Source: Piscirickettsiaceae bacterium
GTDB lineage: Bacteria; Pseudomonadota; Gammaproteobacteria; Nitrosococcales; Methylophagaceae
Direction: 5' to 3'
Assembly (NCBI GenBank): GCA_013215805.1
Contig: JABSQM010000014.1
Location: 1 to 64,000, forward strand
Length of the DNA: 64,000 bases
Under the pieces are notes generated by a model. It had not been told where the DNA came from. It saw only the letters and a program-made list of their open reading frames with translations, and ran no database searches. A program made the position numbers and the translations under genes. Shown one piece after another: positions 1 to 64,000 of this stretch (position 1 is the first letter of the stretch; each line of letters starts with the position of its first letter).

Positions 1-704
1 GGTGTACCTAGTTTATGGAACCAATCGCCACCTTTTTCTAATATTACGGGCACGGATGCTAAACTTTCAGTATTGTTAATAATTGTGGGGCAACCATATA
101 GACCATAGCTAGCTGGAAATGGAGGTTTGTAACGCGGCAGACCCTTTTTACCCTCTATCGATTCTAATAAAGCTGTTTCTTCACCACAAATATAGGCTCC
201 CGCGCCAGGATGAACATACAACTCAAAATTAAACTCCGTACCCAAAATTTTTCTTCCTAAATATCCAAAATTTAATGCTTCTTGCAAAGCCTTATTAAAA
301 CGTTCTACAGGCTCAGTAAATTCTCCTCGTATGTAGTTATAACCTATTTGTGCCCCAATAGTATAAGCAGCAATAAGCATCCCCTCAATTAATTGATGCG
401 GGTTATAACGTAAAATATCTCGATCTTTACAAGTCCCAGGTTCCCCTTCATCAGAATTACACACTATATATCTAGCCCCTGATATATTCTTAGGCATAAA
501 ACTCCATTTCAATCCAGTAGGGAACCCAGCCCCTCCTCGACCGCGCAACGCCGAAATCTTAACCTCTTCGATAATGTCCTCAGGACATATTTTTTCCTCT
601 AATATTTTTTCAAACACCTTATAGCCACCAATACTACGATAGGATTGCATAGTCCATGGTTGATCGAGATATCGGGTACGAAAACAAACCTGATCTAATA
701 ACAT
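1..704 (-). CDS. nuoF: NADH-quinone oxidoreductase subunit F (NuoF), 3' end cut by window
   Basis: Codes for the FMN- and NADH-binding subunit of the peripheral arm of respiratory complex I, which passes electrons from NADH to FMN and then to Fe-S clusters. Reading leftward from an ATG at 704, the frame stays open to the window edge, giving about 234 residues. The start of the product is [12 protein letters not shown]. The glycine-rich FMN/NADH loop [12 protein letters not shown] appears around residues 50-62, followed by [10 protein letters not shown] and [18 protein letters not shown], all typical of NuoF. The C-terminal 4Fe-4S (N3) ligands lie outside the window. The ATG overlaps the nuoE stop codon by one base, which indicates translational coupling inside the nuo operon. 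The family assignment is secure. Confidence 0.96.
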
Positions 705-1213
705 TATTTTATTCCATCTAATATTTGATCAACCTTATCAAAAGTCAAGTGCTCATGATAGTCATGATTAACTTGCATCATAGGAGCTCCACAACAAGCT
801 CCTAAGCATTCGACTTCTTTCAGGGTAATTTTGCCATCATTAGTTGTTTCACCTAATCCAATGCCTAGTCGTTGTTTAAGCTGTACAACAATGGACTCAG
901 AGCCATTTAACTGGCAGGAAATATTAGTACATACATTAATCTTATTTTTACCAACAGGATTTAACTCAAACATCGAATAAAATGTACCAACTTCATAAAC
1001 ATTAATAGCTGGCATGTCTAAATATTCGGCAACTGCTTTCATCGCTAATTTCGATAACCACCCATTATTTACATCTTGTAATATATGCAAACTTGGAATC
1101 ACAGCCGACTGCTTCTGCTCCGCCGGATATTTTGCAATCCAAGAATCTATCTGCTGACGAATATCACCATTGAATAATTGCTCCTTGCTCCCTGTCAGCC
1201 TGATATTAATCAT
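704..1213 (-). CDS. nuoE: NADH-quinone oxidoreductase subunit E (NuoE)
   Basis: Thioredoxin-fold subunit of complex I that binds the 2Fe-2S cluster N1a beside NuoF. The 169-residue product has the expected four cysteines in two pairs, CTNISC near residue 96 and CLGACC near residue 136, with the family motif GAPMMQV just after. The length is normal for the family. The start ATG overlaps the nuoD stop (ATGA) and the stop overlaps the nuoF start, so this gene is embedded in a tightly coupled operon. Nothing in it looks degraded. Confidence 0.97.
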
Positions 1214-2463
1214 CTATCCACCTCACCAAATACAATATCCATTGTACCAAGAATCGCCACCACATCTGATAACATATGCCCCTTAACCATTTCATTCATT
1301 GCGGATAAATGAGCAAAACCCGGGGCACGAATCTTAACTCTATAAGGTTTATTAGCTCCATCTGAAATCATGTAAATACCCATTTCACCCTTGGGATGCT
1401 CTATTGCAGAATACACCTCACCCTCCGGTACGCAGTAACCTTCGGTAAATAATTTAAAATGGTGTACCAATGCCTCCATATCCTCCTTCATCTTTATGCG
1501 TTTAGGAGGCGCAATTTTCAGATTATCTGTCATTACAGGACCAAAATTATTGCGTAACCAATGAATACACTGCTTAACAATATGGTTAGATTGGCGCATT
1601 TCTTCAACACGAACTAAATATCGATCATAACAATCACCCTGAACTCCCACCGGAATATCAAAATTTAAAATATCGTAAATTTCATATGGCTGCTTTTTAC
1701 GCAAATCCCACTCCAATCCTGAACCTCTCAGCATGGGTCCAGTAAAACCTAATTGTAATGCTCGTTCAGGTGACACCACACCAATACCAACGGTGCGCTG
1801 CTTCCAGATTCTATTATCTGTTAGTAAGGTTTCATACTCATCTACACATTTCGGAAAGCGATTAGTAAAGTCCTCGAGAAAATCTAATAAACTACCCTCT
1901 CGATTGCTATTTTTTTGTCTAATCTCTTTTTCATTGTGCCATTTAGATGCTTTATACAAAGACATCGAATCAGGCAAGTCGCGATAAACACCACCTGGAC
2001 GATAATACGTAGCATGCATTCTTGATCCTGAAACTGCCTCATATGCATCCATCAGGTCTTCGCGTTCACGAAAGCAATAAAGAAAGATAGTCATCGCTCC
2101 AATATCCAAGGCATGAGCACCCAACCACATCAAGTGGTTCAGTATCCGCGTAATCTCGTCAAACATCACACGGATATACTGAGCACGTTCAGGAACCTGT
2201 ACAGAAAGCAATTTTTCTATCGCCATTACATATGCATGTTCATTACATAAAATGGACACGTAGTCAAGTCTATCCATATACCCAATGCTCTGATTGAAAG
2301 GCTTGCTTTCGACTAATTTTTCCGTACCACGATGCAATAGACCAATATGTGGATCCGCATGTTGAATAACCTCACCATCCATTTCTAGGATAAGACGTAA
2401 AACGCCATGTGCAGAAGGATGTTGTGGCCCAAAATTCAAAGTAAAATTCTTTATTTCAGACAT
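1210..2463 (-). CDS. nuoD: NADH-quinone oxidoreductase subunit D (NuoD)
   Basis: The 49 kDa-type subunit that forms part of the quinone-binding cavity of complex I together with NuoB. I place the start at the ATG at 2463 ([20 protein letters not shown]), giving 417 residues, the usual length in betaproteobacteria. A longer reading to 2496 would add a non-conserved leader inside nuoC. The GPQHPSAHG motif with the conserved quinone-site histidine, the segment [16 protein letters not shown] and the C-terminal [12 protein letters not shown] are all present. The start lies 4 bases after the nuoC stop, so it is probably translated by ribosomes leaving nuoC. Confidence 0.97.
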
Positions 2464-2467
2464 AATT

Positions 2468-3124
2468 TTAATCACTATCCTGATAGCGATTATCATCTCG
2501 GATAACTCGGGGGACTAGGGTTCTATCTTCAATAGATACAGCCTCATATATTACCCGCTTCTTATCCGGATCATATCGCATCTCTACATTGCCGATCAAA
2601 GGAAAATCTTTCCTAAATGGATGACCAATAAAACCATAATCAGTCAAAATACGACGTAAATCCTCATGACCGGCAAATAAAATCCCGAATAAATCAAATA
2701 CTTCTCGCTCAAACCAATCGGCACTATTCCATATTTTACTTACGCTATCTATTATTGGCTGTTCAAGATTTAAACCTACCTTCAATCGTAAGCGTTGATT
2801 ATTCTTAATTGATAGGAGATGATAGACTACCGCATATTGACTAATTGTCGACTCGGAAGCCATATGATCTTCATTATTAATAGCCCGACCGAAACCAAAG
2901 TCTGAAGAAGACTTAGTTCCCCAAGATGAATTACCATATGTAGAATAATCGACACCACAAATGTCTATTAATTGTTCAAAATTGAATAAATCGCGCAATT
3001 GCACACAAACTCTAAGTATCTCCTCTACGGAGATATCCAGTGTTAATTCACCCTTTTTGTACTCACAGGCCAATAATTGTCTTTCAAAATGCCGTTCTAA
3101 CTTGACCTTAAAAACATCCATCAT
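2468..3124 (-). CDS. nuoC: NADH-quinone oxidoreductase subunit C (NuoC)
   Basis: The 30 kDa-type subunit of the complex I peripheral arm. The 218-residue product has the family core [17 protein letters not shown] followed by [20 protein letters not shown] near residues 140-180, then the tail [15 protein letters not shown]. It is slightly longer than average because of a polar insertion rich in Gly and Ser after VDYSTYG (about residues 63-85). Two consecutive ATG codons are possible starts and differ by one residue. It sits 24 bases after nuoB and 4 bases before nuoD. Confidence 0.95.
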
Positions 3125-3148
3125 TGTGATTTCGTTTGGTTACGCCTC

Positions 3149-3628
3149 TTAGTTTTTAGCTATGGTTTCCGTACGGCGTATTTTTTTCTGTAACTGAATA
3201 ATGCCATACAATAATGCCTCTGCTGTAGGCGGACAGCCTGGTATATATATATCAACAGGGACTATGCGATCGCAGCCACGTACTACAGAATAAGAATAAT
3301 GATAATAACCACCACCGTTCGCACAGGAACCCATTGAAATTACCCATCGAGGCTCGGCCATTTGATCATAAACCTTGCGTAAAGCAGGTGCCATTTTATT
3401 AACCAAAGTACCAGCCACGATCATCACATCTGATTGACGGGGACTTGGACGAAATACCACACCAAATCGATCTAAGTCATAACGTGATGCACCAGCATGC
3501 ATCATTTCAACTGCGCAACATGCTAGCCCAAATGTCATTGGCCACAATGACCCAGTTCGAGCCCAATTGATTAATTTATCAGCGGACGTGGTGACGACAC
3601 CTTCTTCGAGTATACCTTCTATTCCCAT
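3149..3628 (-). CDS. nuoB: NADH-quinone oxidoreductase subunit B (NuoB)
   Basis: Carries the terminal 4Fe-4S cluster N2 that reduces quinone. The start is set at the ATG at 3628 ([10 protein letters not shown]), which has a strong ribosome-binding sequence AAGGGGG upstream and matches the usual 159-residue length. A reading from 3649 would add seven unconserved residues. Cluster ligands are visible as the tandem cysteines in [13 protein letters not shown], the cysteine in [15 protein letters not shown] and the one in [12 protein letters not shown]. The first 10 bases overlap the end of nuoA, so translation is coupled. Confidence 0.97.
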
Positions 3629-3975
3629 TCTAGCGCCCCCTTCTTCCATTCATAGATAAAACCAACAACTAAAATGGCCAAAAATAAAAACATGGCAAAT
3701 AGACCAAACACACCTATTTGATCAAGCACAACCGCCCATGGAAACAGGAAAGCTATTTCTAAATCAAAAATAATAAATAAGATCGCAACCAGGTAATAAC
3801 GTACATCAAATTTTATTTGTGAATCTTCGAAGGGTTCGAAGCCACATTCATAGACAGAACATTTTTCATCATCAGGACGATGTGGCCCAAGAATGAAGCC
3901 GACAAACAATGGCGCGAAACCAAAGCCAATGCCAATAATCATAAATAATAAAATTGGAAGGTAATTCTCCAGCAT
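3619..3975 (-). CDS. nuoA: NADH-quinone oxidoreductase subunit A (NuoA)
   Basis: Small membrane subunit of complex I. Its 118 residues contain three hydrophobic helices (about 5-28, 60-82 and 88-108) and the conserved loop YECGFEPF with its cysteine, plus [18 protein letters not shown], a diagnostic NuoA segment with acidic residues at the membrane. This is the first gene of the visible nuo operon. The 670 bases upstream are non-coding, so an operon promoter should lie there or further up with secG, though I cannot identify one confidently. Confidence 0.96.
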
Positions 3976-4646
3976 ACTTCTCTTTTCTAACCTTAAATAG
4001 TTTCATAATTCAGCACATCACACGATGTATGCACCTAAAACTCATTTTTATAAACGTCTCAGACTACATGGAGGCTACTTCTAAAGCTACAAATTATTAC
4101 AAGTGGCTTGAAGTCGAAATTACATAATATTGATTCAAATCACTCAAATCATATAAATAAATGATATGTATACCTTAATATACAGTATCCAAATAGAACA
4201 ATAGAAATTAATTTCACCATACATCTCAGCTGGAATAAACCATTGAAATACCTTGATGAAACCATAGTCCTATATTATCGCCCTAATGATCATTCACTAT
4301 AAATACAAACCAAATTAGGAAGGACTGTTCTGAGGCAGAACCAATATTTCACACATAAAACAAAATTTATAATTAATTTGATTATATATTTTCTTAATTT
4401 TGCAAAAACACTCGAATATCTAATGCTCATATTACCTAATTGACATTAGGATCATCTTAATCAAAATTATAAGATTACATACGTTGCTTCACAGTAATAT
4501 TTCAAAATATTTTCGATGAAAAGCAGAAGAAGATAATTGATAAGAACAGTTCATTATAAATGCCGCCTCTACCTATAGCCCAAAATAATTAATAAACCAT
4601 CCCAATTTTTAAAAGAAATATCATTTAAATAATTCTCATATTTTGA
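3976..4646. other. Non-coding gap between nuoA and tRNA-Leu
   Basis: About 670 AT-rich bases with no open frame that I recognise on either strand. In related bacteria the tRNA is usually close to nuoA, so this spacer is longer than expected. I found no fragment of a known gene in it. Confidence 0.5.
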
Positions 4647-4729
4647 TGCCGATGAGCGGAATCGAACCGCTACGGACTACGTCCACCACCCCCTCAAGAT
4701 GGCGTGTCTACCAATTTCACCACATCGGC
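4647..4729 (-). tRNA. tRNA-Leu, anticodon GAG
   Basis: The minus strand folds as a class II tRNA. A 7 bp acceptor stem pairs GCCGATG with CATCGGC, followed by discriminator A. The D arm reads GGTGAAATTGGTAGAC, the anticodon loop CTTGAGG has anticodon GAG, and there is a long variable arm and the T loop GGTTCGATTCC. The discriminator is followed by TCA, so the terminal CCA is not fully encoded and must be added by the CCA-adding enzyme. It lies 15 bases downstream of secG on the same strand, the secG-tRNA-Leu arrangement also seen in Escherichia coli. Confidence 0.96.
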
Positions 4730-4744
4730 AATTATAACAACTAC

Positions 4745-5071
4745 TTATGGTAATTTAGGCAGATCTTTAGGAATGGCTTCCGCAGACTTAATAGAGGATT
4801 GAGAGACGGACTGTACCACACTCTCAGCTCGATCAATTTTACCAAAGAAATAAGCAAGTGTAAGACTAGTAACAAAGAATATTATCGCGATAATTGCACT
4901 AATCTTACTTAGTAAGGATGCCGATCCCTGGCTACCAAACAGACTGGATGAAGTACCCCCGCCGCTAAGAGAAGAAGCGCCAGCATCAGCTCCTTTACCA
5001 TGTTGAATAAGGATCAATCCTATAAGTAAGAATGAAACTATTATATGAACCGATACAATTATTGCATTCAT
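4745..5071 (-). CDS. secG: Preprotein translocase subunit SecG
   Basis: Auxiliary membrane subunit of the SecYEG protein-export channel. The 108-residue product has two hydrophobic helices (about 5-22 and 53-75) joined by the family-specific loop HGKGADAGASSLSGG, which contains the conserved Gly-Lys-Gly-Ala-Asp signature. The polar Ser/Lys-rich C-terminus is typical and variable. It is followed closely by tRNA-Leu, suggesting joint transcription. Confidence 0.95.
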   Translation of the reverse strand: MNAIIVSVHIIVSFLLIGLILIQHGKGADAGASSLSGGGTSSSLFGSQGSASLLSKISAIIAIIFFVTSLTLAYFFGKIDRAESVVQSVSQSSIKSAEAIPKDLPKLP

Positions 5072-5624
5072 CTTGAAATTAACCTAAAATTAGGTTTATA
5101 CCTTTGATTAATATGAATTCACTAAAATATTTATAGAGATTATCATCTTCCCCACAAGCACCAAATTCCTCTCCGCCTTAGAATTTATAAATATTAAAAA
5201 TACATAATTTTATTAAAGATCCAATGATCAACTTCCCCTCCTAATAGCAAATACGCAATCAAGAATTATCTCAATAGTAAACATTTCCAGTATATCCTAT
5301 TGTTAGAATAACAAACAAGATTAAAAAATTTACAAACCTAATGTTAAGAACAAAATTTAAATTATTTAAAACATTATTTATGGTTAAATATCATGGTATA
5401 GCACTATTACACTTGAATGGTATCTAATGTCCTATAAATATACCCCACCCAAGTAGATAAAATTAAATACAACTACCAACATTGGATTTAACATTACGAA
5501 TTTATACTCAACACCTAACTAGACAATACTCGTAACACTCAAATATAAAACATAATACGTCTATAACACTGCATAAATAATAAATTCAGATATATAAAAT
5601 TATGAATAGATATTCAATTGAATG
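5072..5624. other. Non-coding gap between secG and glmM (possible tpiA position)
   Basis: About 550 bases without an open gene. In many betaproteobacteria tpiA precedes secG, so a decayed triose-phosphate isomerase could lie here. On the minus strand near 5130-5240 a faint LLGGEV then LVLVG spacing resembles the TpiA C-terminal phosphate loop, but the resemblance is too weak to annotate. Confidence 0.35.
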
Positions 5625-6974
5625 CTAAATTCGTAAAATAGTTTCAATTAATTTTGCTAGCCTTCTAGCCATATAGTAAATCAAGTCAGCATCCCTACCT
5701 TCAACCATTACCCGAACTACCGGTTCCGTACCAGATGCTCGCAATAACACGTTACCTTCATTGCCCAACTTAACCTTAATATTATTAACAGCCTTGGCCA
5801 CATCATCGTTAGTAGTTAAATCCACTATATTATTTGCCTTAACATTAATTAATATTTGTGGATATTTAATAAATGCAGCACGTAATTCATGCAAACTAGA
5901 GCCCGTTTCTATCATCTCTGATAATACCTGCAATGCAGCCACCGTCCCATCACAAGTAGCAGTTTTATCTAGGCAGATAATATGTCCTGAAGACTCACCC
6001 CCGACTTTACCGCCAATATTTCTCATTTTTTCAATAACATGGCGATCACCTACATTAGTACGATGTAAATTCATATCGTACCTCGCCAAGGCATACTCCA
6101 ATCCAAGGTTAGACATGAGCGTTCCAACCACCTCTGTATGCCCAATACCTTTTCGTTTTTGAGAACGGGCAATGATGAATAATAATTCATCTCCATCCAC
6201 AAGTTCACCCTTATGATCGACCATAATAAGTCGATCACCATCACCATCCAAAGCCACACCTACATCAGCTTGATGCTTTAATACCAGCGCCTGTAATAAA
6301 CGAGGGGCAGTTGATCCACAATTATGATTGATATTGATACCATTAGGCTCTGCTCCCATAACGATTACATCTGCACCCAACCCTCTGAATATCTTCGGAG
6401 TAACATAGTAAGTGGCACCATGAGCACAATCAACCACAAGTTTAACGTCAGTGAAATAAATATCATCTGGTATAGTGCCCTTGCAAAATCTTATGTAGCA
6501 TCCAATAGCACCATCAACACGATGAGCCCTGCCCAAATGAGTAGATTCTACCGTTCTAAGCGGCTGTTCCAACATTGATTCTATTTCTAATTCAATAACA
6601 TCAGGTAATTTTGTGCCATATTCTGAAAAAAATTTGATACCATTATCATGGTAATGGTTATGAGATGCACTGATAACAATACCGGCTTGTGCACAGAGGG
6701 TACGTGTTAAATAAGCAATTGCTGGAGTAGGCATGGGACCAAGTAGATAGACATCGACACCAGCGGCAGATAATCCTGCCTGTAGTGCTGATTCGAACAT
6801 ATATCCAGAAATACGTGTATCCTTCCCAATTAATACTTTATTTTGATCACCTTTAGCTAGAACACGACCAACAGCCCAACCTAATTTTAATATGAAATCA
6901 GGTGTGATAACACCATCACCTACTCTGCCACGTATGCCGTCCGTTCCAAAATAACGTCTTTTTTGTTCAGTCAA
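5625..6974 (-). CDS. glmM: Phosphoglucosamine mutase GlmM
   Basis: Converts glucosamine-6-phosphate to glucosamine-1-phosphate in UDP-GlcNAc synthesis for peptidoglycan and lipid A. The 449-residue product is full length. It shows the N-terminal FGTDGIRGRVG, the active-site serine loop ISASHN with phospho-serine at about residue 104, the metal loop DGDGDR, the sugar-binding GGESSGH and the C-terminal phosphate loop RASGTEPVVRVMVEG. One oddity is that the proline normally following SASHN is histidine (residue 107). The start is TTG, overlapping the folP stop by 8 bases, with an AGG ribosome-binding element upstream. It follows folP and ftsH as in many proteobacteria. Confidence 0.96.
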   Translation of the reverse strand: MTEQKRRYFGTDGIRGRVGDGVITPDFILKLGWAVGRVLAKGDQNKVLIGKDTRISGYMFESALQAGLSAAGVDVYLLGPMPTPAIAYLTRTLCAQAGIVISASHNHYHDNGIKFFSEYGTKLPDVIELEIESMLEQPLRTVESTHLGRAHRVDGAIGCYIRFCKGTIPDDIYFTDVKLVVDCAHGATYYVTPKIFRGLGADVIVMGAEPNGININHNCGSTAPRLLQALVLKHQADVGVALDGDGDRLIMVDHKGELVDGDELLFIIARSQKRKGIGHTEVVGTLMSNLGLEYALARYDMNLHRTNVGDRHVIEKMRNIGGKVGGESSGHIICLDKTATCDGTVAALQVLSEMIETGSSLHELRAAFIKYPQILINVKANNIVDLTTNDDVAKAVNNIKVKLGNEGNVLLRASGTEPVVRVMVEGRDADLIYYMARRLAKLIETILRI

Positions 6975-7806
6975 AGTCTTCTACCTGCATCACATGATTG
7001 CAAATGCTAATTGCCTCAACTGTTTCACGAACATCATGACAGCGAATTATTTTCGCTCCTTGCCAAACTGCTATAGTTGCCAAAGATAAGCTGCCAGACA
7101 AACGCTCATCCACTGTTAAATCTAATAAGCTTCCAATGATTGATTTGCGAGAAACTCCAACTAGTACAGGAAAACCCTGGTTAACTATCGCATGCAAACA
7201 TTTCATCAATTGCAGATTATGATTAACTTGCTTACCAAAGCCAAAACCTGGATCTAAAATAATTTTATCGTATGAAATTCCTACTCGCGCACATGTATCC
7301 ACTCGACCAATCAAAAATTTACAGACATCTTTGGTTACATCTTCATACTGAGGATTATCTTGCACATTGACATAATTGCCTTGTGTATGCATTAGGCATA
7401 CTGGTACATCCAAATCTTTTACAGTTCGTAATGCACCTGGAACGCATAGAGCACGCACATCATTGATCATTCCCGCACCAGCCTTAACTGAAGCGTGCAT
7501 CACCTTAGGTTTACTTGTATCAATTGAGATCGGAACTATAATTTCGGATTTAATAGCTTCAATGATCGGTACTACACGATTAATTTCTTCCTCAACGGAA
7601 ATAATAGACGCACCTGGCCGTGTGGATTCGCCACCAACATCAATAATGGCTGCACCAGCTTCTACCATCTTCTTCGCTTGGACTAATGCGGCATAAATAT
7701 CTAAGAATTGACCACCATCAAAAAATGAATCTGGCGTTATATTCAATACACCCATTACCTGAGGATAACGTAAATCTAACATATTACCCGCACAATCCAA
7801 AATCAT
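6967..7806 (-). CDS. folP: Dihydropteroate synthase FolP
   Basis: Joins p-aminobenzoate to dihydropterin pyrophosphate in folate synthesis. The 279-residue protein shows the TIM-barrel motifs MGVLNITPDSFFDGG (residues 18-32), DVGGESTRPGA, SIDTSKPKVM, MINDVRAL, the MHTQG loop, DPGFGFGKQ and the C-terminal RCHDVRET. The usual MHMQG is MHTQG here. An AGG element lies just before its ATG, and the gene begins 9 bases after ftsH and overlaps glmM, forming an ftsH-folP-glmM operon. Confidence 0.96.
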   Translation of the reverse strand: MILDCAGNMLDLRYPQVMGVLNITPDSFFDGGQFLDIYAALVQAKKMVEAGAAIIDVGGESTRPGASIISVEEEINRVVPIIEAIKSEIIVPISIDTSKPKVMHASVKAGAGMINDVRALCVPGALRTVKDLDVPVCLMHTQGNYVNVQDNPQYEDVTKDVCKFLIGRVDTCARVGISYDKIILDPGFGFGKQVNHNLQLMKCLHAIVNQGFPVLVGVSRKSIIGSLLDLTVDERLSGSLSLATIAVWQGAKIIRCHDVRETVEAISICNHVMQVEDFD

Positions 7807-7815
7807 AAACCTACC

Positions 7816-9732
7816 CTAAGATAATTGATCAGCAGCCTTGCCTGTCGTTCCTGACTCCGATGATTTACTTGCAGATGATGGAGGAATGTCTGATCCATCA
7901 ACGATATTTGACCAATCTTTAGGCTTTCCAGGCTCGCGATCTTCCATGATTGCATCTATTTGCTCGCCATCAATTGTTTCATACTTCATTAATAATTTAG
8001 TCATGCTATGTAACTTGTCTATATTATTAGTTAGAAGCTTTTCAGCACGTTGATAATTACGATTGATTAAAATCCGTACATCCTCATCAATTTGTTTTGC
8101 CGTTAAATCAGATACTGCTTTATGCTGTGTTATAGAACGTCCCAAAAATATTTCACCCTCATCCTCGCCATACGACATCGGTCCCATATTATCGGAAAGC
8201 CCCCATTTGGTTACCATATTATGAGCTAATTCGGTCGCCCTCTGGATGTCATTCGACGCACCTGTAGTGACCGCTTCAGTACCGAAAATCATTTCTTCAG
8301 CAATACGTCCGCCATATAAGCTGGAAATTTGACTTTCTACTTGTTGTTTACTGTGACTATACCTATCTTCAGTGGGTAAGAACATTGTGACACCCAGAGC
8401 ACGTCCCCGAGGAATGATACTGACTTTATATACTGGATCATGATCAGGAACTAATCGGCCTACGATGGCATGACCTGCTTCATGATAGGCTGTTAATTCC
8501 TTCTCCTTATCATTCATCACCATCGATTTCCTTTCTGCACCCATTATAATTTTATCTTTTGACTTTTCCATATCACTCATAAACACCAAACGTTTATCTG
8601 ACCTTGCTGCAAAAAGAGCAGCTTCATTAACTAAGTTAGCCAAGTCAGCTCCTGAGAAACCAGGAGTACCACGGGCAATGACGCTGGGCTCAACATCAGT
8701 ATCAGTAGGGACGTTCTTCAAATGTACATTTAATATTTGTTCTCGACCACGAATATCAGGCAAGGGAACCACTACCTGCCGATCAAAACGACCTGGACGT
8801 AATAATGCAGGATCTAAAACGTCTGGTCGATTAGTGGCTGCTATAATAATAATACCCTCATTGCCTTCAAAGCCATCCATTTCAACCAATAACTGATTTA
8901 ATGTTTGTTCCCGCTCATCATTGCCACCTCCCATGCCAGCGCCACGATGGCGTCCTACTGCATCGATCTCATCAATAAAGATGATGCACGGTGCATGCTT
9001 TTTGGCCTGCTCAAACATATCACGTACTCGTGCAGCACCTACACCCACAAACATCTCTACAAAATCCGATCCAGAAATAGTAAAAAATGGCACTTTAGCT
9101 TCTCCTGCAATTGCCTTTGCCAATAAAGTTTTGCCCGTGCCTGGAGAGCCAATCATTAAAATTCCACGTGGAATACGACCACCCAATTTTTGAAATTTAC
9201 CTGGATCACTCAAAAAATCGACTAGCTCAGCCACTTCCTCTTTTGCCTCATCAACGCCAGCCACATCCTTGAAATTAACTTTAACCTGATCTTCATTCAA
9301 CATTTTGGCCTTACTTTTACCAAATGACATTGGATTCTTACCGCCACCACCTTGCATTTGACGCATAAAGAAAATCCATACACCGATTAATAGCAACATT
9401 GGAAACCATGAAATAAAAATATTCATTAATAAGCTTGGTTTTTCCGCTTGTTTCGACTGAATAGTTACGCCATTATCAAGCAGATCTCCAATTAATCCTG
9501 GATCATAATCTGGACTATAGGTTATAAATTCACCGCCATCAGTTAAATTGCCTGAAATAGTCCGGCCCTGAATATCGACACGCGCCACTGATCCGTTTTT
9601 CACATTAGAGATGAAACTAGAATAATCAATCTCATCCTGTTGGGTTCTTTGTGGCCCAAAATTGTTAAATACCGACATCAGCACTATGGCGATGACTACC
9701 CATAAAATAATATTTTTTATCATGTCATTCAA
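7816..9732 (-). CDS. ftsH: ATP-dependent zinc metalloprotease FtsH
   Basis: Membrane-anchored AAA+ protease that degrades misassembled membrane proteins and regulatory proteins. The 638-residue product has two transmembrane segments (about 7-23 and 104-122), Walker A GSPGTGKT at 195-202, Walker [12 protein letters not shown], an arginine-finger region [11 protein letters not shown] and the zinc motif HEAGH near residue 420. The preferred start is TTG at 9732 because GAGG lies at good distance before it and the resulting N-terminus MNDMIKN matches relatives; the ATG at 9723 has poor spacing. Upstream, where rlmE is expected, only a relic remains. Confidence 0.97.
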
Positions 9733-9829
9733 TGTTTGTTACCTCTAGTAACGTTTAATTATTCTATTTGCTTAAACTACGAGTAAATATTTTTAAATTT
9801 TGCGCTTATAACTAATTATGATTACGTGT

Positions 9830-10420
9830 AATACACTCATATTTAAGGCCTGACGCATGAACCTAAAAGTAGATATCAACTCTTGTCTGAATAAATTGAC
9901 AAAAAATAGCTGCACCTACTTACACTATTAACATAAAACCTGAAGTCAATTCTGCCAGATATCTAGGATGATCAAATGAATCTATATCTATAATATTGGG
10001 GGTAATATCAGATAAAACAAGGTCTCCGTAATTAGAGACTTTCTTAAACGCCAACAGATTTATTTAACGCCAAATATTTATTTTAAGATCACTCAATATT
10101 GCAGATATACCCATTCGACAGCCTCACTATAAATACACCTAAAATTTTACCGCTATGCCTTTACCAATAAACTATGAGTAATATATAAAATGACCTGAGC
10201 ACATTAAGAATAAAACTAAATCTATGGCTACAATACCTTGGTCCTGGTGATCTATTATATTAATATTAATTTTCATATCCATCTTCGCACAGCTTAAATA
10301 TTTCATAAGCAAATTATGGCTAGCTACTTATCAAGTATGAAAATTATAAGATCACTAATGATATTTAGATTATTCCCTCATGACACTAAAATCAAAGATG
10401 ATAGGACTTACATTTCAAAT
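9830..10420 (-). pseudogene. rlmE: Relic of 23S rRNA methyltransferase RlmE (RrmJ/FtsJ)
   Basis: RlmE methylates the 2'-O of U2552 in 23S rRNA. No open frame survives, but minus-strand translations in shifted frames recover family motifs in order. GIVAIDLVLFLMCSGHFI (about 10180-10240) matches the GRVIALDLL...PGV.FI segment. DLVLSDITPNIID and then DHPRYLAELTSGF (about 9945-10023) match the catalytic DLVLSDMAPN and following helix. A GGAAIF-like C-terminal block follows with in-frame stops. The position directly upstream of ftsH fits the conserved rlmE-ftsH order. The limits are approximate. Confidence 0.78.
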
Positions 10421-10787
10421 GAATATTCTTTATTAATGATTATTCTAGACCATCAATATTGATTGTTTATCTTTGCAACGTATCTGAAAATGATCAATTA
10501 ATAAAAATCATAGGGACTATGATAATTGAATTTGAAAATACTATAATGATTCTAATTTTAAGAAAAAACCAAGTCTAATCTACCAATAGTGTCAACTCCA
10601 TTTCAACGATAGTAGATTTTTTGAAAATACTAATTTCTACAAATAATTAGCCGTGGATTATTACTAAAAGATAGATAGCATAATATTTTTAATATATTGC
10701 AAAAAAAAAGATAGACATAGAGAAATCTTATACCGCAATGTGAGCGGGGGTAAATTGTCAGCATACATTCAACAATATCTGATTTCA
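10421..10787. other. Non-coding gap between rlmE relic and greA
   Basis: About 370 AT-rich bases. The RNA-binding gene yhbY often lies here divergently, but I could not recognise any fragment of it. Confidence 0.4.
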
Positions 10788-11264
10788 TTAACCCTTATAA
10801 ATAATAGCAACAATTTCATAATCAATAGGTCCACTGGGTGCTTGTACAATTGCGATATCATTAATTTCCTTGCCAATTATAGCTCTAGCGATAGGCGAAG
10901 ATATAGAGATTCGATGAAGCTTAACATCAGATTCATAATCACCTACAATTTGATAAGTAACCTTATCTTCATCTCCAATATTGAACAAATCAACCGTTAC
11001 TCCAAAAACCACGCGACCATCCCGGGGTAACATAGTCGGATCAATAATTTGAACATTTGATGATATGACTTCTAGTTCTTGAATACGTCCCTCGACGAAA
11101 CTCTGTTGTTCCTTCGCGGAATGATATTCAGAATTTTCCTTTAAATCACCATGTGCACGAGCTTCGGAAATTGCTACAACCACTTCAGAGCGTACAGTAA
11201 ACTTGAGATGTTGTAATTCATTTTTGAGCTTATTTAAGCCATGTAATGTCATCGGCACTGCCAT
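10788..11264 (-). CDS. greA: Transcription elongation factor GreA
   Basis: Rescues backtracked RNA polymerase by stimulating transcript cleavage. The 158-residue protein has the N-terminal coiled coil with the acidic tip in EARAHGDLKENSEYHSAKE (the Asp and Glu that reach the polymerase active site) and the C-terminal FKBP-like domain with SISSPIARAIIGKE. A GAGG element precedes the ATG. It lies 50 bases beyond carB on the same strand, as in other betaproteobacteria. Confidence 0.96.
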   Translation of the reverse strand: MAVPMTLHGLNKLKNELQHLKFTVRSEVVVAISEARAHGDLKENSEYHSAKEQQSFVEGRIQELEVISSNVQIIDPTMLPRDGRVVFGVTVDLFNIGDEDKVTYQIVGDYESDVKLHRISISSPIARAIIGKEINDIAIVQAPSGPIDYEIVAIIYKG

Positions 11265-11315
11265 TTAGGACACCTCTATTAATTCAATAATTTTTCTACA
11301 AACATTTAGATATAT

Positions 11316-14300
11316 TTAATTGAGTGCAATGTCTTGTAGTTCTTCATGTAAAGATTGCAAACGATTTACCGAACCAGTGTTGACACTATTTAATGCTAGT
11401 ATGGTCGCGCGAGCTGCTGCTAAGGTTGTAGTATAATTTACTCTATGTTGTAATGCTGCACGACGAATTTCACGAGAATCAGCGATAGATTGACGGCCTT
11501 CAGAGGTATTGACAATGAAGTTAATTTCATCATTTTTGATCATATCGACGATATGTGGTTGGCCTTCGGCTACTTTATTAACCGGTTTACAACTTACACC
11601 CGATCCCTCCAATATCTTTTGAGTGCCGCGCGTGGCCAACAATAAAAACTTAAGTGCGGATAAATCCCTAGCAATAGAAATCACGCCAACCTTATCATTA
11701 TCACGTACGCTAATAAAAGCATTGCCTCCAGTTGGTAAAATGACTGAAGCTGCAAGTTGAGATTTGGCAAAAGCCTCACCAAAAGTACGTCCTACACTCA
11801 TTACTTCACCGGTAGATTTCATTTCGGGGCCAAGAATAGGATCAACACCTTGAAACTTAAGAAATGGGAATACAGCTTCTTTGACTGAAAAATATTTAGG
11901 AATAATCTCTTCGATAATTCCTTGTTCTAACAAGCTCTTGCCTGCCATACAATTTGCAGCAATTTTAGCTAATGGCACTCCTATAGATTTTGATACATAA
12001 GGCACTGTACGTGATGCACGTGGATTTACTTCTAATATGAATATCTTATCACCTTGAATAGCAAATTGTGTGTTCATCAAACCTACAACACCCAGTTCTA
12101 AAGCCATTTGTTGCACCTGTTCACGCAGGCGATTTTTGATATCCTCATTTAAACTATACGAAGGTAGAGCACAAGCTGAATCACCTGAATGTACGCCAGC
12201 CTGCTCAATATGCTCCATAATACCACCAATGAATACATTCTTACCGTCGCAAATTGCATCAACATCCACCTCAATTGCATCGTCAAGAAAGCGGTCTAAT
12301 AATACAGGAGAATTATTTGAGACCTGTATGGCCGTTTTCATATAGCCACTCAATTCGTCCTCATTATAAACAATTTTCATGGCTAAGCCTCCTAATACAT
12401 AAGATGGACGTACCACCAATGGATAACCTATTTCAAAAGCTGAGGTAATCGCTGTCTTTACCGAAAAAACCAAACGATTTAGTGGTTGCAGTAAATCAAG
12501 TTTTTTGACCATTTGTTGAAAACGTTCACGATCTTCAGCGTAGTCAATAGCATCAGGTGAAGTACCAATAATAGAAACCCCTTCAACTTCTAAGGCACGA
12601 GCTAACTTTAAAGGTGTCTGACCGCCATATTGTACAATTACCCCATCTGGTTTCTCCAAAGAAACAATTTCCAATATATCTTCGAGTGTCAGCGGTTCAA
12701 AATATAGATGATCAGATGTATCATAATCAGTAGAAACTGTTTCCGGATTGCAATTAACCATGATGGTTTCATAGCCTTCATCTCGTAAGGCTAAGGCTGC
12801 ATGCACACAACAATAATCAAATTCAATACCTTGACCAATTCTATTCGGCCCACTTCCTAAGATCATTATCTTTTTACGATTCGTCGGCTCAGCTTCACAC
12901 TCTTGATCATACGTTGAATACATATAAGAAGTTTCACTATAAAATTCAGCCGCACAAGTATCAACGCGTTTATATACAGGACGAACAGCTAGATTATGTC
13001 GATGGCTACGAACCTCATTTTCCGTACTATTTAATAATCTTGCTAAACGTGAATCGGAAAAACCTTTACGTTTTAATAAAAACATTTCCTCATGATTAAT
13101 TTTAATTAGATGTCTATTTTTTAGACTATTCTCTATAGTTACAAGCTCTTCTACCTGAGCTAAGAACCACCGATCAATATGAGTCAAAGTGTGAATCTCA
13201 TCACAGCTATAACCAATACGAAAGGCATCAGCAATATACCAAAGACGATCCGAACCAGGTAGATTTAGTTCACGACGTAAGGTATGAAACACTTCATCCA
13301 AACCTACACCAAGATCAATTATTTCAGTTAATCCATCACGATCAATTTCTAAGCTACGCAGTGCTTTATGTAATGATTCCTGAAAACTACGACCAATTGC
13401 CATTACCTCACCGACAGATTTCATCTGCGTACTTAAACGGTTATCTGCTTGTGGAAACTTCTCGAAGGTAAAGCGCGGAACTTTGGTGACTATATAATCA
13501 ATGGTTGGTTCGAATGATGCAGGCATAGAATTTCCTGTAATTTCATTAGATAATTCATCCAAGGTATATCCCACAGCTAATTTAGCTGCTACCTTAGCAA
13601 TGGGAAATCCAGTTGCCTTCGAAGCTAAGGCCGATGAGCGCGAAACTCGTGGATTCATTTCAACAATGATCAATCTACCTGTATCTGGATGCACAGCAAA
13701 CTGTACATTGGAACCACCACTATTAACACCGATTTCACGTAATACGGATAAGGAACAATTACGCATGATCTGATATTCCTTATCAGTTAATGTTTGTGCC
13801 GGTGCAACGGTTATTGAATCACCAGTATGAACACCCATAGGATCAATATTTTCAATTGAACAAATTACGATGCAATTATCCTTGTGATCGCGAACTACTT
13901 CCATTTCATATTCCTTCCAACCCATCATCGACTCTTCAATTAAAAGCTCACAAATTGGACTTATGTATAATCCACGCTGACAAATATCAATAAAATCTTC
14001 ACGATTATACGCAATTCCACCTCCGCTTCCACCCATTGTAAATGATGGTCTGATAATAACGGGATAGCCAAATTGTTTTTGTGCTACTAATGATTCCTCT
14101 AAAGTATGAGCAATCGCAGATTGAGGCATATCAAGACCAATTTTCTGCATCGCTAAACGGAATGAATCGCGATTCTCCGCCTTCTTGATCGAATTAATAT
14201 TAGCCCCAATTACCTCCAAACCAAATTTCTTCAATATACCTTCACGTTCTAAATCTAAAACACAGTTCAATGCTGTTTGCCCACCCATGGTGGGTAGAAT

Positions 14301-14555
14301 TGCATCTGGAAGCTCAGCCTTAATAACCTCACCTACCGTCTGCCAGATAACAGGTTCAATATATGTAGCATCTGCCATGTTAGGATCGGTCATAATAGTC
14401 GCAGGATTAGAATTAACCAGGATAACTTGATAACCTTCTTCACGTAGTGATTTACATGCCTGAACCCCAGCATAATCGAATTCACAAGCCTGACCAATCA
14501 CAATCGGGCCAGAACCTAAAATCAAGATACTTGCAATATCAGTACGTTTCGGCAT
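11316..14555 (-). CDS. carB: Carbamoyl-phosphate synthase large subunit CarB
   Basis: Makes carbamoyl phosphate from bicarbonate, ATP and ammonia supplied by CarA, feeding pyrimidine and arginine synthesis. At 1079 residues it is full length. Two homologous ATP-grasp halves are visible, beginning [21 protein letters not shown] and [20 protein letters not shown], each followed by an ATP-binding block ([13 protein letters not shown] in the first half, [16 protein letters not shown] in the second). The C-terminal allosteric MGS-like domain is retained, with the segment [15 protein letters not shown]. It starts 6 bases after carA. Confidence 0.98.
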
Positions 14556-14561
14556 AGTCTT

Positions 14562-15710
14562 CTATCTACCCGTAGATTGTTCAAGTAAATTAATAAAATG
14601 ATCAAATAAAGGAACTGCATCTTGAACACCAGGGCTAGCTTCCGGGTGTCCCTGAAAACTAAATGCAGGTTTTGTCCTATGATGTAGACCTTGCAAACTA
14701 CCATCAAATAAGGAGATATGAGTGATCATCAACCTCTCTGGCAATGAATGCTCATCTACAGAAAAACCATGATTTTGACTGGTGATCATTACTGTACCAC
14801 TCATGATTTCTTGCACAGGATGATTCGTACCATGATGACCAAATTTCATTTTAATTGTTTTAGCACCACATGCCAAAGCTAAGATTTGATGACCCAAACA
14901 TATACCGAATATCGGTAGAGATTCCTTTAGAAATGTTCGCACTGCATTAATAGCATAAGTACAAGGCTCAGGGTCACCAGGGCCATTTGATAGAAATATA
15001 CCATCCGGCTTCAATGCTAAGGCATCTTTTGCAGAAGTTTCAGCTGGCACCACTGTTAAACTGCAACCACGTTCATCCAACATCCGAAGAATATTATTTT
15101 TAACACCAAAGTCATAAGCCACAACGTGAAAACGTTCAATAGCAGCTTGTGATCTTTTGGGGGAGTACCAAAAATCACTATTTTTCCATCGATATATCTC
15201 TTTAGTTGACACATCCTTGGCAAGATCCATGCCCTGCAGGCCATCAAAACTTTGAGCCGCTTCTACTGCCTCATCAATATCAATATTATCCTTGGCGAAT
15301 ATACAACCCTTTAATGAACCTTTCTCACGTAAGCGACGTGTAAGACTACGCGTATCTATACCAGATACACCAATAATATTATGATGTTTAAGATAGACAT
15401 CAAGTGCTCCCTCACTCCGCCAATTGCTTACAGATGGTGATAAATCACGAATAATAAGACCACTTGCAAATATATTATTTGACTCTGCATCCTCAGAATT
15501 AACGCCAACATTACCAATGTGTGGATGAGTCAAAGTAATAATTTGGCGATAATATGACGGATCAGTCAAAATTTCCTGATAACCAGTCATCGCTGTATTA
15601 AATACAACTTCACCAACCGATTTACCGGCAGCACCAATCGATTCACCATGATAGACCAAACCATCTTCAAGAGCAAGTAACGCACTAAATTGCAAGGGGA
15701 GGAACTCCAT
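14562..15710 (-). CDS. carA: Carbamoyl-phosphate synthase small subunit CarA
   Basis: Glutamine amidotransferase subunit that hydrolyses glutamine and channels ammonia to CarB. The start is set at the ATG at 15710 (382 residues); an in-frame TTG one codon earlier is possible. The N-terminal domain shows [21 protein letters not shown]. The class I amidotransferase triad is complete: the nucleophile Cys in FGICLGHQ, and His and Glu in GHPEASPG. It forms a carA-carB-greA unit. The dapB gene that commonly precedes carA is only a relic here, so the original upstream promoter context has changed. Confidence 0.97.
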
Positions 15711-15779
15711 CAAATAGAAAAGAATGGAGTATAATTAAATTATTATCTCCAGACAAAAGTTTATAAATTTTATCCTAAA

Positions 15780-16260
15780 ATCTGTACTTCTGTCCACGTA
15801 GAAATTAAGTGGTATATTTTGATAGATCAAACTCTCAATTAAATAGAAAAATATATTGACCAACGATCTTCATAATTCAAGGATTGTTGATGAGTGGGTA
15901 TCTATATTTTTACTAATTTATAATTTAAAAATTGATTAGAACAACATAAACTGTAATTTATAGGCAAAATAAAGCTGATACCTAGTAGATAATCTCCTCT
16001 TATGAGCGTAATATAAATTAATTTCATGCCAAACATGTGATTGATTTTCAATCCTTAAAGGCTGAATTATTAGGATATAACTATGATACAACGTAAATTT
16101 TTCTAAACACTTAACGAAAAGTAAGGCCTTCAATATTTAATCGTATCTCATGATGTAATGCCAGATATTGATGATCTATATGAAAGAGTATTTATTGAAA
16201 TACGACATTATATTTCTGAAATTAAGATCTTATGTACAGATCTTCAGAAGATCACGTTTG
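15780..16260 (-). pseudogene. dapB: Relic of 4-hydroxy-tetrahydrodipicolinate reductase DapB
   Basis: DapB acts in diaminopimelate/lysine synthesis and classically precedes carA. A 65-codon open piece (15936-16133) contains KCLEKF followed by YILIIQPLR, matching the KLLEKAAK...IEIIEAHHR segment of DapB. About 70 codons later (15808-15867) IVGQYIFLFN, a stop, then EFDLSKYTT matches the IVGEHT.LF..GERIELTHRA segment, at nearly the native spacing. The space to hemB is too short for the whole gene, so the N-terminal part is probably deleted. The assignment is by my motif reading plus synteny, without alignment scores. Confidence 0.6.
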
Positions 16261-16403
16261 CATATCAAAACAATTACGGTTATGGTTTATATTGGTCGTA
16301 TACACCTCACTTTTTGTAAACTATTATAGTTAAACCTAAATTTGGAATCGACGAACACAACTTAGTTTTAAATTCGTATAGTGCGCTTACGATCGATAAT
16401 TAG

Positions 16404-17414
<1,011 letters not shown>

Positions 17415-17418
17415 AAAT

Positions 17419-18234
17419 ATGACCGATCATTATGCTGTTATCGGTAACCCAATTAAACACAGCAAATCACCATTGATTCATACCGAATTTGCTAAACAAA
17501 CTGGACAAGACCTAGACTACATTGCCCAGAGAGTATCAACAGATAATTTGACAGATAATTTTAGGAGATTGCAACAATCAGGATTTAAGGGTATTAACAT
17601 TACAGTACCATTCAAAGAACAAATATGGCGGGCCATAAAAAATAAAAGTAACCGTGCCACTCTAGCCGGCGCTGTCAATACTGTAGTGTTTAATCCAGAT
17701 GGCTCCATATATGGTGATAATACAGATGGTGTCGGGTTATGCCGTGATCTGGTAAATAACAATCAGATATTACTCAAAGAACAACGCATTCTATTGTTAG
17801 GTGCCGGAGGTGCAGCTAGAGGCGTCATTCAACCCCTACTGGATTACCAACCTACTGAGTTGATTGTTGCTAATAGAACCATTTTTAAAGCAAAAAAGTT
17901 AGCAAAAAAATTTACTGACTTTAACAATGTATCTGGTTGTGGATTTGAAGATATAACCGGATCGTTTGATATTATCATCAATGCAACATCCGGCGCACTG
18001 CATGGCAGTATACCACAATTAGCCAATGATATTATGCATGAAAATACCAGTTTTTATGATATGGTCTATAGCAACATGTACTTCGTCAAATGGGCGAAAC
18101 GACATGGAGCCACTAAGGCTATTAATGGCTTCGGCATGCTGGTTGAACAAGCAGCTGAAGCATTTTATATTTGGAGAGGAATCAAGCCAAATACTCAAAC
18201 AGTCATTAAAAAATTAGGAATCTTTAGTGAATAA
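17419..18234 (+). CDS. aroE: Shikimate dehydrogenase AroE
   Basis: NADPH-dependent reduction of 3-dehydroshikimate to shikimate in the aromatic amino acid/chorismate pathway. The 271-residue protein has NPIKHSKSPLIH at the N-terminus, the catalytic lysine K66 in NITVPFKEQ, the catalytic Asp in GDNTDG, the nucleotide loop GAGGAARG and the C-terminal NGFGMLVEQAAEAF. It lies 4 bases after hemB, so the two are probably co-transcribed. Chorismate made by this route is the substrate of UbiC encoded at 21481. Confidence 0.97.
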   Translation: MTDHYAVIGNPIKHSKSPLIHTEFAKQTGQDLDYIAQRVSTDNLTDNFRRLQQSGFKGINITVPFKEQIWRAIKNKSNRATLAGAVNTVVFNPDGSIYGDNTDGVGLCRDLVNNNQILLKEQRILLLGAGGAARGVIQPLLDYQPTELIVANRTIFKAKKLAKKFTDFNNVSGCGFEDITGSFDIIINATSGALHGSIPQLANDIMHENTSFYDMVYSNMYFVKWAKRHGATKAINGFGMLVEQAAEAFYIWRGIKPNTQTVIKKLGIFSE

Positions 18235-18389
18235 AAATATTAGCCCTGCAACTGATTTAAAATTACATGTTCATATAATTATAATCAATATAATAAAATT
18301 AGTCATTCCAACGATTAGTATAACACATATGAAAGGCAATCAGTCATATCTAATTGGTAATACTTATCGTTGATATTATATGTATAATA

Positions 18390-18720
18390 AAATAACTATA
18401 TATAGTGCCCTAAATATGAAATTGGATTATGGTCCATATTTTAAGACAACAAATACTCAGATGCTGAAAAGCAACAAATGTCCTGAAAATTTAGAAACAG
18501 GTAATATGTAGCGAAGGAAAAAATAAGTTGCACATAACACACTAAAATAAAATAAGCACAATCAATCTATCAAATAAAATTCCATACTCATGGACTCGTA
18601 TAACCCAAAAATAAAAGAGTGAGGATACAATTTTCATGATTAACTCTCTTGCTATTTAGTCAAATCATCTTAAATGCAAATCTTCGAGCATAAAAAATTA
18701 CAACGCCGTAGATATCAATT
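18390..18720 (+). pseudogene. mtgA: Probable relic of monofunctional peptidoglycan glycosyltransferase MtgA
   Basis: MtgA polymerises glycan strands in the periplasm, and its gene commonly follows aroE in betaproteobacteria. Plus-strand pieces in different frames are arranged in family order. QMLKSNKCPENLETGN (18458-18505) resembles the segment before GGSTISQQLAKN. NLSNKIPYSWTR (18564-18599) resembles NLFLS.ERSYWRK. IFEHKKLQRRRY (about 18682-18717) weakly resembles IFGAEAAARHYF. Stops and frame changes lie between the pieces. Synteny supports the call; identity is low. Confidence 0.45.
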
Positions 18721-19369
18721 GCTAGATTCTAATACCACAAATGGGTTGCTTGATGCACTCAACAAACTAAATTAATTAATAAAAATAATTTATATTTAAT
18801 GTATATATTGACATAATTGATTTTCTAATATCATCAAGCCCTAAAAAATACTGACCTGGATAAATAAATTTATAATTTATATGAACTTATGGATGATTTC
18901 GCAAAATATGTTTATTCATGGCATCACCAATAATAAATTGTTAATGTCAAATATCTAAACGATTTATTCGGCACGATTATCACTAACATTTACAGGAAGA
19001 TGAAATAAGAATTAGTCAAATTTTTGTGAATGGCGATAAAGAAGACATGGGCTATAGTAAGGCCGCTTAACTATGGCGGGATGAACATTTAATTTATAAT
19101 TTAATATCACAGTGTAGTGAAAAAATTCATAGATATAGTTAAACTGCGTATTAAATTTAGGTAATGGAAAGTCGCTATAACAAATTGCTATTATATTACC
19201 TGAATGAATATGGGATCTATTGATCGTATTGAAGAAATTATTATTCAAACTATCTTGATATTGGATAGAGACCTGAATTCAGTGGTAATTTTTGCTACCG
19301 TGAATAATTGTTGTTATAAAAGTTTTTTTAATTTTTATAAATAAAAATTGCAAAAATATATATTATATA
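18721..19369. other. Non-coding gap before bioC
   Basis: About 650 AT-rich bases with no recognisable gene. Short open stretches are present on both strands, but none shows family motifs. Decayed biotin genes or the end of the mtgA relic could lie here; I cannot show either. Confidence 0.35.
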
Positions 19370-20278
19370 ATGAATAATAAATATACAATAGATAAAAATA
19401 GGGTTGCACAATCATTTTCTTATGCTGCACAACAATATGATAATTCGACTATATTGCGACAACAAACAGCTGATGAATTGTTGGATAGGTTGTCATTTAT
19501 AACAGTACAGCCTAAAGCAATTTTGGATTTAGGCTCTGGAACTGGGAGAAACATAAGTTTACTAGCCAAAAAATATCCGAAGGCAAAAATCATTGCTTTG
19601 GACATTGCACAAGCTATGTTAAAAAAGGCTAAATATAAATTTCAACATGGCTTAAATGTAAAGCATTGGCTACCAAATTATCAGAATCCTGTATATATAG
19701 GAGGTGATGCTGACGCCATGCCATTAGCTAATAATAGCATAGATATAGTGTATGCCAATCTATCGCTACAATGGTGCGATTTTGAAAAATGTTTTGCCGA
19801 AATTCAACGTATTTTGCGCCCTAATGGTCTACTAACTTGCGCCCTTTTAGGTCCAGATACATTAAACGAATTACGCCAGGCATGGGCCAAAGTTGATGAT
19901 TATGCACATGTTAATATTTTTTATGACGCTCATGATCTTGGTGAAGCCATGATAAATAGCCGTCTAGTAGAGCCGGTATTAGATATTGATCGTATTACAT
20001 TTAGCCATAAAACGGCGATAGCATTAATGAAAAATTTGAAAGAAATAGGTGCCCACAATATTAATAAAAGCAGAAGACATGGATTGACAGGAAAAATGAC
20101 ATTGAGGAAGGTTGCTAATGCTTATGAGCCATTCCGTCACAATGGTCTATTACCAGCCAGTTATGAAATAATTTATGCACATGCCTGGCGTACTAAACAG
20201 CCATATGGGGATACTTACGATAATAATGGCACAATAAAGATACCCATTAATCAGATTTACAAACGGACTGCACGATGA
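19370..20278 (+). CDS. bioC: Malonyl-ACP O-methyltransferase BioC
   Basis: SAM-dependent enzyme that methylates malonyl-ACP to start pimelate synthesis for biotin. The 302-residue protein begins with the BioC-type leader RVAQSFSYAAQQYD, then the SAM motif LDLGSGTGRN (about residues 51-60), a GGDADAMPLANNSID block and a LSLQWC segment typical of the family. No clear ribosome-binding sequence precedes the ATG. The frame is intact, yet the gene that often follows, bioD, appears only as a relic. A generic class I methyltransferase is the alternative, but the N-terminal signature favours BioC. Confidence 0.88.
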   Translation: MNNKYTIDKNRVAQSFSYAAQQYDNSTILRQQTADELLDRLSFITVQPKAILDLGSGTGRNISLLAKKYPKAKIIALDIAQAMLKKAKYKFQHGLNVKHWLPNYQNPVYIGGDADAMPLANNSIDIVYANLSLQWCDFEKCFAEIQRILRPNGLLTCALLGPDTLNELRQAWAKVDDYAHVNIFYDAHDLGEAMINSRLVEPVLDIDRITFSHKTAIALMKNLKEIGAHNINKSRRHGLTGKMTLRKVANAYEPFRHNGLLPASYEIIYAHAWRTKQPYGDTYDNNGTIKIPINQIYKRTAR

Positions 20279-20329
20279 TAACGATATGATGTCATCAACA
20301 TTTAATAATATAACTCTGAAAAAAACGTA

Positions 20330-20480
20330 GACATATTAAATTAGGATGTGTAGCTCAAAAAGCAGGTAAAGTTATATCAGCAATAGATTCAAATATGCCT
20401 CAATAAAGATAGCTTAATGCTGAAGGTAAAAATCCCAAGATAAATATAAATACCCTCGAAATGATTAATTAGAGAATAAT
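20330..20480 (+). pseudogene. bioD: Probable relic of dethiobiotin synthetase BioD (3' part)
   Basis: BioD closes the ureido ring of dethiobiotin and is often encoded directly after bioC. A 23-codon open stretch starting at 20338 reads KLGCVAQ then AGKVISAIDSNMPQ, resembling the BioD segments RLGCINHA and AGWVANRIDPNMP with the helix between them deleted. A few codons later, in another frame, NTLE resembles the next conserved piece. The N-terminal P-loop half is absent. The match is short, so it is supported mainly by synteny and motif order. Confidence 0.45.
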
Positions 20481-20611
20481 TCAATTATTTATTACGCCAT
20501 AATAATCAAGCAATAGAAATACTAAATAAAAATACCTTCATGCATTATTTATGATTAAGGCTAAATATATTTTTGTAATGTATATAAGCTTCAAAATAAT
20601 CAATGCATACC

Positions 20612-21481
20612 TTATTGACCTAATCCATAGTAAAGCACTATCCCGGAAAATAATGCTGCGCCCACCCAATTATTGCTTGCAAAAGCCAGCAAACATCCTT
20701 CTGGATGTCTATTTTTTGTTAATTTATACTGATATGAAAAGAATATACAAGATACTAATACCCCAAAATAATATACAAAGCTCATATCCAACAAGATGCC
20801 TATCAATATCATCGATAAGAGAAAAAAGGCCTGTAATATACCGATTATGCAACGATCATTATGATTGAATAATATAGCCGTTGATTTTATTGTGATTAAT
20901 AAATCATCTTCACGATCAGACATTGCATAATAGGTGTCATATGACGTCACCCATAAAATATTAGCTAAGAATAACAGCCATGATACAGGTGAAAGTAATT
21001 GATTTTGACCTAAAAAAGCCATGAAAATAGCACAACTAAAGGTTATTCCCAAATGAAACTGAGGAAGGTAAGTATAACGTTTCACAAAAGGATAAGTCAC
21101 CGTCAAAAACAAAGCGATAAATGACATTAGAACAGTAATTTTATTCAAAATAAGAACTAGCATAAGGGAAAATAAAGCGAGGCTAGAAAAGGCAATTAAA
21201 ACATGATTAACCTTTAATGTACCCATAACTAAAGGCCGTTTTACTGTTCTAAAAACCGACCCATCGATATTTCGATCAACATAATCATTAATTGCACAAC
21301 CTGCTGAGCGCATCACAATAACACCTAAAATAAACACTATTAAAATACCTAAATCTGGCACACCATTTGCTGAAATCCATAAAGCAGATAAGGTAGGCCA
21401 CAACAATAGGAAGATACCGATAGGTTTATTTAAACGCATTAAATGCACATATGGCATTACATTGTGATCTATTAATCCCAC
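20612..21481 (-). CDS. ubiA: 4-hydroxybenzoate octaprenyltransferase UbiA
   Basis: Membrane prenyltransferase that attaches the polyprenyl tail to 4-hydroxybenzoate in ubiquinone synthesis. The 289-residue product is strongly hydrophobic with about eight helices. It keeps both Mg-diphosphate motifs, NDYVDRNID (residues 65-73, followed by GSVFRTVKRPL) and YDTYYAMSDREDD. The start is GTG, overlapping the ubiC stop by one base (TAGTG), and is supported by TTGGAG eight bases upstream. It makes the quinone used by the complex I encoded at the left end. Confidence 0.95.
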   Translation of the reverse strand: MGLIDHNVMPYVHLMRLNKPIGIFLLLWPTLSALWISANGVPDLGILIVFILGVIVMRSAGCAINDYVDRNIDGSVFRTVKRPLVMGTLKVNHVLIAFSSLALFSLMLVLILNKITVLMSFIALFLTVTYPFVKRYTYLPQFHLGITFSCAIFMAFLGQNQLLSPVSWLLFLANILWVTSYDTYYAMSDREDDLLITIKSTAILFNHNDRCIIGILQAFFLLSMILIGILLDMSFVYYFGVLVSCIFFSYQYKLTKNRHPEGCLLAFASNNWVGAALFSGIVLYYGLGQ

Positions 21482-22023
21482 TAATTACTCCAATCTATAA
21501 TTGGCAGGAATATTTCATTGACCAGTAATATTTTGCCGCTCAAATAAAAATGTGAGCGCCTAGCCCACAGTTCCTTCGGACGATAATTTTCTCCTAATAT
21601 CGCCATTTCATATAACTCGTTACCTAATTTCAGACAGGTGATTTCTATTGGTCCACGTTTCACTAATGCCTTGGTAAATAACAATTCACTCAGGGAGTTG
21701 TTACCTAAGTTACTAAAACGTTGTCTCATTGCCTGATACGTTGAAAGTGGGATGACCGTCCTAGCATATACGTTTGCTTCTTTACCATCCATCAGTCGCA
21801 CCTCACGCTGCATTGCTATTTGAGTCATCGGCACTCTCATGGATAGACATTCATCAGGTAACGGCCTCGTCCAATTATTCTTCAATAATTGCACTGAAAA
21901 ATTGTATTGATTTGATTTTTGCAATTTACACGTCAACGAACCTGCATCAGTCAACCAAGATGCAAGATATGCAGGCATCAAACGCCGCTGTGGCACGTAC
22001 CATTTAGTCCAATGCCTTATCAC
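21481..22023 (-). CDS. ubiC: Chorismate lyase UbiC
   Basis: Cleaves chorismate to 4-hydroxybenzoate and pyruvate, the first committed step of ubiquinone synthesis. The 180-residue product contains WLTDAGSLTCKL near the N-terminus, REVRLMDGKEANVYARTVIP in the centre and WARRSHFYLSGKILLVNEIFLP at the end, all UbiC-like, including the product-binding Arg and the C-terminal Glu. The start is GTG at 22023 with AGG seven bases upstream. It is coupled to ubiA through overlapping stop and start codons. Confidence 0.92.
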   Translation of the reverse strand: MIRHWTKWYVPQRRLMPAYLASWLTDAGSLTCKLQKSNQYNFSVQLLKNNWTRPLPDECLSMRVPMTQIAMQREVRLMDGKEANVYARTVIPLSTYQAMRQRFSNLGNNSLSELLFTKALVKRGPIEITCLKLGNELYEMAILGENYRPKELWARRSHFYLSGKILLVNEIFLPIIDWSN

Positions 22024-22679
22024 ATAATACCTATATGTATTTTATATGCATTTAAAATTAATTTAATCTCCAAATTTATTATCGCTATTGAAAACATCTG
22101 ATACACTTCAGTATGCTATTCAAAAAAGATATTATCGATGATTTAAACAGATACCTATTAATTATGACCTACATATCCATAACGTAAATAAAATTCAAAC
22201 TAACATTTGGAACAATTCATCATTGCGCCATAAAATGATGCATATACTTAGCCTCATATTAATCATGCCAATGATAACTACAATGCACATTGTATTTATT
22301 ATAAATTAAGGGTTATCATGAAGAAAGACCATCTCTAACTTGGCGCAAGTAGAAGAAAATAATCTAACAAATATCGAATTTATTGTACAAATATTATTCA
22401 CAAGCGCTCGAAAATATTTTTCTTGAATATTTTCAATCAATCTTAGGAACCCAATAAATCATATATTACTAATGACCCACCGCTTAAATTATAAGTAAAA
22501 CTAATTTTCAAGGATGTCAAATGTATTATTATTGATGGTATAAATTAAAAAATAAAGGTATTATCATTCTGATAATCAAGAAAATTATTGATTCAATTGA
22601 ACGATACCTTTAAATTTACAAATACGGTGCACATAGCGAATTATTCGTGCTAAATACCATCTATCAATCCATACGATGG
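22024..22679. other. Non-coding gap upstream of ubiC
   Basis: About 650 AT-rich bases with no gene seen on either strand. It probably includes the ubiC promoter and the degraded far end of the spoT relic. Confidence 0.4.
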
Positions 22680-24650
22680 TAAAACGTCAATTTAGATAGT
22701 TGCCGTCATATTCATCGAACGTATGGCATTATTAATGTTAACATCAAATCTTGATATCATTGCCACAATAGGTACCAAAAGCACCGCAATAATTTTTATT
22801 ACAAATCACAGTATTGGCTAAAACTCACTATCTACATCTGAAGACCACGATACATACAGTTGTTTTTCCGTTTATCACGCAGATTGAATGTTACTTTAAA
22901 ATCCGATTAATGAATAATAATACCACGGTATCCAATGATGAAGCAATTAATAATGGCCACCAGGAATAAATTGACAAAAACAAAAGATTAAATGCTATAC
23001 CTTCAATACTAGCTATCAATCAATACCTAATACTTCTGCTTTTTGATATCACATCACATATCAACATTCCGGCAATCGAAATATAGGACAATGTCCTGAA
23101 TCAATATAATCTAAAAATAGCCTAGGACTTATAAATGTGACTATTATAATGGATCATGGATACGTTGATGAGGAATATCCTTAGATTGAACAGAAAAGTC
23201 TTGTGATATTTATATGATAATAGTTTACTTAAAATGATCGCTTCTTTATCATGTAATATTTTAAATAATCACGAATATTTGAGCGTACTTTTGCAAGGAA
23301 TACAAAATTTAACCTTGCTAGATTGTAATAAGTTGAAGTAGATGTAATTATCCGAATTGACTGACAATTTTAGGCTGTATAATTAACGGTGCTAAATTCA
23401 TTATAAATACGGGCAATAATACAAGTATGACAAATATCAGGATATACGGTATAATCCAAATCTGCCGTAGTTACCCTCCAGGGTAAATGTAACTTTACCC
23501 TTAGGAAGTGAATGCATAAATTTTTCGGAAAATAGATCTATGCTGAAATTCTCTCAAAATCTAATTATATCACTAGAATCTTTGAATATCTCATGAACCT
23601 TGCAGACATTGTCTAGTCTGACGATACGCTTGATTACTACTTTAGACATTGACTGTCTTATAAAGCCAATAAGGCCACTACACCCCCGCCTCTGATATAT
23701 AATCCATATTACCAGCACTAATATATACTTCTATCCGCGGATAATAGAACTCAATAGGACCTTATGTAAGAATTAATGGCCATTGGCTATCGGAATAACG
23801 ATATAATATTTGAATTTATTATGTACTGGTTTATCTATTTTATGTGATAAATTCAACATAAGATAGCTGGCAGAAACATCATCTACTATAATTCTGCGCA
23901 CATGTACATCCATAACCTCTAAAAATGATGATCGCTCGTTCACCATTTTATCATGCAAATTATAGAGATTCTTTCACGACCTTCAACATCAGCACTAGCA
24001 ATCTTCAGTTACACCATATGCATCATGGATAAAGCGATATGATTAACAATTTTATCACGGAGTTAACACGAGCATTACGTATCATATCGGCTACACACGA
24101 TATCGGATATGACATCCCCACAATACTCTAATCCATATCACATCACATCCATCTTATAATTAGGCAATGAACGCATAAATATCAAGCGTTTAATAGGTAA
24201 TACGACGACACTTTACTGTATTCACATACAACAAAGTCCACACATGATGCAGTCAATCCGATAATTGTATGATTATCACTCAAATATCATGTTGCATCGC
24301 CAACATAATGATTCATTAATTCTCATCTTGTACATATTTACGTGTCCTAAAAACAGTTTGGGAAAATTCACCGATAATAATAACTACAAAACTGCTTCTC
24401 CAAAAAATGAGGAGGATAGCTCATTACCACTAATATCTGTATCCTCAATCACATCATGTAGTAGAATATCCATGATGCATCTATAATCCATATGCATGGC
24501 AGCTAAAAAATGATCCATAGCAAAAGCTATGTGTAATACACTCCTCACCCGAAGAAGAGTGACTATACTGCATGCACACGTTCTATATAGGTAAGCACAA
24601 CTGATATCATCAAACTAATCTAATTTCAGATAATCCGATATTGCAAAACA
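22680..24650 (-). pseudogene. spoT: Relic of (p)ppGpp synthetase/hydrolase SpoT (RelA/SpoT family)
   Basis: The gene expected after gmk-rpoZ is present only as a multiply interrupted copy of nearly full length. From upstream to downstream on the minus strand I read SGEECITHS (about 24526-24552; native SGEPYITHP), the HD-hydrolase motif ILLHDVIEDTD (24439-24468), a 61-codon open piece of the synthetase domain with EVMDVHVRRIIVDD and YYIVIPIANGH (23773-23958), the TGS-domain piece DLDYTVYPDICHTC (23394-23462), YRGIIIH-stop-SDFKV (22889-22930; native GKGLVIH..DC) and an ACT-like piece IIAVLLVPIVAMISRFDVNI (about 22715-22800). Stops and frame changes separate the pieces. The order and spacing of five domains make the identity secure. 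Confidence 0.92.
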
Positions 24651-24754
24651 TATCCCCTAAATTGACAGCCTAGCTTCTATTCTCATATAAACGCTAGCCC
24701 ATCGGAAACTGTTGGAGTTGCATTCTAAAATTTTATAATTACTGCTAGCAACTA

Positions 24755-24994
24755 CTAATCGGAGATGACGCTTTTCTCTACATTCTCGCACATATTGGCC
24801 TTATCCAAAATATTATGATTAACTAAACCTTTTGCGATTTCACGTAACGCTATCACGGTTGGTTTGTCATTGTTAATATCAACCATCGCATCAGCTCCCT
24901 TTGAAATCTCGCGGGCGCGTTTTGATGCAACCAAGACTAATTGAAATCTATTGTCCACATTCTCTAAACAATCTTCTACCGTTGTACGCGCCAT
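24755..24994 (-). CDS. rpoZ: RNA polymerase omega subunit RpoZ
   Basis: Small subunit that helps assemble the beta' subunit and forms part of a ppGpp-binding site in proteobacteria. I choose the ATG at 24994 ([13 protein letters not shown]), giving 79 residues in line with the family; the open frame extends 14 codons further up without conservation. The core [16 protein letters not shown] is typical. It follows gmk. Its usual neighbour spoT is a relic, so the ppGpp-related role of omega may no longer apply. Confidence 0.93.
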
Positions 24995-25057
24995 GATGAA
25001 AATATCCCAAAATAAATTTAAAAAAGTTAAACACATTCATGATGAATATCATAATAA

Positions 25058-25642
25058 TCAATATTGTTTGCAATTACAATCAAGTGAATGATCTTTAGAA
25101 GAAATAATGCCCTCTAACCGAGTTAATGCCAACCCAAAATCATCATTAATGATCAGATGATCAAATTCAATATAATGTGACATTTCATTCTCAGAATCCC
25201 GCATACGACACAAAATAGTTCTTTCATCATCCTGACAGCGGCCTTGCAAACGCTGTGCCAATGCAACTTTAGATGGAGGAAAAATGAAGATACTAGTGCA
25301 ATTAGGGTATGTATTTCTTATTTGTCCTGCACCTTGCCAGTCAATTTCTAGAATAATATCTCGGCCTTTATTCAACTGAGTGGTTATCATTCTTCTCGAA
25401 GTACCGTAAGAATTGCTAAATACTATCGCTGACTCTAAAAAATATCCTGATTTATACATGTACGCAAATTTTTCCTGACTGACAAAGAAATAATCTTTGC
25501 CATTGAGCTCCCCATCGCGTGCCAAACGTGTAGTATACGATACTGATACTTTTATTTGTTGCTGCTTAGCAACTAAAGCTTTTAATAAACTAGTTTTACC
25601 TGCACCAGAAGGTGCTGCAACAATAAATAAACTTCCACCCAT
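25058..25642 (-). CDS. gmk: Guanylate kinase Gmk
   Basis: Phosphorylates GMP to GDP. The P-loop APSGAGKTS lies near the N-terminus, followed by SVSYTTRLARDGELNGKDYFF, the GMP-binding region, and by EIDWQGAGQIR. By homology the start is the ATG at 25642 (MGGSLFIVAAPSG). The frame is open to a GTG at 25678, so a slightly longer product is possible, and the ribosome-binding evidence is inconclusive. The product is about 194 residues, slightly short of the usual 205. It leads the gmk-rpoZ-(spoT relic) unit. Confidence 0.94.
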   Translation of the reverse strand: MGGSLFIVAAPSGAGKTSLLKALVAKQQQIKVSVSYTTRLARDGELNGKDYFFVSQEKFAYMYKSGYFLESAIVFSNSYGTSRRMITTQLNKGRDIILEIDWQGAGQIRNTYPNCTSIFIFPPSKVALAQRLQGRCQDDERTILCRMRDSENEMSHYIEFDHLIINDDFGLALTRLEGIISSKDHSLDCNCKQY

Positions 25643-25678
25643 TCCTATAGATTCCATCCAATATTTCGAATTTAACAC

Positions 25679-27580
25679 CCCTTCAATTTAACCATAATCT
25701 TCCTTTGTATACCGGATACGAAGAGATTATCAATAACTAATAATGAACGGATCAAACTTCATAATCTAACTGACACATTAAAAATGTAAATACAATCAAC
25801 TGATCTTGCCATATGGTATAATATACCTCATACTGTCAATATATATAAATAAAAAGCCTCCTATCCTAATTACATATACCGTCTTTATGGACGGCAATGG
25901 ACCTTCAATTATTAATTAGCAAATAATCAGATGAGAAAGGCCATAAGAAATATAAAACATCATCCCTATGCAATAATAAATAATATCAGTATAATAAAAT
26001 TATTGGAAATTAGGGTATCATATTAAGCATCTGTGAAAAGGCTTATGTAAAATCAAGAATAGTAATAAATGAAGTATAAATAGTCAATATAAGAAAATAC
26101 AAACACGAAATTTTATGGATGACACAGGAGATATAAAAATAGCTTCAATGAAATTAAAATAGCCCCCACAAACGTATTTTTAAATTTATGCTTAATGCTC
26201 TAAGACTCACGGAGTATTTTCCAACATCATCTATTATACGGATATGTAGGTAATCTTATTTCACATATAGACGAGGCACTAAAATAAGCATAGCAACAGA
26301 ATTTGCTTGAACATAATTCGCACATAATACGATAAATATAACACTATCTCAACAATTTACTTAAACTTTTACACCACTACTGTTCTCATACATGATATAA
26401 AAATTGTATTCTCATAGAAAGCGCGCAATCATTGTAAGAGCCATACTTTATGGTCCCCATCAATCTCAAATGCCAATAGATGGAATAGTGCGGGTAATCA
26501 TATTGATATATCGCGAGAATAAATATATATTTGATCTGTCTAAATAGGAGTTTATGCCTAGGATATGTAAAGCCTGATAAGAAACTTATTGTCCCCAGAT
26601 TTCTCGTCTATCCCATATCCACATGATAGCAATTAATCAACACTCATCTAACAACAATACACCCCGATCTTAATTGATTTCATCTTAATACTAATAATGG
26701 ATATATTTGAACACTTATAATTTAATCTTAAATAACATGTAAATACATAAAGTTATTTAAATGATTATATTTTAAAATTACCTATCGCTATGAGTACTCT
26801 ACAGTCAACTTTATATATTACAATAAATATTCGTGCTATAGTAAAGCTATTCACCAAAAGTACAGGTATCGTTAGGATTATTCTAATAAGTAATGAATTA
26901 AGATATATCCACCAACATCTTAAGTAAGAAAAGGTATAATGATAGTATAAGTTGTTTCCAGATCAAAGATATATGATAAACTCATTTAATAGGTATACCT
27001 GATACAACATGCCTAAAAATTCTTGGAACATCATAATTAAGCATCAATATGAAAATATTTCAACCAATTGATAATCACAATTTATATTTTAGATAAGCAA
27101 CCATCTCACGTCTCTAACTTAAATTACGTATTTTTTAAACAAATATGAATAATATTCACTATAAATTCTAAGTATAATTTGGTGAATAAGATATTAAAGC
27201 AATAAACATAACAGATCATATAGTTACCAAGCAATTGTAGCATCAATATTTCTACCGATCATAATACATAAAATGTGAGATGGTACCAAATTGAAAAGAT
27301 AAATTTGGCAATGCAAGACCCAGCCAATAGCCATCAATTCTTGCATTTCAATAAAGAATAAATCGCAAAACAAAGATTCTCAATATCGCAACCATAAATA
27401 GTCTCATATTAAGACATACAGAGAAAATTAATTACCTATTATTCCATAAAGATAATATTTAGATACTAATGGTTATAAAGTATCTTTTTAGCTCTATCTC
27501 AACTAGGGATCAGGTTAGCACTATTTTTTGTATTTCTATTTGCTACAATTATAATTTACCATTCACCAAGGCAAATTATA
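25679..27580. other. 1.9 kb non-coding gap between gmk and serC
   Basis: Divergent intergenic region with no open gene. Relatives often carry yicC, a phosphatase gene and rph upstream of gmk, and gyrA upstream of serC. I could not recognise any of these with confidence. On the minus strand near 26590-26640 a fragment faintly resembles RNase PH. An AAGG element at about 27570 serves serC. Confidence 0.4.
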
Positions 27581-28681
27581 ATGTCACGAGCATACAATTT
27601 TAGTGCTGGACCAGCCATGTTACCGCAAGCAGTTTTAGAACAAGCACAACAAGAATTCTTAAATTGGAATAATTCAGGAATGAATATTATGGAAATGAGC
27701 CATCGTGGAAAGGAATTCATGTCCATTGCTTCAAGAGCAGAGGCAGATCTACGTGATATAATGAAAATTCCTGACAATTACAAAGTATTATTCCTACAGG
27801 GTGGCGCTTCTAGTCAATTTGCTAGCATCCCCATGAATTTATTACGTGGAAAAACTACTGCCGATTATTTTAATACTGGTCAATGGTCTAAGAAGGCTAT
27901 CGCAGAAGCTGAACGTTATTGTAATGTCAATATCGTGGCATCATCTGAAAAAGAAAAATTTGTCACTATACCCCCACAAGATACATGGAAATTAAATCCG
28001 GATGCCGCCTATGTGCACTATACTGCCAACGAAACTATTGATGGAGTTAATTTTCACAACATCCCCGATGTAGGTAATGTACCATTAGTAGTCGATATTT
28101 CCTCAGAAATTTTATCTCGCCCCATTAACGTGTCTAAGTTTGCATTGATCTATGCGGGTGCTCAAAAAAATGTAGGACCGGCAGGATTAACTATTGTTAT
28201 TGTGCGTGACGAGCTAATCGGCACCCCACTTTCAGGCACACCAACCATATTCGATTATAGGATACAAGCCGATAATAATTCTATGTATAATACACCACCC
28301 ACCTATGCATTATATATAGCAGGTCTAGTATTCCAATATATCAAAAGTTTAGGTGGTCTGAAAAATATGGAAATTATAAATAGACGCAAAGCTAATAAAT
28401 TATATTATGCGATTGATAATTCCAATTTTTATCAAAATCACGTGAATCCCAAATATAGATCTTGGATGAACATCCCATTTACTTTAAACAACTCATCATT
28501 AGATAATAATTTTTTGACTGGTGCTGAAGCAGTTGGTCTACTAACACTTAAAGGTCATCGTAGCATCGGTGGTATGCGTGCCAGCATATACAATGCTATG
28601 CCGGAAGAAGGTGTCGACGCATTGATTACTTACATCAATAATTTTGCTAATAACAATGCATCAAAAACAAAAAACAATTAA
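27581..28681 (+). CDS. serC: Phosphoserine aminotransferase SerC
   Basis: PLP enzyme making phosphoserine from 3-phosphohydroxypyruvate; it also serves vitamin B6 synthesis. The 366-residue protein starts RAYNFSAGPAMLP and keeps HRGKEF, LQGGASSQF, the DISSEILSRP segment and the PLP lysine K196 in YAGAQKNVGPAG, and ends with GGMRASIYNAMPEEGV. An AAGG element precedes the ATG. It is followed by serA on the same strand, giving two consecutive steps of serine synthesis. Confidence 0.97.
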   Translation: MSRAYNFSAGPAMLPQAVLEQAQQEFLNWNNSGMNIMEMSHRGKEFMSIASRAEADLRDIMKIPDNYKVLFLQGGASSQFASIPMNLLRGKTTADYFNTGQWSKKAIAEAERYCNVNIVASSEKEKFVTIPPQDTWKLNPDAAYVHYTANETIDGVNFHNIPDVGNVPLVVDISSEILSRPINVSKFALIYAGAQKNVGPAGLTIVIVRDELIGTPLSGTPTIFDYRIQADNNSMYNTPPTYALYIAGLVFQYIKSLGGLKNMEIINRRKANKLYYAIDNSNFYQNHVNPKYRSWMNIPFTLNNSSLDNNFLTGAEAVGLLTLKGHRSIGGMRASIYNAMPEEGVDALITYINNFANNNASKTKNN

Positions 28682-28810
28682 TTCAGGGCGACAATATGCG
28701 ATATTAATAAATAATTTGTATTGCTAATTCAAAACAAAGAAACAAATAGCAACACTATAGACCTTTATGTCACATCTAATTACAATATACATACGATAGT
28801 AGAGGAGTAC

Positions 28811-29977
28811 ATGTTTAAAATTTTAACTCTCAATAATATTGCGGCTGCAGGCATAAACCAAATGCCACGTGAACAATATGAAATCACCTCCGAATCCCAA
28901 TGCCCTGATGCCGTACTGGTACGCTCCTTCAAAATGCATAATTGGGATATACCCAGTACTATACAAGCCATTGGTCGCGCTGGTGCGGGTGTAAATAATA
29001 TTCCTGTAAAGATTATGTCTGCCAAAGGAATTCCAGTTTTTAACACCCCTGGTGCTAATGCGAATGCAGTACAAGAGCTAGTTTTAACCGGTATGTTACT
29101 TAGTGCCAGAAACATCTGCCCAGCTTGGAATTTTGCCAGGCGACTTAAAGGTAATGACACCGAAATTACCAAACAGGTTGAGGCTGGTAAAAAAGACTTT
29201 GTTGGCTTTGAATTACCAGGGAAGACCATTGGTGTAATTGGCCTGGGAGCCATAGGCATAAAAATTTCTAACACTGCTATTGCCTTGGGCATGAATGTAA
29301 TCGGTTACGACCCTAAAATCACCGTTGAAAGTGCCTGGCAACTATCCCACGAAGTCAAACAAGCTAATAGTACTGACAATTTGTTAACAAATTGTGATTT
29401 TGTCACATTACATGTACCTCTGATTGAAACCACCAAAAATATGATTAATGCGGATAGATTAATGCATATGAGAGATGGCGTTACAATCTTGAATTTTTCT
29501 CGCGCCGGTATTGTAGAAGATAACTCTATTATTGCAGCACTGGATAGTGGTAAAGTTCATGCCTATATCTGTGACTTTCCAAGTAATAAAATTCAGCAAC
29601 ATACGAATGTCATTGCGTTACCACACCTAGGTGCCTCTACCATCGAAGCCGAAGAAAATTGTGCTATTATGATTGTTGACCAAATTAAAGATTACTTAGA
29701 AAACGGTAACATTAAAAATGCCGTTAACTTTCCTACTATTAACATGGTTAAAATTCACAATCAATTCCGCCTTACAATCGCCCACAATAATATTCCACAT
29801 ATATTAAGCTCTATCACCAATGCAATAGCTAGTGCCGAAATTAATATTTTAGATATGCTGAACAAATCTCTTAATAATACAGCCTATACCTTAATTGATA
29901 CCGAAATAAAATTACCACAGCTAGTTATCAAAAAAATTGAAGCTATTGATGGAGTATTAAAGCTTAGATGTTTATAG
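28811..29977 (+). CDS. serA: D-3-phosphoglycerate dehydrogenase SerA
   Basis: NAD-dependent oxidation of 3-phosphoglycerate, the first step of serine synthesis. I set the start at the ATG at 28811 (MFKILTLNNIA), which has GAGGAG seven bases upstream. The frame is open 90 bases earlier, but that part is not conserved. The 388-residue product shows GRAGAGVNNIP, NTPGANANAVQELV, the NAD loop GVIGLGAIG, the catalytic Arg in NFSRAGIV and the His in LPHLGAST. A C-terminal ACT-like regulatory domain follows. The adjacency serC-serA is typical of betaproteobacteria. Confidence 0.96.
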   Translation: MFKILTLNNIAAAGINQMPREQYEITSESQCPDAVLVRSFKMHNWDIPSTIQAIGRAGAGVNNIPVKIMSAKGIPVFNTPGANANAVQELVLTGMLLSARNICPAWNFARRLKGNDTEITKQVEAGKKDFVGFELPGKTIGVIGLGAIGIKISNTAIALGMNVIGYDPKITVESAWQLSHEVKQANSTDNLLTNCDFVTLHVPLIETTKNMINADRLMHMRDGVTILNFSRAGIVEDNSIIAALDSGKVHAYICDFPSNKIQQHTNVIALPHLGASTIEAEENCAIMIVDQIKDYLENGNIKNAVNFPTINMVKIHNQFRLTIAHNNIPHILSSITNAIASAEINILDMLNKSLNNTAYTLIDTEIKLPQLVIKKIEAIDGVLKLRCL

Positions 29978-30774
29978 TAATATTGATAATCACACTAATC
30001 TGTTAAAGACTACATTGATAGTGATAATCTTCTGAAAATAGAAATGATGATGAAATGATAATATTTTATATCCAAATTGAAGAATACAGCAATGAATGAA
30101 TTGTAATGCCAGAGCCCGCATAATAAAAAGCCACAATTGTCTGGGTGTTCAGAAGATAACCAAGCTTACTCTAAGTCTGGAATATATGAAAATAAAAATA
30201 TAAAATATCGCTACTGCTTTAATTTTCTCAAATATTATTTTTTCTTATTAAATTAATTTAATCACAGCAGTGATTTTAATTACATAATATATATACCCTT
30301 ATAAAACAACTGTCCATAATAGATCATATGTAAATTCACTCCTAATTAATAAATATATTCTTCCCCCACTCTGCTTTTCATTTAATTTTATTAATGAATG
30401 GCCATCTATAGTACTTTATGAGATTTAGTATATTCTATATATTACTCACAGATAATCAGGCCAACAACATCCTATTTCTAATTAGATATTTTATCAATTT
30501 TAATTACCCATTTAACACCATCAAGAATAAACTATAGATCCATTTTACTGCTAAAATGACATGCTACTACCATTCTCAAAGTACTACCAGTTATTCAATA
30601 TGTGAATTATTTATCCCTTCTGCTAGAAGGGATGGCTGCTACTTTAATGCCACTGCAAGCTATATGATTATTATTACATATTATTTTTAAGCCAACCATC
30701 GAAAGTCAACAACTAGATTTATGACACTGCTACCTAAAAAAAGCCGAAATGTAATTTACAATACATATAATTAA
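29978..30774. other. Non-coding gap between convergent serA and thrC
   Basis: About 800 AT-rich bases. A perfect 8 bp inverted repeat, ATCCCTTC/GAAGGGAT with a 5-base loop (30613-30633), could form a hairpin beyond the thrC stop, but it lacks a T run. pheA often follows serA in relatives; no fragment of it was recognised. Confidence 0.4.
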
Positions 30775-31863
30775 CTAATCACCGGAATCGCTAGACAAAA
30801 TAACATCACTAACTGCATCTAATGTAGCTTCAACCGTAACTATTCGTGATGTACCGCTCTGTTGAATAACAATATCTGGATCCTTTAAACCATGACCAGT
30901 CAATGTACATACAATCTGACTACCTTCCGGAATTTTTCCTGCATTGATCTCATTAATTGCGCCGGCTAATGACGTTGATGATGCAGGTTCGCAAAAAATA
31001 CCCTCATATTTGGCCAAAATATTTTGTGCTGCCATAATTTCTTTATCACTACACTCACCAAACCAGCCTCTAGATTTTTCTTTGACCTTCCAAGCCTTTT
31101 CCCAACTTTGTGGATGTCCAATACGAATAGCAGTGGCCATTGTTTCAGGCTTATCTACCATATGCCCACGCATAAATGGTGCGCTACCAGCGGCTTGAAA
31201 GCCTAACATTTTAGGACAATCAGCAGCAATACCATCTTTAAAATATTCAGTATACCCCATCCAATGTGCGGTTATATTGCCGGCATTACCTACAGGAAGG
31301 CAATGAAAGTCAGGTGCACATTTAAGTTCCTCTACTATTTCAAATGCTGCTGTTTTTTGACCTTCTATCCGATAGGGATTAATTGAATTAACAATAGTGA
31401 CAGATGCACGTTCAGTAACATCTTTAACTAATTTCATACCTTCATCAAAGTTACCTTTTATTTGGATAATAGTTGCGCCGTGCATCATTCCTTGCGCTAA
31501 TTTACCTAAGGCAATCTTTCCATCAGGAATTAAGACAAATGCAGCAATGCCAGCTCTAGCTGCATAAGAAGATGCAGCTGCAGATGTATTACCCGTAGAC
31601 GCACAGATAATTGCTTTACTTCCCTCCTCAACTGCCTTAGTAACAGCCATAGTCATACCACGATCTTTAAATGAGCCTGTCGGGTTTAATCCCTCATACT
31701 TAACATATATTTTTACGTCTTTACCTAATAAATCTGGAATATTATTCAATTCTATTAGAGGTGTATTACCCTCACCTAGGCTGATTAATTTGGTCTTATC
31801 ATCTACAGGTAGACGCTCTCGGTAACGTTCTATTAGTCCTGTATAATGTGGTCGAAATCGCAC
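30775..31863 (-). CDS. thrC: Threonine synthase ThrC
   Basis: PLP enzyme converting O-phosphohomoserine to threonine. The 362-residue protein belongs to the shorter class, with the PLP lysine K66 in NPTGSFKDRGM, the phosphate-binding ASTGNTSAAASSYAARAG and LPVGNAGNITAHWMGY. The start is GTG at 31863, well supported by AAGGAG eight bases upstream. It lies downstream of hom on the same strand with a 396-base spacer. Confidence 0.97.
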   Translation of the reverse strand: MRFRPHYTGLIERYRERLPVDDKTKLISLGEGNTPLIELNNIPDLLGKDVKIYVKYEGLNPTGSFKDRGMTMAVTKAVEEGSKAIICASTGNTSAAASSYAARAGIAAFVLIPDGKIALGKLAQGMMHGATIIQIKGNFDEGMKLVKDVTERASVTIVNSINPYRIEGQKTAAFEIVEELKCAPDFHCLPVGNAGNITAHWMGYTEYFKDGIAADCPKMLGFQAAGSAPFMRGHMVDKPETMATAIRIGHPQSWEKAWKVKEKSRGWFGECSDKEIMAAQNILAKYEGIFCEPASSTSLAGAINEINAGKIPEGSQIVCTLTGHGLKDPDIVIQQSGTSRIVTVEATLDAVSDVILSSDSGD

Positions 31864-32259
31864 AATTATAACTCCTTAAATTATGTGTTTCTCATTATGG
31901 TATCGCGGTAAGTAAGTATGAGATGTAGGAAGTTCATAAATTCCTTAAGATTTAAATATGTGAATAACCATGCTAAGGAAATAAAATATATCCTAAATTT
32001 AGGAGATTATAATTTTTCACATCCAAGATATAACAGAAAATAAGAGATAGCGCTCAAATTACTACTTTATGCATCCATGCCTTCCATCACAAAGTGACCA
32101 TGTTTGCAGATCAAACCAATAACTTCAATTTCAGTATCGAAATAACATTCAAACTTTTGATAATATCACATCCATCAAAGATAGATATATGAAAGATGAT
32201 TCATCTCTTGCTTACTAACAGATAGATCTCGATTTAAAATTCATACAGATAATATGAAA
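31864..32259. other. Non-coding spacer between hom and thrC
   Basis: About 400 bases with no recognisable gene. It ends with the ribosome-binding sequence of thrC at 31872-31877. The spacer is longer than usual for this gene pair. Confidence 0.4.
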
Positions 32260-33570
32260 TCAACTAAATGATTCTATCCGTATACGCATCACAGGATCTT
32301 CAATCACCGTTAATGCCTCAATTTGTGTGATGGCTATATTCATATATTTTTCCGTAACTTGTTGCGTCAAAATAATCAACGATAAAGCACCATCATCATG
32401 TTTAGGTTGTTTCTGCAACATCATCTTAATGCCAATACCCTGTTCAACCAAAATTTTCATAATATCTACAGATGCAACAGACATATCTCGAAGATTAATA
32501 CGCAAATAGTACGATGTCATCACTTCAGACATTGGTACAATAGGATTATCAACCAGAGTATCCTGTTGAAAAGATAGATACGGAACCCTATCATCTACAT
32601 GACATGTTAATGTACGAGCAATATCAGAAATATCAGCCACTACTGCTGATGCTGTAGCAGCAGAACCTGCTCCAGCACCATAATAAAGTGTCGAACCTGC
32701 AGCATCACTTTTAATAAATACCGAGTTCATTACCCCATCAACATTAGCAATTAAAGTCTGATGGGTAATCAAAGTGGGATGAACCCTCAACTGTACTCCC
32801 TTCTCTGTTCTTCTAGCGATACCCAAATGCTTAATTATATAACCAAGTTCCGCGGCATTGCACACATCCTCTTGAGTGATTTTACTAATACCTTCAGTGT
32901 AGACTTTATTAAACTTCAATGGCATGCCAAAAGCAACAGAGGCCATAATAGTTAATTTATGAGCTGCATCAATACCCTCAATATCAAACGTTGGATCGGA
33001 TTCAGCATAACCTGATTTCTGTGCTTCAACTAATACATCGGCAAAATCACGCCCTTTATTACACATCTCAGTCAAAATAAAATTGCAGGTACCATTAATT
33101 ATACCTGCCAACCACTCAATATTGTTGCCTACCAAACCTTCACGCATAGCTTTGATAATGGGGATACCACCAGCCACAGCAGCTTCAAATGCAATGGCAA
33201 CTCCTTTGCTCCGTGCTTTAGCAAATAACTCATTGCCATGAATAGCTATTAAGGCCTTATTAGCAGTCACCACATGCTTGCCATTGGATATTGCCTCTAA
33301 AACCAATTCATGTGCAATGTCGGTACCGCCAATCAATTCAGCTACACACTGAATCCGAGGGTCACACACAACATCGTATGCATTTGTTGTCAATTCAAAA
33401 TCTTCGGCATTACAATCATTCAACTTCTTGAAATTACGATCAGCAATGCTTACTATCTCAATATTTTTGCCCAATCTCCTACTTATCTCAGATGAATTTC
33501 GTATCAACAAATTAACCGTACCACTACCTACGGTACCTAAACCTAAAATCCCAATTTTTACTGCATCCAA
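32260..33570 (-). CDS. hom: Homoserine dehydrogenase Hom
   Basis: Reduces aspartate semialdehyde to homoserine in the threonine/methionine branch. The 436-residue monofunctional enzyme has the NAD(P) loop GILGLGTVGSGT, VTANKALIA, AAVAGGIPIIKAMREGL, NGTCNFILTEM and GYAESDPTFDIEGIDAAHK with the catalytic lysine, and a C-terminal ACT domain. The start is TTG at 33570, supported by GAGGA nine bases upstream and by homology at the N-terminus. An alaC relic lies directly upstream. Confidence 0.97.
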   Translation of the reverse strand: MDAVKIGILGLGTVGSGTVNLLIRNSSEISRRLGKNIEIVSIADRNFKKLNDCNAEDFELTTNAYDVVCDPRIQCVAELIGGTDIAHELVLEAISNGKHVVTANKALIAIHGNELFAKARSKGVAIAFEAAVAGGIPIIKAMREGLVGNNIEWLAGIINGTCNFILTEMCNKGRDFADVLVEAQKSGYAESDPTFDIEGIDAAHKLTIMASVAFGMPLKFNKVYTEGISKITQEDVCNAAELGYIIKHLGIARRTEKGVQLRVHPTLITHQTLIANVDGVMNSVFIKSDAAGSTLYYGAGAGSAATASAVVADISDIARTLTCHVDDRVPYLSFQQDTLVDNPIVPMSEVMTSYYLRINLRDMSVASVDIMKILVEQGIGIKMMLQKQPKHDDGALSLIILTQQVTEKYMNIAITQIEALTVIEDPVMRIRIESFS

Positions 33571-33599
33571 TATGGTTCTTCCTCAATTACTTTTAAATG

Positions 33600-34560
33600 G
33601 ATTACGGATTCCGCGAAATCACCTAACAGGGTACAATTTTTATTTGCCATTAGGCCAAAACGTACATGGTCTCATCACTATATTAACCAATATGACATAC
33701 CTGGCAATACTAACGTTTCAGTATTACTGCAATAATAATGTACCAAATTACAACAAATACATATCACGGATATATCTCTATAATTTTGCCCAGACAGGCA
33801 TAGTGGCTTCAGTATTTGCACCTCCAAACCAAGTGTATTAATACCTTCACATAATACATTTAGACAATTCCTGTAAATTTCTAAAATATCTAAAACATAA
33901 TATTACATACCCTCTGCAATTTTGATAGCCGCCCACTGAATTTAGATAAATATCCCGCAACCAAGATAGGATCTTATCCCAACCAAGACAGATACTGAGG
34001 TTAAATTACTAGAAATAAAAACTACGCACCAACCGCAGATATTATAGATATTAAATAAAAATAAAATTATACTGCCATATACTTAGTACCAACAACTTGT
34101 TGGATATATTAAACCTTGCAGCCATCGAAGGTGATTTCACCATAAGATAAATCATGTATTACATTAATTTTGCGTTCCTCAACAAAGGCTACTATAAATT
34201 AGAAAAATTTTAGAGCTACAAATTTAGTGGTTGGCTCATTGATAAATTTAATACTAACATTTTTAGATTCGGTCATTAATTTTTAATAATTTATCTAGTT
34301 TTACAAGATAACTCCACCTAACGAACAGAACATGACTAATATAATCTCCTGAGATTATAGATCCATACAGATGCATGGGACATGCTAAATTAGGTACTAA
34401 AATAGCATCACCAGGAATATGTAGATTCCTCACAACAAAATCCATAATGTCTTCACCACACGCACGAAATCACACCTTAAAATAATTTACAATATTAAAT
34501 ATATAAGGTGAAAGATATTTAATTCTGAGAAATCCCTGTTTGATTCAATAACTGTAAAAC
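33600..34560 (-). pseudogene. alaC: Relic of glutamate-pyruvate aminotransferase AlaC-type
   Basis: Alanine-synthesising PLP aminotransferase whose gene commonly precedes hom. Minus-strand fragments follow family order: GDAILVPNLACPMHLYGSII (within the 60-codon open stretch 34263-34445; native GDTVLVPNPAYPIHPYG), then EATMPVWAKL with a following stop (about 33770-33800; native KATMFVWAKIP), LPGMSYW (native SPGIGFG) and DHVRFGLMANKN (about 33636-33671; native DHVRFALIENE). Frame changes and stops intervene. The lysine-containing PLP segment was not located. Confidence 0.82.
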
Positions 34561-34621
34561 CATATAAAATAAATAAAAATTATCACTACTTAAAATCTAA
34601 TAAACGTTTAGACTACAACAT

Positions 34622-36121
34622 TTAATCAATTTTTGGCCGCATGTATGGAAACAACAACACATCTTTAATAGAGGCTGAATTTGTTAATAACATCACCAAT
34701 CGATCTATGCCAATACCCTCTCCTGCTGTTGGTGGCATGCCATATTCTATAGCGCTAATATAATCATTATCAAAATACATAGCTTCATAATTACCAGAAT
34801 TTTTTTCTGCTTCCTGAGATCTAAAACGTTCGGCCTGATCCTCAGAATCATTAAGCTCCGAGAAACCATTGGCAATTTCACGACCGCCAACGAAGAACTC
34901 GAATCTATCGGTTAAAAAAGCATTGTTATCACTGCGTCGTGCCAGAGGAGAAGTTTCTGTAGGATAGGCAGTAATAAATGTAGGCTCTAACAATCTATGC
35001 TCAACAGTTTTTTCAAAAATTTCGATTATGATTTTGCCAAGGCCATAACTCTCTTTCAACGGAATTCCCAAATCCCTAGCAACGGCACTCACCGCCTCAA
35101 TTGTAGACAAATGCTCTGATTTTAAATCAGGATTAAAATTAAGAATTGACTCATCCACCGTCATACGGCGGAATGATTTAGAAAAATCTAAATCTACACC
35201 TTGGTAATGCAGATGTAATGTTCCCAATAAATCTTGGGTCAAAGTACGAATCATGTCTTCGGTTAAATTCATAAAATCATTGAAATCAGCATAAGCCTGA
35301 TAGAATTCGACCATCGTAAACTCTGGATTGTGCCATGTAGATAACCCTTCATTACGAAAGCTACGGCTGATCTCAAACACCCTTTCAAAACCACCGACTA
35401 CTAAACGCTTTAGATAAAGCTCTGGCGAAATACGTAAAAATAAATTTACATTCAAAGCATTGTGGTAGGTGATAAACGGTCTTGCAGTTGCACCACCAGG
35501 AATAGATTGCATCATCGGCGTCTCAACCTCTAGGTAGTCTCTAACCATTAAAAACCGACGAATACCATCAATAATACGGGCACGCATAATGAAGATAGCG
35601 CGACTACTCTGATTCATAATTAAATCTACATGACGTTGACGGTAACGTGTCTCTTGGTCGGATAAGCTATGAAATTTCTCAGGCAATGGTCGTAAGGACT
35701 TAGTCAATAGATATATGCCATCTACCAGAACTGATAATTCACCCTTATTAGTACGAAAGATTACACCCTCAGCTGCAATAATATCCCCTAAATCCCAACA
35801 TTTGAATTGAGCATAAACACCTTGGACTAAATAATCACTTTTAATATACAGCTGCATATCTCCAGACATATCTCTAATATGGGCAAAGCTTGCTTTGCCC
35901 ATGACACGTTTAGTCATTAGTCTACCGGTAATCTTGACACGAGTTGGATGTTTGATCAATTCTTTGGCTGTAGTTTCATTATGTTTGACGAACAACTCTG
36001 CATTAAGAATAGTACGACGAAAATCATTAGGGAAAGCGTTTCCCTGTTCACGTAATTTAGCCAATTTCTTACGACGATGGGTAATTAATCGATTCTCATT
36101 TTGTTCAACTTCATTTAACAT
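34622..36121 (-). CDS. lysS: Lysyl-tRNA synthetase LysS (class II)
   Basis: Charges tRNA-Lys. The 499-residue protein is full length. It has an N-terminal OB-fold anticodon domain ([19 protein letters not shown]) and the class II catalytic core with motif 2 [20 protein letters not shown] and motif 3 [14 protein letters not shown], plus [15 protein letters not shown]. It follows prfB by 21 bases, the same prfB-lysS pairing as in Escherichia coli. Confidence 0.97.
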
Positions 36122-36142
36122 AGATCATCTCTACCCTTTCCT

Positions 36143-37238
36143 TTAAAGTCCTAATTTCAGAGAAGCTTGAATAAATAGGTCCAAATTTCCATTTAGAACA
36201 GCCTGGATATTTCCTGTTTCCACATTGGTACGTAAATCTTTGATTCGTGATTGATCTAATACATAGGATCGTATTTGATTTCCCCAGCTGATATTATCTT
36301 TACCATTTTCTAAGAATTGCTTTTTTTCATTTTGTTTTGTTGATTCAAATTCGTATAGCTTTGCTCGTAACAAGTTCATCGCAGTCTCTCTATTTTGATG
36401 TTGCGATCTCTGATTTTGGCACTGTACTACAGTATTGGTCGGTATATGCGTGATTCGAATCGCAGAGTCTGTTTTATTGACATGTTGACCACCTGCGCCG
36501 CTAGCACGATAAGTGTCAATTCTCAGATCTACCTTATTGATTTTTATCTCGATGATGTCATTGACTTCTGGATAAATACACACTGAAGCAAATGAAGTAT
36601 GTCGTCTAGCGCTGGAATCAAATGGTGACTTGCGAACTAAGCGATGGATACCTGTTTCGGTACGCAATAAACCATAAGCATATTCGCCTTTGAAATGCAC
36701 AGTAGCACTTTTGATCCCAACTACATCGCCATCAGATACCTCTATTAATTCGACTTTGAAGTTTTGAGAGTCTCCCCAACGTAGGTACATACGAAGTATC
36801 ATATTCGCCCAATCTTGAGCCTCGGTACCACCGGATCCAGCCTGAATATTTAAATAAGCATTATTTACATCTATTTTTTCAGAAAAATTACGCTGTAATT
36901 CTAATTTTTCTAAACCTTTTTTTAACGTGTTAAGATCAGCAATTACGACATCTAAAATTTCCTGATTCTTTTCTTCGGAAGCTAATTTTAACAGATCGAT
37001 AGAATCATTTAAAGTAACGCCATAGGTGGTTAATGTTGTAATAATTAGCTCTAAATTGGCACGCTTGCGCTCCAATTTTTGAGCACGCCTAGGATCATCC
37101 CAAATTTTAGGAAATTCTAATTCGCGATTAACCTCTAATAGCTCCTCTTCTTTACCTTCATAGTCAAAGAAACCTCCTAAGATCGTCAATGCGAATTGCA
37201 AGATTTTTTATTTTCTGAATTGTTGCACCTAATTCCAA
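36143..37238 (-). CDS. prfB: Peptide chain release factor 2 (PrfB), with programmed +1 frameshift
   Basis: Terminates translation at UGA and UAA. The main frame contains the stop-codon recognition motif SPF and the peptidyl-hydrolysis motif in RASGAGGQHVNKTDSAIR. Its open frame lacks a proper N-terminus because the gene uses the classic RF2 recoding site. A TTG at 37238, preceded by AAGGGG, begins a 23-codon frame (MELGATIQKIKN... ending LRRFL) that stops at UGA (37166-37164). A +1 shift then continues into DYEGKEEELLEVNRELE. The combined product is about 364 residues, normal for RF2. It is cotranscribed with lysS. Confidence 0.95.
37163..37178 (-). promoter_or_regulatory. prfB: RF2 autoregulatory +1 frameshift site
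   Basis: The minus strand reads AGGAGG, TTT, CTT, TGA, C. This is the known RF2 arrangement: an internal Shine-Dalgarno-like hexamer three bases before the slippery CTT codon and the in-frame UGA. Low RF2 lets the ribosome slip into the frame GAC-TAT-GAA. The layout matches the well-studied Escherichia coli site in spacing, with AGGAGG replacing AGGGGG. Confidence 0.95.
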
Positions 37239-37318
37239 AATTAAGCCCCTTGTTGAACTTAAATCTCACCATCCATGATAGACACAAATATAAAAATTAT
37301 AACTGAATATTAATTCAA

Positions 37319-38020
37319 TCATTTATTTTCTGGCAAGAAGAGTATTGGATCCACAGGCCTGCCGTTCCGTCGTATTTCGAAATATAATCTATTTTTCTGA
37401 ATACCGGTTCGACCTAACAATGCAATTTTTTGTCCTACCTCGACCTGCTGGCCCTCTTTAACTAATATAATTTTGTTATGAGCATAAGTACTTGAATATA
37501 CATCATTGTGCTTAATAATTATTATATTACCATAATGTGTAAGCCCATTCCCACTATATAAAACTTTGCCCGATGATGATGCAATAACACTTTGACCTGA
37601 CCTACCGGATATATTAATACCTTTTCTACCTGCAGCATCTTTAGAATAGGTCGATAATATTTTTCCTAAAGTTGGCCAACACCATACTAATTTTTTATTT
37701 AATGATGTTATCATCTCCTTACCCACTAGTTTGGTTGCTCTAGTTACCTTTTCAATAGACCGGAACCATATGTCTTCGTTTACATAAATTGTATATGGGA
37801 ATTCAATTCCATTAATTGTAGCTAAAATTTTATGATCATATCCATGACGCAAACTAATGGAAAATAAGGTATCGCCTCTTTTGACTCTGTAAGAAGAAAG
37901 AGGTATAATCGCCACTTTAAAATTTTTATTTTCTTGATTATTGTAAGTACCAACTGGCGCTACAAATTGAGCGCTGCATAAAGTCCAAGACAGTATGAAA
38001 AGTATCAATGCCACCTTCAT
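37319..38020 (-). CDS. nlpD: NlpD-like LysM/LytM-domain envelope protein (probable amidase activator)
   Basis: Periplasmic protein of 233 residues. It has a hydrophobic export signal (residues 1-17) with a cysteine near its end, in a poor lipobox context. A LysM domain follows (YRVKRGDTLFSISLRHGYD, about 44-88), then a C-terminal M23/LytM domain (GINISGRSGQSVIASSSGKV and HYGNIIIIKHNDVYSSTYAHN). The zinc-ligand histidine expected before GI.I is absent and the final H.H motif reads YFEIR, as in catalytically dead NlpD/EnvC proteins that activate cell-wall amidases for daughter-cell separation. Its usual partners surE, pcm and rpoS are not adjacent. Confidence 0.85.
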   Translation of the reverse strand: MKVALILFILSWTLCSAQFVAPVGTYNNQENKNFKVAIIPLSSYRVKRGDTLFSISLRHGYDHKILATINGIEFPYTIYVNEDIWFRSIEKVTRATKLVGKEMITSLNKKLVWCWPTLGKILSTYSKDAAGRKGINISGRSGQSVIASSSGKVLYSGNGLTHYGNIIIIKHNDVYSSTYAHNKIILVKEGQQVEVGQKIALLGRTGIQKNRLYFEIRRNGRPVDPILFLPENK

Positions 38021-39630
38021 AATTTATCAAAAATATCCTTAAAATGATCAGAATAATATAAAAAATATTAACCAATTAATGAATGCTGTTAATTAAGGTG
38101 AAATTTGATTTCTCATTAATCTAAACCCTAAATATGACAATTAGAGAAAACAATAAACGAGAGCATGATCTTAATAAAGATTACCTATCTACGACTAATG
38201 AAGTCGTAAATTTTAATAAAATATTCATGCAACAATTAACTCGCATGATTGTACAATACCATTCACACTATTACTAAATAAGCTAAGATATCACCCATAA
38301 TTTACATGCATACATCTTATGGATAAAAAGTTTGATATTGAACTAACTGTGCATTAAATTATGAATAAAAATCGGTATGGTTCGATACGATTTAACAGAG
38401 TTATAGTGAGTAAATCGCATGCTTGAAATAAAAATATCTCATAATACAATACATATAAATTGTAAAAGAGCTCATATTAACATGAACTTTTAAGGAATGA
38501 CAAAGCACTACATTAAATCCCAGTATATACATAATCATCACCATCAAAATCCAATGGCGCACAACCATTAGGAGTATTTTGAAGAAAAATATTATTATTC
38601 CAAAATAGACTTTATGGCCTATCCATCCCTGGTATATACATCATAAGATAATACCCATCTATCAAAATTTGTGTTGATATTCCTCAATCCTAGTTTTCCA
38701 ATTTAAATCTGATAAAAGCGTTCATCACATTTCTTCCTGTGGCGATAGAAGTATTGTACTTAAATTAATTTAAAAAGTAATATAATAAATATACTGACCC
38801 TTAATACGAATGAAGGATGTATGTATACAAATAATAAGACAACTTTTGATTTTTATTAGCCGTGCTCAATACTCCAACATAGAGATAAACTGGATAACTC
38901 AACAAATTCAACATAGAATGGCCTATATCATGAATTCAGCATAAATTTCTTCAATTGTTTGATAACTGAGTTGATAAAAAGGTAGTATCAGGCCTCATGA
39001 AAAATGATATCTGAAAAGTAGCAGCCGTGAACTTCATAAATTAAAAATTATCATTAAAATATCCGATCTTAAGTGTTTAAGTGAAAATTAATCTCAAGTT
39101 TATGCAAAAATAATTAGATTGTTTGCCAATTATAATTATTGATATCTATTAGATAATATTAAAATAACCATAGCATGGTATCAATGTACCATATCATGTA
39201 GCTTGGCCCTATTCATTGTTTTTGGATTAAAATGATCAGGTATTAGCTAATATTTATTCCTATAATCATTTCTCCTAAAAATGCAGTATAAAATACTATC
39301 TAAAAATTTAATATGATAGTTACAGTTGGATAATGAAATACCCAAAAGTAATAATCACAAAAAAGTTTATCACAACAAAACAAAACATCCTCATTCTGAG
39401 CTATTAGTTTCGCATCATAACATCAAATATAGATTTGTTCGTATATTTTACTACCATATAACTTGACTAATATTTTAATAATTAGAAGTAGATTACTAGC
39501 CCTCATAAAGCACATAGGAAATCTTTTCTCGCATTGTTTTTTGCTATGTGACTATACTGACAAATTAATTTTTAATAAATTATATTAATGTACATATGAT
39601 AATACTTATACCTTTTATCATTACATGATC
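38021..39630. other. Non-coding gap upstream of nlpD
   Basis: About 1.6 kb without an open gene. The C-terminal half of a decayed ctpA may occupy part of it, but apart from a weak PCYGYFNII near 39170-39190 I found no convincing fragment. Confidence 0.35.
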
Positions 39631-39639
39631 ACACAATAA

Positions 39640-39900
39640 TATTGGCTAGTCTCTAGCAAAGATATTCTTACCTTGATGTAAGAAAAATGTAAATCTAACT
39701 TTATTTTTCAAATCTAGTCTTCTTTCTAAATATATGTATAAGCAGCCCATATTAAGTTGCTCATTAATTTTTATTAAGCTGCCACTGAAAATATTTTTAT
39801 AAAAATGATACGTATGTGCTTTTAGCATTTATAGTGAAAATTATCAATAGAGAATGACCATTAATTTATCTTTATTTAATACGAATAATTTGAACTAGAC
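39640..39900 (-). pseudogene. ctpA: Relic of carboxyl-terminal processing protease CtpA (PDZ domain)
   Basis: CtpA-type S41 proteases trim periplasmic proteins, and their gene sits near a rhodanese gene in betaproteobacteria. A 60-codon minus-strand open piece (39646-39828) reads HTYHFYKNIFSGSLIKINEQ, then NMG, then VRFTFFLHQGKN. This aligns along its length with the PDZ stretch DTPAFRAGLKSGDLIVKIN, then (V)KGM, then V.LTIVRKGE. The catalytic Ser/Lys part was not recovered. The rest of the gene presumably decayed in the flanking non-coding DNA. Confidence 0.6.
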
Positions 39901-40656
39901 TTGTAAAGATATAGCTTGTTCGAGGCTTAATTTTAGGTATAAATTTTATTTTATCAAATTTATAGTATTAGAAATATATATTCAACAGCATATCTTCGTG
40001 TTCAGTTATTAGCTAACTTTGGAATAGGAGATCTTTAAGAACCCCTATAAATTTACGAAAGATATATCCCTGCTCCAAAAGCAACCGATATAGTCCATTA
40101 TACTAAAATTATTTCTGCCTTCTGGATAATCTGATACTTTACAGATAAAATATCAGATGACTTCATTTTCCTGCATGACTGTTAGGTAGCTACACATGGA
40201 GATAAACACTTTCAATATCATCTAAAAACTTTGTATAACACGCAACATAATTAAATTAATTTTAGAAGCTTAATGATGTCACTAGATATCATATAAAGAT
40301 ACTAATTTTTAAGATATGAATAATAACCATTATGTCCTGGCCAAGAAGGACAGTAGGTAAAAATTTTCATGATTCCCATCTATAATATATCATTAACTAC
40401 TAAAAGTTTTATTCCCACGCCAATGCATTAGCTAACAATAGGTTCTAGATATGTTTGAATTTATAAGAAACTATTATTGTTTCACTTTTCATCCTTAAAT
40501 TTTAGGATGCCAAATTGATTGCACGATAATAATATATTATTTTATATGGCTTTAACTATTTTATGTAAAAACCTAGATTCAGTGACATCAGTCATGATTG
40601 ATGAAAATCCTTAATATTGATATAATTGATGCCTAACATTTTAAAAGAATTCCTTA
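39901..40656. other. Non-coding gap upstream of rhodanese
   Basis: About 750 bases. It may include the ctpA N-terminus (a signal-peptide-like TISVAFGAGIYLS around 40090) and a phosphoglycerate mutase relic, but neither reaches the level of an annotation. No strong ribosome-binding site precedes the rhodanese gene. Confidence 0.35.
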
Positions 40657-40980
40657 ATGAGACAGATAACATCAATACAGCTACATGATATCCTAGACAT
40701 AGGTATGAAAATGAATTTATTAGATGTACGTGAGACGAACGAGTTGAAATATGGTGTAATAAGCAATTCAATTCATATTTCTATGAAAAACATAGCAGCA
40801 AAAATGGATGAATTAGGACAGCTTAAAAAAGATCCTATAGTGATAATTTGCCGTTCAGGTAAACGTAGTAATAAGGTAGGACAATATCTAGAAAAAGCTG
40901 GGTTTAACGATTTGATCAACTTGGCTGGTGGCATGAATGAGTGGGCAACAAAAATTGATAACAGCATGACGGTCTACTAA
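40657..40980 (+). CDS. Single-domain rhodanese-like sulfurtransferase
   Basis: Small cytoplasmic protein of 107 residues with one rhodanese domain. It shows NLLDVRETNELKYGVI near the N-terminus, the active-site loop CRSGKRS with catalytic Cys65, and LAGGMNEWA at the end. Such proteins transfer sulfur from thiosulfate or persulfides, with physiological acceptors generally unknown. It stands alone: grxC and secB, which follow it in many relatives, are not found in the next 470 bases. Confidence 0.9.
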   Translation: MRQITSIQLHDILDIGMKMNLLDVRETNELKYGVISNSIHISMKNIAAKMDELGQLKKDPIVIICRSGKRSNKVGQYLEKAGFNDLINLAGGMNEWATKIDNSMTVY

Positions 40981-41455
40981 TAAACATCAATACAATTTTC
41001 TTTTTATTCATGTCATCATTATGCAAAATGGCATATAAATTTTAAGTTCATTTTACTATGAGATTAGGCGTCAATGTGACCAGTTGATAACTGAATGGTT
41101 ACAGATAAGCATCTGTACAATATTAAGCATAAAATTGTAAATAATTAGTAGATAGAAATATTAGAGCTGAATTAGTTGAGGAAAATTAATTTTTACATGG
41201 GAGCCCATACTTTCTATTAAAACACAAGATGATATTAAAATATTTATAGTCAAATATAAGATATATAATTAGATAAGACAAACAGATGGATTGATACGTA
41301 AGCCAAAATTAAAAATTAGGTCTGATTCTAATGTTGAAATAACAAAAATATTATACTAAGTTGTGAAGATTGATAATATATGTCTATTATCAAAATATAT
41401 GACGTTCAATTATTAAGACCTATTAATCACAATAGAAAATTAGAATAGCCATAAT
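40981..41455. other. Non-coding gap between rhodanese and parE relic
   Basis: About 475 AT-rich bases with no recognisable gene or RNA. Confidence 0.4.
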
Positions 41456-43235
41456 ATGACAATTACATATAACGCTTCTACAATTGAGGCCTTAACAGGG
41501 TTGGAGACAATGAAAACGCAACCAAGCCTGTATAAAGATATCTCGCACCCCAATAATTTGGCACAAGAGATTATTGATAATAGTATTGATGAAGCTGTTG
41601 CTAGCTGTACCAACAGGATTCAAGTGATTTTACACACCGACAATCTCATTGAAATAACCAATAATGGCATAGCATGCCAGTAGATTTTCATCCTCAAGAA
41701 GGCATTTGCAGTGTTGAGGTCATTTTAACTCGTATTCATGCCGACAGTAAATTTTCAAGAAAAAATTATCAATTTTATGGAGGTCTTTATGGTATGAGTA
41801 TTTCTATTGTCAACGCCTCATCATTCAGATTAGATGTGACAAATAAACGAAGTAGTAAGAAGTATTTTATAAAATTCGAACATAGTTGATCAGTTGAAGG
41901 TTTACAGAAATTGGTAAGGTAGGTCAAAATAATACCGGTAATAATCTACTATTTAGGTTAAATATTAAATACTTTGATGTTCCCAAATTCTCAGTAGATG
42001 ATTTATGCCATGTATTATACGCCAAGGCAGTACTACGTCCTCGTTTGGCAGTGCTTTTTACAAGCTCCAAGTAGTGCTAAAGATACAATATGATCGATAT
42101 TATAAAGATGGGGTTGAATCTTATTTATCCACTTTTATGATTGACCAACTTTGTGTACCATCTACCCCCTTTGTTGGTCACAACAAAGGTAAACACGAAC
42201 AAATTGATTGAGCCTTAACGTGGTAACATAAAATCGGTGTACAGTGAAAGAGAGTTACGTTAATCTAATCCCGACAGCTCATGAAAGAACTCACGTACAT
42301 AGATTACGTTCTAGTATAGTTAAGGCTTTGCAGAAATTTTATAAGTTCCGTAATTTATTGTCGAGGGGCACAAAACTATTACCAGAAGATATTTAAGAAC
42401 ACTGCTATTATGTGTTATCAGTTAAATTAGATGCTCCACGATTATCTAGTAAAAATAAAGCGCTTCTATCATCACAAGAATGTGCAACCCTTCTGTCTAA
42501 TTAGATTAAGGATGATCTTATTTTATGGCTAAATAAACATGTAGAGAATATCGAGCTAATAGTTAAATCAGCTATTCATAACTCGGACTCAAGGCTGAAA
42601 AACTAAAAATATTATTCATAAGCAACCACGGACAAGATCTAAATTACCAGGAAGATTATCTGATTGTACATTCCAAAATATAAATTTAACTGAAGTATTT
42701 TTAGTTGAAAGAGACTAGGTAGGAGGCGGTGACAAACAAGAACGGAAGATAAAATTTCAAGCAATAATACCGTTACGAAGAAAGATATTAAATACATGGG
42801 AAGTTGAATTAACACGAGTATTGGCATCTCAAAAATACACAATATTGCAATTAGAGTAAATCTGAGATCAAATGACCTATCAGGTCTACGATATGGAAAG
42901 ATTTGTATTTTGGCTAATACAGACTCAGATGACGATCATATGGCCACTTTTATACGTGTTTTATTCGTTCGTCATTTTAGACCCTTGGTTAAATTTGAGC
43001 ATATTTGTATATCCATGCCACCTCTATATCGTATTAATGTCGGGAATAAGCTCACTTACGCCTTGAATGATAAGGAACGGCAAATATATATTGATGAAAT
43101 TGAAAAAAATGAAAGGAAAGATTAGTATTTAACTCTTTGAGGGCTTAGGTGGGATGAATTCAATATAACTTCATGAAACTAGTATGGCTCCGGATACTCA
43201 CAAATCTATGAGACCAAGAATTTCATCCAATGATG
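41456..43235 (+). pseudogene. parE: Frameshifted topoisomerase IV subunit B (ParE)
   Basis: The ATPase subunit of topoisomerase IV, broken by several lesions. The first 75 codons are intact in frame and include the ATP-binding EIIDNSIDEAVA. A one-base loss near 41670-41680 then moves the sequence into another frame, where MPVDFHPQEG, FSRKNYQFYGGLYGMSISIVNA follow to 41889. Further fragments run to the end, including DSDDDHMATFIRVLFVRHFR and PPLYRINVGNKLTYALND (42910-43125) and LHETSMAPDTH (about 43170-43203). Stops and frame changes separate them. The total length is close to native, so decay is mainly by small mutations. Confidence 0.93.
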
Positions 43236-44640
43236 GTACTATTATAATGACGGACAAGGCAATTAGGGGTCTATAGATGATCCTAAGTCTTTCGCGGCCA
43301 TGCGCCATACCGCGTCACGTCTAACTGTTTGTTCAAAAAATTTATTAAGCGAACTAGGGGCGAGGTATTGTCGAATGGTTATCCAATCTTGATGACACGA
43401 TGGGTGAGCCATCATTGTTGCCGACACGATGCCTAATATTCCACTTAGCGGCAGCAAATTGTAGTGGGTATGTCTACGAATATCCCTCCTCATAACCTAT
43501 ATGAGGTGGTTAGTGCATGCTTACAATTATTAAACAAAGTATCCACAATTCTAGATGAGCTGCTAAAAAATATTAAAAAACATATTTTCCAACCAGAGGT
43601 GAGATGATTTCATCGCGCAAAGATTTGATAAAATTAATAATACAAAATATGATTCTACAAATCAACGTAGTTGTCACAACCTAGAAGACGATACGTTAAA
43701 TATTAAAAATATACCATATCAGATTCCAGCAACTGAAATAATTAAACAAATAAGTAATGAATAATTATTAATAGTGGCACTCCACGAGATGAATATGATC
43801 ATAAGCATACAGCAATAATTGTGGTCATACCTCGATATAGTCACATTAATTCAGAGACCTTAATGTTACATTTGTTTGCAACAACAGACCTAGAACGCAG
43901 TTGTCATGTCAACATAAATATGATCGGTCTAGATGGCCGACCACAAATTAAAAACTTACGTGATGTGTTACTTGAATGGTTGGTATTCAGAAAAGAGACC
44001 ATACGCCGCCAATTGCGATATAGTCTAAATGAAATACTAAATCGCATACATATATTATCATCTCTCCCACTTACCTGTTTTAATATTGATGAAGTTGTTA
44101 CTATCCTCCGGACAGAAAATAAACCAAAAATAATACTAATGGAGCGTTTTAGTATTAGTAACTGTCAATATGACTATATATTAGATTTGAAGCTACGTCA
44201 CTTGAATGCATTAGAAAAAATAAAAATTTGTGATGAAATGAATGCGCTTACCAAGGAAGAAAGTTTTAGAGTTGGCACCTATATTGGATAAACATTTGAA
44301 AGATTTTGTTTGCAAATAATTGATGATAGATACAAATAAATTTGATGATAAGCGTCGTCTGGCAATAATAAAACGAAATCTGCGAAAAATTAGATGCATA
44401 CGAGTTACTACCCACCGAACCATGGACAATCATTTTAATATTTTCAGTTAATTAATTGCCAGACATGAATAAGGGGCAGGTATCCTGTTGATCAACATTC
44501 CTACAGCGCAATTAATTGGTGAATAAAAAGGATTTAATTTGGCTAACTTGATAACGAAATCTAGCGATTTGATTGTGCATGCGAGCCAACGTTATTTAAC
44601 ATCCAAATAATCCGATCTGGAACTTTACGTTAGAAAATGC
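43236..44640 (+). pseudogene. parC: Frameshifted, 5'-deleted topoisomerase IV subunit A (ParC)
   Basis: The DNA-cleaving subunit of topoisomerase IV. It begins abruptly with DGQGN, a stop replacing the next residue, then GSIDDPKSFAAMRHTASRLT (about 43250-43325), so roughly the first 90-100 codons, including the catalytic tyrosine context upstream, are missing. A long intact piece (43821-44291) carries LHLFATTDLERSCHVNINMI, GLDGRPQIKNLRDVLLEWLV and LKLRHLNALEKIKICDEM. Beyond it, FDDKRRLAIIK and EKGF-like pieces of the C-terminal domain extend to about 44640. It directly follows parE in the usual parE-parC order. Confidence 0.92.
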
Positions 44641-45736
44641 AAAGAACATAGACACATGTTACCACACGGATCATAGAGTATGAATAAGGTAAAAATATAA
44701 TAATAGTTATAGATCCATATTATTTGCAGGTTCTGTTTCATAGACTTAAAAATAATTCCTATATAAAACCTCAAATTTTAATATCTTGATACTAACTTCC
44801 AATATATATGATTCGCTGTACAAATATTCCTTCGAATATTATCCTTCAAACGATTCACTGCTATATTTCTTATCAATTTTGTCATGTGATAATCAATAAA
44901 TACATGCCGGATGCAGTATTGAAGTAGACCATTCAACGATTAAATTGGAAATATTATCTAGTTTACTCCTTATTGTGTAGAATCTTTTATATATTAAACT
45001 ATCAAGTTGACTATTTGTGATGAACGTCGAATCGGTAAATAATCAGTGAAAAACTTGGACAATGATAAAATAAAATTAATGACATATCATTGCCATATTA
45101 AAAGCATTATTACGAACTCGTAGAATAATTATATCTGAAAAAGATACCCTCATTGATCTCTATGAAAAATCTGCGAAAGAACTCTATAAATTAAATTAAA
45201 GTTCCTCCGATAGTGAACTCGTCCAAAGACGGATAAAAGATAAACAAAGGATAAGTTCATGAAAGACTGGTTAATAGGTAATTTCAATAAACTATTTTTA
45301 AAATTATTAATTGTCAAGACTTATTCTAATTAGAAACATATCCGTAATAATAATTTATGAATGATTATATCTGTATACCAGCAAAATCGGTAACATAGAA
45401 TCAAATTTAGATGAAATATGCGGGTTGGAGCACTATATTAAGATATCTACACATATTGTCAATGGAGATAAAGACTAATATATGGATGGAAATATAAGAA
45501 GACACGTTATGCCACATATCGTATAATATTTAATAAATATTCCTATAGTCAAGAACTTCAATAATTAATTGATAAGTATATATTATAAGTTACATCCTTC
45601 AATTATAGTATCTGTACTTTAATTCTAAATTTAATCAAACAATTAGTTAACTTATCATCTTCACAATAATTATATTTATATTTAGTAAAAATTAATTATG
45701 TCATTTGTAAAGTATATAATTTGATACTATATTTAG
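44641..45736. other. Non-coding stretch between parC relic and hemL
   Basis: About 1.1 kb without an open gene. The first part probably holds unrecognisable parC C-terminal sequence. A short plus-strand piece near 45130-45200 (SEKDTLIDLYEKSAKELYKLN) is open but matches nothing I know. Confidence 0.35.
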
Positions 45737-47026
45737 CTAAGACTTAGCTAAACTGGCAAAAACTTGCTCTGCAGCATCTAAGGTTTCATTGATTTCTTGA
45801 TGACCATGCGCAGCAGAAACAAAACCTGCTTCAAATGCAGACGGTGCTAAATAAATACCTCTATCTAACATGCCATGAAAAAATTGTTTAAATTTATTTT
45901 GATTACTTCCCACTACTTGATTATAAAAATCTATCTGATCTTCATGAGTAAAAAATATTCCAAACATACCACCGATCTGATTTGTTGCCAGGCAAACACC
46001 AGCCGCATCAGCACGTTGTTGCAAACCTGTAACCAATACATTAGTGATATCCGATAGTTGTTCATGAAAATTGGCTACCTGCATTAATCTAAGTGTTGCC
46101 AGTCCAGCAGCCATTGCAACTGGATTTCCCGATAATGTTCCTGCTTGATAGACTTGACCAAGAGGAGCAATATGTTCCATAATTTTGCGTTTGCCACCGA
46201 AGGCACCCACAGGCAGGCCACCACCAACTATCTTGCCTAATGTGGTAATATCTGGTATCACATTATAATAATATTGCGCTCCACCCAGGGAAACACGGAA
46301 TCCTGTCATTACCTCGTCAAATATCAATATAGCACTATATTCATCGCAAATTTTACGTAAGCCCTGCAAAAAACCAGAAACAGGAAGAATGCAGCTCATA
46401 TTACCAGCAACAGGTTCAACAATAATGCAGGCAATATCATCACCTAGAGAAAGAAAGCACTCACGAACAGAATCAAGATCATTATAACGTAAGGTTAAGG
46501 TATGTTTCAACAGGGATTCAGGTATACCACTCAACCGCGGCACTCCAGGATTTAATGCATCCGAATGCTCTTGGACAAGCAATGAATCAGAATGGCCATG
46601 GTAACAACCCTTAAACTTGACAATTCTATCACGACCCGTATAACCACGCGCTAAACGGATAGCACTCATCGTAGCCTCAGTGCCTGAACTGACCATACGA
46701 ACTAAATTCATGGAAGGAACTAACTTGCAGACGAGATTGGCCATCTCTGTTTCTATTTCAGTTGGTGCACCAAAACCCAAACCATGGGCAACCATATCAT
46801 ACACAGCACTTATTACCTCAGGATGAGCATGTCCTAAAATCATTGCCCCCCATGAACCTACATAATCAATGTAGCGTTTACCTTCAACATCAGTTAGCCA
46901 GGCACCCTTACCTTTTTGAATAAAAACTGGATCTCCACCTACACTATTAAAAGATCGAACGGGCGAATTTACCCCTCCTGGGATATGTTGCTTGGCCTGT
47001 TTAAAAAGGTCGTGATTAATACTCAT
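45737..47026 (-). CDS. hemL: Glutamate-1-semialdehyde 2,1-aminomutase HemL
   Basis: PLP/PMP enzyme making 5-aminolevulinate from glutamate-1-semialdehyde, the C5 route to haem. The 429-residue product has [12 protein letters not shown] at the start, [25 protein letters not shown], the FDEVMTGFR motif, the PLP lysine K265 in [18 protein letters not shown] and [16 protein letters not shown]. All catalytic residues are visible. It supplies the substrate of HemB at 16413. The gene stands alone between two decayed regions. Confidence 0.97.
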
Positions 47027-48299
47027 TTATATATATAAGGATATAAGCTAATATAATATTTAATATATTATATACTAATATCTATGAAATTAAATAATTT
47101 GCTAAAAATTTAACATCTTAACATAAATACTCCACAGTAATCATCAATACTAGCGCTAACCTTTAATATAGGACGACCACAAAATAATTATTAATCAATT
47201 ATCCAAAATCCAACTCCTTATTAGGATGAAAAAAAATATCATGTAACACAGCATAACAAATTGATCATATGTAATGTGTAGGGTTTAATATCCTGCCATC
47301 TTTATAGAAAATAGTATAATAGAATACTTAAATATCAATTTGGATTTAAAGTGTCCTTATTAAAGTTTCATTATTATACTAACCTAAAAACATATAACTA
47401 TTGAAACCAGACAAATTATCAAAGATTAACAATATTGATTCATAATGTATGACGAGATTTAAGATCTTGACTTTAGGCCATTAAAAAATTTATATAAATA
47501 AATTATTTATCACTGCTGAATATAAAATTATAATTAATCGTACATATGCTACAAAATAAAAAATGATAAATCATATTCTGATGATCTTGCATACTCACAT
47601 ATTAAAATAAAATACAATTAAATAACTAAAAATGAAAAATTATTGAACTTTAAGGCCGGACTAGATATATCCATATAATCGACCATCAGTACATACCGCA
47701 TAATATTTAATAATTGGTACATCATAACTTAAGACAACTATCCATTAATAACAAGTAGTAATACTTTATTAAATAGATTTAAATATTAAACTTAATAGTT
47801 TTTATTTAAATCATTCATGTATTAGCAGATCTAATAAAACATATAATTAATAATCTAAACAATAAAGGTCAGCATATAGACGTAAATTGAAAGCTTAAAA
47901 TATATATTAAAAAAAACCGCCACATTAAAATCAACAAAACATTAAGAGGAAAAACCTGATTATATAATCTACCAAGCAGAAAAAATAGACCAATTAAGAT
48001 AATATAAACCAAGAAAAGCAAAAAAATATAAGACAAGTGTGAAAAAAGAAACGAAATACGCAAAACCCTGAATGTTCCTCCGTTAGCAATGAATGTAATT
48101 ATCGTAAAATTAGTTGTATGTCTAATGACAAAGAGCTTAATTTTGATGAACAAAAAATGAAATAGTTGACCATAAAAGGAGAGGATTTATGTTTCTCAAA
48201 CTCCAGTAGCAATACAGCTTAGACAATTACTTAAGCAGTAAAAAGCTTTAAAAAGATGAATTAATATTTTACATTTAATAATCTAAATGATATTCTGGA
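47027..48299. other. Non-coding gap upstream of hemL and of the hsd relics
   Basis: About 1.3 kb. From about 47850 the plus strand becomes strikingly purine-rich, consistent with a decayed lysine-rich gene such as the N-terminal part of hsdM or another hsd gene. I could not recognise motifs before 48300. Confidence 0.35.
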
Positions 48300-49000
48300 A
48301 AACAAATAACAAAGGACTAAAATTGAAAAATCTAGTAACATTTAAAAAATTATGTTTTAAAATCATTGTGTGAAGATAAATAAAATGTTAATGAAATCAT
48401 GATGCTGTGAGATATATAAACATCTATATTATAGAGAAAATTAGAAATGAATATGATTTTACACAAAAATATACGTAGCAGAATGCTACAAACAGATAAT
48501 CTCACAAATAAAAATTATTTATTGCCCAATAACCAAGTGAAAAATTTGATGTAATAGTTACTGACATGCCTTTTATCAAAAATAACTAAAAATACAACAT
48601 AAATGGCAGAGCCGAAATAAAAACGATATCTCAACCCTTTGTTAACATCTAATTGCAAAGGACATTGGAGACTATACTCTTATTCTGCGCTAACTTAAAA
48701 CCTCACAAGAATGATAAAATGGCTTCAGTTATACCGAAGGATCTTTTTATTTAGAAAATATATTGCTAATGTTTGCAAATCATCATTGTTAAAAACAAAC
48801 CACAAAATATTATATATTTACTAAGGTGTTTTCTCAACATATAAAGGGATAAAAAACAGATATCCTTTATTTTTTCGATGTCCATAAAACAGATAATCAA
48901 AGCAATTATAAATTTGTTAAAGCTCAAAATATCAGCATTACCCCTGACAATCACAAAAAATAAAAGATGACAATGACCTCAAAGAATAGAAAGATCCAAT
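48300..49000 (+). pseudogene. hsdM: Relic of type I restriction-modification DNA methyltransferase HsdM
   Basis: N6-adenine methyltransferase subunit of a type I restriction system. Plus-strand fragments follow family order and spacing. MNMILHKNIRSRM (from 48447) matches the MN..LHGI helix. KFDVIVTDMPFIKNN (48543-48587) matches catalytic motif IV, KFDVIVTNPPF, with the asparagine changed to Asp-Met. KTDILYFFDVHKTDNQ (48853-48900) matches GVKT.ILYF, about 100 codons later as in intact enzymes. TPDNHKK, a stop, then DDNDLKE (48939-48985) matches TLDNHR...NDL. Stops and frame changes make a functional product impossible. Confidence 0.85.
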
Positions 49001-49059
49001 GATAAAAAATAAATACACTAAGGTTAAAAGGCAATATGCTTAAGATTGATTTTTAAAAT

Positions 49060-49600
49060 TATGAGTATATAAAAGGTTATAATAATAATTTTCATTTAGT
49101 CAGATCGAAATATAGGAGCCAATAGCCTTATCTTATGTTTCAAAAATTAAAGGATATTAATCTGGAAATAAAAATAGTATTGAGACTGCAAAATATAAAG
49201 CTCGCAGAATGAAATATATTTCAAATGGTTATCTTAATATTAAAAAAAATTAAGTATATAAATCTTGATTAGATAAAACAAATTTTTCTTCAAAAGCGAT
49301 ATTGTATCTAGTCATACCAATATCTGCTTAATATAACAAAAACAGCTACCTCTACCGCAAAACCATCATTATACTAAATCAAGATATAACTATGCTAGAA
49401 TGGCTTTTATTAGTGATTAAAAGTGAGATTTAATTAATGTGCAAAAATAGCGTACATTAATAAAAAATTTAAGTCAAGTAAAATTAAACAATTATAAATT
49501 CCATTACCTTTAATTCAAGGGCAACAAGAATAGTTAATACAATGAAATAAAAAGAAAAATCAAAGATGATGAACAATTTATAAATAAGAAAAAAAGAAGA
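49060..49600 (+). pseudogene. hsdS: Relic of type I restriction specificity subunit HsdS (fragment)
   Basis: HsdS recognises the target sequence and scaffolds HsdM and HsdR. Downstream of the hsdM relic on the same strand, 49468-49560 reads KFKSSKIKQL, a stop, IPLPLIQGQQE, a stop, LIQ. This is the conserved HsdS repeat motif of the form S.IKQL.IPLPPL.EQQ.IV..I. Only this motif is clear; the target-recognition domains are not legible and the borders are rough. The position after hsdM supports the call. Confidence 0.72.
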
Positions 49601-50830
49601 CAAGCTTAAAAATCATGAAAGCAAGCTAATCAATGGCTGATGAGTTAGTTGCAATATGCTTATTAACGGAGCTCCCAAAGACTTCATGATGATTTCACAA
49701 AACAAAGGCTGTATATCCATTACTTCTAATTATAACGATGAGCAAATTAGTTCATATAAATAGCAAATACTTAAGGCACAAAAAGTAACAAGCGCCATTA
49801 AGCGATCTTTTAACCGACTTCCAAATTCCTCTAGATCATTTGTGCGAACATTTATCTGCCCTTCCTTACACATTTTTTTATTACTATAATACAATGTATC
49901 GTGATACAGCTTCATTTTTATCAGTCATTCATCAGGTACATATTTATCTGTTCCAGCCTCGACAGCAATCTTAATATTGTCTCTTAATGAGAGTCTTAAT
50001 TACTTAATTTTTAGTATTTACAAAAACTATTAACAATGATATTGCTCTTCCCTTTAGCTGCTCAAAATAGGAGTTTGAGTTTTTGTTGATCTGACTTGAA
50101 TATTTTTGATCTTTTTGACTTTATATTTATTTATTTTTACACCACAATAAATTCAGTTAAGTGCAATTACATCACAAAGATAGGTTATATATTCATCAAA
50201 CAGACCTTAAATGTACTTAGATATTCTGCAGACCAGTTCATAAACAACTCTCCATTGTCTTTCTAATTATTTAACTGCAACTATATTTTTAAAGATAGAG
50301 AAAAATAAAATAGCATAAAATAAATTTCTGAAAATCTATTGAGGATCCATGAAAAACTGTATCAGCTAGAGGATATAATTAATGGCCAAAATCAGGCACA
50401 AGAACAACCTTTAAAATCTGAAACCTTACATAAAGATAAAAAATTTTAATAGCATGGACATTTTTAGATTTCAATATCCATTCAAAAATATTTCGTGTAA
50501 AAATATTGATCATCCCAATATTTATGATTAAATTTCTCAATTGTAAATTTTTGTTTTATTCATAGCAAATGAAAATTAATTTTTTGTAATATGAATACAT
50601 GAGAAGAGAAATTATCCAATTAAATCATATACCATGAAGGTGATAATCTTGATCCTACCCAACTGTCCGCAAAATTATTTGAAATAGGGATTCCACGTCC
50701 TGATAATAGCCAGTAGTGGATATAACTATATCTACTATAGCATACATGAAATAAAATGAAGTTGCACCCGAATAAAAAACCTTTTATCCTTAGAATATAA
50801 ATCTTCCATAAATTAACAAGGACAAGAGGT
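49601..50830. other. Non-coding gap between hsd relics and pcm
   Basis: About 1.2 kb without a recognisable gene. It could contain the rest of hsdS or a remnant of hsdR, but I found no motif. An AAGGACAAGAGG ribosome-binding stretch lies at the right edge for pcm. Confidence 0.35.
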
Positions 50831-51490
50831 ATGGCAATAAATCTAGACCATGCACATGCTAATATGGTAGCACAACAGGTAAGGCCAAACGATGTATTAA
50901 ATCCACAAGTACTAGTGGCGCTAAAAACTATTAAACGAGATAAATTTGTTAAGGAGAAATTTATCAAATTCGCTTACGCAGATATGCAATTACCTATGGA
51001 CTTCGGCCAATTTATGTTATCGCCAGTACAAGAAGGACGTTTCTTAGAAGCATTGAACATAAAATCTAATGAACAAATATTAGAAATAGGTACAGGATCC
51101 GGTTATTTCACAGCCATACTTTCTACACTAGCTGATCAAGTTTTAAGCGTGGAGTTAATACCTGAATTATCTCATCATGCTCAGAAAATTTTAGCCAAAA
51201 TGGGAATTTCTAATATAACTTTTGAAGTAGGAGATGCCGCATACAAGTGGGAGCTAAAAGAACGTATCGACATAATAATAATAACAGCAGCATTAATAAC
51301 TATACCAGGCGATTATTTACAAGATCTAAAGGTGGGCGGACGAATGCTTGCTGTAGTAGGCAAGCCACCAGTTATGTCAGTGCAATTAATATGCCGTATT
51401 AGTGAATGTAAATGGCAAACTAAGATAGTTTATGAAACCTTAATTCCGGCGATGATCAATGCAGAGCCTGCACCTGAATTTACTTTTTAA
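50831..51490 (+). CDS. pcm: Protein-L-isoaspartate O-methyltransferase family protein
   Basis: SAM-dependent methyltransferase of the PCMT family, which initiates repair of isoaspartyl residues in aged proteins. The 219-residue product contains MLSPVQEGRFLEAL, the SAM motif ILEIGTGSGYFTAILS (about residues 84-99), a DIIIITAALITIP post-motif and GGRMLAVVG. It resembles the betaproteobacterial PCMT homologue encoded near tolC more than the classic nlpD-linked Pcm, so the in vivo substrate is uncertain. An AAGGA element precedes the ATG. No tolC or rhodanese gene follows. Confidence 0.87.
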   Translation: MAINLDHAHANMVAQQVRPNDVLNPQVLVALKTIKRDKFVKEKFIKFAYADMQLPMDFGQFMLSPVQEGRFLEALNIKSNEQILEIGTGSGYFTAILSTLADQVLSVELIPELSHHAQKILAKMGISNITFEVGDAAYKWELKERIDIIIITAALITIPGDYLQDLKVGGRMLAVVGKPPVMSVQLICRISECKWQTKIVYETLIPAMINAEPAPEFTF

Positions 51491-52291
51491 AGTGCATTAT
51501 AAGTATATTCCATTATCCGTTAGCATTGGATGTATACTATTATTAGCTATTCATTAATGAAGTTGGATATATGATTAAATTGATAAAAGATTCTAATTAT
51601 CAAAACTTAAGAAGATGCTATCTACTCCCAAGCTACTCCATAGTATATATTGTTAGTTCCTATTTATAACTGTTCAATGACGTAATATAATTATAAGCTA
51701 TTACATACACCGGTTGGTGCAACATTATTGGTTCTGTAGCAATTTTACTAAAAATAAACAACAGTACTTTATTAGATGCAAGAATCCTATAAGCGTGTTA
51801 AAACGCTCCTGAGCTGACAATTAGGGATAATTAACTTGAATTTGGTTTATTATTATCCAAATTTCTAACTGCCCATTACTAATTATACATCCGCCACAGA
51901 TTGCCAACCCATGGGTCAATACAATATTGAGTGACTTAAACAAATGCTACGCTAAGCATCAATTTTCTCGATTTACAAATAACCGAGTCATCGGAGACAT
52001 GATATAGCACCACCTGCAAATAATATATAAAAAAATCATACATATCGAAATTGATAAGTGGAAAATAATCATCAAAATATTACAATCTGAACGTATAGAT
52101 GATAATTAATTTCAGCTCCATCCGACAGAACCAAAATTTTTACGGGAAATTCACACCATATCTATCTGTAAATCTCAAATTTAAAGATCTACTGTTTTAA
52201 TTTAAAAAACATTATGATCAATAACTTACATTATGTCATAGTAATATTATCACTAATTACACATGAATTAAAAGTATATAAATATCATATA
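51491..52291. other. Non-coding gap between pcm and csiV-like gene
   Basis: About 800 bases between convergent genes with no recognisable gene. tolC-related genes expected here in relatives are absent. A plus-strand piece near 52035-52130 (KIIHIEIDKWKIIIKILQS) is unassigned. Confidence 0.35.
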
Positions 52292-52906
52292 TTACTCACC
52301 ATCTAACACCACCATCGGTGTATCAATGGGAGTTAGCTGTATCAAAGCACCTAGCTTTGGATGATCAAAAAAATGGAGTTTGTTGCTGTAGATACGACGC
52401 GATTCCCGCAAATTGGGAGTGCGTGTTGCACTAATATGCGTATTTTGAGGTAAGGTACCAGACCAAATATTTGCTAACTTGATGTTTCTTATTAGCCGTA
52501 TATCTAGCTGTACATGAAGATAATTTTCTCTATAAAAACAAATATTGCCATTAATCAGTGCATCTTTGGATTGAACGGTGATAACTTGAGCAAATACTTT
52601 TCTTAATACTGGCTGTCGCCAAGATTGATGATAATAAACCTGATAGTCAGGAGAATAATCTAGTCGTTGTTCTGCCACAACCAAACTTTTATTCATGGCT
52701 GGTTGTATTAATCGCACAGCCATATTAGAAATTGACGGTAATTTTTTTAGATATTTGATTTGTGGCCATTGTTCATTGATGAGAGTATTAGTATGCTCAA
52801 ACACAAGAAGTTCGACATGATACCACTGCTTAGAACAAGCATTAAAACTAAATGCCAATAATAGAAAATTAATGAAAATTTGAACAAATAATTGTTGCTT
52901 ACACAT
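52292..52906 (-). CDS. csiV: CsiV-family periplasmic peptidoglycan-binding protein
   Basis: Secreted protein of 204 residues with an N-terminal hydrophobic signal (about residues 5-24), then WYHVELLVFEHTN, the family opening, and the C-terminal signature ESRRIYSNKLHFFDHPKLGALIQLTPID. CsiV proteins, first described in Vibrio, bind peptidoglycan and support cell-wall synthesis together with the PBP1A activator LpoA. The product is on the short side for the family. In many proteobacteria the gene neighbours mfd, which I do not find here. Assignment rests on the two terminal signatures. Confidence 0.75.
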   Translation of the reverse strand: MCKQQLFVQIFINFLLLAFSFNACSKQWYHVELLVFEHTNTLINEQWPQIKYLKKLPSISNMAVRLIQPAMNKSLVVAEQRLDYSPDYQVYYHQSWRQPVLRKVFAQVITVQSKDALINGNICFYRENYLHVQLDIRLIRNIKLANIWSGTLPQNTHISATRTPNLRESRRIYSNKLHFFDHPKLGALIQLTPIDTPMVVLDGE

Positions 52907-54730
52907 AATAGTCGTGGAATTATTTAATGTGGATCCAAGCTCTTATCTTGCACTACTGTCCGCTCTATTTAAGTCTATATTAAAAATAATAGGGAATTAA
53001 ATTAATTATGCAGACATATGGATAGTATTTCGTGAGAATACCAATAGATAATTCAAAAGCACTAGATGTACAATTATGAAAGATATTATCACCTCATACT
53101 CCGTTAGGATAATAACCTTAATAACAATATTAAAGAATTTAGTATCTATAGATATATCGGTACGTTTATAGATCGATGTATGTTTAACTTATCAACATCT
53201 TGATATAATCAGACTGTATCTAGATGTTTATGAAAATATAAGGTATTTTGCTACGCAGATGAATTATTTAAAGCTATTAATAAATTAATAAAATAGGTGA
53301 AACGTCAGAATGTAACAATATTAATAATAAATTAATTATAGCATATTATTTATGAGAAATTTACCACGGCCTACAAGACAATCACCATTTCCAAAATATA
53401 AGATATACTATGTGGACTAAATTAAAAATTCAAATTAATATATACTTAAAACAAGGGATAGCAAATATACTATTATAATACCACCGTTAATGACCTTAAT
53501 TTTTGCGGCTAAATTAGAAAAAATATAAATAAATATTATGTTTCAAGAAAGGTAGAATTGGCTGACAAATGGCTATGATAATTGATCTAATTAACAATGG
53601 GAGAGCCTGTAGGAGGTCGTATATAGAGGTCAAATAGACCACCTGTTATTCGGGGCTGGATGGCATCATATGAATAACGCTATTAAAGGTCATAAACCTT
53701 GGAACAAAATCATAACACCCCCCCCTAAGTTGCTGTGCGGAATGCAATCATATACTTACTCAAAATTTAAATACCCCAATGCAAAAAGAAACTAATTCTA
53801 TGGAAATGGCCCTAGGTACGTGGTAAATAAAATATACACAACAATCAATGCTGTAAAATAAAATTTAATTTTACGCTTTTTTAAGATGATCCTGTAAATA
53901 ACACTCCTCCACAGACAAAGTCATTGCTATCATTTAAAAAACTGATAATCCCGGCTTGGATTGCACTATTAAATAAACATGTCCTAATAGTTAGTCACCT
54001 ATACATGATACGGATGATTATCAGCTATGTGTTACGAATGCCTTCAGATTCAATGTATTGAATTAATTGGCCACATATCAACTGCAAGAAATGGTGATAA
54101 AGATTAGTTCTCAGTTAGTTTTTCACTCAAGAACTTCATGGGATCCTGGCTATCTAATATATATGAATGATAATTTAGACAAACAAACATATACGAATAA
54201 TTATTCTACAGAGAAGAATGATGGTCCAGTCCATCATGATAAATATAAAATATTTGTATTTCACCCCCCCTTCGTTCAGGAATGCAAAAGTTGTCACCCT
54301 GATTCAGGGTACAATCATCAATAATAATCTATGTTTTCAATAATATTAATAGTATCTCCCTATAAGCAAAATCAAACTCTCAGTTATAATATAAATTCGA
54401 ATATTGTCATAAATTAATATTTCCGCCACCAAAATTAGTGTTAATCATGCTTTCTAGAATAAACGAAGATATTTAGAATATCTTTGGCCTCATTATTACA
54501 GTACAGACTCTGTTTCGATCACCCCTAATATTAAGTGATCATTCAATATCAATGAGGCATCACAGAACGTTCTAGAAGATACTAATCACAGCATGAATCA
54601 CTCTGAGTGTATTTTAAAAAGCAAAATAACTCATTTTATATAGGTCTGTCACCATTTAAACAAGCTTTAGATTAAATTAGATAATATTATATTAATAATA
54701 CTTTAAATAACAAACAGTTGATGTTCAGAT
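52907..54730. other. 1.8 kb non-coding region with a possible c-type cytochrome relic
   Basis: No intact gene. A plus-strand open stretch of 85 codons (54067-54324) ends with HPPFVQECKSCHPDSGYN, containing a CxxCH haem-attachment motif in a context resembling dihaem cytochrome c (EC.SCH). With only one motif this may be chance. Two C-tracts of seven and eight bases (near 54263 and 53718) stand out in the AT-rich background. No mfd, ispD or ispF fragment was recognised. Confidence 0.3.
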
Positions 54731-54949
54731 TCAGCGAGCACGATAGGTAATACGCCCCTTGGAAAGATCATAGGGAGTTAATTGTACAATCACCTTGTCA
54801 CCGGTTAATATTCTGATATAATTTTTACGCATTTTCCCTGAAATATGGGCGATAACTATATGTCCATTTTCTAATTCAACGCGAAAGGTAGTGTTGGGCA
54901 TCGTATCAATTACGGTGCCTTCCAATTCAATATGTTCTTCTCTAGCCAT
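54731..54949 (-). CDS. infA: Translation initiation factor IF-1
   Basis: OB-fold protein that occupies the ribosomal A site during initiation. The 72-residue product, [20 protein letters not shown] to [11 protein letters not shown], has the family's exact length and the conserved [19 protein letters not shown] core. It is encoded as a single gene away from the ribosomal protein operon, flanked by non-coding DNA on both sides. Confidence 0.97.
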
Positions 54950-56312
54950 AAGTGACTACTATTATCCTAAGTAAAACTGTTAATTATGCCGTAAATCTAT
55001 CAATCATTCAAAATTTCTTAATTTTATCAGCTTTTGTAATATTATTAATTTGCATAGATCTTATAAGTCAAAGACATGATTGTAAGGCGTCCTTGTTTGC
55101 ATTATGTAATATTAAAAATACATTGCTCAAATATAGTCACTTGATACTAGTATTAATACATACTATGCTGAAACACCATTACTAATAATCAATAAATGAT
55201 ACTCAACATATCTATGATGATAACCAGATTCTTATGGACCACTATTACTTTGAGCCATAATCTGTAAATATCATGATTATTTGTTGATTTTAAAAATATG
55301 ACCATGGATCATGAGGCATTATTATTTTGATGTTATCACACGCTCATATGCTAATTCAGGGTGAAAATTATTAAATTGCCATGTATTAAGTCTTTAAGCT
55401 TACAAACAAAATATTAAGATGATTGATGAATCCATAAAAAAAATAATTTATGCCCTTAGACCTTCTAAATACTCTGGACATATTTAATAACCTATCATGA
55501 GTCTACCTAATTATTGAGTGCCGACGCAATGTTATCAGTGTAATTTCAAAGTTATCTCGAACAACAATAAACATAAACTTACCAAAAAAATACATTACCT
55601 ATTACTATGCCACATAATTAGCCAGCTAGTTTAACTTGCTGATATATACGCAGCAATCATTCAAGGATGGAGCCAATATGCATTTTCATAATTTAATTAT
55701 TAGCTCGATATAGATTGCGAACAAACTTCTAATTACTTGATTAAAACCTAAATCAAATAAAATACGTATAACTATACGTACATAACATATTTTTTAAGAT
55801 TTTGGATGTCTTAATTCATCGGCAAATAATACCATCGACAGGAAAGAACTACAAAAATAAGACAATTTATACTGTAACATAGAAATGTACCATAAGAGAT
55901 TAGATAATAATTATACGATAAATAGAAGAATATCCGCCAACGAACGAAAGGATATTATCACAGGTTTGCTCTACCTATAGGTAAACCTGATATCTGATAA
56001 AAATCCATCCGAATGATAGGCATCATATCCAATCCACAACCAGTTCGCACTTCAAATAATTATTTATAACACACCTAAATTTTTGAGTTATTAAATTTAA
56101 ATTTAACTTCCTCCAACCATAAATATAATCTTTATCATGACATGATTAATGGCTTAGACGCTACCTATATGAAAGAATACTCTTTAAAAAATGAAATATG
56201 TTCTTAGCAATTAATGTCACTCATTTGCGGGAAGACATAGACTAATATTATTAATATAATATGATTATCACAGATGCCACCAACATGCCTCTAATGATAT
56301 AAGACATATAAT
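54950..56312. other. 1.4 kb non-coding gap between infA and glnA
   Basis: No recognisable gene. In some relatives ntrB/ntrC follow glnA; I searched the minus strand by eye for histidine-kinase and sigma-54-activator motifs and saw none. A short open frame beginning at 54952 on the plus strand has no family features. Confidence 0.4.
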
Positions 56313-57722
56313 CTACACACTGTAATATAAATCAAATTCAGAGGGGTGGGTTTCCATACGTAAGCGAGTAACATCTTTCATTTTCAATTTAATATACGCA
56401 TCAATCATATCATCAGTAAATACGCCACCTTCTGTTAAAAAATTACGATCTTTATTCAAGGCATTCAGGGCCTGATCGAATGAATAACATACTTGTGGAA
56501 TTTTAGCTGACTCATCTGTAGGTAAATTATACAAGTCCTTATCCATTGCCTCTCCAGGAGAGATTTGATTTTTAATACCGTCAAGGCCGGCCATTAACAT
56601 AGCACTGAATGCTAAATATGGGTTAGCAGTAGAATCTCCAAAACGCACCTCAATACGGCAATTATCTATATTATTTACAAATGGAATACGAATTGATGCA
56701 GAACGATTACGTGCTGAGTAGGCTAGCATGATAGGTGCTTCAAAGCCTGGAACTAAACGTTTGTAACTGTTAGTACTTGCATTAGTGAAAGCATTCAAAG
56801 ATTGTGCATGTTTAATAATTCCTCCAATATAATACAAGGCTATTTCTGATAAGCCACCGTATTTATCTCCAGAAAATAGATTACCATCATCTTTAAATAA
56901 GGAAATGTGCACATGCATACCATTACCATTATCTCCTACTAAAGGCTTAGGCATAAAGGTTGCAGTTTTCCCATATGTATGCGCAATATTATGCACAACA
57001 TATTTAAAAGCTTGTACTTCATCAGCCTTCTTTGCCAATGTGTTAAATTTGGTGCCAATTTCACATTGTCCAGCTGTTGCAACCTCATGGTGATGTACTG
57101 TTGCTGTTTGACCCATGTCCTCTAGTGTCATACACATAGCAGAACGGATATTCTGCAAGGAATCAACTGGAGGTACAGGAAAATAACCACCTTTCACACT
57201 CGGACGATGGCCTTTATTACCATCTGGATATACCCTTTTGGTATTCCAATCTGATTCATCAGAATCTATTTTGTAAAATGAACCCGACATATCATTGCCC
57301 CAACGCACATCGTCAAAAATAAAAAACTCATTTTCAGGACCAAAATAAGCAGTGTCAGCTATTCCTGTTGATTGCATGTACGCCTCAGCGCGATGCGCAA
57401 TACTTCTAGGGTCACGTTCGTAACCTTGCATTGTAGATGGCTCGATAATATTACAATTGATAATCAATGTATTGTCGTCCATAAATGGATCCATTACTGC
57501 AGTACATGAATCTGGCATTAGAATCATGTCTGATTCATCAATATCTTTCCAGCCAGCAATGGACGAACCGTCAAACATATTGCCTTCAGTGAAGGTAATC
57601 TCATTTATGGTGTGAGAAGGAAAAGAAACATGCTGCTCCTTACCTCGTGTATCAGTAAAACGGAAATCAACAAACTTGGCTTCTTCATCTTTAATCATTT
57701 GAAGTACATTTTCGACTGACAT
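56313..57722 (-). CDS. glnA: Glutamine synthetase type I GlnA
   Basis: ATP-dependent assimilation of ammonia into glutamine. I set the start at the ATG at 57722 ([14 protein letters not shown]), giving 469 residues as in Escherichia coli. GGAG lies eight bases upstream, and a TTG at 57734 is less likely. Visible signatures are [17 protein letters not shown], the metal/ATP site [22 protein letters not shown], the ammonia-site loop and [15 protein letters not shown]. The adenylylation tyrosine is present in [11 protein letters not shown]. Its glutamine feeds CarA. Confidence 0.97.
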
Positions 57723-58202
57723 TGAATTCTCCAATAAAAATACTGCACTAATTGAGGTGCAAAATATGAATACAGTACATTAAAAATAAGCTAGGTCAAT
57801 TCCTACATTATTAAAAGGCGAATGTAATTAAATTTAAGATACGCCAATAATACATATTAAATACAATAAGATGAGTATATACTATATAAGGTCAATACTG
57901 CATTAATTATAGCAATAGTTATTTCATATTTATTCCTTGTCAACTAAGTTACTCTTTGTGATAAGTAAATGCTTTGCTAATCCAAAATACTGATATGGGT
58001 ACCTAAATTAAAGCAATATATCATCAATAGTGAGCTCAACTCACCAGAATTGTAGTGTGAATTGCAACTGTCAATGGTGTTTACGTGTATATGGCATCTA
58101 AGAATTCGTACCCATTAATATTTGGCCAATAAGATATTCTTACTGTATAAAAATTTTAATTATATAACATTCGGGCACATTTTTATACTGATCTCTATAA
58201 TA
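57723..58202. other. Non-coding gap upstream of glnA
   Basis: About 480 bases that should carry the glnA promoter. No clear sigma-54 or sigma-70 promoter or gene fragment was identified. Confidence 0.4.
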
Positions 58203-59642
58203 TCATGCTGTGCCACCTACTGTTAAGTTGTCTATTTTTAATGTTGGCTGTCCAACTCCCACTGGTACACTTTGACCTTCTTTGCCACAAGTACCAATTC
58301 CAGTATCTAACTCAAGGTTATTAGCTACCATACTTATACGTTGCATAACTTCGGCTCCATTACCTATTAATGTTGCCCCCTTCACTGGATGCGTAATTTT
58401 ACCCTTCTCAATCATATATGCTTCACTAGTAGAAAATACAAATTTACCCGAAGTAATATCTACCTGCCCACCACCAAAATTTACTGCATATAATCCCTTA
58501 TCAACAGATGCAATTACATCTTCTGGTTCACTTTTTCCAGGTAACATATAAGTATTTGTCATCCTAGGCATAGGTAAATGCGCATATGATTCTCGACGAC
58601 CATTGCCTGTACTACGCGTTCCCATTAACCTCGCATTATGTTTGTCTTGCATATAGGAAATTAATCGACCCTTTCTAATTAAGGTTGTATGCTCAGTTGA
58701 TACTCCTTCATCATCGATATTAAGGGATCCGCGACGATACGGCAATGTACCATCATCAACTACGGTGCAAAGTGTTGATGCTACTATATCACCCATTCGC
58801 CCTGAAAATGCTGAACTACCCCTGCGGTTGAAATCACCTTCCAATCCATGTCCAACGGCTTCATGCAACAATATACCAGACCAACCAGAAGCCAATACTA
58901 CCGGCATAGTCCCTGCAGGAGCATTAACGGCTTCCAAATTTACCAATGCCTGTCGCACAGCTTCCTTAGAATAATTTTCAGCTAAATCATTGTTTTGAAA
59001 ATAACTATAGTCCAAACGACGGCCACCACCAGCGCTACCTCTCTCACGTCGACCATTACATTCCACTATTATACTAACATTCATCTGTACTAGAGGTCTA
59101 ATATCTGCAGAAAATGTACCGTCACTGGCTGCAATGAGTATCATGTCCATACTGCCAGATAGACTTATATTCACCTGAATTACTCGTGAATCTGCCTGAA
59201 GTGCAGCATTATTAGCTCGTCTTAATAAATCTAGTTTTTGCGCTACCGATGATGCAGTTAACGGATCATTGCTCGGATAAAAATTAGGAATATCAGAAGA
59301 TTTAAATACTTGAATTTGTCTCTGTTGGCCTTGGCGTGAAATAGAACGAGCAGCCTTGGCTGTATTTAATAACGTTGGCAAAGTCAAATCATTCGAATAA
59401 GCAAAACCAGTTTTTTCACCGCTGCAAGCACGAATACCAACGCCTCTCTGAACATTGTAAGCACCTTCTTTCACAATGCCATCCTCTAATTGCCAATTTT
59501 CATAACGGGATTGCTGAAAATATAAATCAGCATAATCAATTCCATTGCCTGAAGTTATGGCTATAGCCTTTTCCACATCATGTTCTGTTAAACCAGCAGG
59601 TGCCAGAATTTGTTCGTTTACTTGTTTAAGTACGCAAGACAT
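58203..59642 (-). CDS. tldD: Metalloprotease TldD
   Basis: Cytoplasmic zinc protease that with TldE processes peptides such as microcin precursors and the CcdA antitoxin. The 479-residue product has the zinc motif HEAVGH near residue 260 followed by [19 protein letters not shown], and the C-terminal [26 protein letters not shown], diagnostic of TldD. The TldE/PmbA partner is not in this window. It follows yhdP by 60 bases; the nitrilase-type gene often placed between them in betaproteobacteria is missing. Confidence 0.95.
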
Positions 59643-59702
59643 TGTTGATGACTACATTAATTAATGATTATTTATCAAAATAGTGGGAAGCATAACAGAT
59701 TT

Positions 59703-62700
59703 TTACTTAAGTATAGGATTAATAATATTAAGTTTAGGATTATACCAGGCACCTGTGAGTCTATGGCTATAACTAATTAAATTTAATATCCCTTTGCCAA
59801 ATAATTCATTAATTACTCTATCAATAATAAGAAGCATAGTACCTATGCCTAATCCCATCGAACCACCAACTACTGCTCCAGCTACTGGTAAGGTTGATGA
59901 TATATTTGGTGTTATTGTTAATATCTGGTTATATGTTTCTTTTATTATATTAATCGATCCAATAACATCTATGTTCATCGATTGGCCAGTCATGGATAAA
60001 TAGTCAGTATAAGCGATACCATCGCTCAAACCGAATTTACCATTAATTGACATAAAGTTGATATTTTTATCGAATAAACTTGTAAAATCTAAGGATAAAA
60101 GCCTTGGTATAGAGGCTACGCTTAACAATCCAAACATTCGACCTACAGTTCCTATATTAATGCCCATCATCCTTCCTTTGCCAACTTTAATTATCAAGTC
60201 ACCTACAATATTATTACGAGAAAAATCAGTGGGACTATCAGGCCAAGTCAAATCTATCTTCATATTAACCTTATCCGCTTCCATCGTTGGCCGGTAACCA
60301 AGATCCGTTAATAATTTATGGAAATTATTACTATCTATAGTAATATTAAAATAACTTTGCCTACCAGTTGGTAATTTCTGCCATTGACCCTGAATATCTG
60401 CATAGATAGTTGCTGGATTAAAAATCAAAGCATCAACATCCCAGCTAATTCCGCGATTAACAGCAAGTAATGTAATTTCGCCGAATTGTATATTACCAAA
60501 ATATAATCGTTGTACATGAAAATTAATATCACGAGATAAATCAATTCTTCGAATGCTATTTTCTATCGAATTGCCCTTCAGATTATTATTTTTGGGAGTT
60601 TCTAAATATATATAATCAAAGTCCATAAAAAGAGAAGTTGGACTATTCGAATCATGTGGGAAGATAATATCACCCGTAACCTGATTTGAGTAAATTCTGA
60701 CTAGCCAATTCTTGTCTTCACGATTGGCAGTCAATAATAATTCCGCAATCTGTTGGTCATACAATTTTATTTGGCTAATATATATTGAAATTACATCAAT
60801 GTATTTCAAAATTGAATTATCAACATTTTCAAACCGACTCTCCTTCCAAGATAACCAGTCATCAATGGATATTCGATCTAATTTTCCTTTAATTACCATG
60901 CCTGCATTTGGTATAATAGCTCGCTCCCCACCAAAACAAATTTCACCACGCCAATCTTGGTTTTTTAGTCCAGGGACAATAACTGCGTGTAATTTATCAT
61001 CGTAATTTATAAAATATGATAATACATTTTCACGATATTCTATCGATAATGAAAAAGGTATATTTCGATATTTTTTCTTCCCTAATGGCGCTGGCATATC
61101 AATACCTATGCCTATGAGATCTGATTCAAATGTGACGTCCACTTCAATCTGACCTAATATTTTTTCATACACTGATAATTTTGCTTTATATGCAGTCTGA
61201 CCGGAAATATATCTTGGCAATACCTCATTCCAAGCTTTATCTAAATTACTTATTTTGAGAATACCATTAAGATATATGGCGATCTTTGAACCTTCAGAAC
61301 TTATATTGATATTTACATCCTGGTCTAACAATTTAGCTTTGATATCCTTTGCTAATATGCCTATATTATTAAATTGCACTTTGCCTGTAACATCAGATAA
61401 TTTAAATTGCAGACATTTGAGATTAACAAATTCACTTTTATTAAAATCAATATAACCATGCACTTTAGTGTCATCGGTATTCAATAATGGTACAGTTATG
61501 GCTAACTTAACATTGCTTTCGCCTGTGGCTGAAATAATGGAATCCATGTTCCTAAACCTTAGTTTTAAAGGACTATGTTGCAAAAAACTTAATGCCTGTT
61601 GAGTAGTACCTGTTAGTAACATATTAGCCATTAGTAATGCTCTGCCATCAATATAATTGTTGATGTTTATCACTACATCAGAAAAACAAAAACCGGAAAT
61701 ATTACCACGCTTACTCTTAATAGTAAGCAAATTATTATTGCCGGTAACCGTACCTTTAGTAATAGTCATCTTTGGCCAATTAGGTGCATAATTTAAAATT
61801 ATATTCTCAACATTAAGAGTCATATCATATTGGCCCTGCTCGGGCTTTGATTCAAATGGAAAATCTGCTAAATTTCCAGTTAAACTAATATCACCATCAA
61901 TAATATTACCATCCATCAATGCACTGCTAAACCAAGATTCCAATCCCCTACTCAGAAGATTTCGTGGAATATATTGTTGCCAATTTTTTATATTGACATG
62001 ATTTAATTTTATTTTAAAATTTGCATCTGTGATTCTGTTGTTATGTTTGAGTGTACCGTCAAATTGTAGAGCAAAATCATTATTACACAAACGTAATTCA
62101 GATACTTCTATTTGCCAATTCTGATCATATTGCCAACGTAGATATCCTGATGCTGTATTAAAAAATATTGATTTTTTCAACCACTTATCTAAATTCAAGG
62201 TCATATTATGACTGTCTAAATATATGGTAGTGATATTATTATGCCAATTAATTGAGCCACTAAATCCATTAATACCAGGAACACCCCCCCATGGTGAGCT
62301 CTCAAAATTTTCCAATGTCATTTTTACGCTATGGATGTAGTTTTCAGCAAAATTATATTCTAAACGCATGGACATCATATCTCCTGCTAATTTTAGATCT
62401 TGTAAAGACCAAGGAGATGCATATGTTAGTAACATTACAGACCTTAAGTCACTCAACCTAATATAGTCCGCTTCTACAAATAAATGTCCAACTTCATATT
62501 GTTCAACCATGAAACTTGTTACTGGCCATGAATAGTTATTAATATCGAGCTCAATATCTTTGCCAGTAAACCGCCAATTACTTTTTTTTCTATGCCATGC
62601 AAAAAATCCTTTTATTTTATTTATCAATACATCTTCAGCATATACAATTTTATCCGAAGCGACTAGATTGGCCTGTTTTAAGACTAAATCACAATCTAAG

Positions 62701-63452
62701 TCACTAACTTTCGAATCTATACCATTAACATTCACAAAAACAGTCATACCACCTTGAGAAATTTGCATTCCCTGAAAACTATTCTGCCGCAACAACTGTT
62801 GTAGCAAAAGATTAACGGTTCTTAATCTGTATCGCCAATGCATTTGGGAAGTTTCCGCGAACCATTCCATCTCCCCATGTAATGTAAGTATACTACCTAA
62901 TTTATCAGGCAACTGTATTTTAGCCTTCGTAATCCAATGCATATCTATATGCGATATAAAGACATTATTAAATTGATAATATCCTGATAAGTTAGTATTA
63001 ATTAAGTCGATATAATGAACCGATATTGCATCTAAATTAATATCATTTAATAGAAATATATATTTGTACCAATTCGTTGTAAATCCTGTTGGAGTATGTT
63101 GATTGGCTGATTTAATTAACTGAAATTTACCGGTGCTTAATCTAATAAGGCTAATATCCAAACCTGTGAGGACGATATCTTTCAACACAGGTTGTAGCTG
63201 TTGGACACTGGCTAATAAATCTACATTAATATAAATATATTTCAATAGCTGCCATACATCTGTGCCGGTCCTTCCGATATAATCGTCAAATTTTTTAGTT
63301 ACCCATCCAGGAATGTCTTTTTCACTATTTTCTGAGCTCTTAGAGATGTAAAGTATTGAACCTGTGGATATAATGGTAATTACTAACACTAAAATTAATA
63401 AATAACTGATCTTATTATTAATGACATGCAAAAAACGGCAAAAAATATACAT
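59703..63452 (-). CDS. yhdP: YhdP-family (AsmA-like/DUF3971) envelope protein
   Basis: Very large inner-membrane-anchored protein with a long periplasmic beta-rich body, of the AsmA-like family implicated in phospholipid transport between membranes. The product is about 1249 residues, similar to Escherichia coli YhdP. One transmembrane helix lies at about residues 17-38 (SYLLILVLVITIISTGSILY) and the rest is soluble. The C-terminus carries the family block GKGRMMGINIGTVGRMFGLLS and SLDFTSLFDKNINF. The start is uncertain: ATG at 63452 is preferred, with TTG at 63464 possible. A run of seven G occurs in the coding strand around 62284-62290. The gene is intact despite its length, which argues for selection. 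Confidence 0.93.
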   Translation of the reverse strand: MYIFCRFLHVINNKISYLLILVLVITIISTGSILYISKSSENSEKDIPGWVTKKFDDYIGRTGTDVWQLLKYIYINVDLLASVQQLQPVLKDIVLTGLDISLIRLSTGKFQLIKSANQHTPTGFTTNWYKYIFLLNDINLDAISVHYIDLINTNLSGYYQFNNVFISHIDMHWITKAKIQLPDKLGSILTLHGEMEWFAETSQMHWRYRLRTVNLLLQQLLRQNSFQGMQISQGGMTVFVNVNGIDSKVSDLDCDLVLKQANLVASDKIVYAEDVLINKIKGFFAWHRKKSNWRFTGKDIELDINNYSWPVTSFMVEQYEVGHLFVEADYIRLSDLRSVMLLTYASPWSLQDLKLAGDMMSMRLEYNFAENYIHSVKMTLENFESSPWGGVPGINGFSGSINWHNNITTIYLDSHNMTLNLDKWLKKSIFFNTASGYLRWQYDQNWQIEVSELRLCNNDFALQFDGTLKHNNRITDANFKIKLNHVNIKNWQQYIPRNLLSRGLESWFSSALMDGNIIDGDISLTGNLADFPFESKPEQGQYDMTLNVENIILNYAPNWPKMTITKGTVTGNNNLLTIKSKRGNISGFCFSDVVININNYIDGRALLMANMLLTGTTQQALSFLQHSPLKLRFRNMDSIISATGESNVKLAITVPLLNTDDTKVHGYIDFNKSEFVNLKCLQFKLSDVTGKVQFNNIGILAKDIKAKLLDQDVNINISSEGSKIAIYLNGILKISNLDKAWNEVLPRYISGQTAYKAKLSVYEKILGQIEVDVTFESDLIGIGIDMPAPLGKKKYRNIPFSLSIEYRENVLSYFINYDDKLHAVIVPGLKNQDWRGEICFGGERAIIPNAGMVIKGKLDRISIDDWLSWKESRFENVDNSILKYIDVISIYISQIKLYDQQIAELLLTANREDKNWLVRIYSNQVTGDIIFPHDSNSPTSLFMDFDYIYLETPKNNNLKGNSIENSIRRIDLSRDINFHVQRLYFGNIQFGEITLLAVNRGISWDVDALIFNPATIYADIQGQWQKLPTGRQSYFNITIDSNNFHKLLTDLGYRPTMEADKVNMKIDLTWPDSPTDFSRNNIVGDLIIKVGKGRMMGINIGTVGRMFGLLSVASIPRLLSLDFTSLFDKNINFMSINGKFGLSDGIAYTDYLSMTGQSMNIDVIGSINIIKETYNQILTITPNISSTLPVAGAVVGGSMGLGIGTMLLIIDRVINELFGKGILNLISYSHRLTGAWYNPKLNIINPILK

Positions 63453-64000
63453 AAGATGTATCAATGCTAAATTAAGATTTCATACTTATACTAATACTTG
63501 AGGAATAAATTTTCATCTACGAAATATTTTATATCATTCGAATTTATTAAATTTTTTAATATAATCTGCAGATTATATTTGCAATATTAATATTTAAAAA
63601 TATACATTCTGTACCTACCTTTTAATATCATTATTTCAATATTTTTACTGCAATACATACTGTATCGCAACTTATGCTAGACAAACCAAAGATACTAAAT
63701 AAAATATTATCTTAAATAACGTTTCGATGAATTAAATCTTCTACATATTTATATATACCCTACTACCCAAACGCTAACACCCCTCATTACTCTCCATAGC
63801 ATCAAACATATCCAAAACATTAAAACTAAATTTGATAATGGCACAATAATCAGGCTAATTTACAATTATCTGTATTAAATTAATCCTTGCTATCGACAGG
63901 CATGGCAAATTAACGAACCAATATTACTTATCCTCCACCTGTGATTTCTTATGAAATATTTTTAAATGTATCATACCCGCTTTATATTATGTACGATAGA
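63453..64000. other. Non-coding right end of window
   Basis: About 550 AT-rich bases upstream of yhdP with no recognisable gene. glnE (glutamine synthetase adenylyltransferase) lies here in several relatives, but I could not recognise any of its motifs. Confidence 0.4.

Follow-up and report, generated by a model that had tools for sequence, protein, structure and literature searches.

The window analyzed here (the whole stretch of 64,000 nucleotides, to which all nucleotide positions refer) harbors a spoT/rel pseudogene that is, in all likelihood (we put the probability at about 0.9), the dead ortholog of the one gene that encodes a bifunctional ppGpp synthetase/hydrolase in the Methylophagaceae, decaying in its ancestral place in a lineage that would have no stringent response left. 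The remnant was delineated by a frameshift-aware local protein-to-DNA alignment that allows stops, with the intact 720-aa SpoT of a genome of the same genus (G001, locus L032) as the reference, and runs on the minus strand from position 24724 to 22588. The alignment spans residues 2-720 of the reference, with 339 identical residues among 697 aligned codons and a score of 1108, compared to scores of 34-41 for 10 shuffles of the same DNA and 35 for the opposite strand. It is interrupted by 15 in-frame stops and 27 frameshifts, in addition to which 4 residues are deleted and 1 is inserted, and a TAG (24725-24727) stands in the place of the former start codon, so that the pseudogene as a whole occupies 22588-24727. 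Thus, the near full-length decayed spoT beside gmk-rpoZ that had been proposed in a preliminary description of this DNA, at 22680-24650, is borne out by an alignment with 42 lesions and turns out to be slightly longer.

All four domains that the preliminary description had discerned are legible in the order expected of it, namely, HD, synthetase, TGS and ACT, their limits being the Pfam boundaries of the intact G001 protein transferred via the alignment. The HD_4 (ppGpp hydrolase) remnant corresponds to residues 45-194 (approximately 24150-24596), the RelA_SpoT synthetase remnant to residues 254-363 (23653-23982), the TGS remnant to residues 408-467 (23345-23520) and the ACT remnant to residues 640-717 (22599-22832), all on the minus strand. 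Independently of the alignment, a Pfam search of the X-masked read-through frame recovers RelA_SpoT above the cut-off (E = 1.7e-8); HD_4 is found in the same frame below the cut-off (E = 3e-4), and fragments of both domains also surface in the whole-genome HMM searches. Every domain is interrupted repeatedly, there is no single open frame with intact catalytic domains and the start codon is lost, so the gene fails as a functional long RSH.

The position of the remnant is that of the ortholog. The order gmk-rpoZ-spoT-ridA-recG-ubiC-ubiA is common to the Methylophagaceae loci that contain this block, including those of the two congeners G001 and G002, and gmk-rpoZ-spoT is the order in E. coli as well. 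In the window, gmk (25058-25678) and rpoZ, which encodes the omega subunit (24755-24997), were identified on one side of the remnant by alignment to G001; on the other side, relatives' gene order and alignment identify ubiC (21481-22023), which bounds the syntenic block downstream, and ubiA (20612-21481). All four genes are intact and lie on the minus strand. The conserved family block is shortened here in that ridA and recG are gone between spoT and ubiC; their place is taken by a non-coding gap (22024-22587), in which a search for ridA and recG remnants by alignment yielded scores at chance level, and the same was the outcome for yicC, rph and rdgB, the genes beyond gmk in G001 and G002, in the gap at 25679-27580. 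Elsewhere in the window, 3.8 kb between a hemL-like and a pcm-like gene (47027-50830) are devoid of a convincing gene, with 0 Pfam matches in six read-through frames of this 47.0-50.8 kb gap.

So could the alarmone still be produced by some other enzyme? Genome-wide, this question was addressed by family profile searches and the inspection of a few stretches. A loose six-frame search of the assembly with the synthetase profile PF04607, which produces matches in 11 of 14 control genomes, retrieves the remnant only and no other RelA/SpoT synthetase domain, and the HD_4 search of the whole genome yields only fragments of the same remnant and no other hydrolase. An intact rel/spoT elsewhere, the obvious threat to the functional conclusion, thus fails to turn up in the assembly, as does a gene for a small alarmone synthetase. 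The premise that there is a single RSH gene to lose also holds for the family, with one PF04607 place in 52 of the 54 Methylophagaceae genomes that have a match. Furthermore, Ppx/GppA, present in all 7 relatives tested, was not found in the genome to which the window belongs. One could still imagine that the stringent response is maintained by an RSH hidden in an assembly gap, by a highly divergent synthetase or by an alarmone supplied by a host, given that the assembly consists of 27 contigs, that short synthetases can diverge and that eukaryotic plastids produce ppGpp. Against these possibilities stand the loose search just described, the completeness estimate of 100% and the concomitant disappearance of Ppx/GppA, so that we consider this alternative improbable. 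We infer, in agreement with the preliminary description and given that no substitute RSH gene is detectable in the assembly, that (p)ppGpp is no longer synthesized and that the organism lacks a stringent response.

Another conceivable alternative is that expression of a fragment of the gene continues to yield something functional, such as a short synthetase peptide. The longest lesion-free run indeed falls within the synthetase domain (residues 256-323); however, these 67 residues fall short of the Pfam synthetase core, of which they cover roughly two thirds, and come without the hydrolase, not one domain is wholly open, and a synthetase without a hydrolase is expected to be harmful, all of which makes this scenario highly improbable.

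The pseudogene call itself was weighed against read error using the genes on both sides of the remnant. When gmk, rpoZ, ubiC and ubiA are compared to their G001 counterparts, there are 0 stops and 0 frameshifts over 729 codons, in contrast to the 42 lesions counted over the 697 aligned spoT codons (Fisher p = 5e-14). Given flanks free of lesions, the breaks in spoT are not read errors, and the notion that the organism itself has an intact spoT, the frame changes being artifacts of sequencing or assembly such as are often seen in long-read drafts of AT-rich DNA, can be dismissed almost outright, considering also that 15 of the 42 lesions are substitutions to stops and that residue identity to G001 is down to 49%, compared to 89% between the SpoT proteins of G001 and G002. 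By codon position, the remnant is 62/76/49% identical to G001, compared to 73-80/84-92/48-54% for the neighboring genes; between the spoT genes of G001 and G002, the identity is 89/96/53%. Judging from these sequence comparisons, SpoT is normally more conserved than its neighbors and is less conserved than they are in the window genome, and the codon signature that remains fits selection on spoT after the split from G001, followed by release.

The decay of a dead spoT ortholog, then, has to be considered against the background of the genome in which it occurs. This genome, that of a member of the Methylophagaceae, comprises 1.149 Mb in 27 contigs, with the completeness estimated at 100%, compared to 2.1 and 2.4 Mb in the two congeners; 56% of the window lies in open reading frames of 100 aa or more, versus 84-97% of the relatives' stretches, and the GC content is 33.7% in the window versus 42-43% in the genus. 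Size, coding density and GC content, taken together, point to genome erosion in progress, and these same three features suggest that the lineage is probably host-restricted. Within the family, PF04607 matches were detected in 54 of 57 genomes, the broken one included, and the three genomes without a match are 69-85% complete. Among the genomes at least 90% complete, all 36 have a match, and only that of the window genome is weak and broken by several stops; since all 35 others carry the synthetase domain, the loss is lineage-specific. In a wider sample spread over 370 Gammaproteobacteria, with 318 good genomes, 5 of the 318 lack any PF04607 match. Three of these are genomes of 0.3-0.4 Mb from one family that have no DksA either; the other two, of 1.5 and 2.0 Mb, may reflect assembly gaps.

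The proteins through which ppGpp acts present a different picture. The DksA gene, the search for which had been suggested along with the preliminary description, was found intact: it encodes 140 aa from the first plausible start and has the same two neighboring genes as in G001. The omega subunit is retained as had been claimed, with rpoZ intact and the N-terminal MAR motif kept, albeit with a C-terminus about 10 residues shorter than that of G001. A gene at 10788-11264 we take, from its sequence, to be GreA-like. DksA keeps all of its site-2 and coiled-coil-tip residues, namely, R91, L95, K98, R129 and K139 as well as D71, D74 and A76 at the tip, and the beta' subunit keeps N680 and K681 of ppGpp site 2 and K615, I619, D622 and Y626 of site 1 (residue roles according to PMC7676912, PMC6488371). 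With DksA intact and Ppx/GppA lost, the receptor side survives and the alarmone-metabolizing side is gone. There are precedents: in Buchnera, DksA persists in the absence of both relA and spoT (PMC3571970), and Chlamydia retains it without a (p)ppGpp synthetase (PMC10995303).

One contact of site 1 has changed. The RpoC of the window genome (L154, G000:C12:109500-117500) has a histidine where E. coli beta' has R417, a position occupied by arginine in 29 of the 29 family genomes compared. In the same stretch of RpoC, 18 of 600 family-invariant positions are changed in this genome, and the chance of at least one change among the 8-9 ppGpp contacts is about 0.22-0.24; because of this 3% background, we treat R417H as a lead only, suggestive of site-1 decay but not evidence of it. 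Among 23 readable sequences from RSH-bearing Gammaproteobacteria (L203, in the wrong reading frame, is left out), position 417 is R in 19, K in 2 and H in 2. In the three tiny genomes of 0.3-0.4 Mb that lack RSH, the residue is C (G228, L190), C (G334, L192) and K (G079, L215), possibly part of a wider pattern of site-1 erosion; the two doubtful RSH-null genomes (1.5 and 2.0 Mb) have R. The RpoC of G228, G334 and G079 is also changed at 619 or 626. A tentative and, on present evidence, rather unlikely possibility is that, once the alarmone was lost, site 1 began to erode whereas site 2 and DksA are still under selection. If true, those roles of omega and DksA that depend on the alarmone would be separated, in this lineage, from those that do not.

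In a genome reduced to 1.15 Mb, spoT has decayed at the ancestral gmk-rpoZ-spoT position, and the synthetase and hydrolase activities would have been lost at once because both resided on one gene; given such a joint loss, ppGpp would not have accumulated to toxic levels and thereby exposed the loss to counterselection. Probable host restriction, with a buffered nutrient supply, would complete this scenario. DksA would now work without the alarmone, as in Buchnera and Chlamydia, and together with omega probably persists for alarmone-independent work, that is, transcription elongation, replication-transcription conflicts and RNA polymerase assembly. This would be an independent case, from a marine methylotroph family, of bacteria dispensing with (p)ppGpp, with the gene caught while still readable and comparable to other lost genes, and with close relatives that keep SpoT providing a before-and-after pair in which one could see which parts of the ppGpp response (DksA, omega, polymerase sites) stay under selection.

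The loss of RSH in host-restricted bacteria has been established since at least 2011 (PMC3153485), and several known systems resemble the present one in part. In Rickettsia, split or degraded spoT is likewise found in a host-restricted bacterium; however, there are many spoT copies, some of them in a mobile-element cluster (PMC2694212), unlike the single long SpoT that decayed in its ancestral place here. Chlamydia trachomatis similarly has no (p)ppGpp synthetase and keeps DksA, and no spoT remnant is described there, as far as the available part of the report goes (PMC10995303), but it belongs to another phylum, which either lost the long RSH or never had it (PMC3153485). Paulinella was considered as a parallel and rejected, given that an RSH gene is described as retained in the chromatophore (PMC9450145). 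A literature search for a named reduced symbiont among the Methylophagaceae produced only the gill symbiont of Idas modiolaeformis (PMC10199937), which is animal-associated but has a genome of 2.17 Mb, belongs to the GTDB genus GCA-002733105 and may represent a different lineage. A further parallel is provided by the obligate endosymbionts Buchnera, Wigglesworthia, Baumannia, Blochmannia, Wolbachia and Anaplasma, which likewise have reduced genomes without a RelA/SpoT homolog (PMC3153485). In contrast to these, the genome described here, that of a 1.15 Mb relative of methylotrophs in a family whose other good-quality genomes all keep the gene, retains a full-length legible spoT remnant in the original operon.
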